Below, piece by piece: positions 1 through 50,179 of a stretch of DNA of 50,179 nucleotides. Position 1 is the stretch's first letter. Each line of letters opens with the position of its first letter. The notes under the pieces are model-generated. The model made no database searches. It was not told the DNA's origin and saw only the letters and a program-made list of their open reading frames with translations. The stretch is from an uncultured Kiloniellales bacterium (GTDB lineage Bacteria; Pseudomonadota; Alphaproteobacteria; Kiloniellales; JAKSDN01), in contig CAMYKD010000036.1 of NCBI GenBank assembly GCA_947258885.1, positions 1 to 50,179 on the forward strand, given 5' to 3'. A program made the position numbers and the translations under genes.

Positions 1-636
1 ACGATCAGCGTCGGACCGACCTTCGCCTCGACCTGGCTGGTGCGCCGGCTCGGCAGGTTCAAGGAGGTCTTCCCGGAGATCGACGTGCGGCTCGACACGT
101 CCGACGAGCTGGCGCGCTTCGCCCGGGACGGCGTCGACGTGGCGATCCGCTTCGGTAGCGGAGACTACCCCGGGCTGGAGGCCATCCGCCTGTTCGACGA
201 GGAGATCTACCCGGTCTGCAGCCCCCGGCTGCTCGAACGCGGGCCGCCCCTGGAGACGCCCTCGGACTTGGCCGCCCACACCCTCCTGCACGTCGAGTGG
301 ATGCCGAGCCGGGGCAACGAAACCCTCGACTGGGAGATGTGGCTTCGCGCGGCCGGCGCGGAGGGGGTCGAGCACGGGCGCGGCCCGCGGTTCAGCCACA
401 CAAGCATCGCCCTGCAGGCCGCGGCCGAGGGCCAGGGCGTGGCGCTCGGCAGCGGGTCCCTGGCACGCGACGATCTCGAGGCCGGCCGTCTGGTCTGCCC
501 CTTCGACATCGTGCTCCCGGTCAGCTTCGCCTACTACCTGGTCTACCCCGAGGCGACGGCCGAGGTCCCCAAGGTCGCCGCCTTCCGCAACTGGATTCTG
601 GAAGAGGCCGCGGCGAAAGCGGGCGCCGGCGCTTGA
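1..636 (+). CDS. LysR-type transcriptional regulator, C-terminal part (5' end outside window)
   Basis: An open frame enters at base 1 and ends at a TGA at 634-636. About 211 residues are visible, all from the substrate-binding domain of a LysR-type regulator. The phrases FPEIDVRLDTSDE, GVDVAIRFGSGDYPGL and AAAEGQGVALGS are typical of the GcvA/AmpR-like subgroup. The N-terminal helix-turn-helix lies before the window, so the target DNA and the full length cannot be judged. Proteins of this family bind an effector in this domain and usually control a neighbouring or divergent gene, probably to the left of the window. A hairpin follows the stop and separates the gene from the convergent cytochrome gene. 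Confidence 0.85.
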   Translation, partial: TISVGPTFASTWLVRRLGRFKEVFPEIDVRLDTSDELARFARDGVDVAIRFGSGDYPGLEAIRLFDEEIYPVCSPRLLERGPPLETPSDLAAHTLLHVEWMPSRGNETLDWEMWLRAAGAEGVEHGRGPRFSHTSIALQAAAEGQGVALGSGSLARDDLEAGRLVCPFDIVLPVSFAYYLVYPEATAEVPKVAAFRNWILEEAAAKAGAGA

Positions 637-681
637 TCGCGCGTGGCGGCCCGCGCGCCTCGAGCGACCTTGCCGACCGGC

Positions 682-729
682 GGGCCGGGCGTCGAGACCC
701 TTGAAGGGGCGTCGCGCCCGGCCCTTTCT
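682..729 (+). terminator. Hairpin terminator between convergent lysR and cytochrome c genes
   Basis: GGGCCGGGCG (682-691) pairs perfectly with CGCCCGGCCC (715-724) and is followed by TTTCT. The hairpin lies between two convergent stop codons (636 and 739), so it probably ends lysR transcription and may also serve the opposing gene. The T tract is short. Confidence 0.6.
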
Positions 730-738
730 AACGTCGGG

Positions 739-1047
739 TCACTTCTGCGACGCGTAGTAGGCGGCTAGGTCCTCGATGTCCTTGTCGCTCATCTTCTTCG
801 CGAGCATTTGCATCATCCTGTGTTTCCGCGCGCCGGACTTGTACTCCTGCATAGCGGCGACGTGCTTGTCGTAGCTCAGGCCCGTCAAAGACGGATTGGG
901 CTTCTTGCCGACACCGTCGAGCCCGTGGCAAGCCGAACATTTCTTGACCTGGGCCTTCCCCGCGGCAGCATCGCCTGCGGCCGCCGCGGGACCCGCCAGT
1001 CCGAGTGATGCACATGCTGCCAGGATAAGGAATAGCTTTCTGTCCAT
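739..1047 (-). CDS. Small monoheme class I cytochrome c, periplasmic
   Basis: A 102-residue protein with a signal peptide (MDRKLFLILAACASLGLAG, cleavage near AAA). The mature part has one heme site, CSACHG, near residue 36, and a likely distal Met in the KMMQMLAKKMS region before the C-terminal helix DIEDLAAYYAS. This is the layout of small soluble cytochromes c-553/c-554 that carry electrons in the periplasm. I chose the ATG at 1047 because AGGAG lies 9 bases upstream and the signal peptide begins there; the frame stays open further upstream. The gene is divergent from the heme-sensor kinase, and an FNR-type box at 1199-1212 lies in its upstream region. Partners are unknown; the 13-heme module nearby is a guess. 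Confidence 0.85.
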   Translation of the reverse strand: MDRKLFLILAACASLGLAGPAAAAGDAAAGKAQVKKCSACHGLDGVGKKPNPSLTGLSYDKHVAAMQEYKSGARKHRMMQMLAKKMSDKDIEDLAAYYASQK

Positions 1048-1198
1048 ACTTCTTGCTCCTCTAGGTGGTGAATACCCCCGACGCTCGTCTCTCGAAGCCG
1101 TCAACCTCAGGCACGACTTGTTTCCCTTGCGTTGACGGGGTTTGAGCCGAGTACTCGCTGCAAATACAAAGGTTCTAAAGCAAGTCGATTGAAGGTCA

Positions 1199-1212
1199 TT
1201 GATCCAAATCAA
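1199..1212. promoter_or_regulatory. Perfect FNR/FixK/Dnr-type box
   Basis: TTGATCCAAATCAA is an exact match to the FNR-family palindrome TTGAT-N4-ATCAA. Its centre is about 158 bp upstream of the small cytochrome c start (1047). If it works as a class II site for that gene, the leader would be roughly 115 bases. The site implies control by oxygen or redox through an FNR/FixK/Dnr-type regulator that is not in the window. Confidence 0.7.
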
Positions 1213-1306
1213 GCATGAGGTTTATTTCGTTCGTTTCCGACGGGCTTTGCCGCGAATGCGCCTCAGCACGGAGAACTCGCTTTAAGCTCTTGACGGCATG
1301 CACAAA

Positions 1307-1320
1307 TTGATTCGGATCAA
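1307..1320. promoter_or_regulatory. Second perfect FNR/FixK/Dnr-type box
   Basis: TTGATTCGGATCAA is a second exact TTGAT-N4-ATCAA palindrome, 108 bp from the first. Its centre is about 153 bp upstream of the histidine kinase start (1467), nearly mirroring the distance of the first box from the cytochrome gene. Each divergent gene may therefore have its own box. The rest of 1048-1466 shows no other gene. Confidence 0.7.
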
Positions 1321-1466
1321 TGCATCGCCGCTACGAGCGCTGTTAGATTGTCAATCTGCCTGGACACTCGCGTGGCTCGGGTCATAAAACCACCCGGTTC
1401 GTGGTTCCCCCGATACGAATGCCGATTTCGATCACTTCCGAAATTCGAAGAGGGGTGAAGGAGAGA

Positions 1467-3110
1467 ATGCGTCCGATATCCCTCAAGCTCAAGATCGGCC
1501 TGTCCCTGGCGGCCGCCCTGACGGTGGCGATGCTCTTGTTCACCCTGCTCGTCGTCCGGCATCAGCGGGAGGAGCTCCTCCAGGGCGCGGCGAGCCACGT
1601 CACCCAGCTTTCCGAGGTGATCATCAAGAGCACCCGTTTCGCCATGCTTCAGTATCAGCCCTCCTATGTCGACAGGGTGATCCAGGACGTGGGGAGCCAC
1701 GAGAGCATCGATAGAGTGAGGGTGCTGAGCAAGGACGGAACGATTACCCACTCCACCCACCTGCCGGAAATCGGAGTGAAGGTGGATCAAAAGGCCGAAT
1801 CCTGTTTCCACTGCCACCAGGGCGAAAAACCCCTGAAGCAAATCCCCAAGAGCAAGCGGGCGCGGATCTTCGCCAACGGTGACGGGGCCCGGCGGCTCGG
1901 CAGCATGGCGGTGATCCGCAACGAGGCGTCGTGCTATACGGCGAGCTGCCATGTGCACAGCGAAGACCAGTCGGTCCTCGGCGTTCTGGATATCGTCTAC
2001 TCCCTCGACGAGATCGATCAGGCGATCCGGACGAATACCGTCACCATCGTCGGCTTTTCCCTGGGGTTCATCATCGTCGCCTCGCTTTGTGTCAGCTTCT
2101 TCGTGCATCGCATGGTCTATGTGCCCCTGCGGGACCTGCAAAGGGGGGCCAAGAGGCTCTCCTCGGGAAATCTGGAACAGCTCATCCCCGTGCGGAGCCA
2201 AGACGAGTGCGGTCAGTTGGCCACCTCCTTCAACGACATGACGCTGGCCCTCAAGAATTCAGAGATGAAATTGCGGGAATGGGGCCACACCCTGGAGCAG
2301 AAAGTGGAAGAGAAGACCCGGGAACTCCACATTGCCCAGGCAGAGTCCGTGCAGAGGGAAAAACTGGCCTCGGTCGGGCTCCTGGCGGCCGGCATCGCGC
2401 ATGAACTAAACAATCCCTTGACCGGGGTTCTCACCTTCTCGCACCTCACACGCGACAAGATGCCGGAGGGAAGCCAGGAGGCGGAAGACCTGGACCTCGT
2501 GATCAAGGAAACCAAGAGATGCTCTTCCATCATCAGGAGACTTCTCGATTTCGCCCGCGAGAAGGCGCCGGAACGGAAATTCGCCGACCTCAACCAGATC
2601 GTCGAAGACACGGCGCAGCTGATCGAACGACCCGCGCATCTCCGCGACATCGAGATCGCCATGGACCTCGACCGTGATCTGCCGCCGATCTGGGTCGACG
2701 AGGACCTGATCAAGCAGGTCGTCATGAACCTGCTCGTCAACGCCCAGCACGCCATAGAGGAGGAGGGCAGCATCACCATTCGCAGCCGCCGTTTCCCGGA
2801 GCCGAGGAGCATTGGACCAGGCATGGAGCCTGAGCCCATGGTGGAGCTCTCGATCATCGATACCGGGTGCGGAATCCCGGAGAAAAACCTTCGGCGGGTG
2901 TTCGATCCCTTCTTCACTTCGAAGGGGGTGGGCGAAGGGACGGGCCTGGGTCTGTCCGTCAGCCATGGGATCGTCCAGGCCCACAACGGGGCGATCGAGG
3001 TGGAGAGCACAGTCGGGGAGGGCTCGACGTTCAGCATCTACCTCCCCCTGGACACGCAGAAAGCAGAAGTGGCGGGAGCAGCCGATGAGCGGCCGAATAC
3101 TGGTAGTTGA
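1467..3110 (+). CDS. Membrane sensor histidine kinase with c-type heme motifs in the periplasmic sensor
   Basis: A 547-residue kinase. A membrane helix (about 9-30) leads to a periplasmic sensor (about 31-190) with CFHCH at 113-117 and CYTASCH at 156-162, which look like one normal CXXCH and one CX4CH heme site. A second membrane helix (about 192-214), a HAMP segment and a coiled coil follow. The HisKA H-box AHELNNPL has its phospho-acceptor His near 312. The ATPase domain has the N-box (NLLVNAQHAI), DTGCGIP and GTGLGLSVSHG. It should sense redox state, or a ligand through heme, and phosphorylate the next gene's product. The ATG at 1467 is preceded by AAGGAGAG; the frame is open back to 1401. 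The 3' end overlaps the response regulator by 26 bases, so the two are co-translated. Confidence 0.88.
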   Translation: MRPISLKLKIGLSLAAALTVAMLLFTLLVVRHQREELLQGAASHVTQLSEVIIKSTRFAMLQYQPSYVDRVIQDVGSHESIDRVRVLSKDGTITHSTHLPEIGVKVDQKAESCFHCHQGEKPLKQIPKSKRARIFANGDGARRLGSMAVIRNEASCYTASCHVHSEDQSVLGVLDIVYSLDEIDQAIRTNTVTIVGFSLGFIIVASLCVSFFVHRMVYVPLRDLQRGAKRLSSGNLEQLIPVRSQDECGQLATSFNDMTLALKNSEMKLREWGHTLEQKVEEKTRELHIAQAESVQREKLASVGLLAAGIAHELNNPLTGVLTFSHLTRDKMPEGSQEAEDLDLVIKETKRCSSIIRRLLDFAREKAPERKFADLNQIVEDTAQLIERPAHLRDIEIAMDLDRDLPPIWVDEDLIKQVVMNLLVNAQHAIEEEGSITIRSRRFPEPRSIGPGMEPEPMVELSIIDTGCGIPEKNLRRVFDPFFTSKGVGEGTGLGLSVSHGIVQAHNGAIEVESTVGEGSTFSIYLPLDTQKAEVAGAADERPNTGS

Positions 3111-4509
3111 CGACGAGGAGATCATCGTCAGGAGTTGCCTTCGTATTCTCGGCGACAGCGAGTACGACGTCGAGGCCGCCCGGGGCGGCTTGGAGGCCCT
3201 CGAAAAAGTCGCCGAGAATTACTACGACGTCCTCATCCTGGATATCATGATGCCGAAAATCGACGGCTTGGAAGTGCTCCAGAGGGTGAAGGAGACTCAC
3301 CCGGACATCGACGTCATCATGGTCACCGGACTCTCCCAGATCGAGACCGCCGTGCGGGCCATGAAGCTGGGCGCCCTAGACTACCTGCACAAGCCCTTCG
3401 ATCCGGACGAACTCAAGCTCGTGGTCGACCGGGCATTCGAGAGACGGCGGCTGCTGCGCGAGAACCTCGACCTCAGAAGCGAGGTCAGCTCCAAGTACCG
3501 TTTCGAGAACATCATCGGGGCCAGCGCCCAGATGCAGAATGTCTATCGGCTCGTCGCGAAGTGTGCGCCCACGAACAGCACGGTCCTGCTCACGGGGGAA
3601 AGCGGCACCGGCAAGGAGCTGATCGCCCGCGCCATCCACTACAACAGCCTTCGGAAGGACAAGCCCTTTGTCCCGGTCGACTGTAACTCGCTGAGCGAAA
3701 ACCTCCTGGAGAGCGAGCTGTTCGGGCACGTCAAGGGCTCGTTCACCGGTGCGGTCGCCAACAAGCGAGGGATGTTCGAAGTGGCGCAAGGCGGAACCCT
3801 CTTCCTGGACGAAATCGGCAACATCACCCTGTCCACTCAGGCCAAGCTCCTCCGGGTCATCCAGGAACGGGAATTCAAGGCGGTGGGGGATACCCGTATC
3901 CAGAGCGCCAACATTCGGCTCTTGACCGCCACGAACAAGGACCTCAAGGCGATGGTGGCCGAGGGGACCTTCCGCGAGGATCTCTTCTACCGCATCAACA
4001 TCTTCCCAATCCAGATACCGCCCCTGAGGGACCGCCGCGACGACATCCCCGCCCTGGCCTTCCACTTCCTCAAGGTCTTCGGTGAGGACCTGGGGAAGAA
4101 GATGACCGAGTTTTCCGTGGGGGCGATGAACCTGCTCGTGAACTATGACTGGCCGGGGAACGTGCGGGAGCTCGAGAACACCGTACACCGCGCGGTGATC
4201 CTCTCCGCCGACGAAGTCATCCGCCAGGGTCACCTGCTGGAAATCATCGACATGGCGCCGCGGTTCGACCTCGACGTGCCGAGGACCGGTGACGAACTCA
4301 AGCGGATAAAGAAGGTAGCGCGCGAGAAGTCGGTGGAAAACATCGAGAGGCTCTTCGTCCTCGAAGCACTCAAGAGGAACGCCTGGAACGTGACCAAGAG
4401 CGCCGAGGACACCGGCATTCAGCGCAGCAATTTTCAGGCTCTCATGAAGAAGTACAATATCCGGATCCGGGGAACCGAACACGACCCCGACGGAGCCGGG
4501 GCCTCTTGA
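3085..4509 (+). CDS. NtrC-type sigma-54-dependent response regulator
   Basis: A 474-residue enhancer-binding protein with three domains. The receiver domain (1-120) has the acidic pair DD at 9-10, phospho-acceptor Asp53 and Lys103. The AAA+ domain (about 140-375) has Walker A GESGTGKE at 171-178, the sigma-54 contact loop as GSFTGA (218-223, a variant of GAFTGA) and Walker B TLFLDE. A Fis-type helix-turn-helix closes the protein (KSAEDTGIQRSNFQALMKKY). It is the partner of the overlapping heme-sensor kinase. The only good -24/-12 promoter seen nearby, at 8164-8179, precedes the operon for receiver proteins, multiheme cytochrome and cytochrome b, so that operon is the likely target. The start at 3085 has GGGAG upstream and lies inside the kinase gene. 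Confidence 0.9.
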   Translation: MSGRILVVDDEEIIVRSCLRILGDSEYDVEAARGGLEALEKVAENYYDVLILDIMMPKIDGLEVLQRVKETHPDIDVIMVTGLSQIETAVRAMKLGALDYLHKPFDPDELKLVVDRAFERRRLLRENLDLRSEVSSKYRFENIIGASAQMQNVYRLVAKCAPTNSTVLLTGESGTGKELIARAIHYNSLRKDKPFVPVDCNSLSENLLESELFGHVKGSFTGAVANKRGMFEVAQGGTLFLDEIGNITLSTQAKLLRVIQEREFKAVGDTRIQSANIRLLTATNKDLKAMVAEGTFREDLFYRINIFPIQIPPLRDRRDDIPALAFHFLKVFGEDLGKKMTEFSVGAMNLLVNYDWPGNVRELENTVHRAVILSADEVIRQGHLLEIIDMAPRFDLDVPRTGDELKRIKKVAREKSVENIERLFVLEALKRNAWNVTKSAEDTGIQRSNFQALMKKYNIRIRGTEHDPDGAGAS

Positions 4510-4597
4510 CCGCGGTCTCCCGGCGCGTCCCTACCGTGTTCCTCATGCGGCCGTGAGGTGAGACGCCGTCCTCCCGGCCGCCTTCCTGACCGCGCCC

Positions 4598-5230
4598 CTA
4601 ACTGCCGGGCTCTTCCTCCATGTCCTCGTATCCGGTGAACATCGCCTTGAAGTGCGCCGTCGGCGTGTGCCCGAGGGTTCCCAGGTAGACGTGGACGAAG
4701 ATGAAGAACGCGAAGAAGATGAAGACCAACACGTGGATCGTATCCACGACCCGGACCCCGCCGAGCAGCTCGACCGCCCCGGAGAAGCGCTTTACGTCCC
4801 AGAGCAGGAGGCCGGTGACGAACTGCACGGGAACGATGAGCAGCATGACGATCTGGTACATCATTCTCTGCAGCGGGTTGAACTTGTTGTACGGGTTCGG
4901 ATGGTGCGGATTCGGGGCGCCTTTGAATATGCCGCCGCCGTAGTACAGCATCTGGCGAAAGGTCTCGCGAAAGTACTTCCGCGGATTGAGGTCCGGGTGA
5001 TAGGCCTTGACCTTGTCCGAGGAGAGATAGAAGAGAAGCCAAATGAAGTAGTTGCCGATGACGACGAACCCGATCCAGTTGTGCAGATCGACGGCGGTCT
5101 CGAACGACATCAGCCCGATCAGTCCGACGTACCTGACTTGAACACCGGTGACGATCAGGGCCACGAAGCCGGTCGCGTTGATCCAATGCCAGATCCGGAC
5201 TGGAAGGGGGTTGAGGTATAGCCGTGTCAT
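4598..5230 (-). CDS. Di-heme b-type membrane cytochrome (HydC/FdnI/b561-like)
   Basis: A 210-residue integral membrane protein with four or five hydrophobic helices. Conserved histidines occur in IWHWINA (about 15), DLHNWIG (50), DTIHVLV (166) and FVHVYLG (180). Four such histidines ligate two b hemes in the HydC/FdnI cytochrome b family, which exchanges electrons between quinone and a periplasmic partner. The gene directly follows the 13-heme cytochrome (14 bases between them) and ends the operon. The pair resembles Cbc-type quinol:cytochrome c modules, in which a b cytochrome feeds a multiheme c cytochrome. An AGGAG sits 9 bases before the ATG at 5230. The direction of electron flow cannot be told from sequence. 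Confidence 0.85.
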   Translation of the reverse strand: MTRLYLNPLPVRIWHWINATGFVALIVTGVQVRYVGLIGLMSFETAVDLHNWIGFVVIGNYFIWLLFYLSSDKVKAYHPDLNPRKYFRETFRQMLYYGGGIFKGAPNPHHPNPYNKFNPLQRMMYQIVMLLIVPVQFVTGLLLWDVKRFSGAVELLGGVRVVDTIHVLVFIFFAFFIFVHVYLGTLGHTPTAHFKAMFTGYEDMEEEPGS

Positions 5231-5244
5231 CTTTCTTCTCCTGA

Positions 5245-6930
5245 CTACCGGTCTTTCTTGAGGAGTCGTCTCATCGTTATGTGCCCGACCGGCACGGCAA
5301 CACCGCCGAGCACGGCGAGCAGGAACAGGATATCCAGCAACTTGATGCGCGTGCCGCCGACGGCGTAGAAGCCGCTTACCGTGCCCACGGAAACGGGGGA
5401 GCTCAGGACCTCTTTGTCGGCCTCGTAGTGCGCCGGCCTGCCGTCGGGTCGGACGATCGAGATCGTGACGCTCTGGAACGGGTCGGCACGGTCCCGGTGG
5501 CAGGTGTCGCAGTTCCGGACCGCGTCGGTCTTGGCGGACAGCTGGTGCGCCTCGACGCCGGTGCGAACCTCCATTCGGCCCCGCAGCGACAATTCGGCCG
5601 CCGTCCCCTCCCTGTTGATATCCCTCACCAGGTTCCACAGCTCCATCGCATCCAGGCCATCGCCTTCGGCGTCGGCCGCGCGGATCCGGTCGTCGAACCG
5701 CAGGCCCTCCTGCTCCGAAATCGGCGTTCGCGCCACCGCGTCGTAGAGCCCGAGGTCGATCCTGCGCCGCGCCTTGGGCGCATGGCAGGCAGGACAAGAC
5801 ACCGCCTCGAGATGCAGCGCGGTATTCGGGAGCCACGCCTGGTGGCTGTCTGTCGCACCCTCGTGGCACGCCAGGCACGCGTCTTTCAGCCGAGTGCCCG
5901 TCGAAGCGACGCCCACGTCGTGAGCGCGATGGCAGTCGGCGCAGATGGGGGCCGCGATGTGGCCCGGCTTGCTGCGGGCCTGGCCGTGCATGCTCCCGAG
6001 ATAGGCCTCGAAGATGTTCTCGTGACACTTCTTGCAGGGCACGCCGGCGATCGTCTCGTAGGTGGCCTTGGGGCCGACCGCATGAGACCCGTGGCAATCC
6101 GTGCAGACCGGGGCTGCCAGGTTGCCGTCATCCAGGAGGGTGGCATGGATGCTCTCGGCATATTGCTCGTACTTGTCTCCATGGCACTGGCGGCAGACCT
6201 CGGCCCGCACAATGGACCGCTCGCGCGGGCTCGCAAAAGTTCCCACCTCGTGGGCTTCCTTCGAGAAGCCGGCATGGCAATCCGCGCATGCATGGTCGAG
6301 ATGCACCGAATTGCGGAGAGCCGCTTCGTCGAGGGACAGCGAGTGCAACCCGCCGTCTCCGAGCGGGGCGCTGAGGGCCTGCCCATGGCAGGTGAGGCAG
6401 TACGCCGTTTCTTCGACGCCTGCCTTCCACTCCGCCATTCTTCCGATGGCGTGCGCGTCGTGGCATTCGGCGCAGGCCGGGCCGCCGGCACTCGACACCC
6501 GCGCGTGATGCGCCGGGCCGTCTTTCAGGCTCTCGCCCGAGTGGCACTGCGAGCAGACCTGCGATGCCCGCAAGCGATATGCGCGCGCGCTGTCGAAATT
6601 CCTCTCTACGGGGTGGGTCTCGAGATCGACATCCCCATGGCAGCCGGCGCAGCCCATCCAGACGTGGACCGACTCACCGAAGGCTTCGCCCCCGACGTGC
6701 AGGGACAGCGTCTGCCCGTTCGCGAGAGTCTTCTCCATCCCCTCGGACGCGTGGCAGGAGAGGCACGTCTCGTCCGCTTCGGACAGTGAGCTTGTCTCGC
6801 TGCCCGTAGCGGCAAAGGCGGACCCCAACGCGACAGGAAACAGCACAAGAAACACTGCAACGCCAGCAATGACGGCACCCGCGCCGAGTGCCCTGCTTGC
6901 CGCTGCGCCTTCTCTCCGAGCGCTGGCCAT
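5245..6930 (-). CDS. 13-heme c-type cytochrome, membrane-anchored
   Basis: A 561-residue protein. An N-terminal hydrophobic segment (about 16-40) is a signal peptide or anchor. It is followed by 13 CXXCH sites, from CLSCH (56-60) to CDTCH (474-478), including CAGCH, CSQCH, CRQCH, CKKCH and CPACH. A membrane helix near 531-551 and the basic tail RRLLKKDR finish it. Between hemes 12 and 13 is a stretch of about 90 residues without heme, containing the acidic loop DAEGDGLDAME, which resembles a calcium-binding loop. Multiheme cytochromes of this kind carry electrons across the periplasm. The start at 6930 has AAGGAG upstream; the frame is open further 5' but has no signal peptide there. I cannot assign it to a named cytochrome. 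Confidence 0.85.
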   Translation of the reverse strand: MASARREGAAASRALGAGAVIAGVAVFLVLFPVALGSAFAATGSETSSLSEADETCLSCHASEGMEKTLANGQTLSLHVGGEAFGESVHVWMGCAGCHGDVDLETHPVERNFDSARAYRLRASQVCSQCHSGESLKDGPAHHARVSSAGGPACAECHDAHAIGRMAEWKAGVEETAYCLTCHGQALSAPLGDGGLHSLSLDEAALRNSVHLDHACADCHAGFSKEAHEVGTFASPRERSIVRAEVCRQCHGDKYEQYAESIHATLLDDGNLAAPVCTDCHGSHAVGPKATYETIAGVPCKKCHENIFEAYLGSMHGQARSKPGHIAAPICADCHRAHDVGVASTGTRLKDACLACHEGATDSHQAWLPNTALHLEAVSCPACHAPKARRRIDLGLYDAVARTPISEQEGLRFDDRIRAADAEGDGLDAMELWNLVRDINREGTAAELSLRGRMEVRTGVEAHQLSAKTDAVRNCDTCHRDRADPFQSVTISIVRPDGRPAHYEADKEVLSSPVSVGTVSGFYAVGGTRIKLLDILFLLAVLGGVAVPVGHITMRRLLKKDR

Positions 6931-6961
6931 GTGCTTTGCTCCTTTCCCCTCTCGAGCTTCC

Positions 6962-6984
6962 CCGGGGGGCGTTTCGCCCCCCGG
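6962..6984. other. Very stable hairpin in the leader of the 13-heme cytochrome gene
   Basis: CCGGGGGGCG (6962-6971) and CGCCCCCCGG (6975-6984) form a perfect 10-bp GC stem with a TTT loop. It lies 32 bases upstream of the cytochrome start, between it and the receiver-TM gene. No T run follows on the minus strand, so it looks more like an mRNA-processing or stability element than a terminator. Confidence 0.5.
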
Positions 6985-7046
6985 CGACGGCCGCTTCCTT
7001 TGCACGGCAGCGGCCGGCCGCTGTGCGTGGTTCAAGCGCCGGAGGA

Positions 7047-7646
7047 TTACCCGGCCTTGTATCGCCGCACCAACGCGCGGCCCCCGAACCAGGCCAGCAA
7101 ACCCAACCCGACGAAGGGCAGGGAAACGGCGTACACCAGCCCCACGAAAGGCGCCGCGAGAAGCAGTGCGGTGTTCTTCGTGATGCCGGCGACGGTCTTC
7201 CACACGCTCGTCTCCGCCATCTCGGGACGCGGCTCGATGGCCGCTTCGGCCGCTTGCGGCGCAGCCTCGCCCGCCTCTTTCTCGTGCAGGGCCTTCAAGG
7301 TGATCCCTTCGATCATTTCCGGCGTGAGAGGCTTGCGCACGAAGCCCGATACCCCCAGCACCTCGGCCGTGGCCTCGTTGGCGGCCGTGCCATAACCGGT
7401 GACTATGACCACCGGGGTCCAGGGGCACTTCTCCTTGATCCGCTTGGTCACCTCGAAGCCGTCCATCCCCGGCATCTTGATGTCGGTGAAGACGACGTCG
7501 AAATCCTTCCCGCTGATCTCGTTCAGCGCCTCGGGCCCGCTAAGGGCGGTGCTCACCGCATAGCCCTTTTGTGAGAGGACCCGGTCGAAACTCCGGCCGA
7601 CGACTGCATCGTCGTCAACTACGAGCACTTTCGGTGACGTATTCAT
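7047..7646 (-). CDS. Receiver-domain protein with a C-terminal membrane segment
   Basis: About 199 residues. Positions 1-120 form a CheY-like receiver with DDD at 11-13, phospho-acceptor Asp55 (FTDIKMPG), Thr84 and Lys106. No DNA-binding or enzymatic output domain follows. Instead there is an Ala/Glu-rich linker (about 122-145) and a long hydrophobic segment (about 160-188, TALLLAAPFVGLVYAVSLPF) ending in RRYKAG. The segment could span the membrane once or as a hairpin. AAGGAGG is 8 bases before the ATG at 7646 and too close to the in-frame ATG at 7652. The gene sits between a receiver-only protein and the 13-heme cytochrome, so it may link phosphorylation to the cytochrome complex at the membrane. 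That role is inference. Confidence 0.8.
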   Translation of the reverse strand: MNTSPKVLVVDDDAVVGRSFDRVLSQKGYAVSTALSGPEALNEISGKDFDVVFTDIKMPGMDGFEVTKRIKEKCPWTPVVIVTGYGTAANEATAEVLGVSGFVRKPLTPEMIEGITLKALHEKEAGEAAPQAAEAAIEPRPEMAETSVWKTVAGITKNTALLLAAPFVGLVYAVSLPFVGLGLLAWFGGRALVRRYKAG

Positions 7647-7679
7647 GACCATTCCTCCTTGCCTCGCTATGCGGGGCTA

Positions 7680-8126
7680 CTAGTGCTCCCACGGGAACCG
7701 GTACTTGAACCGGTCCCCACTGTCCGGACCCGTGCGGTCACTGTGCAGGGCCCACTTCTTCTGCATGAGGGCGCCATTGGCCACCTCGACGATTTCGTCG
7801 GGACTGACCGGCTTGGCGAGGTAGTGGTACGCGCCGAGGCGGACCGCCTCCTTGGCAGTCTCGATGGACGGGTATCCCGTGATGATGACGACCTCGCTCT
7901 CGGGCCACCTCTCCTTGATGGTCTTCAGGACCGACATGCCGTCCAGACCCGGCATGCGAAGGTCGAGCAGCACAACGTCGAACGGGTGCTGCTCCATCGC
8001 ATGCAGCGCCTCTGCTCCGTTCCAGGCCGCTTCCGCGTTGCAGTGAGCGGCCGCCAGGGTCCTGAGATGGCTGAGGCGGACCACTTCTTCATCGTCCACG
8101 ATGAGGATATTTGATTTCTCGGCCAT
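7680..8126 (-). CDS. Single-domain response regulator (receiver)
   Basis: A 148-residue protein that is almost entirely a CheY-like receiver: acidic DDEE at 11-14, phospho-acceptor Asp55 (LLDLRMPG), Thr83 in ITGYPS and Lys105 in YLAKPVS. About 30 residues follow without a recognisable output domain. It is the first gene of the minus-strand operon that continues with the receiver-TM protein, 13-heme cytochrome and cytochrome b. A -24/-12 promoter lies 38 bases upstream of the start. Single-domain receivers act by protein contact or as phosphate sinks. The start at 8126 was chosen because the receiver fold begins there and GGTGG lies upstream; an in-frame ATG at 8168 is within the promoter element. 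Confidence 0.85.
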   Translation of the reverse strand: MAEKSNILIVDDEEVVRLSHLRTLAAAHCNAEAAWNGAEALHAMEQHPFDVVLLDLRMPGLDGMSVLKTIKERWPESEVVIITGYPSIETAKEAVRLGAYHYLAKPVSPDEIVEVANGALMQKKWALHSDRTGPDSGDRFKYRFPWEH

Positions 8127-8163
8127 GACGCCACCTCGTGTATGCGCTTTCGCCCTATAACGA

Positions 8164-8179
8164 AGCAACTTCCATGCCA
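8164..8179 (-). promoter_or_regulatory. Sigma-54 (-24/-12) promoter of the multiheme cytochrome operon
   Basis: Read on the minus strand, TGGCAT-GGAAG-TTGCT matches the sigma-54 consensus TGGCAC-N5-TTGCW with one change (T for C at the sixth base) and exact spacing. It sits 38 bases upstream of the receiver gene start, giving a leader of about 26 bases. The NtrC-type activator at 3085-4509 is the obvious candidate to drive it. Confidence 0.72.
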
Positions 8180-8295
8180 GAGTTCATTGAGATCGGGAAA
8201 AGCAGATTTATACTATTATTTTTAATACCTTACCCTATCGCACCGGCAAGGCGGACACGCGATTCGACCTTCCGGCAATCCGCTTGAAGTATATA

Positions 8296-8386
8296 TTTCT
8301 TGTACAATCCGAAGGGGTTGGGGGATATAATTCCGTCTTTTCAATAAGTTACGATAATTCGCCACCTGTATTTTTTTCTTGTACAT
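8296..8386. repeat. Two TTTCTTGTACA direct repeats, candidate enhancer sites
   Basis: TTTCTTGTACA occurs at 8296-8306 and 8375-8385, 79 bp apart in an AT-rich stretch. The first contains the palindrome TTGTACAA. They lie about 120-215 bp upstream of the sigma-54 promoter, the usual distance for enhancer-binding-protein sites. No gene is seen in 8127-8425. Confidence 0.45.
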
Positions 8387-8425
8387 CTCCGCGGCGGCGG
8401 AGGAGTCCGTGGCCGGTCGGGCCGG

Positions 8426-9814
8426 TCAGCCGGAGGGACCCGGCGCCCCCTTGGCCCGCACGAAGGCGACGAACCGGCCGACCCAAGGGGTCGACTTCAC
8501 GTCGCGGAGGTGCATGAAACTGGCCGTCAGGTTCCCGATGACGATGCCGTCGTTCTGTCCATCGACCCCGGCCCCGCGCAGCATGCGATAGGCGTAGGCG
8601 AGGTCGCCGGGAAGGTTCTCGAGCGATGCGTAGTGGAATTCATGCGCCGAGAGCCGCGCCGGGGTCCCGGCGCCCGCGTCGGAATCCAGCAGCCACGAGC
8701 CCTGGCCCGTTTCCTCGAATTGCACGTAGCCGCGGCCTACCGGACGCTCGTTCATGATCGCGTCGCCGGGAATGACGCCGACCATCTCTTGGGTCTCGCC
8801 GCGCCAGGTCAGGCTTCGTGCCAAGTACATCAAGCCGCCGCATTCCGCATAGGCCGGCAGGCCGGCCTCGATGGCCGTCTTGATCGAAGCGCGCAGACTG
8901 TGGTTGGCCGAAAGCGCGGCCATGTGGACCTCGGGGAATCCGCCGCCGATGAAGAGCCCGTCCACGTCGGGCAGGCACTGGTCGTGCAGGGTGTCGAAAG
9001 GAACCAGCTGCGCGCCGCTGGCGGCGAAGGCATCGAGGTCGTCGGGGTAATAGAAGCCGAAGGCGGCGTCGCGGGCGATCCCGATACGCAGGTCCGCCGC
9101 GCGCGGCGTGGCGAAGAGCGCGGCAGGCGGAGGGGCCTCGGCCGCAAGCGCAACTATTCGGTCGAGATCGACCTGCTCCGCCACGGTCTTGGCCAAGCGT
9201 GCGATCTTCGCCTCGGCCCCGGACTCTTCGTTGGCGGGGACCAGCCCGAGGTGCCGTTCGCGAATTTCGATCTCAGGGTCGCGGCGGATCGCGCCCAACA
9301 CCGGGACATCGGTGTATCGTTCGATCGAGGCCCGCAGCTTTCCTTCGTGCCGCGGCCCGCCGACCTTGTTCAGGATCACGCCCTTGATCGAGACCGCCGG
9401 ATCGAAATCCTGATACCCGCGTATCAAGGGCGCAACTCCGCGGGTCATGCCGCGTGCGTCGATGACGAGGACCACCGGCGCGTCGAGCAGCCTGGCCAGG
9501 GCGGCGTTGCTGTCGGCGCCCGCCACGTCGACGCCGTCGTAAAGGCCCTTGTTGCCTTCGATCAGGCCGAAATCGGCACCGGCCGCGTGGCGGCCGAAGA
9601 GCTCCAGGATCTCCCGCTCGCCCATCGTGTAGAAGTCGAGGTTTCGGCAGGGCCGGCCGGCGGCACGGCCGAGCCACAGAGGATCGATGTAATCCGGCCC
9701 TTTCTTGAAGGTCTGTACAGCGAGCCCGCGCCGAGAGAGCGCGGCCGCGATGCCGACCGAAATGGACGTCTTGCCCGAGGACTTGTGCGCGGCCGAGATC
9801 AGGAGATATGCCAA
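8426..9814 (-). CDS. dsrN: DsrN, CbiA/CobB-like siroheme amidase (glutamine amidotransferase)
   Basis: A 462-residue homologue of cobyrinate a,c-diamide synthase. The N-terminal ATP-binding half has SAAHKSSGKTS and KKGPDYIDPLW. The C-terminal glutaminase half has GGGFPEVH and the nucleophilic Cys in AECGGLMYL. In Dsr clusters this protein is thought to amidate siroheme to the siro(heme)amide cofactor of DsrAB. Its place as last gene of the dsr run supports that over cobalamin synthesis. I prefer a TTG start at 9814, with GGAGG 9 bases upstream and the family N-terminus (LAYLLISAAHK) starting right there. An in-frame ATG at 9871 would add 19 unconserved residues. Confidence 0.88.
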   Translation of the reverse strand: MAYLLISAAHKSSGKTSISVGIAAALSRRGLAVQTFKKGPDYIDPLWLGRAAGRPCRNLDFYTMGEREILELFGRHAAGADFGLIEGNKGLYDGVDVAGADSNAALARLLDAPVVLVIDARGMTRGVAPLIRGYQDFDPAVSIKGVILNKVGGPRHEGKLRASIERYTDVPVLGAIRRDPEIEIRERHLGLVPANEESGAEAKIARLAKTVAEQVDLDRIVALAAEAPPPAALFATPRAADLRIGIARDAAFGFYYPDDLDAFAASGAQLVPFDTLHDQCLPDVDGLFIGGGFPEVHMAALSANHSLRASIKTAIEAGLPAYAECGGLMYLARSLTWRGETQEMVGVIPGDAIMNERPVGRGYVQFEETGQGSWLLDSDAGAGTPARLSAHEFHYASLENLPGDLAYAYRMLRGAGVDGQNDGIVIGNLTASFMHLRDVKSTPWVGRFVAFVRAKGAPGPSG

Positions 9815-9940
9815 CCCTCGAAACCTCCACTCCTTTCGCACCAAGTCTAGCTGGTTTTCTCGGGACGGCACGGGAAACTCCGCGCCAGGGGGGTGCCAGC
9901 GGTCGAGTGGCCGGGCGCGACCTGGAAGCGGCGGCTTAGA

Positions 9941-11182
9941 TCAAGCCGGCGCTTTCTCCTCGGCGACGGTCGGCGCGGCGCGGTGGTGCGGGTCCAAGGC
10001 CGCGTCGGCCAAGCTCTCCGGCAGGAAGCGCAACGACCTGAGACCGACCATCACGATCGCGGCGGCCATCGCGAAGCCGCCTACGCCCAAGGTGATCTCC
10101 GGCCAGCTGGGCACGTAGCTCATCACCACGCCGTCGAAGAAGCTGCTCTGGACCTCTTTCCCCGGGAAGAGCACCAGCGGATAGGCCTGACCGCCGATCA
10201 CGATGACGTAGATCTGCGCGATGCCGCCCAGGAAGACAAGGATCGAGGCCAGCACGACCCGGCCCAAGGCCCGTCCCGCCGGCAACGTGAACACCAGGGC
10301 GATCGGCACAAGGCCGCCCAGCAGAACCTGGCCGACCCAGAACAGGGCCGTGAAGACCCCGCCCTCGAGCAGGATGAACCGTTCGACACCCGCGTGCTCG
10401 GCGGCATAGAGATTGGTCAGATGCTGCACCGCCGTGAAATAGAGGACCACGGCGGCGAGCACGCCCATAAGCCGGCCGAGCCGGCTCACCAGGCCGTCCC
10501 CGAGCTCCAGGCCGGTCCCCCGGCAGATCGCGGCGAGGGTCAGATTGAAGCTGGCAAGCCCGAGGGACAGCGACATGGCGATGAAGAGGGGCGCCAGGAC
10601 GGCGGCGTCATAGGCCTGGCGCGCGATGAGAAAACCGAAGATCGAGCCGGTACCGGTCGTGAGCACGAGACGCCAAATCATGGCCACGAGACCCGCCGCC
10701 GGCGCGAAGCGGTTCATGCGCCGTTCCATCTGGACCCAGAGATAGACCACGACGACCGCCATGAAGCCCGTGTAGAGATAGATGTTCCAGGCGAAGATGG
10801 ATTTGAAGTTGTAGGTCGTCATGGCGACGAGGATCCGGTCCGCCCGGCCGAGATCCAGAACCAGGACCGCGAGCCCGCCGACCAGAAGCGCGAGCGCCAG
10901 TAGGCCCGACAAACGGCCCAACGGCTTGTACCAGGTTCGCCCGAACACGGTTCCGAGCGAGGCGACGTTGAGCGCCCCAGAGGCCGCCACGATCAGGAAG
11001 ATGGCCAGGACGTGCGGCATGCCCCAGACGATCTGGTTGGTCATGCCGGTGACGTGGTGTCCCTGGTGTTCCATGTGCCAGGCCGCCGCGAGCGACAGCA
11101 GGATCAGGACACCCAACCCGGCCATCAGGCCATAGAACCCGACGTACTGCCCCGTGATCTCGCGGTAGGTGGTTCGCCTCAT
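9941..11182 (-). CDS. dsrP: DsrP, NrfD/PsrC-like membrane subunit of DsrMKJOP
   Basis: A 413-residue protein with about ten hydrophobic helices, of the NrfD/PsrC family. It begins MRRTTYREITGQYVGFYGLM and contains GMPHVLAIFLIVAASGALN and TTYNFKSIFAWNIYLYTGF, typical of DsrP. In sulfur oxidisers DsrP is the quinone-interacting membrane subunit that works with DsrO and DsrJ. The DsrMKJOP complex is believed to reoxidise or release sulfur from the DsrC trisulfide and pass electrons to the quinone pool. The gene starts 14 bases after dsrO. The 25-residue charged C-terminal tail (HHRAAPTVAEEKAPA) is cytoplasm-like and poorly conserved. Confidence 0.93.
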   Translation of the reverse strand: MRRTTYREITGQYVGFYGLMAGLGVLILLSLAAAWHMEHQGHHVTGMTNQIVWGMPHVLAIFLIVAASGALNVASLGTVFGRTWYKPLGRLSGLLALALLVGGLAVLVLDLGRADRILVAMTTYNFKSIFAWNIYLYTGFMAVVVVYLWVQMERRMNRFAPAAGLVAMIWRLVLTTGTGSIFGFLIARQAYDAAVLAPLFIAMSLSLGLASFNLTLAAICRGTGLELGDGLVSRLGRLMGVLAAVVLYFTAVQHLTNLYAAEHAGVERFILLEGGVFTALFWVGQVLLGGLVPIALVFTLPAGRALGRVVLASILVFLGGIAQIYVIVIGGQAYPLVLFPGKEVQSSFFDGVVMSYVPSWPEITLGVGGFAMAAAIVMVGLRSLRFLPESLADAALDPHHRAAPTVAEEKAPA

Positions 11183-11196
11183 CGTGCCCTCGCCGG

Positions 11197-11964
11197 TCAC
11201 AGGTTCCGATACCGCACCCCGGGATCGAGTCCGAGATCGGGGCGGATCTGGTCGGTCACATAGGCGGCGACCTGCTTGGAGATCCGGCTGTCCGGATCGT
11301 TCAGGTCCCCGAAGGTCATGGCGTCCCCGCCGGCTTCGGCGCAGGCCTCGACGCAGGCCGGCGTCCGGCCCTCGTCGACCCTGTGGACGCAGAAGGTGCA
11401 GCTTTCCACGGTCCCCTTGCCGCGCGGCGCGTAGGGCTTCTGGTCCTCGACCACCTCGTGGATGAAGGAGCGCGCCTTGTAGGGACAGGCCAACATGCAA
11501 TAGCGGCATCCGATACAGATGTGCTTGTCGACCAGCACGATGCCGTCCGCGCGCTTGAAGGAGGCGCCGGTCGGGCAGACGTCGACGCAGGGCGGCGAGG
11601 CGCAATGCTGACACATCAACGGCAGCGACCGCTTGGCCCCGGTGGACGGGTCGCGGAGCTCCACCTTGCGTATCCACTGGGCGTCGGTTTCCGGCCGCCC
11701 GTTGCCACGCAACCCGTTCTCCTCGACACAGGCCGTGACACAGGCGTTGCAGCCCTCGCGGCACTTGTTGACGTCGACGAGCAGGCCCCAGCGCACGCTC
11801 GACGTGACGGGATCCTCCGGCGCGCGCGCAGCGGCAGAACCGGCCGCGGTGACGCCGTAAAAGGTCACGCCAGGCGCCAGCGTAACGCCGGCGGCGGCCG
11901 CGGCGGCGCTCAAGAAGCGGCGGCGCCGTGGATCGAATCCCTGTTGCGGCGTACGGCCGGTCAT
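11197..11964 (-). CDS. dsrO: DsrO, Tat-exported ferredoxin-like iron-sulfur subunit
   Basis: 255 residues. The N-terminus has a twin-arginine signal (RRRRFLSAAAAAAGVTLAPG), so the protein is exported folded to the periplasm. Cysteine motifs for about four [4Fe-4S] clusters follow: CREGCNACVTAC, CQHCASPPCVDVC, CIGCRYCMLAC and CTFC...CVEAC. This is the DmsB/NrfC fold. It forms the periplasmic arm of DsrMKJOP and passes electrons between DsrJ and DsrP. Its ATG overlaps the dsrJ stop by four bases (ATGA), a sign of translational coupling. Confidence 0.95.
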   Translation of the reverse strand: MTGRTPQQGFDPRRRRFLSAAAAAAGVTLAPGVTFYGVTAAGSAAARAPEDPVTSSVRWGLLVDVNKCREGCNACVTACVEENGLRGNGRPETDAQWIRKVELRDPSTGAKRSLPLMCQHCASPPCVDVCPTGASFKRADGIVLVDKHICIGCRYCMLACPYKARSFIHEVVEDQKPYAPRGKGTVESCTFCVHRVDEGRTPACVEACAEAGGDAMTFGDLNDPDSRISKQVAAYVTDQIRPDLGLDPGVRYRNL

Positions 11965-12404
11965 TGCACTTCACTCTCTTGACGGAGTTCGCCCGCGGTA
12001 CGCGAGAACGCGCCGGCCCGCTTGGTGTCCGCCTCGCCGGGCCGCGCGGCATGGCACTGGAAGCAGTCGATCGTGACCGCCGCGTAGTCGTGGCAGCTGC
12101 GGCAGAACTGACCGGGCGCGTTGATGGAAGCATAGCCGCCCGTGGCGGCCGGCGTGGCATGGCAGGCGACGCACTCCTTGAGGCTGAACTTCCTCGTGCG
12201 CACGCCGCGGTGCATGGTCTCGTCGCGCTGGTGGTCCAGCTCCGTCATGTGGTTGCGCCGCATGTAGTCCGTGTCGGCTACGCAGGCCTCGCCCTTGCCC
12301 TTCACGATCGTGGGCAGCGGCACGCGGCCGGCGTCGCCGTCCTGCGCCGCAGCCGCGGCGGGCGCGAGAAGCAGGAGCAAGGCGAGGACGAGACGGCGGC
12401 ACAT
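11961..12404 (-). CDS. dsrJ: DsrJ, periplasmic triheme cytochrome c
   Basis: 147 residues. A hydrophobic N-terminus (LVLALLLLLAPAAAAA) is a signal peptide or anchor. Three heme sites are present: CVACH, CRSCH and CFQCH. A lone Cys in KGEACVADTDYMRRNHM before the first heme matches the family pattern in which a Cys serves as an unusual heme ligand. DsrJ is the cytochrome subunit of DsrMKJOP. The conserved block ACVADTDYMRRNHM..L.H.RDETMH..VR is characteristic of DsrJ. The gene lies between dsrL and dsrO. Confidence 0.94.
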   Translation of the reverse strand: MCRRLVLALLLLLAPAAAAAQDGDAGRVPLPTIVKGKGEACVADTDYMRRNHMTELDHQRDETMHRGVRTRKFSLKECVACHATPAATGGYASINAPGQFCRSCHDYAAVTIDCFQCHAARPGEADTKRAGAFSRTAGELRQESEVQ

Positions 12405-12407
12405 GGG

Positions 12408-14336
12408 TTACTCTCCCAACCCCATCTGAATGTAGCCGGTCGGACAGACATCGGCACAGATATGGCAGCCGATGCAGCGGGTGTAGTCGGTCTCCACGTA
12501 GCGACCCAGCGTGGCTTCGGTCTTCTTGACCCGGTAGACCGCGTCCTGCGGGCAGTAGATCACGCAGTTGTCGCACTGCAGGCAGGTGCCGCAACTCATG
12601 CAACGGGCGGCCTCGGCCTGCGCCTCCTCCTCCGTCAGCCCCTTCATGCGCTCTCTGAACTCGCCTACCATGGCCTCCGGCGAGGCCTCCAGTTCCTCGC
12701 GGCGGTGCCGCGCGCTGTACTGGAAATGCCCGAGGAAGAGCTCGTCGGCGGGCGCGATCTCGACCTGCGAACGGTCCTCGTAGTTGTGCACCGCGTAGTC
12801 GCTGAAACAGGTGCCCCGGTCCTGCCGGTGGTCGTACTCCTCCGGCTCGTGGTCCCCTTCCCTCAGCTTGTCCAGAAGGTCGTAGTGGTGCACGTCCACT
12901 TTCGGGCGGCGCGACGGCTCGCCACCGCGCACGAAGTGGTCGATGCTCTCGGCCGCGATGGAGGCGTGGCCGATGGCCGTGGTCAGCAGATGCGGACGCA
13001 GGACGTCGCCGCCGGCAAAAAGCTTCTCCCGACCGGCGATCCTGTAGACGCCGTCCGCCGTGATCAGCCCCTTACCGTTGTCGAGCCCCTCCAGCCCGGT
13101 GAAATCGCAGACCTGCCCGATGGCGGAGACGATGAGGTCGCATTCGAGGTCGAATTCGGTTCCCTCCCTCGGTATCACGTCGCCGTTCTTCCAGTCGACT
13201 TCGACCATGCGCAGGCCCGTGGCGCGCCCGTCCTCGCCCCGGTGCACCTCGAGCGGGGTCACGGAGCTGCGGATCTCGACGCCTTCCCGCAGCGCGTGCT
13301 CGACTTCCTTTTGGGACGCCGGCGTGTCCTCCTCGGCCTCGCGGTAGTAGATCTTGACCTCCGCGCCCTGGCGCTTGGCAACCCGCGCCACGTCATGCGC
13401 CGTCTGGCCCAGCACGGCGAATTCCGGGCGGTCCTTCTCGTGTGCCTGCTCGACGTGCCCGAGACGCCGCGCCACCGTGGCGACGTCCATCGCCGTGTCG
13501 CCGCCGCCGATGACCAAAACTCGCTGGGCCGCGTGCTTCAGACGCCCGTCGTTGAAGGCCTCGAGGAAGGCGACGCCGCTGATGCAGTTCGGCGCCTCGC
13601 CGCCCGGGATCGGTAAGGCCATGCCCGACTGGGCGCCGAGGGCTACGAAGACGGCGTCGAATTCCCGCTCCAGCTCCTCGAGGGAGACGTCAACGCCGAT
13701 CTTCGTGTTCGTGCGCGTCTCGACGCCGAGGTCCAGTACCCGCTGTATCTCGGCGTCCAGCACCTCGCGCGGCGTGCGGAATCCCGGAATGCCGTAGCGC
13801 ACCATGCCGCCGAGCTCCTCGTGGCCCTCGAACACCGTGCAGGCGTGCCCTTTGCGGCGCAGTTGATAGGCGCAGGCGAGCCCCGCGGGTCCACTGCCGA
13901 TGATGGCGACCTTCTTGCCCGAATCGGGGCCGGCTGGATGCAGCTTCAGCCCGTGCTCAAGGGCATAGTCGCCGATGAACTGCTCGACCGCGTTGATCCC
14001 GACGTGGTCCTCGACCTCGTTGCGGTTGCAGCCGTCCTCGCAAGGCGCCGGACAGACCCGTCCCATGATGGCCGGAAAGGGATTGGCGTCGGTCAGCCGC
14101 CGAAAGGCGTATTCCTGCCAAGGCATGTCCGCCGGCGGCTTCTCCAGGCCGCGTGTGATGTTGAGCCATCCGCGGATATCCTCGCCGGACGGGCAGCTGC
14201 CCTGGCAGGGCGGCGTGCGGTGGACGTAGACCGGGCATTTGTACGAGGAATCCGCCTCGAAAATCTCCTGCTGCCAGGGACGATGGGCGCTGTCCCCGTC
14301 CTTGAAGCGGCGCTTGGTCAAGAGAGTCTCGTTCAT
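12408..14336 (-). CDS. dsrL: DsrL, NAD(P)-linked flavin/iron-sulfur oxidoreductase
   Basis: 642 residues, related to the small subunit of glutamate synthase. The N-terminal part has cysteines for Fe-S clusters (CPVYVHRTPPCQGSCPSG and CPAPCEDGCNR). An FAD site (IIGSGPAGLACAYQL, near 146-160) and a second dinucleotide site (VIGGGDTAMDVATVARRLG) follow. The C-terminus carries a ferredoxin domain (CMSCGTCLQCDNC and CIGCHICADVCPTGYI). DsrL is cytoplasmic, binds DsrAB and takes electrons from sulfur oxidation to NAD(P). It is diagnostic of the oxidative Dsr pathway, being absent from most sulfate reducers. A GAGGAG precedes the start. Confidence 0.95.
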   Translation of the reverse strand: MNETLLTKRRFKDGDSAHRPWQQEIFEADSSYKCPVYVHRTPPCQGSCPSGEDIRGWLNITRGLEKPPADMPWQEYAFRRLTDANPFPAIMGRVCPAPCEDGCNRNEVEDHVGINAVEQFIGDYALEHGLKLHPAGPDSGKKVAIIGSGPAGLACAYQLRRKGHACTVFEGHEELGGMVRYGIPGFRTPREVLDAEIQRVLDLGVETRTNTKIGVDVSLEELEREFDAVFVALGAQSGMALPIPGGEAPNCISGVAFLEAFNDGRLKHAAQRVLVIGGGDTAMDVATVARRLGHVEQAHEKDRPEFAVLGQTAHDVARVAKRQGAEVKIYYREAEEDTPASQKEVEHALREGVEIRSSVTPLEVHRGEDGRATGLRMVEVDWKNGDVIPREGTEFDLECDLIVSAIGQVCDFTGLEGLDNGKGLITADGVYRIAGREKLFAGGDVLRPHLLTTAIGHASIAAESIDHFVRGGEPSRRPKVDVHHYDLLDKLREGDHEPEEYDHRQDRGTCFSDYAVHNYEDRSQVEIAPADELFLGHFQYSARHRREELEASPEAMVGEFRERMKGLTEEEAQAEAARCMSCGTCLQCDNCVIYCPQDAVYRVKKTEATLGRYVETDYTRCIGCHICADVCPTGYIQMGLGE

Positions 14337-14354
14337 ACCTCTGCTCCTCTCCGG

Positions 14355-15908
14355 TCAGGGACCGGCTTGCCCTGCGGCCGCCGTCTCCTCGGTCTCTTCC
14401 TCGGTCCCGGCCGCGGCCTCCGCCTGGCCGCCCAGAACGATCGCGTTGCTGACGAGCTGATGCAGGCTCACGACCGAATCCATGTCGAAGCCGTAGTCCG
14501 GCATCACCTTGGCGAACTGGCTCTTACAAATCGCGCAAATCGACGCCATGTGGGTGACGCCGTGCTCGTCGGCCACCTGCTTCAGGGCCTGCATGCGCGG
14601 CTGCGCGCCCTTGACGCGGAGCTCCAGCAGATCGTCGGTCAGCAGCCCGCCGCCGCCGCCGCAACAGAAGGTGGCGTCGCGGATGGTGTCGTCGGGCATG
14701 TCGACGAAGTTGTTGCAGCAGGCCTTGATTATGGCGCGCGGAATCTCGAACTGCCCGCCGGGCCGGTCGCCCATGCGCGAGGCCCGCGCCACGTTGCAGG
14801 AATCGTGGAAGGTCAGGGTCATGTGGTCGTTGGCCGACTTGTCCAGCTTCAACGCGCCCTTCTGGATCAGGTCGTAGGTGAACTCGCAGACGTGCTGCGG
14901 CACCGGGTAGGCGGGATCGAGGAAGTCGAAGGGTCCCGCCAGGGTGTTCCAGAAGCTGTAGGCGACCCGCCAGGCATGCCCGCACTCGCCCACGACGATA
15001 CGCCTCACGCCCAGGTCCAAGGCGGCCTTCCTGATCCTCTGGGCGACCTCGTGCATCTGCTCGTAGGAGCCGATGAACATCGCGAAATTGGCGGCTTCGG
15101 AGGCGTAGGAGCTGATCGTCCAGCTGACGCCCGCCTGGTGGAACACCTTGGCGTAGCCGATCAGCCCGTCGACGTGCGGCTCGGCGAAGAAATCCGCGCT
15201 CGGCGCGACCAGCATGACCTCCGCCCCCTCTACGTCGAGCGGCAGGCGGACCTGGACGCCGGTCTCCTCCTCGATGTCCTCTTCCAGCCCCTCGAGCGTG
15301 TTGGCCAGCGCCGGCTCCGGAAGGCCCAGGTTGTTGCCGATCTTGTGGACCTTGGCGATGATCTCGTTGCAGTACTTCTGGCCCTTGCCGATGTGGTCCA
15401 TGATCTCCCTGGCCGCCATCGAGATCTCGGCGGTGTCGATGCCGTAGGGGCAGTAGACGGAACACCGGCGGCACTGCGAGCACTGGTGAAAATAGTTGTA
15501 CCAGTCGTCCAGCACCTCTTCCGTCAGATCCGCCGCGCCCACCAGCCACGGCAACCACTTTCCCGCCAGCGTGAAGTGGCGCCGGTAGACCTTGCGCATC
15601 AGGTCCTGGCGCGCCACCGGCATGTTCTTCGGGTCGCCGGTGCCCAGGAAGTAGTGGCATTTGTCGGTGCAGGCGCCGCAGCGGACGCAGGCGTCCAGAT
15701 AGACCCGCAGCGAACGGGACCGGCCCAGCAGCTCGTCGAATTTCTCGATGGCCTTGTCGTGCCAGCCCTCGACCAGCTCGCCGGGAAATCCCAACGCCTC
15801 CTGGTGCTGGGGCGCCGCCGGGTAAGTGCTGAGGTGGCCCATGGCGCCCTCGGCAATCCTCGGCGGCTCGGTGTATTCCTTGAGCTCTGGGATTTGATAG
15901 TCGGCCAT
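14355..15908 (-). CDS. dsrK: DsrK, HdrD-like catalytic iron-sulfur subunit
   Basis: 517 residues. Two ferredoxin motifs near 73-150 (CVRCGACTDKC and CSQCRRCSVYC) are followed by CCG-type domains with DSCNVAR and FCCGGGGGLL, the signature of heterodisulfide-reductase subunit D. DsrK is the cytoplasmic face of DsrMKJOP and is thought to act on the DsrC trisulfide through a special [4Fe-4S] site, passing electrons to the b hemes of DsrM. The Ala/Glu-rich tail (EAAAGTEEETEETAAAGQAGP) looks like an unstructured extension. Its start is 4 bases after the dsrM stop. Confidence 0.95.
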   Translation of the reverse strand: MADYQIPELKEYTEPPRIAEGAMGHLSTYPAAPQHQEALGFPGELVEGWHDKAIEKFDELLGRSRSLRVYLDACVRCGACTDKCHYFLGTGDPKNMPVARQDLMRKVYRRHFTLAGKWLPWLVGAADLTEEVLDDWYNYFHQCSQCRRCSVYCPYGIDTAEISMAAREIMDHIGKGQKYCNEIIAKVHKIGNNLGLPEPALANTLEGLEEDIEEETGVQVRLPLDVEGAEVMLVAPSADFFAEPHVDGLIGYAKVFHQAGVSWTISSYASEAANFAMFIGSYEQMHEVAQRIRKAALDLGVRRIVVGECGHAWRVAYSFWNTLAGPFDFLDPAYPVPQHVCEFTYDLIQKGALKLDKSANDHMTLTFHDSCNVARASRMGDRPGGQFEIPRAIIKACCNNFVDMPDDTIRDATFCCGGGGGLLTDDLLELRVKGAQPRMQALKQVADEHGVTHMASICAICKSQFAKVMPDYGFDMDSVVSLHQLVSNAIVLGGQAEAAAGTEEETEETAAAGQAGP

Positions 15909-15911
15909 GGT

Positions 15912-16643
15912 CTATTCACCCGTCGACTCGAGCCTAGCCGCCCAAGGCGCCAGATGGCGTTTCTCCCTCGCGTCGTCGGCCTGGTTGCGGGTCGGGCTGA
16001 AGAAGATGCCCGGCGCGTGGAGCAGCTTGCTGAACGGGAACACGGCCATCAGCGCGGCCACCAGCCCCAGGTGGATGAGCAGCATCAGATCAGCCGGCAA
16101 GGGCTGCCAATCGAAATACATGAGGCCGAGCACGAAGGCCTTGAGCGCCACGATGTCGACGCGGTCGACATAGCGCATGGCGAAGCCGCTGACCGCGATG
16201 CCGCAAAGCAGAAGCAGCATCAGGTGATCCGAGGGCCCGGTGATGTAGCGGATACGCTCGATCGCCACCCGGCGCAGCCATAGCCCGAGCAACCCGGCGA
16301 GCATGGCATAGCTGGCGTACAGACCGAAGGGCTGCAGCAGAACGACCCAGGTCCAGGGCGGCTCGGTGAAATACCGCAGGTGCCGCAGCAGGACCAGCAG
16401 CAGCGCAAAGTGGAACATCCAGCCGAAGATCCAGGTCCACTTGTTCGACCTGAACAGACTCTCGAACAGGGCCACCTCGCGCCCCATGCGCAGGGCCACG
16501 CCCGGCAGCGAGAGCGGCGCCGGCGTCGTCGGTATCTTGAGCGGCGCCGGCGTCTTGGCATACTGCCAGACCTTGTAAGCCAATCCGCCCGCCAAGAGCA
16601 GAGTGGCCGCGTAGAACAAGATTGCGTATGCCGCCGTCAACAT
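15912..16643 (-). CDS. dsrM: DsrM, di-heme cytochrome b (NarI-like) subunit
   Basis: 243 residues with about five or six membrane helices. Histidines in the helices, such as FHFALLLVLLRHLRYF, SDHLML and LLIHLGLVAAL, fit the NarI-type b heme ligands. DsrM anchors DsrK to the membrane and couples it to quinone. The phrase FPFSKLLHAPGIFFSPTRNQ near the end is a family signature. It starts the membrane-complex part of the operon, 60 bases after dsrC. Confidence 0.93.
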   Translation of the reverse strand: MLTAAYAILFYAATLLLAGGLAYKVWQYAKTPAPLKIPTTPAPLSLPGVALRMGREVALFESLFRSNKWTWIFGWMFHFALLLVLLRHLRYFTEPPWTWVVLLQPFGLYASYAMLAGLLGLWLRRVAIERIRYITGPSDHLMLLLLCGIAVSGFAMRYVDRVDIVALKAFVLGLMYFDWQPLPADLMLLIHLGLVAALMAVFPFSKLLHAPGIFFSPTRNQADDAREKRHLAPWAARLESTGE

Positions 16644-16703
16644 GGAAGATCGCTCCCGCCGGACCGTTCGTCGTTCAGGGACTCCCCGCCGCCGCGATCC
16701 GGA

Positions 16704-17036
16704 TCAGATGCAGCCGGTCGGCTTGGGCAGTCCCGCGATCTTGCAGGCCTGCTTCGCGGGACCGTAGGGAAACAGCTCGTAGAGATACTTGCTGTTGCCC
16801 TTGTCCGGCCCGAGCGACTTCTTGATCGCCTTGATCAGGACGCGGACGGCGGGCGCGATCTGGTATTCCTCGTAGTAGTTGCGCAGGAAGTTGACCACCT
16901 CCCAGTGGTCGTCCGACATCTCGATGTTCTCGTCCTTCGCGAGGGCCTCAGCCAGCTCGGGAGACCAGAGGCTGATGTCCTGGATGTAGCCTTCCTCGTC
17001 GGTTTCCACCGTCGTACCGTTGAATTGAAACGCCAT
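16704..17036 (-). CDS. dsrC: DsrC, sulfur-carrier protein with two redox cysteines
   Basis: 110 residues. The C-terminal arm AKQACKIAGLPKPTGCI holds Cys98 and the penultimate Cys109, the pair that carries the sulfur atom as a DsrC trisulfide between DsrAB and DsrMK. The presence of both cysteines separates true DsrC from TusE and RspA. The body has WEVVNFLRNYYEEYQIAPAVR, highly conserved in the family. In sulfur oxidisers DsrC receives sulfane sulfur from DsrEFH and is the substrate of DsrAB. A strong AGGAGG stands 8 bases before the ATG, in line with the high expression usual for DsrC. Confidence 0.97.
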   Translation of the reverse strand: MAFQFNGTTVETDEEGYIQDISLWSPELAEALAKDENIEMSDDHWEVVNFLRNYYEEYQIAPAVRVLIKAIKKSLGPDKGNSKYLYELFPYGPAKQACKIAGLPKPTGCI

Positions 17037-17079
17037 AGATGCTTCCTCCTGTTAAAACCCGTCCAATCACCAGTTTTCA

Positions 17080-17382
17080 TCAGAGCCACGCATTCGAGGC
17101 CTCGTGTTCGACCACCAGGTCGACGAACCCGCCATAGTCGACCACCTGAACGCCCCCAATCAGCGGCGATTCGCTCAAACCCCGCGCTGCGATATCGGGC
17201 CCCAACACGTAGAACGAGAGGTCGTCCATGCGATCGGCGATCTCGTCGGAAACGGCCGTTCCCGAGAGCGCGGCGTAGACGCCATCCTCCATTAGCAGGA
17301 CCGCGCTGCCCTTTTGCGCCAGCCGCAGGCAGCTCCGCAGCGTGTTTCTTTCGAACGGCGACTTGTTGACCGTATGCAGCAT
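17080..17382 (-). CDS. dsrH: DsrH, subunit of the DsrEFH sulfurtransferase
   Basis: 100 residues from the ATG at 17382, which has AGAAGG six bases upstream. In-frame TTG and GTG codons just 5' are alternatives, but the TTG would have no spacing from the ribosome site. The sequence LHTVNKSPFERNTLRSCLRLAQKG matches DsrH in its conserved opening and keeps the single family Cys (Cys18 here, Cys20 in the longer form). It ends in a conserved AWL. DsrEFH is an alpha2-beta2-gamma2 cytoplasmic complex that relays sulfur to DsrC. Confidence 0.93.
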   Translation of the reverse strand: MLHTVNKSPFERNTLRSCLRLAQKGSAVLLMEDGVYAALSGTAVSDEIADRMDDLSFYVLGPDIAARGLSESPLIGGVQVVDYGGFVDLVVEHEASNAWL

Positions 17383-17395
17383 CACCAACCTTCTC

Positions 17396-17785
17396 TCAAC
17401 AGCTCAGCACCACGTCCTGCTGCGCCATGATCTCGCGCAGATCTTCGGTGCTCACGACTTCCACGGGCACGACGAGCTCCTCCGCCGTCAGACCCCGGGC
17501 CTCGAGCGACTCCTTTTCGACGTAGAGCTTCTCGACGTCGTAATCGTCCAGCGCCCGGAACGTGGGCGAGAAGTTCTTCATGCCGATCTCCTTGGTGTCC
17601 TGCCCCTTCTTGAGCTGATAGACACCGTCGTCCACGAACACCACGCTGACGTCCTGGTCGAACGCCGCGGCGATCAGCACCGTCTCCAGGTTCTCGAGCG
17701 CGTAGATCGTGCCGTAGGGCGCCTTGCGGTTGACGTACATGAAGCGTTTGACGACCTCGCCTTCGTATCCCATCTCGTCGGACAT
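17396..17785 (-). CDS. dsrF: DsrF, subunit of the DsrEFH sulfurtransferase
   Basis: 129 residues of the DsrE/F/H fold. FMYVNRKAPYGTIYALENLETVLIAAAF and VVFVDDGVYQLKKGQDT are DsrF signatures. DsrF is the structural partner of DsrE; the sulfur-accepting cysteine of the complex is in DsrE. GGAGG lies 9 bases before the ATG. The gene is 15 bases after dsrE and 13 before dsrH, forming one translational block. Confidence 0.94.
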   Translation of the reverse strand: MSDEMGYEGEVVKRFMYVNRKAPYGTIYALENLETVLIAAAFDQDVSVVFVDDGVYQLKKGQDTKEIGMKNFSPTFRALDDYDVEKLYVEKESLEARGLTAEELVVPVEVVSTEDLREIMAQQDVVLSC

Positions 17786-17800
17786 GCCCCGGACCTCCGC

Positions 17801-18160
17801 TCAATCGCCGAACACGACCAGGCGGTCCGCCTGAATCCCGGCTTCCACCAGCTGGCCCAGGCCCGAGATACGGAACCCGGCGGCCAGCAACTCGTCCTTG
17901 ATGCCCCGGCGCAGGGCGGCCGCGACGCAGACGACGAGGTCCAGGTCGTGCTCCCGGCCGAGCTCGGACCAGAGCTTGACGAGGTTCCTGTCGTCGGACT
18001 GCGGCTCGGAGAGCTTGTTCGAGTTGTTGACCCCGTCGTGGTAGAAGAACACCCGCCAGACCTCGTGGCCCTTGGCCAGCGCCGCTTCGGCGAAGCGGTA
18101 GGCCGAGTCCGAGGCCTGATGGGTAAAGGGCCCCTCGTTCACCAAGATCCCAAACTTCAT
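17801..18160 (-). CDS. dsrE: DsrE, sulfur-accepting subunit of DsrEFH
   Basis: 119 residues. The sulfur-binding cysteine is Cys78 in LDLVVCVAAALRRGI, the same position as in Allochromatium vinosum DsrE. Its presence, together with dsrH and dsrF, marks a sulfur-oxidiser type Dsr system. The opening MKFGILVNEGPFTHQASDSAYRFAEAAL is typical. I chose the ATG at 18160, with AGGAG upstream; the open frame continues into dsrB and is not conserved there. Confidence 0.95.
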   Translation of the reverse strand: MKFGILVNEGPFTHQASDSAYRFAEAALAKGHEVWRVFFYHDGVNNSNKLSEPQSDDRNLVKLWSELGREHDLDLVVCVAAALRRGIKDELLAAGFRISGLGQLVEAGIQADRLVVFGD

Positions 18161-18206
18161 TCGATGCTCTCCTGCTCGATCTCCGGTTCGCGGGCGGCTC
18201 GTCGCC

Positions 18207-19286
18207 TCAGAAGTAGACGTGCGTCGAGGTGTTGAGGGTCCTGCGGGCGCCGCGCCAGTCATCGATATGATGCTTGGTGAAGGGAAGCTCGGTCAGCTCG
18301 AAGAAGCGGGGCCAGCCGATCCTTTCGATCCATTCGCCCATGCGCTCCCAGTGGCGGGCGTTCTTCTTGTAGGCGTAGAGGATGGTCGTCACGACCTCGG
18401 TCACCTCGGGCCAGCGGGGCGGATTGTTGGGCAGGCCCGCGACCACCAGCTTGTGGAACGTCGGCTTGCTGCGCGCGTTGGAGTGCTTGCCGCCCACCCA
18501 GACCGCCAGCTTGGTCGACTCCGGCCCGTTGATCTGCATCGGCGGGCAGGGCGGATAGCAAGCCCCGCAGCAGACGCACTTCTTTTCATCAATCTCCAGC
18601 GACGGCTTGCCGTTGACCATGGCCGGGCGAATGGCCGCCACCGGGCAGCGGGCGATGACCGCCGGCCGTTCGCAGACGTTGCCGACCAGGTCGTGATCGA
18701 TCTTCGGCGGCTTCGTGTACTGGACGTTGATGGCGATGTCGCCCTGGCCGCCGCAGTTGATCTGGCAGCACGACGTGGTTATGCGAACCCGGTTCGGCAT
18801 CTTCTCCTGGATGAACTCCTTGTAGAGCTCGTCCATCAGCGACTTGACCACGCCGGAGGCGTCCGTACCCGGGATGTCGCAGTGGAGCCACCCTTGGGTG
18901 TGCGAGATCATCGAGACCGAGGCGCCGGTGCCGCCGACGGGGAACCCTTCGTCCTGCAGCTTCTCGATCAACGGTGCCACCTGGGCTTCCGAGCTAACCA
19001 TGAACTCGGCGTTGCTGCGGGTCGTGAACCGCATGTGACCCTCGGCATACTCGTCGGCGATGTCGCACAGCTTACGGATTGTGTGGAGGTCCATCTGGCG
19101 CTGAGTTCCGGCCCGCACGGTCCAGACCTCGTCGCCGTCATGGGCGACGTGATGGAGCACGCCCGGTCGCAGCCGGTCGTGCCATTTCCATTGGCCATAG
19201 TTCTTCTTCAAGAGGGGGTGCATGTACGGGAAGGGATCCATCACCCCGGATTCGACTGGCCGACGCAGTTCTGTCGCCTCGCTCAT
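18207..19286 (-). CDS. dsrB: DsrB, beta subunit of reverse dissimilatory sulfite reductase
   Basis: 359 residues. The siroheme-domain cysteines are seen in TTSCCQINCGGQG and the inserted ferredoxin has CVCCGACYPPCPPM. The N-terminal half carries VMDPFPYMHPLLKKNYGQWKWH, a standard DsrB block. With DsrA it forms the alpha2-beta2 enzyme that here should work in the oxidative direction, turning DsrC-bound sulfur into sulfite with release of electrons to DsrL. GGAGAG lies before the ATG at 19286. The upstream open frame, up to 19382, overlaps the dsrA end and is not real. Confidence 0.97.
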   Translation of the reverse strand: MSEATELRRPVESGVMDPFPYMHPLLKKNYGQWKWHDRLRPGVLHHVAHDGDEVWTVRAGTQRQMDLHTIRKLCDIADEYAEGHMRFTTRSNAEFMVSSEAQVAPLIEKLQDEGFPVGGTGASVSMISHTQGWLHCDIPGTDASGVVKSLMDELYKEFIQEKMPNRVRITTSCCQINCGGQGDIAINVQYTKPPKIDHDLVGNVCERPAVIARCPVAAIRPAMVNGKPSLEIDEKKCVCCGACYPPCPPMQINGPESTKLAVWVGGKHSNARSKPTFHKLVVAGLPNNPPRWPEVTEVVTTILYAYKKNARHWERMGEWIERIGWPRFFELTELPFTKHHIDDWRGARRTLNTSTHVYF

Positions 19287-19330
19287 GTTTCTCTCCATGA
19301 TCCTATCGACATCATGTTCTCTGCAGGCGC

Positions 19331-20599
19331 CTACTCGGCAGCTGCGCTCGCACCGGCGGCCTCGGCCTTGCGCTTCCGCCACTTCTCCACTTCCTCATCC
19401 CAGTCGTCCATGCGCTTGTAGGAGCTGGTGCGGGGGTGGTTCACCATGTTCGGATCGACCTCCACGTCGATGCCTTCGAGGAAGTTGGCCAGACCGATCC
19501 GGTCGATCATCTCGCCGATCCGCTCGTGCTCGAGCGCGTTCTCGGCGAAGAAATCGATCACGGTCTCGCAGAAGTCCTTGAGCTTCTCGAAGTCCTCTTC
19601 GCTCTCGAGCTTCATGAACGGCACGATGACCGAGCCGAGGAAGTCGCCCACTTTGAGCGATCGCTTGCCGCCGATCAGGATCATCGCGCCGCGGTCCTTG
19701 CCCGGCGACAGCGCCTTGGTCATGACGTTGATGCAATGCATGCACCGAACGCAGCTCTTGTTGTCGATCTCCAGGGTGTCGTCGTCGTTGAGGCTGAGCG
19801 CCCGGGTCGGACAGTGCGTGATCACGACATCGATCATGTACTTGCGGCCGACCTTGGCGACGTAGTTCTGCACCTCCTGCTGATCCACCTGGATATCGTC
19901 GCGCCAGGTGCCGATGACGGCGAAGTCGGCCCGATGGATCGCGTTGACGCAGTCGTTCGGGCAGCCGGAGAACTTGAACTTGAACTTGTAGGGCAACGCC
20001 GGGCGGTGCATCTCGTCGAGGAAGCCGTTGATGATGGTGCGATGCGTCCGAACCTCGTCGTAGCAGGACTGTTCGCAGCGGGCATGGCCGACGCAGTTCA
20101 TCGAAGTGCGCAGCGCCGGCCCGGCGCCGCCCAGATCGAAGCCGATCTCGTTCAGCTCGTCGAAGGCCTTCTGCACGTTCTCTGTCGAGCAGCCCTGCAG
20201 CATGATGTCGCCGCTCTGGCCGTGCAGGGCGATCAGGCCCGAGCCGTGCTTCTCCCAGATGTCGCACATCTTGCGCAGGAGATCGGTCGTGTAGTGCATG
20301 CCCGCCGGCGGGATGATCCGCAAGGTATGGAACTCCGAGGACTCCGGGAACTTGTCGGGCACCTCCGAAAAGCGGGGAATGACGCCGCCGCCATAGCCGT
20401 AGACGCCGACGGCGCCGCCCTTCCAGTACCCCATCTTGGTCTCGTAGGAGTGCTCGAGCTGGCCCAGCAGGTCCTTCATCATGCCGGCGTAGGGCTTGTC
20501 CTCATCGCTCGCGAGGCGTTTGAGGCCATTTAAGAAGCTGGGCCAAGGGCCCTCCTTCAGCTGGTCGAGCAAAGGTGTGTCGTGCGGCTTTTTTGACAT
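19331..20599 (-). CDS. dsrA: DsrA, alpha subunit of reverse dissimilatory sulfite reductase
   Basis: 422 residues. The siroheme/[4Fe-4S] site is formed by CVGHARCEQSC and SGCPNDC, and an inserted ferredoxin domain has CVRCMHCINVM. The order of genes (dsrABEFHCMKLJOPN) and the presence of dsrEFH and dsrL show the oxidative type. DsrAB sits in the cytoplasm and oxidises sulfane sulfur on DsrC to sulfite. It is the first gene of the cluster. An AGGGGG ribosome site is followed by five bases and the ATG at 20599. The promoter should lie in 20600-20830, where an FNR/FixK-like box and a palindrome are found. Confidence 0.97.
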   Translation of the reverse strand: MSKKPHDTPLLDQLKEGPWPSFLNGLKRLASDEDKPYAGMMKDLLGQLEHSYETKMGYWKGGAVGVYGYGGGVIPRFSEVPDKFPESSEFHTLRIIPPAGMHYTTDLLRKMCDIWEKHGSGLIALHGQSGDIMLQGCSTENVQKAFDELNEIGFDLGGAGPALRTSMNCVGHARCEQSCYDEVRTHRTIINGFLDEMHRPALPYKFKFKFSGCPNDCVNAIHRADFAVIGTWRDDIQVDQQEVQNYVAKVGRKYMIDVVITHCPTRALSLNDDDTLEIDNKSCVRCMHCINVMTKALSPGKDRGAMILIGGKRSLKVGDFLGSVIVPFMKLESEEDFEKLKDFCETVIDFFAENALEHERIGEMIDRIGLANFLEGIDVEVDPNMVNHPRTSSYKRMDDWDEEVEKWRKRKAEAAGASAAAE

Positions 20600-20745
20600 G
20601 CTATCCCCCTAGACGATCGAAGAATTCCGCCCGCAATTCCTGCGATTTTTTCGGCCGATGTCATCACGGCCAGGACCCGGCGCCTGTCGGCAATGGCCTC
20701 TCGAAACTCCTTTCAGGCACCCAACCAATCTTATATTCATAAACC

Positions 20746-20757
20746 ATGATATATCAT
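20746..20757. promoter_or_regulatory. 12-bp perfect palindrome upstream of dsrA
   Basis: ATGATATATCAT is a perfect palindrome in an AT-rich patch 147 bases upstream of the dsrA start and about 164 upstream of the divergent dioxygenase gene. It could be an operator for a local repressor. No regulator gene for it is recognised nearby. Confidence 0.35.
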
Positions 20758-20818
20758 TTCGTGCATGCAATGCCAGAAAAATCCACACGAACCTTACGGA
20801 CACTCTTTTCCGCGGCCA

Positions 20819-20832
20819 TTGACTTACATCAA
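20819..20832. promoter_or_regulatory. FNR/FixK-type box in the dsrA / dioxygenase intergenic region
   Basis: TTGACTTACATCAA has the invariant TTGA-N6-TCAA core of FNR/FixK sites; on the minus strand it reads TTGAT-GTAA-GTCAA. It lies about 220 bp upstream of dsrA and 89 bp upstream of the plus-strand dioxygenase gene, so either or both could be regulated. It suggests oxygen control of the sulfur cluster. Confidence 0.5.
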
Positions 20833-20920
20833 TTCGCTTTCGTCGGGGGCGAGAGACACCGGCTGCATCCACCATCGGCACGTATCCACGCCGTGCCGAG
20901 AGTATGGTAGCTTCGCGCCG

Positions 20921-21886
20921 ATGACCCGTCGTAAGCCGAAGACCGAGACCTACCGCAGTCGGAAACGTACAATGGGCGACCCGTTCGATCTATGCGATGA
21001 CGCGGCCTACCGCCGCTGGCGCGAGCAAAAGCTGGCCGGCCGCCCGGTCCGCGCGGCCGACCTTACCGTCGAGATCGCGCGCCTCGACGCGGTGGGCGCG
21101 CGGGAACGCGGCGCGATCCTGGACCGCTGCCGGCGGGCCAATATGGCGATTTACGCCTGCCGCGACGGCGGCGCGGCAGACCCGGCGGCGGACCCGGCGG
21201 TGATCCGGGCCTTTGCGGAAGGGTTCGGGCTGCGGCGCATCGACCGGCACCTCTGCGCGGACGAGAGCGGGGTCAGCGAGCTGGCGGTGGCCGAGACGGG
21301 CCGGCGGCGCGGCTATGTCCCCTACAGCGATCGCGGGCTGAGCTGGCATACCGACGGCTATTACAACGAGGCATCGGCGATGATCCGCGCCGTGCTGCTC
21401 CATTGCCGGGAGGCCGCGGAGACCGGCGGCGAAAACGGCTTGCTCGATCACGAAATCGCGTATATCCGCCTGCGCGACCAGAATCCGGACTACATCGAGG
21501 CGCTCATGCACCCGGAGGTAATGACCATCCCCGCCAACCGGGAGGGCGGCACGGAGATCCGGCCGGCGCGTCCCGGGCCGGTCTTCTCGGTCGATCCGGC
21601 GACGGGCGCCCTCCACATGCGCTACTCCGCGCGCGCGCGCAACATCGTCTGGCGGGACGACCCGGCGACCCGCGCGGCCGTCGCCTGCCTGAACGAACTC
21701 CTGGCCGATCCGGACGGCCCGGCCGTCCGCTGCCGCCTCTCGCCCGGCCAGGGGATCATCGCCAACAACGTGCTGCACAACCGAACCGCATTCCAGGACG
21801 GTCCAGCGCATCGACGCCTCGTCTATCGGATGCGCTTTCTCGACCGGATCGCGGAAACGGATGCGGTCGGCGCACCGCAAAGCTAG
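20921..21886 (+). CDS. TauD/TfdA-family Fe(II)/2-oxoglutarate dioxygenase-like protein
   Basis: 321 residues. The metal-binding triad of the family is visible: His143 and Asp145 in LSWHTDGYYN, and His286 in NNVLHNRTAF. A basic cluster (HRRLVYRMRF) follows where 2-oxoglutarate is bound. The first 100 residues are family-like but low in motifs. The substrate cannot be read from sequence. The gene opens a plus-strand operon with two small unknown genes and cysG, divergent from dsrA, so a Dsr-linked role is likely, not taurine use. The ATG at 20921 is one choice; another in frame at 20972 (MGDPFDLCDD) has GGAAA upstream and may be the true start. Confidence 0.72.
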   Translation: MTRRKPKTETYRSRKRTMGDPFDLCDDAAYRRWREQKLAGRPVRAADLTVEIARLDAVGARERGAILDRCRRANMAIYACRDGGAADPAADPAVIRAFAEGFGLRRIDRHLCADESGVSELAVAETGRRRGYVPYSDRGLSWHTDGYYNEASAMIRAVLLHCREAAETGGENGLLDHEIAYIRLRDQNPDYIEALMHPEVMTIPANREGGTEIRPARPGPVFSVDPATGALHMRYSARARNIVWRDDPATRAAVACLNELLADPDGPAVRCRLSPGQGIIANNVLHNRTAFQDGPAHRRLVYRMRFLDRIAETDAVGAPQS

Positions 21887-21898
21887 ACCGGAGGTCCC

Positions 21899-22090
21899 AT
21901 GTCGACCCTCAGCGAGCTCATCATCCAGCACCCGGAGATCGAGTCCTTCCATCATCTCGTGGCCCTCGTCCGCCGGCGGGCCGAGGACGGGGAGGTCTTT
22001 CTCGAGTTCGACGTCAAGCCCGACTACGTGGATACGCCCCGTAACTGGCATTGGCTGCTGGAGGCCGCCTTCACTCGAGGCAACTCGTGA
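21899..22090 (+). CDS. Small acidic protein of unknown function in the dsr-divergent operon
   Basis: 63 residues, not recognised. It begins MSTLSELIIQHPEIESFHHL, is rich in Glu, Asp and His, and looks largely helical (LVALVRRRAEDGEVFLEFDV) with a Trp-rich end (NWHWLLEAAF). It has no signal peptide or cysteine. GGAGG lies five bases before the ATG. It is 12 bases after the dioxygenase gene, and its stop is shared with the GTG of the next gene (GTGA), so the two small proteins are probably made together and may be partners. Confidence 0.7.
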   Translation: MSTLSELIIQHPEIESFHHLVALVRRRAEDGEVFLEFDVKPDYVDTPRNWHWLLEAAFTRGNS

Positions 22091-22308
22091 CCGACGAGAC
22101 GGTCGCGCCCCTGGAGCGCTTCCAAGCCCCCTACGGCCGCGGGGTGGAGTTGCTCGAGGTCCGTTACGAAAGCGGCATGCGCCTGTTGCGCGTGCGTATT
22201 CGCGAGGGCAGGCGGTTCACGATCCTGGACCTGGACCCTTCGACCGCGGCTCGTTGGGGCGGTGCAATGACCGCCTGGGCCGAGCGGACCGACCCCGAGG
22301 GCCCGTGA
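22087..22308 (+). CDS. Small protein of unknown function, translationally coupled
   Basis: 73 residues from a GTG at 22087 that overlaps the previous stop by four bases. It is not recognised. The sequence looks like a small beta-rich domain (GVELLEVRYESGMRLLRVRIREGRRFTILD) followed by a helix (AARWGGAMTAWAE). It has no cysteine and no membrane segment, so it should be cytoplasmic. The gap of 73 bases to cysG contains no other gene. A role in DsrAB assembly, siroheme supply or oxygen response is only suggested by position. Confidence 0.65.
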   Translation: MTDETVAPLERFQAPYGRGVELLEVRYESGMRLLRVRIREGRRFTILDLDPSTAARWGGAMTAWAERTDPEGP

Positions 22309-22381
22309 CTCGTGACCCGGCCGCGTCGACCGGCGTGTCCCGCCCGCAGCGGGCCGCAAAACCCATTTCGAGAGCTCTGAC

Positions 22382-23791
22382 ATGGATTATCTGCCGATCT
22401 TCATGAACATAGCCGGGCGGCGCGCCCTGGTCACCGGCGGCGGCCTGCAAGCGGCGCGCAAGGTGGAGCTTCTGCTCCGCTCCCAAGGCGAGGTCGTGAT
22501 CGTGGCCTCGTCGCTCGACGACGATCTCGCGTTGCTGGCGGCGCAGGAAGGCGTCCAGCACCTCGAGGAACCGCTGACAGCGGAGGCGCTCGCCGGGTGC
22601 AGCCTCGCGATCGGCGCCTCGGACGACCTGGCCGTCAACGAGCACCTGCATGGCCTGGCCACGGCCGCGGGGATCCCGGTCAACATCGTCGACCGCCCCG
22701 AGTTGTGCAGCTTCATCATGCCCGCGGTGATCGACCGCTCGCCGCTCGTCGTGGCGATCTCGACCGGCGGCAACTCGCCGGCGCTGGCCCGGCTCCTGAA
22801 GGCGCGCTTCGAGACTTTGCTGCCCAGCGCCTATGGCCGGCTCGCGCGCTTCGCGGGCCGGTACCGGCAGCGGGTGAAACAGGGCCTGTCCGACACCACG
22901 CTGCGGCGGCGTTTCTGGGAGAACATTGTCAACGGGCCGGTGGCCGAACGCCTGCTCGCCGGTCAAGACGATGCCGCGGGCCTTCTCATGGAAGAGACCG
23001 TCGCCCGGGCCGAAACGGCCGGGGGCAAGCTGCCATTGGGTGAGGTCTACCTCGTCGGCGCCGGCCCGGGAGATCCGGACCTCCTCACCTTCCGCGCCCT
23101 GCGCCTGATGCAGCAGTCGGACGTCGTGCTCTACGATCGGCTGATCGGCGAGGCGGTCTTGAATCTGGTGCGCCGCGACGCGGAGCGCATCTATGTCGGC
23201 AAGATGCCCAAGGACCACACCCTGCCCCAGCCGGAGATCGCCGCGCTTCTGGTCAAGCTCGCCCGGCAAGGCAAGCGGGTCCTGCGGCTCAAGGGCGGCG
23301 ACCCGTTCATATTCGGGCGCGGCGGCGAAGAGATCGAGACGCTGGCCACCGAGGGCATCCCGTTCCAGGTCGTCCCCGGAATCACCTCGGCCAGCGGCTG
23401 CGCGGCCTATGCGGGAATCCCGCTGACCCATCGCGACCACGCCCAGGCCTGTGTGTTCGTGACCGGCCACGGCAAGGACGGCAGTCTGGATCTCAATTGG
23501 GACGCCCTGATCCAGCCGCGCCAGACCGTCGTCGTCTACATGGGGCTTTCCTCGCTCGCCGAGATCACCCAGGGGTTCGTCGACCACGGCGCCGCGCCGG
23601 CGACCCCGGCGGCCGTAGTCGACAGCGGCACGCGAAGCGGCCAGCGCGTCGCCGTCGGGACGCTCGAGTCCCTGGCGGATGAGGCGGCCCGGGCCAAGAT
23701 CAGCGGCCCGGCGCTGATTATCATCGGTAGCGTGGTGTCCCTGCACGACAGGCTTTCGTGGTTTACCGGCGCCGAGGCCTTGGCCGAATAG
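22382..23791 (+). CDS. cysG: CysG, siroheme synthase (uroporphyrinogen methyltransferase / precorrin-2 dehydrogenase / ferrochelatase)
   Basis: 469 residues with the trifunctional CysG layout. Residues 1 to about 210 are the dehydrogenase/chelatase half, with the NAD-binding loop LVTGGGLQAARKVELL and AIGASDDLAVNEHL. Residues about 215-465 are the SAM-dependent uroporphyrinogen III methyltransferase, with VGAGPGDPDLLT, DVVLYDRLIG, LKGGDPFIFGRGGEE and VVPGITSASG. It makes siroheme from uroporphyrinogen III in the cytoplasm. Siroheme, or its amide made with DsrN, is the catalytic cofactor of DsrAB, explaining its place beside dsrA. It is the last gene of the plus-strand operon. Confidence 0.93.
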   Translation: MDYLPIFMNIAGRRALVTGGGLQAARKVELLLRSQGEVVIVASSLDDDLALLAAQEGVQHLEEPLTAEALAGCSLAIGASDDLAVNEHLHGLATAAGIPVNIVDRPELCSFIMPAVIDRSPLVVAISTGGNSPALARLLKARFETLLPSAYGRLARFAGRYRQRVKQGLSDTTLRRRFWENIVNGPVAERLLAGQDDAAGLLMEETVARAETAGGKLPLGEVYLVGAGPGDPDLLTFRALRLMQQSDVVLYDRLIGEAVLNLVRRDAERIYVGKMPKDHTLPQPEIAALLVKLARQGKRVLRLKGGDPFIFGRGGEEIETLATEGIPFQVVPGITSASGCAAYAGIPLTHRDHAQACVFVTGHGKDGSLDLNWDALIQPRQTVVVYMGLSSLAEITQGFVDHGAAPATPAAVVDSGTRSGQRVAVGTLESLADEAARAKISGPALIIIGSVVSLHDRLSWFTGAEALAE

Positions 23792-23837
23792 CGTGGCCCG
23801 CCTGCGTGTGGAAGCGGCGCGATCAACCGGAGGAAAG

Positions 23838-25223
23838 CTACAGTTCGCCCGCGCGCACGAGGTCGTCGACCACCGCCCGGATACCCTTGGCCAGGGTCTC
23901 GACGGTGAAGTCCACCTCGTCCCTGGTCATGATGAGCGGCGGCGACATGACGTTCAGATGGATGATCGGCCGCACGATGAGCCCCATCTCGTCGCACTTG
24001 TTCGCGATGCGCTTGCCGATGTTCATGGCGTCGGGGAAGGTCTCCTTGGTGTCCTTGTTCGCGACGTTCTCGATGCACATCATGAGCTTCATGCCGCGCA
24101 CGTCACCGACGATCGGCAACTCGCGCAGCGTTTGCAGCCGCGCCTCGAAATAGCCGCCCACCTCCCGCGCATTGGCCAGGACGTCCTCGCGCTCCATGAT
24201 CTCGATGTTCTTGAGCGCGGCCGCGCAGCAGACCGGATGGCCCGAGTAGGTGAAGCCGTGGGCGAAGACACGGTTCGGGTTGTCGGCGCTGATGACCTCG
24301 TGGATCCGGTCGGAGTAGAGCGTGGCGCCGATCGGCAGGTAGCCCGAGGACAGGCCCTTGGCGCAGGTGACGATGTCGGGCTCGATGCCGAAGACCTCCT
24401 GCGAGGCGAACCAGTGGCCGAGACGTCCGAAGGCGGTCACCACCTCGTCCGCGACATAAAGCACGTCGTGGGTCTTGCAGACCTCCCGCGTCCGGCGCTG
24501 ATAGTCCCGGGGCGGGACGATGACGCCGCCCGCGCCCATGACCGGTTCCGCGAAAAAGGCGGCCACCTTGTCCGGGCCCAGCTCGAGGATCTTGTCCTCC
24601 AGCTCCCGGACCAGGAACTCCAGGTAGTCCGCCTCGCTCATCCCGTCCGGCGCGCGGTAGGTGTTCGGGCAGGAGATGTGGTGGATCGTGTCGCTGATGT
24701 AGTCGAACTCCGGCACGTGATCGGCCTTCTTGCCGCCGATCGACATGGCGGCATAGGTCGTGCCGTGGTAGGAGCCCTTGCGCGAGATGACGTGCTTCTT
24801 GCCGTGCTTGCCGCGGCAATTCTGATAGTACTGGATCAGGCGGAAGGCGGTGTCGACCGCGGTCGATCCGCCGGTCGAAAAGAATACGTGGTTCAGGGCG
24901 CCGGGGGCCAGCTGGGCCAACTTCGCCGCCAGCTCGACCGCCGGGGGATTGGTCAGGTCGACGAAAGCGCTGGCATAGGCCATCTTGCGCACCTGCTCGG
25001 CGATGGCCTCCGCCATGTCCTCGCGGCCGAGGCCGATGTTCGTGCACCACAGGCCGCCGACCGCATCGAAGTAGCGCTTGCCGTCGCTGTCGTAGAGGTA
25101 GCTGCCCTCGCCCTTCTCGAGGACCAGGGCGCCGTCCCTCTTGAACGAGTCGAAATGGGTCCAGGGGTGGAGCAGATGGTCCTTGTCCTTGATCCAGAGG
25201 TCCTTCGTGTAGTTCGACATCAT
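23838..25223 (-). CDS. Class III PLP-dependent aminotransferase
   Basis: 461 residues. The PLP-binding lysine is in TCAKGLSSGYLPIGA, the phosphate-binding loop is STGGSTAVDTAF, and VADEVVTAFGRLG holds the conserved Asp. This is the omega-amino-acid:pyruvate type family. The substrate cannot be fixed: taurine, a polyamine or a diamino acid are all possible. Because the window handles sulfonates, taurine:pyruvate aminotransferase is worth testing, but no sulfoacetaldehyde enzyme (Xsc) is nearby and the sequence does not prove it. Two in-frame ATGs (25223, 25220) follow GGGAG; I take the first. It converges with cysG, only 46 bases away. Confidence 0.85.
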   Translation of the reverse strand: MMSNYTKDLWIKDKDHLLHPWTHFDSFKRDGALVLEKGEGSYLYDSDGKRYFDAVGGLWCTNIGLGREDMAEAIAEQVRKMAYASAFVDLTNPPAVELAAKLAQLAPGALNHVFFSTGGSTAVDTAFRLIQYYQNCRGKHGKKHVISRKGSYHGTTYAAMSIGGKKADHVPEFDYISDTIHHISCPNTYRAPDGMSEADYLEFLVRELEDKILELGPDKVAAFFAEPVMGAGGVIVPPRDYQRRTREVCKTHDVLYVADEVVTAFGRLGHWFASQEVFGIEPDIVTCAKGLSSGYLPIGATLYSDRIHEVISADNPNRVFAHGFTYSGHPVCCAAALKNIEIMEREDVLANAREVGGYFEARLQTLRELPIVGDVRGMKLMMCIENVANKDTKETFPDAMNIGKRIANKCDEMGLIVRPIIHLNVMSPPLIMTRDEVDFTVETLAKGIRAVVDDLVRAGEL

Positions 25224-25416
25224 CGCACCGCTCCCACCTGGTTCATCGGGCACGTCCCGCGAAATCGGCCGGGCTTCAAGCCGCGGGTTATCCTACTCCC
25301 TTCGCTCGGGTCCAGGCACCCGGCTTTTGCCCGGGCGCGGGATAGGGGATTTCCGGAGCGCCGGCGCAGAACAGGAGCACGATGCCGCTCAGGCTCGGGA
25401 CGGCGCCAAGCGAGAT

Positions 25417-25917
25417 TCAGTCGTCCCGGCGCCAGGTGACGCGGACGAAGGCGGTCTCCTCGTCGTAGCGGTAGTCGAGCTCTCCGTCGTAGGCGCTGTG
25501 CAACGCTTCGCCGATGCGGCGCGGAAGATGAATGTCGGTGGTCGTGATCACCACCTCGCCCGGCTCCCTCTCGATCGCCATGATCCGGTGAAGGGGACGC
25601 TCCGCCTTCTCCTGCTCCTCCTGATTGCGCGCCAGGTTGAGGAGCTCCGGCTTGTGCCGTTCGAGAAAACCGCCGCTCAGCGTGACCTGCCCGGCCGGAA
25701 AGCGATCGTTTGTCCGGCGGCAGGCCTGGCAGAGCGCCTCCTGGGCGGCGGCGGGACGCGGCGCCCACTGCCAGCGCCCCTTGAGAAAGACGGCGCCGCA
25801 CTGGGAGCAGACCGTGGGTTCCGCAAGTTTCAACCGAGTCTTATAGGGGTCGTGGACCTGTTCGCGAATCAGGCGGTCCTTCCGCGGTTCGCGGCGCGAT
25901 ACGTTCCTTTGCTTCAT
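25417..25917 (-). CDS. BCAM0308/NMD3-like zinc-ribbon protein
   Basis: 166 residues. Two CxxC pairs, CSQCG and CQAC, about 33 residues apart, make a probable zinc ribbon near the N-terminus. The rest has alternating charged helices and a C-terminal DIHLPRRIGEALHSAYDGELDYRYDEETAFVRVTW, which resembles the ending of the BCAM0308 family. I recognise that family from memory only; its function is not known. AGGAGG lies five bases before the ATG at 25917. The upstream region (25918-26157) has a weak FNR-like site at 26058-26071 (TTGAT-GCAG-GTCAT on the minus strand). Confidence 0.68.
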   Translation of the reverse strand: MKQRNVSRREPRKDRLIREQVHDPYKTRLKLAEPTVCSQCGAVFLKGRWQWAPRPAAAQEALCQACRRTNDRFPAGQVTLSGGFLERHKPELLNLARNQEEQEKAERPLHRIMAIEREPGEVVITTTDIHLPRRIGEALHSAYDGELDYRYDEETAFVRVTWRRDD

Positions 25918-26157
25918 GACGCCTCCTGGGGTCGATCTGAAGGCCGGGTCCGGCCTGTTCTGAAGCCATGGATCGATGAAGTCGTCGCCGGATAGTCGAG
26001 CTCGGCCGAGGTCCCAACCCGATCGACATATTATGACCGGATTATCGCGCTGCCCCAATGACCTGCATCAAGATTGGCAAAGTTCGGCTTCCGCGGGCCG
26101 AGGGATACGGAACCGGAAAGGGCCGGCGCGTTCGGGGGCCCTCCCCACCGGACACCG

Positions 26158-26352
26158 TCAAGGAACCCGGGTATACAGATTGGGATTTTCCAGATGGGTC
26201 AGGTCGACGTCCTCCGTGCTGCGCCCGTCCTTGCTGACCAGCACCACGAAAGGCGGCCGCCCCGCCTTGGCGGGTATGACGGCGTCGACGGTCCACACGT
26301 GGGCGTGGTCGCCGACCTTCCAATACGCCTGCCCTTCCACAACAGCGGTCAT
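26158..26352 (-). CDS. Small orphan protein, possibly oxygen-regulated
   Basis: 64 residues, unrecognised. The sequence is compact and beta-rich: GQAYWKVGDHAHVWTVDAV, PPFVVLVSKDG and a C-terminal DVDLTHLENPNLYTRVP. The frame stays open further upstream but that part is made of repeat and looks like noise, so I prefer the ATG at 26352 with GGAGAAGGGG in front. An FNR-like site is centred 79 bases upstream. No neighbour shares its strand closely, except the zinc-ribbon gene 240 bases downstream. Confidence 0.5.
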   Translation of the reverse strand: MTAVVEGQAYWKVGDHAHVWTVDAVIPAKAGRPPFVVLVSKDGRSTEDVDLTHLENPNLYTRVP

Positions 26353-26424
26353 CTCCCCGGTCCCCTTCTCCAGCCGGTACCGTCCGTCTATGGAACAGCA
26401 TACGACAACAAAAGAGTCTGCGGC

Positions 26425-26438
26425 TTGATTTGCATCAT
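26425..26438. promoter_or_regulatory. FNR-like box with one mismatch
   Basis: TTGATTTGCATCAT matches TTGAT-N4-ATCAA at all but the last base. With its centre 79 bases upstream of the small orphan start (26352), a class II site would give a leader of about 38 bases, a sensible length. Confidence 0.4.
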
Positions 26439-26598
26439 TGCGGCCGCACGAAAGGAACCCTACGCTTCTCGCGTCACGACGATGAGCCGTGGTGGAAGAA
26501 GCCGGCCGGCAAACTGTCCTTTCTGGGCAACGCGCTTGCAAGGTCATGGACCCACTCCTGCGATGATCCGTCGGGACCAGGCCCGCAGACGGTCTGCT

Positions 26599-26702
26599 CC
26601 AGCGCCCCAGAAGGAGACTTCGGTGGTGGACGGGCAAATCGCTGCGGGCCCAGCGCCCCAGAAGGAGACTTCGGTGGTGGACGGGCAAATCGCTGCGGGC
26701 CC
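26599..26702. repeat. 51-bp direct tandem repeat, two exact copies
   Basis: The unit begins CCAGCGCCCCAGAAGGAGAC; copy 1 is 26599-26649 and copy 2 is 26650-26700, with two more bases agreeing after it. No mismatch is seen between them. The unit is 17 codons long, so both copies read in one frame on either strand, but no convincing gene spans them. Position is 84 bases from the IS element. The stretch 26353-26785 otherwise holds only the FNR-like box and no supported gene. Confidence 0.9.
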
Positions 26703-26992
26703 CGTTCTTGCCGGTGACCTCTCCTGGCCGAAGTGCGTTCCGCACGCCCATCACAAACCCATCAAGGTCGGGCAGGCCGGACGCTTAGCCTGGATTCGTC
26801 ACGAACGGTTCTAAGGTAGCTGATTTCGCTGCTTTGCTGTCGGTTCTGGTTGGCTTTGAGGGCGTATTTGCCTGTGTCTGGGTCCTTGCGGTGGCTTGTC
26901 GGTGTTTTCTGGAGGGTTTTGGCTGTTTTGGCGCAGGCTGAAGGGTGCGCTGGCTTGGCGCGTGGCGGTCTTTGCGTTGTCTTGGCGGCGGT

Positions 26993-28306
26993 CTATCCGG
27001 GCTTGAGCCTTGCGGCGGCGGCGTGGAACAGGGTCTTGTCCGGGCAGGCGCTCGAGAGATGCAGGCTGACGCGCCTTGTGTTTCGGATGACGACGGCGCC
27101 GATCCTGAGCAGCTTGAGGCGGATGGTGCCGGCCTGGGCGCGGGCGATGTCGGTGCCGGTGAGCGCGAGACGGCGGATCGCCTCGATCAGGCTGTAGGCG
27201 AGCGAGGAAACGATCAGGCGGAATTGGTTGGGCCACCAGTCGTGGCAGGAGGTGCGGTCGGCGAAGAGGTCGAGCTGCTGTTCCTTGACGCGGTTCTCCA
27301 TCTCGCCGCGGTGGCAGTAGAGCCGCTCGTAGAGTTCCTTGCCGTCGCCCTTGAGGTTGGTCACCACGTAGCGCGGATTGGCGCCTTTGGCTCCATGTTC
27401 GAGGCGCGCGATCACCCGGCGGCGCCTGGTCCACGTCTTGGCGCCATAGTTGAGCTCGACAAACAGCCGCTGGGGCTCGCCGCTCTGGTGATAAGCCGCC
27501 TCGGCCCGGGCCATCGCCGTCTCGGCGTCCTTGTTGAGGCGGGCGTTCTTGGCCAAGCCGACGATGTAGCCGAGGCCCTTGCGCTCGCACCAGGACAGCA
27601 TCTTGTGCCGGCAGAAGCCTGAGTCGGCGCGCAGGATAATGCGCACCTCCGGCCACGCCTGACGCAGCCGTTTGACCAGCAACGCCAGGATCGCCCAGGC
27701 ATGCTTGGCGCCGTCGATGTTCGACGGCCTCAGATAGCTGACCAAGAGATGATCGCCGCAGAAGACATAGAGCGGCAGGAAGCAATAGTGGTCGTAATAG
27801 CCGTGGAAGAAGCGGCCGACCTGGCGCCCGTGCACCGCGTCGTCGGTGGCATCCATGTCAAGCACCAGCTCCTCCGGCGCAGACCCGAACGAGCCGATGA
27901 AGCTCTCCACCATCGACACATGCGCCGCCCAGGCCCAGGCCCGGTCCGCCGCCCGCTCAAGGCGGCCGACGGTCGAAGGGCTGGCAAGACGCTCATCGCG
28001 GCCGACCGCCGTCTGCAGCGCCAAGTCGTCGCGCAAGCCGTCATGGTCGTTGACGTCCTCATGGCCCAGCGCCACCGCGTAGACCCGCTGACGCAGCAAG
28101 GCCAGAAGCTTGTGTTCGACCTTGCCCGCCTGGCGCCTGTCATCGAGCCGGCGCGCCAGCCCCGACAACAAACCGAGCCGGCGATCCGCCGCCGAAAGCA
28201 ACAGAGCCCCGCCATTCGACGAGATATCGCCGCCGGCAAAATCAACCTCGACCCGGCGCCCGCAACACCGTGGAAATTCGATCTTCGAAAGGTTACAATC
28301 CGTCAC
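26993..28306 (-). CDS. IS1380-family DDE transposase
   Basis: 437 residues from a GTG at 28306 (AAGGA seven bases upstream). The N-terminal part has FAGGDISSNGGALLLSAADRRLGL, standard for the family. The catalytic acids are in LVLDMDATDD, IILRADSGFC and HRGEMENRVKE (the family DDE with Tyr/Arg-rich surroundings). WPNQFRLIVSSLAY precedes the C-terminal tail. It is full length and unbroken, so the element could be active. An inverted repeat that can cover the start codon is described separately. Confidence 0.93.
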   Translation of the reverse strand: MTDCNLSKIEFPRCCGRRVEVDFAGGDISSNGGALLLSAADRRLGLLSGLARRLDDRRQAGKVEHKLLALLRQRVYAVALGHEDVNDHDGLRDDLALQTAVGRDERLASPSTVGRLERAADRAWAWAAHVSMVESFIGSFGSAPEELVLDMDATDDAVHGRQVGRFFHGYYDHYCFLPLYVFCGDHLLVSYLRPSNIDGAKHAWAILALLVKRLRQAWPEVRIILRADSGFCRHKMLSWCERKGLGYIVGLAKNARLNKDAETAMARAEAAYHQSGEPQRLFVELNYGAKTWTRRRRVIARLEHGAKGANPRYVVTNLKGDGKELYERLYCHRGEMENRVKEQQLDLFADRTSCHDWWPNQFRLIVSSLAYSLIEAIRRLALTGTDIARAQAGTIRLKLLRIGAVVIRNTRRVSLHLSSACPDKTLFHAAAARLKPG

Positions 28307-28375
28307 CGCCGTTCCTTCGCGTTTGAGACAGTCTAAGCACCTGACTCATAACGCAAAACAGGGAACGGCGGTGAC
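28302..28375. repeat. 14-bp inverted repeat covering the transposase start
   Basis: GTCACCGCCGTTCC (28302-28315) and GGAACGGCGGTGAC (28362-28375) are exact inverted copies, 46 bases apart. The first contains the transposase GTG start (28304-28306) and part of its ribosome site. An RNA entering from outside the IS would fold and hide the start. Confidence 0.7.
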
Positions 28376-28398
28376 CTTTTCGTGAATCTTTCGGGCTA

Positions 28399-28877
28399 GT
28401 TGCAGTCCATTTGCGCCGCCCCTCGTTTCACGGCCTCTCGGCATCGATGGGTGAGTTCGACTGTCAGAAGGGAGCTGTGAGAACGCCCGATCGAATCACC
28501 GGGGACCCTTAAACCCCGTGATGGCCGCCAGCGCCCGGCTTCCTCATCTCGATCAGAGGCATCGAAGCCATGCCTCAACACAAAAGACCGAATGCATAGA
28601 AGCAGAGTCAACGGCCACCTCGAGAATCACTTGCAGGGAGAGGCAGTTCATACATGCTTCCCAAACGGTCCTCTTCCATCATGCATTACTGGGGTCGGCC
28701 AAGGCGGGGGGCGCATACCCGAATTGCAGCAATTCAATGAGAATCCAGCAGAAGGCAACACCGGCTAACAGATAATAAACTGCGGAAAACGACGACCTGC
28801 ATCCGAGATTTTGGACATGGACGGTGATTGAAGCGCGCCGGTCAATCCGCCCAGCCGGTTAACCTAACGGTGTCTAC
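28399..28877. other. Intergenic stretch between the IS element and the sugar-acid dehydratase gene
   Basis: No gene, tRNA or clear repeat is supported here. Only a weak imperfect hairpin is visible (CACCGGGG ... CCCCGTG, near 28498-28520). It may be the degraded flank of the insertion or of an older gene. Confidence 0.5.
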
Positions 28878-30593
28878 TCACGTCACCGCTTTTAGAAACG
28901 CGAAATCGCACCCTTCATTGGCTTGTAACACCTGTTCGGCGTAAAGCCGGTCGTAGCCACGGCGCACCGGCACGTCGGGACAATCTTTTTGCCGTTGGTC
29001 GCGGCGGCGCTCAAGCTCCCGATCGTCAGCCAGCAGATCAATCCGCCGGTTCTTGACGCTCAGGCGGATGCGATCCCCGGTGTGCACCAACGATAGCGGC
29101 CCACCAATCGCGGCTTCTGGGGAAACATGCAGCACGATCGTACCAAAGGCGGTTCCGCTCATACGCGCGTCGGAAATCCGCACCATGTCCTTGATTCCCT
29201 GGGCGGCGAGTTTCTTGGGAATTGGCAGATACCCCGCCTCCGGCATGCCAGACGGACTCTTGGGCCCGGCATTTTGTAGCACCAGAAAATCCTCGGCCGA
29301 AATGTCGAGATCGGGGTCGTCGATTCTTGTGGCGAGGTCATCGAGCGATGAAAAAACGACTGCGCGGCCTTCTTTCTCGAAAAGCGATTTGTCGGCCGCG
29401 GAGCGTTTGAGAATCGCGCCCTCCGGCGCCAGCGATCCGAACAGGGCGACCAATCCTCCTTCAGATTCAAGAGGTTCGGCGATGCTCGCAATCACTGTCC
29501 GGTCCACATAGCCCGGCTCGCTCTCGAATCTCTCGCCCAGCGTCTGTCCTGTCACCGTCAGGCAATCGAGATTGAGTTTCGGCTTCAACTCCCTCAAGAC
29601 CGCCCCCAGACCGCCGGCGGCGAAGAAATCTTCCATATAATGCGTGCCCACCGGCTTCAAGTTCACCAGCACCGGCGTGGTATCGGACAGCTCGTTCAGC
29701 CATGTAAGCGGAATGTCGATGCCGAGCCGGCCGGCAATGGCGGTGAGATGAATGATCGCGTTGGTCGATCCGCCAAGCGCGAGCAATATCCGCAAGGCAT
29801 TTTCCACCGACGCCCGCGTAATGATCCGGTTCGGCGTGATCGGTTTGGCCGCGAGACGCACGGCCACCGCGCCCGTCGCCTCGGCGGCCCGCAGCCTGTC
29901 GGCATGAACCGCCGGGATCGCGGCCGTGCCTGGCAGCGACATACCGAGCGCTTCGGCGATACAGGCCATCGTCGACGCCGTGCCCATGACCGCGCAGGTC
30001 CCCGCGGTTGTCGCCAGCCGGCCTTCGATTTCATTTATCTCGCGCTCGTCAACTTCCCCCGCGCGGTACCTGCCCCAGAAGCGACGGCAATCCGTACAGG
30101 CCCCGAGCCTTTCCTCGCCATGGCGCGACGTCATCATCGGGCCGGCAACGATCTGAATGGCCGGTTTGTTCGCCGACGCCGCCCCCATGAGCTGCGCGGG
30201 GACTGTCTTGTCGCAGCCACCCAGCAGGACCACTGCGTCCATAGGCTGGGCGCGGATCATCTCCTCGGTATCCATGGACATGAGGTTACGGAACTTGAGG
30301 CTGGTCGGGCTGAGAAAAACCTCACCGAGGGAGATCGTCGGAAACTCAAGCGGCAATGCGCCCGCCGCAAGCACGCCGCGTTTTACCGCGTCCAGCATTT
30401 CCGGAAAATGCCGATGGCAATTGTTGAAGCCCGAGGCCGTGTAGGCGATGCCGACAATCGGTTTCGCCAGCATCTCGTCCGAATAGCCCATCGATTTGGC
30501 GAAGGATTTTCTGAGATAGATCGAAAAGTCGGTGTCGCCGTAATTGGTCAGGCCGAGGGCCAGCCCCTGTGTCTTGTCTTTTTTTTTAGCCAA
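28878..30593 (-). CDS. IlvD/Edd-family sugar-acid dehydratase
   Basis: 571 residues of the dihydroxy-acid/6-phosphogluconate dehydratase family. Cysteines for the Fe-S cluster are in NNCHRHFPE, LLGGCDKTVPA and TTAGTCAVMGTASTM. GGSTNAIIHLTAIAGRLG and SDARMSGTAFGT are active-site blocks. Features resemble the pentonate/arabinonate dehydratase branch more than IlvD itself. The reaction would remove water from a sugar acid to give a 2-keto-3-deoxy acid. It is the last gene of the long minus-strand catabolic block. The start is a TTG at 30593 after GGTGGGA. It is separated from the aldehyde dehydrogenase gene by a palindrome. Confidence 0.85.
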   Translation of the reverse strand: MAKKKDKTQGLALGLTNYGDTDFSIYLRKSFAKSMGYSDEMLAKPIVGIAYTASGFNNCHRHFPEMLDAVKRGVLAAGALPLEFPTISLGEVFLSPTSLKFRNLMSMDTEEMIRAQPMDAVVLLGGCDKTVPAQLMGAASANKPAIQIVAGPMMTSRHGEERLGACTDCRRFWGRYRAGEVDEREINEIEGRLATTAGTCAVMGTASTMACIAEALGMSLPGTAAIPAVHADRLRAAEATGAVAVRLAAKPITPNRIITRASVENALRILLALGGSTNAIIHLTAIAGRLGIDIPLTWLNELSDTTPVLVNLKPVGTHYMEDFFAAGGLGAVLRELKPKLNLDCLTVTGQTLGERFESEPGYVDRTVIASIAEPLESEGGLVALFGSLAPEGAILKRSAADKSLFEKEGRAVVFSSLDDLATRIDDPDLDISAEDFLVLQNAGPKSPSGMPEAGYLPIPKKLAAQGIKDMVRISDARMSGTAFGTIVLHVSPEAAIGGPLSLVHTGDRIRLSVKNRRIDLLADDRELERRRDQRQKDCPDVPVRRGYDRLYAEQVLQANEGCDFAFLKAVT

Positions 30594-30682
30594 GTTCCCA
30601 CCATATGCTAGAATCGAACCGGGCTGATCGGAACCGCCTTCGGCGATCCGCTGACCCGGGAATTGGACCTATCTCTAAGATG

Positions 30683-30735
30683 TAGAGCGGGTTCACGCAA
30701 TCGATCGTGAGTACGATCGACCGCGATCCGCTCTA
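30683..30735. repeat. Long nested palindrome between the aldehyde dehydrogenase and dehydratase genes
   Basis: TAGAGCGG (30683-30690) pairs with CCGCTCTA (30728-30735), and inside lies CGATCGT (30702-30708) pairing with ACGATCG (30713-30719). The outer arm overlaps the aldehyde dehydrogenase stop. It could lower or stabilise the distal part of the mRNA. No T tract follows on the minus strand. Confidence 0.6.
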
Positions 30736-32169
30736 GAACTTCGTCTTGACGTATTTCGCCTCGAGATAGTCCTGAATGCCGAGCGCGCCGCCCTCGCGGC
30801 CCATACCGCTCTCCTTGATGCCGCCAAACGGCGCCTCCGCCGTAGCCAGAAGCATTTCGTTTACCCCGACCATCCCGACTTCAAGATCTTCATAGGCCCT
30901 GGTCGACGTTCCAAGATCATTGGAAAAGACATAGCCGGCCAAGCCGAAGGGGAGGCTGTTCGCACGCCGCATGACGTCGTCATAGTCGGTGAATGTGGTA
31001 ATCGGCGCCACCGGGGCGAAGGGCTCCTCCACCATGATCCGGGCGTCGTCGGGAACCCGGCCAAGCACCGTCGGTTCGAAGAAATAACCGCGGTTGAATT
31101 CGCTTGGCTGCTTGCCGCCGGCCAGCAATTCCGCCCCGCGGTCCAGCGCGTCCTGCACCATGGTCTTGGCGGTCTCAAGCCCGCGCGCATTCGCCATGGG
31201 GCCCATCTGCGTTCCCTCATCCAGCCCGCGGCCAACCTTGATCTGCCCAGCCACCTCGGCGAAACGCTCGGCGAAGACGCCATAAATCTCTTCATGCACA
31301 TAGAAGCGCGACGGCGAAATGCAAACCTGCCCGCAATTTCGGAACTTGGTCGCGGCGCAGGTCTCCGCCGCCTTCTGCGGGTCGGCGTCGGCGAATACGA
31401 TCGCCGGGCCATGCCCGCCTAGTTCCATCGAGACCTTCTTCATCCCATCCGCAGCGAGATGGAGTATCTGCTTGCCGACCGGGACGGACCCGGTCACTGA
31501 AACCTTGCGCACGATGGGCGACGCGATCAGGTGTGACGCGATCATGCTCGAATTTCCAGTCACCATATTAACCACGCCCGGCGGAATACCGGCATCGTGA
31601 CAGGCCTGTACCAAGGCGCCGCAGGAGCCGGGCGCCTCGCCCGCCGGCTTGATGATGATGCTGCAGCCGGCGGCCAGGGCCGCGGCCATTTTTCGCGCCG
31701 GCAACAGCGCCGGAAAGTTCCAAGCCGAAAACGCCGCAACCACGCCGACCGGCTGATAGATCACCTTCATCCGTGTATCGGGGGTGCGGCTTTCGATGGT
31801 CTGACCATAGATACGCTTGGTCTCTTCCGAGTTCCATTCGAACTGGTCGGCGGCAGCAGCGGTCTCGCCCTTTGCTTCGGCCAGCGGCTTTCCGGTCTCG
31901 ATCGACATGATCGTCGCAATCGTATCGACGCGTTCGCGGATCAGCGCCGCAGCGCTGCGCAGCTTCGCGGCACGTTCCCAGGGGGAAGTCCGCCGCCACA
32001 GGGCCATCCCCTTCTCCGCGGCGGCGAGTGTTGCATCGAGGTCTTCCGGGGTGGCGTCCGCGATGGTGCCGGCGACTTCGCCATTCGACGGGTCATGGAC
32101 TTGCCTCACGCCACCGCCAACGGCAGCGGTCCATCGGCCATCGAGATAGAGCCCCAGGTCCTGGTACAT
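30733..32169 (-). CDS. NAD(P)-dependent aldehyde dehydrogenase (succinate-/ketoglutarate-semialdehyde type)
   Basis: 478 residues of the ALDH superfamily. Active-site motifs: the Rossmann loop with VTGSVPVGKQI, catalytic Glu in SMELGGHGP and catalytic Cys in FRNCGQVCISPSR. FSAWNFPALLPARKMAAALAAGCSIIIKPAGEAP binds the cofactor. The whole is closest in appearance to succinate-semialdehyde and 2-oxoglutarate-semialdehyde dehydrogenases (ALDH5-like). In sugar-acid pathways an enzyme of this kind oxidises the semialdehyde produced after the dehydratases, which suits the neighbouring IlvD/Edd gene. It lies 18 bases after the ThDP-enzyme gene, with GGAG before the ATG. Confidence 0.9.
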   Translation of the reverse strand: MYQDLGLYLDGRWTAAVGGGVRQVHDPSNGEVAGTIADATPEDLDATLAAAEKGMALWRRTSPWERAAKLRSAAALIRERVDTIATIMSIETGKPLAEAKGETAAAADQFEWNSEETKRIYGQTIESRTPDTRMKVIYQPVGVVAAFSAWNFPALLPARKMAAALAAGCSIIIKPAGEAPGSCGALVQACHDAGIPPGVVNMVTGNSSMIASHLIASPIVRKVSVTGSVPVGKQILHLAADGMKKVSMELGGHGPAIVFADADPQKAAETCAATKFRNCGQVCISPSRFYVHEEIYGVFAERFAEVAGQIKVGRGLDEGTQMGPMANARGLETAKTMVQDALDRGAELLAGGKQPSEFNRGYFFEPTVLGRVPDDARIMVEEPFAPVAPITTFTDYDDVMRRANSLPFGLAGYVFSNDLGTSTRAYEDLEVGMVGVNEMLLATAEAPFGGIKESGMGREGGALGIQDYLEAKYVKTKF

Positions 32170-32187
32170 TGTGAATTCTCCGGAAAA

Positions 32188-34089
32188 TCAGATGTTCTGT
32201 TCGGTATAGCGTTTCTGAACGTCGTCCACCCAATTGCCGACGTTCCATGACCCATAGGCCCCCATACCGCCAAGCGGGTCATCACCGGAATAGACCGGCA
32301 CATGGACCACCGACAGGCCATCATGGGCGTGGGCCTCTTCGAGCGCGGCTTTCAACGCGATTTGGTCGGTCCCGCCATAGATCGCTTTGACTCCCCCGAC
32401 CGCAGCCGCCATTTGTACATAGTCGACGGCGACGCTGTCGTTGGTGCGGAATTCATTGAGGTATTGGGCCTGCTGAAGTCCAGTGATTGCCGCCATGCGG
32501 CGATTGTCGAAGATCACCACCATGCCCTTGACGCCATGCTCCACCCCATCGATCAAGATCTGCGGGTTCATCATGAAGGACCCGTCCCCGCTGAACGCAA
32601 CGCCATAGCGTGGATTGTCAGCGATTGCCGAGGCCAGCAAGGCCGACACGGCAAAGCCCATATAGGACGCCCCGGACTCGGTATAGCTATCGCCGGTCCG
32701 TTCGTCCTCGACGATCTGAAAACCGTTGGCCTGAACGTCGCCGGCATCGAAATACTTGGCTGCATCGATGGATTTGGCAAAATCGGCGACGGTCTTGATG
32801 GCGGCAGGCTGGACCAGAACCGACATGCCCCAGACCGCGTCCTGCAGGGGCTCCGCCACATAGCGCTCGGTTTTGAAACGGCTCCACTCGGCCTTCTTCG
32901 CCGCACAAGCGGAAAGCCACGCCGCTCTGGCCCCGACATCGGCACCGCCGGTCTTCTCCAACCGTTCAAGCAACCGGTCGATGACGGCGGTGATATCGCC
33001 GGCGAGACCCACTGTACGATTGTAGTGCGTAAGGTCGGCCAGATCGCCGTTGATGTTGATCACCGCCCGGGCCGATGGATAGCCGACGCCGGAACAATCC
33101 GCCTGGCATACCGCCCGGGTTCCCACCGCGATCAGCAGGTCCGCGGTTTCCATGGCAAAATTGCCACAGATCGACCCCTTGGATCCTCCCACATGCATGT
33201 TCTGGGAATGGGAGTCGGGAAGAATCCCGGTCGATCCAGGCGATTGAACGACCGCGGCACCCGTCGCCTCGGCCAGTCGCAACAGGGCCGGGTCGTGCCC
33301 CCGCGTTCCGCCGCCCGCCTTGATGACGATCTTCCCGTGATCGCGGATAAGCCGCGCCGCTCGGTCCAACACCTCATCGTCGGCGGGGGCCAGCTTGGGG
33401 ATCTCCGGCCTGACCGGCAAGGCCTCCAGATTGAGGCGGAGCCGCTGCGGCTGGGTATTGAGCGGCAGCAGGAGATAGAAAGGTCCCGCCTTGTAAGGAT
33501 TGTTCACGCAAAGCGCGCCGCGGCGCAGCGCATCCCGGATGGCCCCGGGCGTGTGCAGCACATAGGATTGCCCCATTGTCGCGGCAAGCTGGCCGAACAG
33601 GCCCTGTTGCTCCTTGGGGATCTGCTGCATGTTATAGCCTTCGCCCTGGGTCGTCTCATCGCCATAGATGTGATAGACGCCGACGCCGTTGGACGCGGCC
33701 GACAGCGATCCAGCCATGGCCTGAAGCGCACCGGGACCGATGGAGGTCACCACAGCGGGCACTTCGCCATACTGCCAGGACAGGCAGGTCGCCGCATGAG
33801 CCATTTCGACTTCGTTGCGGCAATTGAAGGTCCGGGTAACGCCCTCCTCCTCATAGATGCGCAGCACCTCGCCCAGATCGGTCGACCCGTGGCCGAAGAT
33901 CGCCAGGTACTTCCGCACACCCTGTCTGAGCAGACCCAGCAGCAGAGCCTCGGACATCGAGGTCTCGACATATTTGTCCAGCCGGCCGAGCGCCAGCGCC
34001 TCTTGCAGCCCGCCCGCCTCGGCGATGATACGCGCCCGCACGCGCATGTCCTGGCTCAGGGCGGTTTCTTCCGGTCTAGCTTTCAGCAT
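32188..34089 (-). CDS. IolD-like thiamine diphosphate enzyme
   Basis: 633 residues from the ATG at 34089 (AGGAAAG upstream; it overlaps the transporter gene by 14 bases). The N-terminal pyrimidine domain has FGHGSTDLGEVLR and the family Glu in NCRNEVEMAHAATC. The C-terminal ThDP domain has SGDGSFMMNPQILIDGVEHGVKGMVVIFDN, with the GDG...N metal-diphosphate motif. It belongs to the acetolactate-synthase superfamily near IolD (trihydroxycyclohexanedione hydrolase), but no other inositol gene is present. It may cleave a C-C bond in a cyclic or keto acid intermediate. It does not resemble sulfoacetaldehyde acetyltransferase as I recall that family. Confidence 0.82.
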   Translation of the reverse strand: MLKARPEETALSQDMRVRARIIAEAGGLQEALALGRLDKYVETSMSEALLLGLLRQGVRKYLAIFGHGSTDLGEVLRIYEEEGVTRTFNCRNEVEMAHAATCLSWQYGEVPAVVTSIGPGALQAMAGSLSAASNGVGVYHIYGDETTQGEGYNMQQIPKEQQGLFGQLAATMGQSYVLHTPGAIRDALRRGALCVNNPYKAGPFYLLLPLNTQPQRLRLNLEALPVRPEIPKLAPADDEVLDRAARLIRDHGKIVIKAGGGTRGHDPALLRLAEATGAAVVQSPGSTGILPDSHSQNMHVGGSKGSICGNFAMETADLLIAVGTRAVCQADCSGVGYPSARAVININGDLADLTHYNRTVGLAGDITAVIDRLLERLEKTGGADVGARAAWLSACAAKKAEWSRFKTERYVAEPLQDAVWGMSVLVQPAAIKTVADFAKSIDAAKYFDAGDVQANGFQIVEDERTGDSYTESGASYMGFAVSALLASAIADNPRYGVAFSGDGSFMMNPQILIDGVEHGVKGMVVIFDNRRMAAITGLQQAQYLNEFRTNDSVAVDYVQMAAAVGGVKAIYGGTDQIALKAALEEAHAHDGLSVVHVPVYSGDDPLGGMGAYGSWNVGNWVDDVQKRYTEQNI

Positions 34090-35599
34090 GGGCGCTTTCC
34101 TGAACATTCGACTTTGGCTTGGCTCTTTCCCGGCGCTCCCCGACAAGCTGAAAGGTGAGAACCGCGATAACGAGCCCGAAGAAAAACAGCACCAAGGGCG
34201 AGGTATAGAAAATATCGAGACTGCCTTCGGACAGAATCATCGCGGTACGGAATTCGCGCTCCAACGATCCGCCGAGAACGAGTCCCAGAACTATGGGCGT
34301 AACCGGGATCCGGAACCGATTGAGCAGATAACCGATCAGCCCCACGCCTGTCATGACATAGACGTCGAGGAAGGAGTTCCTGATGGCAAATGTGCCTATC
34401 GTGCAGACGACCAGGATACCCACGGCCAAAATATGCGGAGGAACCCGTAGAATTTTGACGAAGAGCCTGATCCCGAAGTACTGGATCAGAACGACAGAAA
34501 TATAGGCGACACCAATTGCCAGATAGACCGTATAAACCTCGACCTTGTGCTCGATGAAGAGCATCGGCCCCGGGGCGAGCCCATGAATCAGCAAACCGCC
34601 AAGAATGATGGCCGTCGCCGGATCGCCCGGAATACCCAGTGACAGAAGCGGTATCATGGCGCCGCCGGTCACCGCGTTGTTCGCGGTTTCAGGCGCCACA
34701 ACCCCGCTAAGTTGGCCCTTGCCGAATTTTTCTTTGTCCGGCGAAAAGCGGCGCGCGTGATCGTAGGCCAGAAAGGCGGCGACCGGGCCGCCGGTGCCGG
34801 GAATCGAACCGATCCCCGTCCCGATCAGAGCACTGCGTATCATTACCGACCAATTGCTGCCCAATTGGCGCAACGAGGGCAGCTCGGTCTTAACAGCTTC
34901 GGTGCGATACGAAGCCTGACTTCCACTTTTGTAGTTGACCAGCACGCTCATGACTTGCGGCACGGCGAAAAGACCGACCATCGCCACCAGCAGATGGACG
35001 CCCTGCAGCATCGAGGTCGTCCCGAACGTCATGCGCGGCACACCGTCCAACTCGTCCATTCCAATGGTCATCAGCAACAGTCCGATCGTGCCGGCGATCA
35101 TTCCGCGAAGCAGGGACTTTCCCGCCAGTCCACAGATGGTCGACATGCCGAAGAGCACAAGTGCGAATATCTCCGCCGGCCCGAACCGAATTGCCATCCG
35201 CGCGACAAAATCAACTGAGACAATCATGACCGCGAGGCTGAACAATCCGCCGAAGGCCGAAACCACCACCGCTGTTCCCAACGCCAACCCGGCGCGTCCG
35301 TTTTTTGCAAGGGGATATCCATCGAGCACCGTCGCCGCAGCCGATGGCGTACCCGGGATTCCAATCAGAATTGCCGAAACGGAGCCACCTGTCATGCCCC
35401 CGATATAAGCGCCAAGCAGCATGCCAATCGCGGGGACGGTATCGAACCCGAACGTAATCGGAAGCACCAACACCAGCGCCATCGAATAGGTGAGACCCGG
35501 GATCGACCCAAAAACAATACCGATCAGGGTGCCGACAACTATGAGCCCCAGCGTCAGCGGGTCGAGGACAAGAGGCAATACGGCAAGTAACGTCTCCAT
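34076..35599 (-). CDS. TctA-family large membrane subunit of a tripartite tricarboxylate transporter
   Basis: 507 residues with about 11-12 membrane helices. The family block GLTYSMALVLVLPITFGFDTVPAIGMLLGAYIGGMTGGSVSAILIGIPGTPSA is near the N-terminus, and GSIPGTGGPVAAFLAYDHARR with LLSLGIPGDPATAIILGGL later on. It is the large permease subunit that works with TctB and the TctC binding protein. METLLAV at 35599 is preferred as start because the N-terminal helix follows immediately; AGGG precedes it. Confidence 0.92.
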   Translation of the reverse strand: METLLAVLPLVLDPLTLGLIVVGTLIGIVFGSIPGLTYSMALVLVLPITFGFDTVPAIGMLLGAYIGGMTGGSVSAILIGIPGTPSAAATVLDGYPLAKNGRAGLALGTAVVVSAFGGLFSLAVMIVSVDFVARMAIRFGPAEIFALVLFGMSTICGLAGKSLLRGMIAGTIGLLLMTIGMDELDGVPRMTFGTTSMLQGVHLLVAMVGLFAVPQVMSVLVNYKSGSQASYRTEAVKTELPSLRQLGSNWSVMIRSALIGTGIGSIPGTGGPVAAFLAYDHARRFSPDKEKFGKGQLSGVVAPETANNAVTGGAMIPLLSLGIPGDPATAIILGGLLIHGLAPGPMLFIEHKVEVYTVYLAIGVAYISVVLIQYFGIRLFVKILRVPPHILAVGILVVCTIGTFAIRNSFLDVYVMTGVGLIGYLLNRFRIPVTPIVLGLVLGGSLEREFRTAMILSEGSLDIFYTSPLVLFFFGLVIAVLTFQLVGERRERAKPKSNVQESAHAES

Positions 35600-35606
35600 T
35601 GGATCC

Positions 35607-36101
35607 CTAGAAATAAAGGTCGACCCAACTGCCATGTGGCAGATAGACGCCCAGCAGCTTGCCGAAAACCAGATAGATACCCAGCGACATGCCCAGTGAC
35701 ATGCCGAAAATAAAACGCCAGCTCGACATTCTCAGGATGAACAGCACCGCGCCCGCAACGGTAAGAGTGGTGCCGATAATGAACCCCGTATAACCGAGCA
35801 GAAGCGTGTAGCCGACGAGCAGGCCGACGGTCGATAAAACAGCCCAAATCTCGACGCCGGGGGCCACCGGTTCGTGGTCCTCTACAGCGACGGTGCCACG
35901 CCTGTGGGGCATGAAGCTGCCGACGACCAGCAAGCCGCTCAATCCCGCCAGCAGAACACCGAGACCTAGCGGAAAGCCGCGCGGCCCCACCGGTGAGTCG
36001 CCGAAGCCTGTCGGGATCGTCACGACGACGATCACCGACCAAGCCACGGCAAACACCAGAAGAACCAGGCCCAAAACCCGGTCTCCAAACAAACCTTTCA
36101 T
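35607..36101 (-). CDS. TctB-family small membrane subunit of a tripartite tricarboxylate transporter
   Basis: 164 residues with four hydrophobic helices (VLGLVLLVFAVAWSVIVVVTI, LGVLLAGLSGLLVVGSF, WAVLSTVGLLVGYTLLLGY and FGMSLGMSLGIYLVFGKLLG). The segment GFGDSPVGPRGFPLGLGVLLAG is a TctB signature. It partners TctA in the inner membrane. It is 7 bases before tctA in the operon. Confidence 0.88.
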   Translation of the reverse strand: MKGLFGDRVLGLVLLVFAVAWSVIVVVTIPTGFGDSPVGPRGFPLGLGVLLAGLSGLLVVGSFMPHRRGTVAVEDHEPVAPGVEIWAVLSTVGLLVGYTLLLGYTGFIIGTTLTVAGAVLFILRMSSWRFIFGMSLGMSLGIYLVFGKLLGVYLPHGSWVDLYF

Positions 36102-36120
36102 GACGATAATCGCCGGCCGT

Positions 36121-37101
36121 CTATTTCTTTAGCCCAAGGTCCGACATCAGGTTGCTGATCTTAGCGTCGTCGCTGGCGATGAGCTCGCCGAACTGGTCGG
36201 CCGGCAGATAGGCGATGGTGAACCCGATATTGTTGCTCGCCTCCACGAATTCGCCGGACTCGATTGCGGCCTTCGCCGCGCTTTCCAGCTTCTCGATAAC
36301 CGCCGCCGGCGTACCTTTGGGCGCCGCGAGGCCACGCCACATGGTGATGTCCAGGCCGGACGCGCCAGCTTCATCGCAGGTGACGGTGTCGGGCAATACA
36401 GAAATGCGCTTCATGCTCGTGACGCAGAGAATGCTCAAGTCACCGGATTTCTGATGGGGAATAAACTGGCCGGGCCACTGAACCGCCACATCGACACGGT
36501 CGGCGAGCAGCTCAACTGGCGCCTTACCCTTGCCGTAGGGCACATAGACCACCTTGTCGGCAATACCGAGATTGGCGAACAACGCGGCTGAGGTGAGATG
36601 GGTGAACGATCCGTTGCCGGAAATGCCGACCTTTAGTTTCTTATCGGAAGCCTTTACCCCCTTGACCATGTCCGCAAGGCTGCCCCAGCCGGAGTTCGCC
36701 CGCACCGCAAGCGCGGGGACCTCAGTGCTGATACGGGCAATCGGGGTGAAGGCCTCGTAGTTGAACGGCATGTTGCCCCGGTGGTAAGCCGTGCTCACGG
36801 AGTTCGAATTCCACACGATGTTGTAGCCATCCGGCGCGGTACCCTGGACGTGAGAGTAACCAACGGCGCCGCCGCCACCGGTCCGGCTGACCGCGACCAC
36901 CGACTGCGGCAGATTCCTGGACATCAAATCCGCCAGCAATTGGCTGATCGTCTGAGCCGTTCCACCGAAAAGCACCGTCATTTCCACCGGCTTCTCCGGA
37001 AATTCCGCCGCCGCGGTAAATTGCGTACTCCCCAGTGACAGCGCGAGCACGGTACCAGTCGTCAGGATCAGTTTTCTAATTGTCTTGATTGAGTAAACCA
37101 T
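36121..37101 (-). CDS. TctC/Bug-family periplasmic solute-binding protein
   Basis: 326 residues. The signal peptide (LILTTGTVLALSLGSTQFTAAA) ends near residue 30. FPEKPVEMTVLFGGTAQTISQLLADLM, VVAVSRTGGGGAVGYSHVQGTAPDGYNI and RGLAAPKGTPAAVIEKLE are Bug-family motifs. It captures a small, probably carboxylated, substrate and feeds TctAB. GGGAGG lies before the ATG at 37101. It lacks the usual Asp in the ligand loop that I can name with confidence, so the ligand is open. Confidence 0.9.
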   Translation of the reverse strand: MVYSIKTIRKLILTTGTVLALSLGSTQFTAAAEFPEKPVEMTVLFGGTAQTISQLLADLMSRNLPQSVVAVSRTGGGGAVGYSHVQGTAPDGYNIVWNSNSVSTAYHRGNMPFNYEAFTPIARISTEVPALAVRANSGWGSLADMVKGVKASDKKLKVGISGNGSFTHLTSAALFANLGIADKVVYVPYGKGKAPVELLADRVDVAVQWPGQFIPHQKSGDLSILCVTSMKRISVLPDTVTCDEAGASGLDITMWRGLAAPKGTPAAVIEKLESAAKAAIESGEFVEASNNIGFTIAYLPADQFGELIASDDAKISNLMSDLGLKK

Positions 37102-37155
37102 ACGCTTCCTCCCGTTATTTCTATAATTCCGCCGGCCGTGGACGGCGATGCACAA

Positions 37156-38175
37156 CTATTCTGCGGCGTGCCGACGCGTCCCTTGCCGTTCACGTTTGGC
37201 AACCAATCCAGCCAGAATCTTTTCCGGGGTGGCCGGCAGCGACGTAATGCGAACGCCGATCGCGTCGTAGATGGCATTCATGATGGCCGGCGCCGTGGGC
37301 ACCAGGGACGGCTCGCCGATCCCCTTCGCGCCCAGCGGGCTGAGCGGATCCGGGTCTTCGATGAGGATCGAGTTGATCTGCGGCACATCGAGCGACGTAG
37401 GCAGGATGTATTTGGCGAAGCCATGCGTTGTCGTGTGCCCGTCTTCCAGCTTGTAGTCTTCCATCAGGGCCTGACCGAGCCCCTGCACGACGCCGCCCTC
37501 GATCTGCCCCTCCACACCGCGCGGGTTAATGGCCCGACCGACATCGTGGGCCGCCCAAATGCCAAGCACCTGAACCTCTCCGGTCACCGTATCCACTTCC
37601 ACTTCGGCGACCTGGCAGCCGTACACATAGGCCTGCCATGGACTTCCCGAACCATCCTCGGGGTCGAGACCGGTACCGTGCGCGGTAAAGGACCCCGAGC
37701 CGACCGGCACGACACCACGCTTCTTGCAGATGTCCACGGCCTCTTCCATGGTCATTTTCAAGTTGGTTTTCTCGGCCCATATCTCGCCATTGAAGGCTTT
37801 CAGGCTGCCCGCATCGACACCCCAATGGTCGGCGATTTCCGAGTCCAGGCGCACCCGCGCGTCACGACAGGCCAGCGCCACCGAATTGCCGATCATGTAG
37901 GTTTGGCGCGTCGCTCCAGCATGGGCTGCTTCGGGCGAGCGGGCCGTATCGTTGTCGCCGATGGTGACGTCTTCCGGCCGAACACCGAGTTCCTCGGCGG
38001 CGATCTGCGCCAACACGGTCAAGATGCCCTCGCCGATTTCGGTCACACCGGTGACGATCTTGGCAGTTCCGCCATCGTCGATCTCGGCCCAGGCACCCGC
38101 GCGATCGATCGTCGCCGTGCGCGCGATACCGTACCAGGAAGCCGCCATACCGCGGCCACGGCATTTACTGGACAT
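37156..38175 (-). CDS. Molybdenum hydroxylase, C-terminal molybdopterin domain on a separate polypeptide
   Basis: 339 residues matching the second half of a xanthine-dehydrogenase-family molybdopterin subunit. It starts directly before the conserved KCRGRGMAASWYGIART. Later come AAHDVGRAINPRGVEGQIEGGVVQGLGQAL and GAKGIGEPSLVPTAPAIMNAI, where the Glu in GEPS is the catalytic base of the family. The upstream gene has the first half. Stop and start overlap by one base (TGATG), so the two are translationally coupled. It is either a genuine two-chain molybdopterin unit, as in nicotinate dehydrogenase of Eubacterium barkeri, or a broken gene. Confidence 0.85.
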   Translation of the reverse strand: MSSKCRGRGMAASWYGIARTATIDRAGAWAEIDDGGTAKIVTGVTEIGEGILTVLAQIAAEELGVRPEDVTIGDNDTARSPEAAHAGATRQTYMIGNSVALACRDARVRLDSEIADHWGVDAGSLKAFNGEIWAEKTNLKMTMEEAVDICKKRGVVPVGSGSFTAHGTGLDPEDGSGSPWQAYVYGCQVAEVEVDTVTGEVQVLGIWAAHDVGRAINPRGVEGQIEGGVVQGLGQALMEDYKLEDGHTTTHGFAKYILPTSLDVPQINSILIEDPDPLSPLGAKGIGEPSLVPTAPAIMNAIYDAIGVRITSLPATPEKILAGLVAKRERQGTRRHAAE

Positions 38176-40058
38176 CAGGCGACATCCTTCTTGCCGCCCG
38201 CACCGTCGGATGCGCGGATGCGCGAGCCCAAGGTGCAGGGTTCTCGGTTCCCGGCCTTGCCGAGGTCGCTGCGCGAGCTGCCACGGACGTCGGCCGGTCC
38301 GCTTTCCCAGTTGGAAGCCTTCTCCGCCGCATCCAGTGCAAGCCCAAGGGAGACCGATCCAAGCTTCTGCTTGGTATGGGTCAATGCCCCACTTCGCATC
38401 ATGTTGATCCGGCGGATTTCGAAGGGATCGAGCCCGAGCTTGCCGGCGCAGATATCGAGGTGGGATTCGGTCGCGAACTGGGCCTGCATGGCGCCGAAAG
38501 TGCGGAAAGCTCCCGACGGCGTGTTGTTCGTGTAGACGCCGTAGGTGTCGATCTTTACGTTCGCGATGTCATAGGGGCCGCAGGACAGAATAGCGGCCTT
38601 GCGCATGACGCCTTCGGTCGACAGCCCATAGGCGCCACCGTCGGCGACCATCCGAAATTCGACTGCGGTAATCCGGCCATCGTTCTTCAGGCCCATCTTG
38701 TAGGTAATCCGCGCCGGATGGCGCTTGGCCGTAGAGACAATCGATTCCTCACGGGTGAACACGAGCCGGACCGGCTGGCCGCTCTTCATCGCCGCCAGCG
38801 CCAGCATGCCCTGGTAGATCATGTCCTCCTTGCCGCCGAAGCCGCCGCCCACCGGGCTCATGATGAAGCGCACCTTGTTGATCGGCTGGTCGATGATCTT
38901 GGCCAGCATATGCCGATGATGGGTGATGTTCTGGCTGGGCGAGACAACTGTCACCACGCCATCGGGATCGACGTAGGCGAGGCCCGCCTCCGGCTCCAGG
39001 TAGGCGTGTTCGACTGCCTGGGTTCCGTAATCCTCCTCGACGACCAGATCGGCCTCGGCGAAACCCTCCTCGACATCGCCCTTTCGGATCGGGATGTGCT
39101 TGACGATATTGCCCGGCGCATAGTCGTGCAGCACCGGCGCGCCTGGAGCCATCGCAACTTCGGGATCGAAGACGGCCGGCAAATTCTCGTACTCCACCTT
39201 GATCTTTCCGAGCGCCGCCATCGCCGTTTCAACGTCCTCGGCCGCGACCGCAGCGACCGCTTCTCCAACATAGCGAACGCGCCCGCGCGCCATGATCGGC
39301 TGGTCGTGCACGAAGACGCCGAACCCGTCCTCGCCTGGCACGTCATCGGCCGTGATCACACACTCGACCCCCGGCATCGCCTCAGCCTCGCTGATGTCGA
39401 TCGACTTGATCAGAGCATAGGCCACCGGGCTTCTGAGCACCTGCATGTGCAGCATGCCCGGCATCACCATATCGCCCGCATATTTGAGCGCGCCGGTCAC
39501 TTTGCTCGGTGCATCCAGGCGGCGGACGTTGTTGCCGATAAAGGAATCTCCGGCGCCGGGCCCTTCAAGCGCGGTCGTCGGCAAACTTCCGTTCATCGCG
39601 TCGCGCGCCAGTTCGACCGCCTCAAAAATCTTCGAGTAGCCGGTGCAGCGGCAGATATTGCCGCCGAGCCGTTCCTTGATTTCGTCGAACCCCGCATGCG
39701 GGTTTTCGCGCAAGGCGCCGGTCGCCGCCATCACCATGCCCGGTATGCAATAGCCGCACTGACTGGCGCCGGTCTTGTGGAAGGCCCGCTGCAGGTATGT
39801 CAGCTCGCCGCGCTTGGCCAGCCCCTCTACCGTTTCGATCTCCGCGCCGTTGGCCTTGGCGGCAGGCATGAGGCACGACTTGACCAACTTGCCGTCGACG
39901 AAGACCGAACAAGTGCCGCACTCGCCCGCGCCGCAGCCTTCCTTGGTGCCGGTGAGGTTCAGTTCATTGCGGAGGAAGTCCAACAATCGCATCTGCGTCG
40001 TGGCGCGCCGTTTGACGTCCCGGCCGTTGACGGTCACTTCCATGTCAAGTGTTGGCAA
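38175..40058 (-). CDS. Molybdenum hydroxylase, [2Fe-2S] domain fused to N-terminal molybdopterin domain
   Basis: 627 residues. Residues 1 to about 165 form the small iron-sulfur subunit: plant-type cluster CGAGECGTCSVFVDGKLVKSC, then CGYCIPGM and CRCTGY for the second cluster. Residues about 180-580 are the first part of the molybdopterin subunit, including DYGTQAVEHAYLEPEAGLAYV and SPVGGGFGGKEDM. The catalytic Glu is in the next gene. The last 45 residues are not family-like and run to a TGA beside the next ATG. Fused Fe-S and Mo modules recall Desulfovibrio aldehyde oxidoreductase; the split makes this one unusual. A TTG start at 40058 follows GGAGG; the ATG at 40043 has no good ribosome site. 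Confidence 0.85.
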   Translation of the reverse strand: MPTLDMEVTVNGRDVKRRATTQMRLLDFLRNELNLTGTKEGCGAGECGTCSVFVDGKLVKSCLMPAAKANGAEIETVEGLAKRGELTYLQRAFHKTGASQCGYCIPGMVMAATGALRENPHAGFDEIKERLGGNICRCTGYSKIFEAVELARDAMNGSLPTTALEGPGAGDSFIGNNVRRLDAPSKVTGALKYAGDMVMPGMLHMQVLRSPVAYALIKSIDISEAEAMPGVECVITADDVPGEDGFGVFVHDQPIMARGRVRYVGEAVAAVAAEDVETAMAALGKIKVEYENLPAVFDPEVAMAPGAPVLHDYAPGNIVKHIPIRKGDVEEGFAEADLVVEEDYGTQAVEHAYLEPEAGLAYVDPDGVVTVVSPSQNITHHRHMLAKIIDQPINKVRFIMSPVGGGFGGKEDMIYQGMLALAAMKSGQPVRLVFTREESIVSTAKRHPARITYKMGLKNDGRITAVEFRMVADGGAYGLSTEGVMRKAAILSCGPYDIANVKIDTYGVYTNNTPSGAFRTFGAMQAQFATESHLDICAGKLGLDPFEIRRINMMRSGALTHTKQKLGSVSLGLALDAAEKASNWESGPADVRGSSRSDLGKAGNREPCTLGSRIRASDGAGGKKDVA

Positions 40059-40968
40059 GCGCTGCCTCCTTCATCTCCGGCGGGGATAGTGCGACGCCGT
40101 AGTCGGCCAGCGCATCCTCGATCGCGCGCTCAATAAACCCTCGGACCACTTCACCTCTGTATTCCCGCCGGGTCCGCGAGCGCACGAGGTCGCCGGCTGT
40201 TTTCACTGCCGCGAGAACGCTTTCCCGGGAAACCGGCTGTCCCTTCAATGAGGCCTCGGCAGCGTCCAGCCTTACGGGGACGGGCGAGATGCCGCCCAGG
40301 GAAAGGCGCACGTCGGCGAAAGTCTTATCGTCCGCGGACAACTTGACGAGGCAGACCGCACAGACCACCGAGATTACCAGGGAACGGCGCTGTCCGACCT
40401 TCTCGAAAGCGCCGCCATAGCCGGCCATGGAATCGCAGGTCACGGCGGTCACGATCTCGCCGGCCTCCAGGATCGTCCGGCCCGGCCCGGTGATGAAGTC
40501 GCGGCTCGACACCGAGCGACGAACAATTGAACCGCCCTCCAACCTGGCGATCTCGACCGTTCCGTTCATCGCGAAAACCGGCGGCACGCCGTCGGCGGCC
40601 GGCGAAGCATTCACGATATTGCCGGCAAGGGTCGCCTGCTCGCGAATTTGATCATCGGCGAACCAGATCGAACAATGGGGCATGCAGGGAAGGTGATGCC
40701 GGAGTTCGTCATCGGTCAGAAACTGCTGGAAGACCACATTGGCACCGAGCCTCACACGTCCATCCGCGACGTCGTATCCCCGCAGCTCCTTCACCCGGCT
40801 TATGTCGATAATCACCGGCAGATGCACATGCCCCGCCCGTCCCTCTCGCGCCCAGGGCAGGATATCGGTACCGCCGGCAAGCAAGCGGCTGCCTTCGGGA
40901 GCGCCGGCCCATTGGGCCAGCGCCTCCTCCAGCGTTTCGGGCATCAGGTACTGGTCGCAGTTCAGCAC
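40045..40968 (-). CDS. FAD-binding medium subunit of the molybdenum hydroxylase
   Basis: 307 residues of the CoxM/XdhB type. The FAD loops are LLAGGTDILPW and ATLAGNIVNASPAADGV, and DFITGPGRT lies near the FAD pocket. The C-terminal domain has FEKVGQRRSLVISVVCAV. It accepts electrons from the iron-sulfur centres and passes them to NAD or another acceptor. I prefer a GTG start at 40968, with AGGGAG seven bases upstream and a gap of 19 bases from the alcohol dehydrogenase. The open frame reaches 41022 but overlaps that gene. Its end overlaps the Fe-S/Mo gene by 14 bases. Confidence 0.87.
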   Translation of the reverse strand: MLNCDQYLMPETLEEALAQWAGAPEGSRLLAGGTDILPWAREGRAGHVHLPVIIDISRVKELRGYDVADGRVRLGANVVFQQFLTDDELRHHLPCMPHCSIWFADDQIREQATLAGNIVNASPAADGVPPVFAMNGTVEIARLEGGSIVRRSVSSRDFITGPGRTILEAGEIVTAVTCDSMAGYGGAFEKVGQRRSLVISVVCAVCLVKLSADDKTFADVRLSLGGISPVPVRLDAAEASLKGQPVSRESVLAAVKTAGDLVRSRTRREYRGEVVRGFIERAIEDALADYGVALSPPEMKEAALANT

Positions 40969-40987
40969 AAGCCTTCTCCCTGAGCGC

Positions 40988-42154
40988 CTACTCGGCGGCC
41001 TCGGCCTCTTTGCCCATTGCATGTTCGTTCTTCACCACAACTTTGATGGCGTCTTCGACGCGGTCCTTGGCATAGCGCAAGGCCTCGAGCAAATCGGACA
41101 TCGGGAAGGTATGGGTATGGACGAGCGTCGCATCGAAACGCTTCTGACGCATGAAGGCCTCGGCACGATGGGTTGCGGTCTTGCCCTCGCCACGAATGCC
41201 ATAGAGGTAGATATTGTTGCGCACGAGATAGGCAACATCCACCGGAACTTCTTCGTGCGGGAAGGCTGCAAGGCAGATCTTACCGCCCCGGTTCACCATT
41301 TTGGCCGCATCATTGAGGCCGTTGGGGGCGCCGGAGCATTCCAGCACGTAGTCCACGCCCTTGCCATCGCTTAGCCGGCGCACGGCCTCGACGGCATCCT
41401 CACTGCGCACATTGATCACATGATCGGCCCCCAGCTTGGTGCCGATTTCCAGCCGATTGTCGCGGGTTCCCGTCAGAATGACCGGCTGCGCGCCCATCGC
41501 CTTGGCCACTGCCACGCCCAGCAGGCCGATCGGGCCGGGACCACTGACAACGATGCTCTCGCCAGCAACCAGCCCACCCAGTTCGGTCAAGCCATAGAGC
41601 GAGGTGCCGGCGGTGACCACCAGTGTCGCTTCTTCATCCGACATCTCGTCGGCGACATGGACGAGCGTATTGATGTTGTTTACCTGATACTCGCAAAATC
41701 CGCCGTCGGTGGTAAATCCGTTGGCGCGATGGCCCTTGTCCACATCGCCATAGTTCATGCCGTAGTTATGACACGCCGTGTACATGCCCTCGCGGCAGCG
41801 CTTGCACTGGCCGCAGCCGGCGTGGATTTCGACGGTTACGCGTTCGCCGATCTTGTATTCGTCGACGCCCGGCCCCTGCGCCACGACCGTACCCATATAT
41901 TCATGTCCCGGCGTAAAGCCTTTGTTGAAAGGGTCGCCGCCCTGAATCAGCGCCGGCGGCCCGTTGTAGATGATTTCCAGATCGGTGGCACAGACCGCAA
42001 TGGCATCGATGCGGACCAGCACCTCCGCCCTGCCGGGTACCGGCACAGGCTTGTCCACGAGTGAAAGCTGGCCCGGATCACCCAGAACCCAAGCTTTCAT
42101 GGTTTCCGGGATCGGAAAATCGGGATTCGTCTTCACGTCTTCTGGCAAAGCCAT
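40988..42154 (-). CDS. Zinc-dependent medium-chain alcohol dehydrogenase
   Basis: 388 residues. Catalytic zinc ligands lie in AVCATDLE and TPGHEYMG; the structural zinc is held by four cysteines in GCGQCKRCREGMYTAC. The NAD site is SGPGPIGLLGVAVAKAMGAQ. This is the threonine/sorbitol dehydrogenase-like branch of the MDR family. It probably oxidises a polyol or hydroxy acid at the start of the catabolic route served by the following genes. It is the first structural gene after the IclR regulator on the same strand, 72 bases downstream of it. AAGGAG lies 13 bases before its ATG. Confidence 0.9.
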   Translation of the reverse strand: MALPEDVKTNPDFPIPETMKAWVLGDPGQLSLVDKPVPVPGRAEVLVRIDAIAVCATDLEIIYNGPPALIQGGDPFNKGFTPGHEYMGTVVAQGPGVDEYKIGERVTVEIHAGCGQCKRCREGMYTACHNYGMNYGDVDKGHRANGFTTDGGFCEYQVNNINTLVHVADEMSDEEATLVVTAGTSLYGLTELGGLVAGESIVVSGPGPIGLLGVAVAKAMGAQPVILTGTRDNRLEIGTKLGADHVINVRSEDAVEAVRRLSDGKGVDYVLECSGAPNGLNDAAKMVNRGGKICLAAFPHEEVPVDVAYLVRNNIYLYGIRGEGKTATHRAEAFMRQKRFDATLVHTHTFPMSDLLEALRYAKDRVEDAIKVVVKNEHAMGKEAEAAE

Positions 42155-42226
42155 GTCTCACTCTACTCCTTAAAAGCTGTTTGCCCACAAAGGCGTCGTG
42201 CGCCGCACGAAGGGGAGTGGCGGCAG

Positions 42227-43132
42227 TCAACGACCCGATTCCTTTGGGTTTCCAAGATTCTCCGAAAGCGCATTGGCACATTTCCGAACGACGTCGGTGG
42301 CCCGCTCGAACTCTTCCGCATCGGCCCGCATCGTCGGCATCGAACAGCTGATCGACCCGATAACGGCGCCGGAATGATCGCGGACCGCTGCGCCGACGCA
42401 GGTGACCCCGGGCTGAAATTCCTCCAGATCGACCGCATACCCATTCCGCCGTACGAGGCGGAGGTTTTCCATCAGGTCGGCGATATTGGTGATCGTCTCC
42501 GGCGTAAACCGCGTTAACCCTTTCTCCGCGATCACCCGGGCGATTTCGGATTCAGGCAGCCAAGCCAGGATGGCCTTACCGGTCGCCGTGGCATGTGCCG
42601 CATTGGCCTTGCCAACCGAATCCGTACCGACCCGAACCGGGCGCGGGGAATCGAGCTTTGCGAGCGTTGTCAGGTCATGCCCCTGCATGACAGCAAGGTG
42701 AACGCTTTCCTGGGTGTCCTTGTTGAGACGCCGCAATGCCGGCATGGCGAGCTCGATCAGATCGAACTGGCGTAATCGGCTCGAGAACAATTCCAGTATC
42801 TTTGTTCCAAGAAAATACGTCCGCCCTCGCGGATTCTGGGCCACATACCCCCGCTTCACGAGCGTGGAAATAAGGTGATGGCAGGTCGAGACATTTAGTC
42901 CCGCTTTCAAGGCGACCTCATTAAGCGGCAATTCCATGCCATCCCCAGCGAGCGCTTCCAGAACATCCAGCGCGCGATCCACCGACTGAATCGTCCGTCC
43001 GATTTTCGCCGGCCCGCCACCGGACTTCAGCGGCGAAGAGACCAACTCGTCGGCGGCGCCATCGGCTTGAAGTAGGTCTTCCACCCGCATGCGGCGCAAT
43101 GCTCCACTCAAATTCGACAGATGCAAATTCAA
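42227..43132 (-). CDS. IclR-family transcriptional regulator
   Basis: 301 residues. A winged helix-turn-helix (about 45-105: IQSVDRALDVLEAL, LNEVALKAGLNVSTCHHLISTLVKRGYV) is followed by the IclR effector-binding domain (about 125-290) with ATATGKAILAWLP and CVGAAVRDHSGAVIGSIS. The first 40 residues are an extra unconserved stretch, and the ATG at 43090 is an alternative start. It lies at the head of the catabolic block on the same strand, and may control that block or the sulfonate operon on its other side. A dimer binding a small acid ligand is expected. Confidence 0.88.
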   Translation of the reverse strand: MNLHLSNLSGALRRMRVEDLLQADGAADELVSSPLKSGGGPAKIGRTIQSVDRALDVLEALAGDGMELPLNEVALKAGLNVSTCHHLISTLVKRGYVAQNPRGRTYFLGTKILELFSSRLRQFDLIELAMPALRRLNKDTQESVHLAVMQGHDLTTLAKLDSPRPVRVGTDSVGKANAAHATATGKAILAWLPESEIARVIAEKGLTRFTPETITNIADLMENLRLVRRNGYAVDLEEFQPGVTCVGAAVRDHSGAVIGSISCSMPTMRADAEEFERATDVVRKCANALSENLGNPKESGR

Positions 43133-43285
43133 ACTGTCCGATCTTCCGGAATGTTGGAGAGCCGCCTCGAATGAGTCAAGGTTATTTCAACTGGGCAAAC
43201 TGTATTTCATAATAGGAAATATATCGCTTGGCGAAATCAGGCGGAAGCCCAGCTGGAAATGGTAGCGACGGGCGCGCGCCCAAAC

Positions 43286-43327
43286 GAAAACAAGGCCCTG
43301 GCACAATCGCGCCAAGGCCTTGTTTTC
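43286..43327 (-). terminator. Terminator of the sulfonate (suyB) operon
   Basis: GAAAACAAGGCC (43286-43297) pairs exactly with GGCCTTGTTTTC (43316-43327), and the short loop can add GGC/GCC. On the minus strand the stem ends in CCTTGTTTTCG. It lies 211 bases after the suyB stop and before the IclR gene. The symmetric shape could act in both directions. No gene is supported in 43133-43537; small open frames there look random. Confidence 0.65.
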
Positions 43328-43537
43328 ATTGGTAGCGGGGGCTTGATTCATGAAGACGGGGGCAGGCGAAGGACTGCAACCGTTCGGCCAAAGGACGATC
43401 AAATGACCTGATATCCTCGGATTTCATCGGATTTTGCCTGATACGGCCGCATGATTGATCGAAGCTCAGGTCTGTATTGTCATATCTCCTGGCCGCGCTC
43501 CCCGGCCACCTCGATAAGGTCCTGGCGAACAATGGGC

Positions 43538-44716
43538 TCAGGCGCTGCGGTAGAGCTTAGTCATCACGAACTCGCGGTGCTTCAAGGACTCCGCGGCGGT
43601 GAGCCGGCCGTTGCAGGTGCGAATTGTGATATCGATCAGGGCATCACCCGCTTCTTCCAGCGTCATCTCGCCGCGCAGGATTCCCGAGCAGTCGAGGTCG
43701 ATATGCTCGGGCATTTCCCGCGCCGTGCGCGGGTTGGCGGTCAGTTTGATCACGGGCTCTATCGGGTTGCCGATGATGTTGCCCTGGCCGGTCGGGAAGA
43801 GGTGCACGACGAAGCCGGCGGCCGCCTGCAGGGTCACGCATTCCGCCGCCGCCGAGGAGGTGTCCATGAAATACAGCCCGGCGCCCTGGCCCGGCTCCTC
43901 CGCCGGTTTCAAGACATCGATAAAGCTCGTCTTATTGCCGATCTTTTGCAGATTGCCAAAGGCCTTCTCCTCGATCGTGGTCAGGCCGCCCGCGATGTTG
44001 CCCTTGGTCGGCTGCGATTCCGACAGGTCGGAGGTTTTGTGCGGCTCGATCACCTCGTCCATGTAGGCCTGCCAGGTCTTGAGGAACTTCTCGCCGATTT
44101 CGGGGGTCGCCGCGCGAGCGGCGCAAACCTGCTCCGCGCCGGTCAGCTCCGAGGTCTCGCCGAAGCAGGTCGTCGCGCCCAGCGGATCGATCTTGTCGAT
44201 CAGATTGCCGACGGTCGGGCAGGAGGCCAGGCCGGAGGTCGTGTCGGACTCGCCGCACTTGGTCGAGACCCAGAGGTCGGAGAACGTGCAGGGCACGCGC
44301 TGTTTCTCGCTCGCCCACTGCGCGTATTCCTGCGCCTTGCGCGAGGCATCGGCGACCGCCTTGATCTCGCCGTGGCCCTCGATGGCAAAGCCGGCGACCG
44401 GCTTGCCGGTCGCGGCGATACCCTCGACCACGCGCTGTGTCCAGCCGGGCTCGATCCCAATCACGATGCAGGCCGCGACATTGGGGTTCTTGCCGGTGCC
44501 GATCAGGGTCCGGAAGTGCAGGTCGAGGTCTTCGCCGAACTGCAGGCGCCCGTAGTGGTGCGGCAGCGCCAGGCAGCCGTCGATGTTGTGGGCCACCTTC
44601 TCGCAGGCCGCGTTGGACAAGTCGTCGAGCGGTAGGATGGCTACATGATTGCGGATACCGACGCGGCCGTTTTCGCGCCGGTAACCGAAGAATTCGCGAT
44701 CGGGGAGAGCCGTCAT
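43538..44716 (-). CDS. suyB: Sulfolactate sulfo-lyase, large (beta) subunit
   Basis: 392 residues of the UxaA/altronate-dehydratase large-subunit family. It starts [27 protein letters not shown], typical of the family, and contains [22 protein letters not shown] and [17 protein letters not shown]. With the small SAF-domain subunit it would cleave (R)-sulfolactate to pyruvate and sulfite in the cytoplasm. The family also includes altronate and galactarate dehydratases, so the sulfonate call rests on the hpsN, 2-dehydrogenase and TRAP genes of the same operon. It starts one base after suyA ends. A terminator follows. Confidence 0.85.
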
Positions 44717-44717
44717 C

Positions 44718-45005
44718 TTACCACCTCTTGGTCTTCATGTTGTGAACGTGGACGTGGTCGCCCGCCTTGACGGCGGCCACGGCCTTGCCGATGTCGTGGC
44801 CGTACTTCAGGACGGTGTCGCCCTCGGCCAGGTCCTTTAGCGCAATCTTATGGCCGAGCGGGATATCGGCCAGCGCATCGATGTGCAGGGTCCGGCCCGC
44901 CTCCATATCCAAGCCCGAAAGCGCGGTGCCGGCCTTAACCGTCTCCACGACGACCACGCCGACCGTGTCCTCGGGGCCGTGCACTAGAAAATCGGGCGCG
45001 CTCAT
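44718..45005 (-). CDS. suyA: Sulfolactate sulfo-lyase, small (alpha) subunit with SAF domain
   Basis: 95 residues. The SAF/UxaA N-terminal domain is visible in [28 protein letters not shown] and the closing [14 protein letters not shown]. In the two-subunit sulfo-lyase this piece supports substrate binding. It keeps no signal peptide, so it is cytoplasmic like SuyB. AAGGAG lies just before the ATG at 45005. It shares the operon with the DHPS dehydrogenase genes upstream. Confidence 0.87.
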
Positions 45006-45042
45006 CTCCTTTTCCTTTCCATCCTATTGTGTCTCCGTTTCT

Positions 45043-46029
45043 TCAGGGTCTTAGAACGATCTTGGCGGCCGCACTGCTGCCGGCATCGAGATCGCGGAAG
45101 GCCTGGCCGCCCTCGGCCAGCGGCCGCTCCTCGATCCAGTCGAGCGTGCCGAGGCGGCCGTCGTGCAGCGCCGCGAGCGAGGCCCGCAGGTCGGCGTCGG
45201 TGTAAGTGTAAACGCCGAGAAACGCGATCTCCGACAAGGTCAAGGTGCGGGCATCGAATTCGCCGGCCCAGTCCTGCAGTCCGACGTGCGCGACCACGCC
45301 GCCGGGGCGCGCGGCGGCGATCGCCGCCGCGCGGGTGGCCGCCGCGCCGACGGCGTCGAAGACCAGGTCGAAACCGGCGGACTCGGCCGGTGCCGCGAGC
45401 GGATCGAAGACGTCGAGGCCGGCGGCCGCCGTAGTCTCGCGGCGCAGGGGGTTGGTCTCGGCCAGTTGCACCTGCCGCGCGCCCCAGGCCTTTAGAATCA
45501 GGCCTGCGAGCAGCCCGACAGAGCCGCCGCCGATGACCAAGGCGCGGCTCTCGGGAATCGGCCGCCAGGCGGCGCGCGCGGCCAGTGTCAGGCCGTGCCA
45601 AGCGGTCGCGCAGGGCTCGGTGAGGGCGGCCTTGGCCGGGTCCATATCCTCCGGTACCGGGATCAGGTTGCGCGCCGGCATCGCGATCCGCTCGGCGAAG
45701 GCACCGGGCAGGCGCATTCCGATGAGTTCGCGCCCGGCGCAAAGGTTGGCGCGCCCCTCTCGGCAAAAGCCGCAGGCACCGCAGGCAATCAGGGGGTTGA
45801 AGACCACGCGCCCGCCGGACGCCGGCCCCTCCAACACGGTGCCGCAGGCCTCGTGCCCCAGAATGAGCGGCGGCACGCGGCGTGGATCGTGGCCATGCCA
45901 GGCATGCATGTCGGAGCCGCAGATGCCTACCGCGTCGACCTTGACAAGGGCTTCGCCCTGACGCGGCTCGGGCTCGGGCGCGTCGAGGTACGCGGTCTCT
46001 TGGGTCGCGGTGTAGATGAGCGCTTTCAC
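45043..46029 (-). CDS. Zinc-binding alcohol dehydrogenase, HpsP-like DHPS 2-dehydrogenase
   Basis: 328 residues from a GTG at 46029 (GAGG eight bases upstream); an ATG at 46065 would overlap the previous gene. It is a medium-chain dehydrogenase: GICGSDMHAWHGHDPRR, LGHEACG, a zinc cluster with CGACGFCREGRANLC, and NAD site IGGGSVGLLAGLI. In known DHPS clusters one zinc-type and one short-chain 2-dehydrogenase interconvert (S)- and (R)-DHPS through the ketone. This gene lies in the right place to be the zinc-type one. The stereochemistry cannot be read from sequence, and I leave the symbol blank for that reason. Confidence 0.8.
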   Translation of the reverse strand: MKALIYTATQETAYLDAPEPEPRQGEALVKVDAVGICGSDMHAWHGHDPRRVPPLILGHEACGTVLEGPASGGRVVFNPLIACGACGFCREGRANLCAGRELIGMRLPGAFAERIAMPARNLIPVPEDMDPAKAALTEPCATAWHGLTLAARAAWRPIPESRALVIGGGSVGLLAGLILKAWGARQVQLAETNPLRRETTAAAGLDVFDPLAAPAESAGFDLVFDAVGAAATRAAAIAAARPGGVVAHVGLQDWAGEFDARTLTLSEIAFLGVYTYTDADLRASLAALHDGRLGTLDWIEERPLAEGGQAFRDLDAGSSAAAKIVLRP

Positions 46030-46036
46030 TGTCGCC

Positions 46037-48126
<2,090 letters not shown>

Positions 48127-49446
48127 TCAGTAGATGTCGGGCAGGAACACGGTCGAGATGGCCGGCACATAGGCCAGCAGCAGCACTACGACCAGCATGC
48201 CGATCACGTAGGGGATGGCGCGCGCCGCGATCTTCAGAACCGACTCGCCGGTAATGCCGGAGATGACGAAGAGATTGAGGCCGAGCGGCGGCGTGATGAA
48301 GCCGACACCCAGGGAGGTGATCATCATGATGCAGAACTGCACGTCGTTCATGCCGATCTCCTGCGCCAGGGGCAACAGGATCGGCGAAAGGATGACGATG
48401 TTCGGCGTGGTCTCCATGACGCATCCCGCCGCGATCAAGATCCCGATCATCAGAAGCTTGATCATGATCGGGTCTTCGGTCAGCGAGGTCACCGTGTAGA
48501 CGAAGCCTTGCGGCACGTTGAGCGCCGCCAGCGTCTGCGCGAGCGGCAGCGACATGGCGATGATCGGCAGGATGACCCCGTTCACCTTGGCCGAGCTGAC
48601 CAGCATCTTGGGGAAATCGGCCAGCGTCAGCTTGCGCTGAAGCAGGCCGATGATGATCGTCGTCGCCACCGCGACGGCCGCCGCCTCGGTCGGCGTGAAG
48701 ATGCCCGTGTAGATGCCGCCCAGGATGATGATCGGAACCAGAAGCGCGAAGCGCCCGTCCCAAACCGCGGCGCGCCAGCGGGTCAAAGAGAACCCGGCCT
48801 TCTCGCCCTCGAAGCCGTGGATCCGGTTCATGACGATATTGGTGACCATGATCGAGAGCATGATCAGGACGCCGGGAATCGCCGCCGCGAGAAACAGGGT
48901 CGAGGCGGAGATGCCCAGGATCAGACCGACGATGATATAGGCGATCGAGGGCGGGATCAGGATGCCGGTACACGCCCCCGACGCGACCAGCGCGCAGGCG
49001 TAGGGCCGCGGGTAGCCCTTGGCGACCAGCTTGTGAATCGTCATGCGCCCGACCGCCGCCGCGCCCGCCGCGTCGGAGCCGGAGATGCAGGCGAAGAAGC
49101 CGCAGCCGAGCACGGTCGCCGTGCCCAGGCCGGCGCGGAAGCCGCCGGTCGTCGCGTCGGCCACGTCCAGGAGCTTGTCCGACAATCCGGTGCGCACCAG
49201 CACGTCGCCGGTCAGAATGAACAGCGGCACGGCAATCAGGGCAAAATGGTCGATGCCGTCGAACAGCGACTCGCCGAGCAGGCCGATCGGGAGCACATCG
49301 GTCACGAAAAGCATGATCACGGCGCCGATGCCGATCGCCGCCCAGACCGGGACCGCCAGCGCGATCAGCGCCACAATCAGCAGGACCGGGCCGTAGAACT
49401 CCCAGCCGAGATCGACGCTTTGGTCCTGAAGCTGTTGCCAAATCAT
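48127..49446 (-). CDS. TRAP transporter large permease subunit (DctM type)
   Basis: 439 residues with about 12 membrane helices. AVPLFILTGDVLVRTGLSDKLL, GCGFFACISGSDAAGAAAVGRM and VASGACTGILIPPSIAYIIVGLI are DctM motifs, and LSPILLPLAQEIGMNDVQFC lies near the end. It is the ion-coupled channel subunit, working with the DctQ-type and DctP-type genes beside it (KLM in DHPS nomenclature). In this operon it should import DHPS. The order dctP-dctQ-dctM-hpsN on the minus strand puts the transporter first in the transcript. Confidence 0.92.
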   Translation of the reverse strand: MIWQQLQDQSVDLGWEFYGPVLLIVALIALAVPVWAAIGIGAVIMLFVTDVLPIGLLGESLFDGIDHFALIAVPLFILTGDVLVRTGLSDKLLDVADATTGGFRAGLGTATVLGCGFFACISGSDAAGAAAVGRMTIHKLVAKGYPRPYACALVASGACTGILIPPSIAYIIVGLILGISASTLFLAAAIPGVLIMLSIMVTNIVMNRIHGFEGEKAGFSLTRWRAAVWDGRFALLVPIIILGGIYTGIFTPTEAAAVAVATTIIIGLLQRKLTLADFPKMLVSSAKVNGVILPIIAMSLPLAQTLAALNVPQGFVYTVTSLTEDPIMIKLLMIGILIAAGCVMETTPNIVILSPILLPLAQEIGMNDVQFCIMMITSLGVGFITPPLGLNLFVISGITGESVLKIAARAIPYVIGMLVVVLLLAYVPAISTVFLPDIY

Positions 49447-49456
49447 GCCGCGCCCC

Positions 49457-49981
49457 CTAGTCGAACATCTTCTCGCCCTCGTAGACCGGGCGGCCGCCGC
49501 GAAGGTCGCCGATGTCGCGCCAGATCGACTGGCCGAGGCGGTAGATCATGAGGGAGAAGCCGAGGGGAACGGCTGCAAGGAACCAGGCGAGGTTGATCCG
49601 CAGGCCGTGGGTCACCGAACCGAACTTCAAGGAGATCTGCAGCGATTCGATCGCGGTGTAGAGTGCGAGCAGCGCGAGGCCCAGCATGCAAAGGTCGCCG
49701 AGCAGATAGACCGCCGCCTTTGCCCGGCGCGAGAGATAGTGGATCAGCACGTCGATGCGGATATGCGCGCGGTCCTTCACCGCGGCCGAGGCGCCGACCC
49801 AGGCCAGATAGATGAAGGCGTAGCGGGCGACCTCCTCGCCCCAGAGCGAGGAATAGGCCAGGACGAAACGGCGCACCACCTCGACCACGATGGTCGCCAC
49901 GATCATGGCGTAGAAGACAAGCAGCAACCAGCGCTCCGCGTTGTCGTCGAGCCGCCGCCAAAAAGAGACTGGGGCCGTCAT
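49457..49981 (-). CDS. TRAP transporter small permease subunit (DctQ type)
   Basis: 174 residues with four membrane helices (WLLLVFYAMIVATIVVEVV, ARYAFIYLAWVGASAAV, YLLGDLCMLGLALLALYTAI and FLAAVPLGFSLMIYRLGQSI). SLWGEEVARYAF is the DctQ signature. ATG at 49981 is chosen, with GAGAGGGGGAG upstream; the open frame reaches 50026 without a ribosome site. It is 10 bases before the large permease gene. Confidence 0.9.
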   Translation of the reverse strand: MTAPVSFWRRLDDNAERWLLLVFYAMIVATIVVEVVRRFVLAYSSLWGEEVARYAFIYLAWVGASAAVKDRAHIRIDVLIHYLSRRAKAAVYLLGDLCMLGLALLALYTAIESLQISLKFGSVTHGLRINLAWFLAAVPLGFSLMIYRLGQSIWRDIGDLRGGRPVYEGEKMFD

Positions 49982-50092
49982 CGGGCACGCTCCCCCTCTC
50001 GCCGCGGCGGATCCGCCCCGCGGCACGGTTTTCGTTTCTCCGGGCTTGGCGGGCCGGGCAGCCGCCGGGCCGCCCCACCCGCCGTCTCGCCC

Positions 50093-50179
50093 CTAGGCGT
50101 CGTGGACGTAGTAGCGGCCCTGAGTGTTGGCCGCGGCCTCGAGCTTCGCGAAGACGTCCATCGATCCCGACAGCTCCTT
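50093..50179 (-). CDS. TRAP transporter solute-binding protein (DctP type), last 28 residues
   Basis: Only the end is in the window. The minus strand reads KELSGSMDVFAKLEAAANTQ then GRYYVHDA and a TAG stop at 50093. The ending and its place before dctQM fit the periplasmic binding protein, which would recognise the sulfonate. Sequence past the window edge is needed to confirm it. Confidence 0.6.
   Translation of the reverse strand, partial: KELSGSMDVFAKLEAAANTQGRYYVHDA

Follow-up and report, generated by a model that had tools for sequence, protein, structure and literature searches.

A putative sigma-54 promoter with two activator dyads and alternating IHF-like sites ahead of a receiver and multiheme cytochrome operon

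What switches on an operon in which receiver proteins are encoded together with cytochromes, and through which DNA sites? The window, as we call the whole 50,179-nucleotide stretch analysed here, carries such an operon on its minus strand. Its predicted genes are RR1, a stand-alone receiver domain that would be the first gene of the controlled operon (7680..8126); RR2, a receiver domain fused to a C-terminal hydrophobic segment, APFVGLVYAVSLPFVG... (7047..7652); a multiheme cytochrome c with 13 CxxCH motifs and a C-terminal hydrophobic segment (5245..7008, start codon approximate); and a cytochrome b561 / thiosulfate-reductase-type b subunit (4598..5227, start approximate), nearest to the thiosulfate reductase b model with a score under that model's cut-off. 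The plus strand carries a histidine kinase with HAMP, HisKA and HATPase domains (1401..3110, start approximate) and, convergent to the operon, an NtrC/AtoC-type activator (3085..4509). From the sequence, we put a probability of roughly 85% on the reading that a sigma-54 promoter and its enhancer lie ahead of RR1 and drive the RR1-RR2-multiheme cytochrome-cytochrome b operon, switched by the activator of the convergent pair via two sites, UAS1 and UAS2, with two IHF bends.

With its 13 CxxCH motifs and b subunit, the operon product would be a membrane electron-transfer unit. In the kinase, a single CxxCH and a single CX4CH lie in the stretch that separates two hydrophobic segments, which makes it a possible heme-based sensor; these cytochrome-like motifs suggest that it senses a redox signal. 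The activator has the architecture of an NtrC-family enhancer-binding protein, namely a receiver, a sigma-54 AAA+ domain (both identified by Pfam) and a C-terminal helix-turn-helix (HTH). Its loop reads GSFTGA, a variant of GAFTGA, and no GAFTG was found. It matches the AtoC and ZraR models over their full length, both below their cut-offs (463.6 bits against 714 for the NCBIfam AtoC equivalog), and PDB sequences matched the activator only at the generic level of the NtrC family and the cytochrome only weakly.

We compared the region with related loci. Scanning genome contigs with RR1 gave 525 confirmed matches, and among the best 80 of these we used 56 loci (L007-L062) in which RR1 is 55-95% identical over its best segment, setting aside L063-L086 as more distant (RR1 38-50%). 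The related loci belong to alpha-, beta- and gammaproteobacteria, known from MAGs and, in a few cases, from isolates. Most of the 56 have RR2, the multiheme cytochrome and cytochrome b downstream, as detected by tblastn.

The predicted sigma-54 -24/-12 element is TGGCATGGAAGTTGC on the minus strand (8165..8179, or from 8164 with the following T), assigned by consensus match and conservation. The GG of -24 lies at 8178-8177 and the GC of -12 at 8166-8165, and the element ends 38 bp ahead of the RR1 ATG (8126). Counting from the -12 position would place +1 at about 8153, near the 8152 of the initial annotation, with a leader of about 27 nt to the ATG. The element has one mismatch to TGGCACN5TTGC, and the window contains three matches at up to one mismatch against 3.2 expected, so that the match alone is at chance level. 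It gains its significance from conservation in the related loci. A sigma-54 element lies within 140 bp of the orthologous RR1 start in 52 of the 56 (200 shuffles: mean 0.41, maximum 3), and the stricter TGGYAYN5TTGC is found in 42 (shuffles: mean 0.03, maximum 1). The remaining four loci (L038, L042, L045 and L046) have a small gene resembling the RR2 hydrophobic tail in front of RR1; there the sigma-54 element lies 387-479 bp upstream, above the extra gene, and above the element stands a dyad of the kind described below in three loci and a half-site in one. The assembly has one rpoN gene (PF04552 match, 237 bits). The initial annotation had proposed a sigma-54 promoter and, upstream of it, an enhancer of two sites, and the comparison supports both.

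The enhancer sites were first recognised as a repeat. The 11-bp word TTTCTTGTACA occurs on the plus strand at 8296-8306 and 8375-8385, and these are its only two exact copies in the 4.9-Mb assembly. Within the window, the two exact copies are joined by zero extra copies at one mismatch; 0.11 were expected, and two were reached in 0 of 100 shuffles. The two 11-bp repeats 79 bp apart are thus as real as first described, and unique to this place. Their distance of 120-215 bp upstream was also roughly right, with 117 and 196 bp between their starts and the -24 element. The suggestion that the repeat is the activator's DNA motif fared less well: what is conserved is instead a dyad, GRWGTAYA-N7-TRTACWYC, about 23 bp long. 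The 11-mer, TGTACAAGAAA when read on the minus strand, takes in one half-site and some of the A-rich spacer; as a word, its TTTC end is not conserved.

The window has two predicted copies of this dyad, both on the minus strand. The proximal copy, UAS2 (ATTGTACAAGAAATATATACTTC, 8286..8308, score 23/26), includes the first repeat and is centred 118 bp upstream of the -24 element. The distal copy, UAS1 (GATGTACAAGAAAAAAATACAGG, 8365..8387, score 21/26), includes the second repeat and is centred 197 bp upstream. The A-rich middle of the dyad suggests a Fis-like recognition of a narrowed minor groove. A dyad-like match at 1150-1168, with a cytochrome c gene on one side and the kinase gene on the other, showed no clear sigma-54 element by eye and was taken as chance.

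We obtained the dyad from enriched words and by visual comparison of the upstream regions; EM motif discovery on these regions converged on AT-rich sequence, and its output was discarded. Words such as GAAGTACA were found in 18 of 53 upstream regions against 0.20 expected. The best dyad scored at least 21/26 in 44 of 53 regions, compared with 33 of 3120 shuffled regions, and the second-best at least 20 in 22 of 53, compared with 2 of 3120; these scores are descriptive and no independent test, because the motif was derived from the same regions. UAS2 reached at least 19 in 45 of the 52 regions with enough sequence and stayed below 19 in seven. The loose form TGTAYN9RTACW showed no assembly-wide enrichment, with eight rows at six distinct places against ten rows for the reversed control; UAS1 and UAS2 are two of the six places.

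IHF-like sites alternate with the two dyads, giving the order UAS1-IHF1-UAS2-IHF2-promoter. IHF recognises the consensus WATCAANNNNTTR. In the window, the putative IHF1 lies between UAS1 and UAS2 (TAACTTATTGAAA, 8339..8351, minus strand) and matches 8 of 9 consensus positions, and the IHF2 position lies between UAS2 and the promoter (TAAGGTATTAAAA, 8220..8232, minus strand) and matches 7 of 9, below threshold. At the place equivalent to this weak IHF2, the near relatives L007 and L008 have 8/9. Across the related loci, 39 of 52 regions contain YAANNNNTTGATW at 8/9 or better in one orientation, where shuffled sequence gave a mean of 7.3 and a maximum of 11; the opposite orientation shows no comparable excess (12 regions; shuffle mean 8.5). 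PMC7962754 gives the IHF consensus as WATCARXXXXTTR and describes IHF as commonly binding between enhancer and promoter at sigma-54 promoters. The architecture here differs from such IHF-assisted promoters in general by having IHF-like words at two positions, the upstream one separating the enhancer dyads, and by spacings that change mostly by about one turn.

We measured spacing in the 45 loci with UAS2 at 19 or more, counting UAS1 at 17 or more within 70-90 bp of UAS2 and searching each IHF site in 39 positions; the loci share ancestry, and their counts are not independent events. At these thresholds, UAS1 is missing in 10 of the 45 loci, IHF1 in 21 and IHF2 in 17. The upstream half is nearly constant. 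UAS1 lies 77 (1 locus), 78 (9), 79 (9), 80 (15) or 81 bp (1) from UAS2 in all 35 loci with a detected UAS1, and IHF1 lies 48 (6), 49 (17) or 50 bp (1) from UAS2 in all 24 with a detected IHF1. Distances towards the promoter fall mostly into groups about 10-11 bp apart, matching the DNA helical repeat. IHF2 is 36 (4), 37 (10), 47 (3) or 48 bp (11) from -24 in all 28 loci with a detected IHF2; in the same number of loci, UAS2 and IHF2 are 49 (1), 59-61 (4), 69-71 (21) or 78-80 bp (2) apart. UAS2 itself stands 85 (1), 95-98 (7), 105-109 (9), 114 (1) or 116-120 bp (27) from -24, with L052, at -114, out of register. A simple periodicity statistic on UAS2 positions was uninformative, many periods scoring alike, because one position group dominates. 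About 7.5 turns separate UAS1 from UAS2. Straight DNA would therefore present them on opposite faces, and an intervening bend at IHF1 could align them. The initial annotation had missed both the two IHF-like sites and this apparent turn-wise spacing.

Searching genomes for UAS2 followed by the sigma-54 pattern uncovered further candidate promoters of the same design. The query contained no IHF sites and was run on 48 genomes holding 49 of the 56 loci. It gave 54 matches in 33 of the 48 genomes, against one for the reversed control. Judged from sequence, 31 of the 54 are known RR1 promoters, and 20 further promoters were fetched; G065:C25, G063:C54 and G089:C347 were left out and may be chance. 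Eighteen of the 20 head a visible gene and two lie at contig ends. The genes headed encode a solo RR2 hydrophobic segment (6), an RR2-like protein (4), RR1 (2), a cytochrome c-histidine kinase-activator operon (2), cytochrome c (1), a DUF3373 protein (1), a rhodanese protein (1) and a GspH/PilY1 minor-pilin operon (1). Fourteen of the 18 promoters thus head RR1, RR2, a solo RR2 hydrophobic segment or the cytochrome c-histidine kinase-activator operon, the last of which (L151, L152) is the activator's own operon. The solo segments, similar to the hydrophobic segment of RR2, are encoded as small genes at L135, L136, L140, L143, L144 and L147, each with its own UAS and sigma-54 promoter. At the minor-pilin operon (L154; G067:C38), UAS1-UAS2 is 80 bp and IHF1-UAS2 49 bp, a sigma-54 element is present and IHF2 scores only 7.

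The geometry of the further promoters resembles that of the RR1 set. Although IHF was not in the query, 18 of the 20 have IHF2 (at least 8) at -36/-37, and 17 of 19 readable promoters have IHF1 (at least 8) 47-50 or 60 bp from UAS2. UAS1 at 17 or more was seen in only 11 of 19, at 77-80 bp (7), 89-90 bp (3) or 75 bp (1). Where UAS1 sits at 89 bp (L145, L148), IHF1 is shifted as well, to 60 bp, a joint displacement of about one turn. In homologous promoters whose parts are displaced mostly by about one helical turn, nature has in effect run an experiment on DNA looping. The assembly that contains the window has a single UAS2 and sigma-54 match. Among 55 genomes near that of the window, UAS2 with a promoter was found in all four that have the cytochrome and in three of the 51 that lack it; the reversed pattern gave three matches.

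These promoters bear on what the IHF-like words are. With promoter and dyads taken as real, the words might serve otherwise, for example as AT-rich DNA with an intrinsic bend, or as the binding site of HU or some further protein. Only 17 of 52 regions reach a full 9/9 match, the IHF2 of the window is weak, and PF00216, by which six HU/IHF-family genes were found in the assembly, does not separate IHF from HU. We nevertheless consider such a reading unlikely, since the words match the IHF consensus strand-specifically at fixed positions and recur in promoters found without using them.

Does the neighbouring activator act on the dyads? At a bit score of at least 206 (tblastn), the activator lies within the fetched flank of 36 of the 56 loci, mostly in the convergent orientation that it has in the window; one locus, L053, is rearranged. 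Its absence from the flanks of the other 20 would fit a sigma-54 promoter whose dyads bind a different regulator encoded elsewhere, the neighbouring activator serving other targets. Yet 16 of the 19 genomes that hold these 20 loci encode an activator orthologue of 70-84% identity, either past the fetched flank or at another place in the assembly. The three assemblies with no match at the cut-off may be missing sequence, because they are MAGs. Further against a different regulator, the activator is the only recognised DNA-binding protein among the six module proteins, its C-terminal HTH is nearly invariant across 56 aligned sequences, and the dyad heads the cytochrome c-histidine kinase-activator operons of L151 and L152, all of which makes that alternative improbable. 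The activator at 3085-4509, named from the start as the natural candidate, is accordingly favoured by neighbourhood, by co-occurrence and by the same enhancer before these operons in two genomes. That the two repeats arose by chance or local duplication beside an unrelated promoter, as the chance-level sigma-54 match in the window alone might allow, is scarcely credible given dyads and promoter conserved at loci from three proteobacterial classes.

What sequence comparison shows is a conserved promoter, a pair of dyads, words resembling IHF sites in set positions, the spacing of these parts, the co-occurrence of the activator gene and further promoters of this design in relatives; we infer activator binding to the dyads, IHF binding to its sites, activator phosphorylation and the redox sensing of the kinase. 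In the mechanism we propose, the histidine kinase would phosphorylate the activator, as expected for its family. The phosphorylated activator would bind UAS1 and UAS2 as dimers and then oligomerise. Two IHF bends, one in the UAS1/UAS2 interval and one in the UAS2/promoter interval, would bring it to the sigma-54 RNA polymerase. Its AAA+ domain, through the GSFTGA loop, would contact the polymerase and open the promoter, and the operon of two receivers, 13-heme cytochrome and cytochrome b would be switched on.

We lean, by a modest degree, towards a broader view: that UAS1-IHF1-UAS2-IHF2 is an ancient and previously undescribed four-part enhancer that works as a single rigid nucleoprotein complex in the alpha-, beta- and gammaproteobacteria. 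The spacing within the upstream half would be fixed, and distances to the promoter would change essentially only by whole turns. Multiheme cytochromes and membrane-anchored receivers would then make up the regulon of an unnamed redox-sensing activator, joined in one genome by a minor-pilin/PilY1 operon. The analysis provides a testable DNA motif and regulon for a family of activators that only generic models recognised here.

CbcBA of Geobacter sulfurreducens is a pair of multiheme c- and b-type cytochromes with the sigma-54 regulator BccR. That system is not known to include receiver-only proteins. CbcBA is characterised as an inner-membrane cytochrome for low-potential respiration in PMC12307469. 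For Desulfovibrio, PMC4641369 describes an enhancer-binding protein, DVU3142, beside a multiheme cytochrome/heme b operon with sigma-54 promoters and predicted sites. There the regulator gene is divergent, whereas the activator here is convergent, and the Ohc operon is described with an octaheme cytochrome and an iron-sulfur protein; the string 'GTAC' is absent from the main text of that paper. By function, DVU3142/Ohc (PMC4641369) and BccR/CbcBA are the closest systems. FhlA of the enterobacterial formate hydrogenlyase promoters is alike in its sigma-54 promoters and palindromic activator site centred on GTAC, listed as CATTTCGTACGAAATG in PMC4987338. That paper lists FhlA as formate-responsive, whereas the activator here has a receiver domain, and the dyad here is GTAY-N9-RTAC with an A-rich middle. 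Among the open-licence papers listed by our searches we recognised none that describes the dyad or module, and 'TGTAC' and 'BccR' each had no occurrence in a set of 15 of them.

By joining receiver-only proteins to 13-heme and b-type cytochromes, the operon likely encodes an uncharacterised membrane electron-transfer route. In this genome it adjoins dsr sulfur genes. The sulfur-metabolism cluster next to the enhancer spans 8426-16643 on the minus strand and includes DsrK, at 599 bits to an NCBIfam equivalog whose cut-off is 400, together with a CobB-like (dsrN-like) protein and neighbours that, judged by eye from their translations, resemble DsrM, L, J, O and P. Among the 56 relatives, tblastn detected the CobB-like neighbour in only two, L007 and L008.
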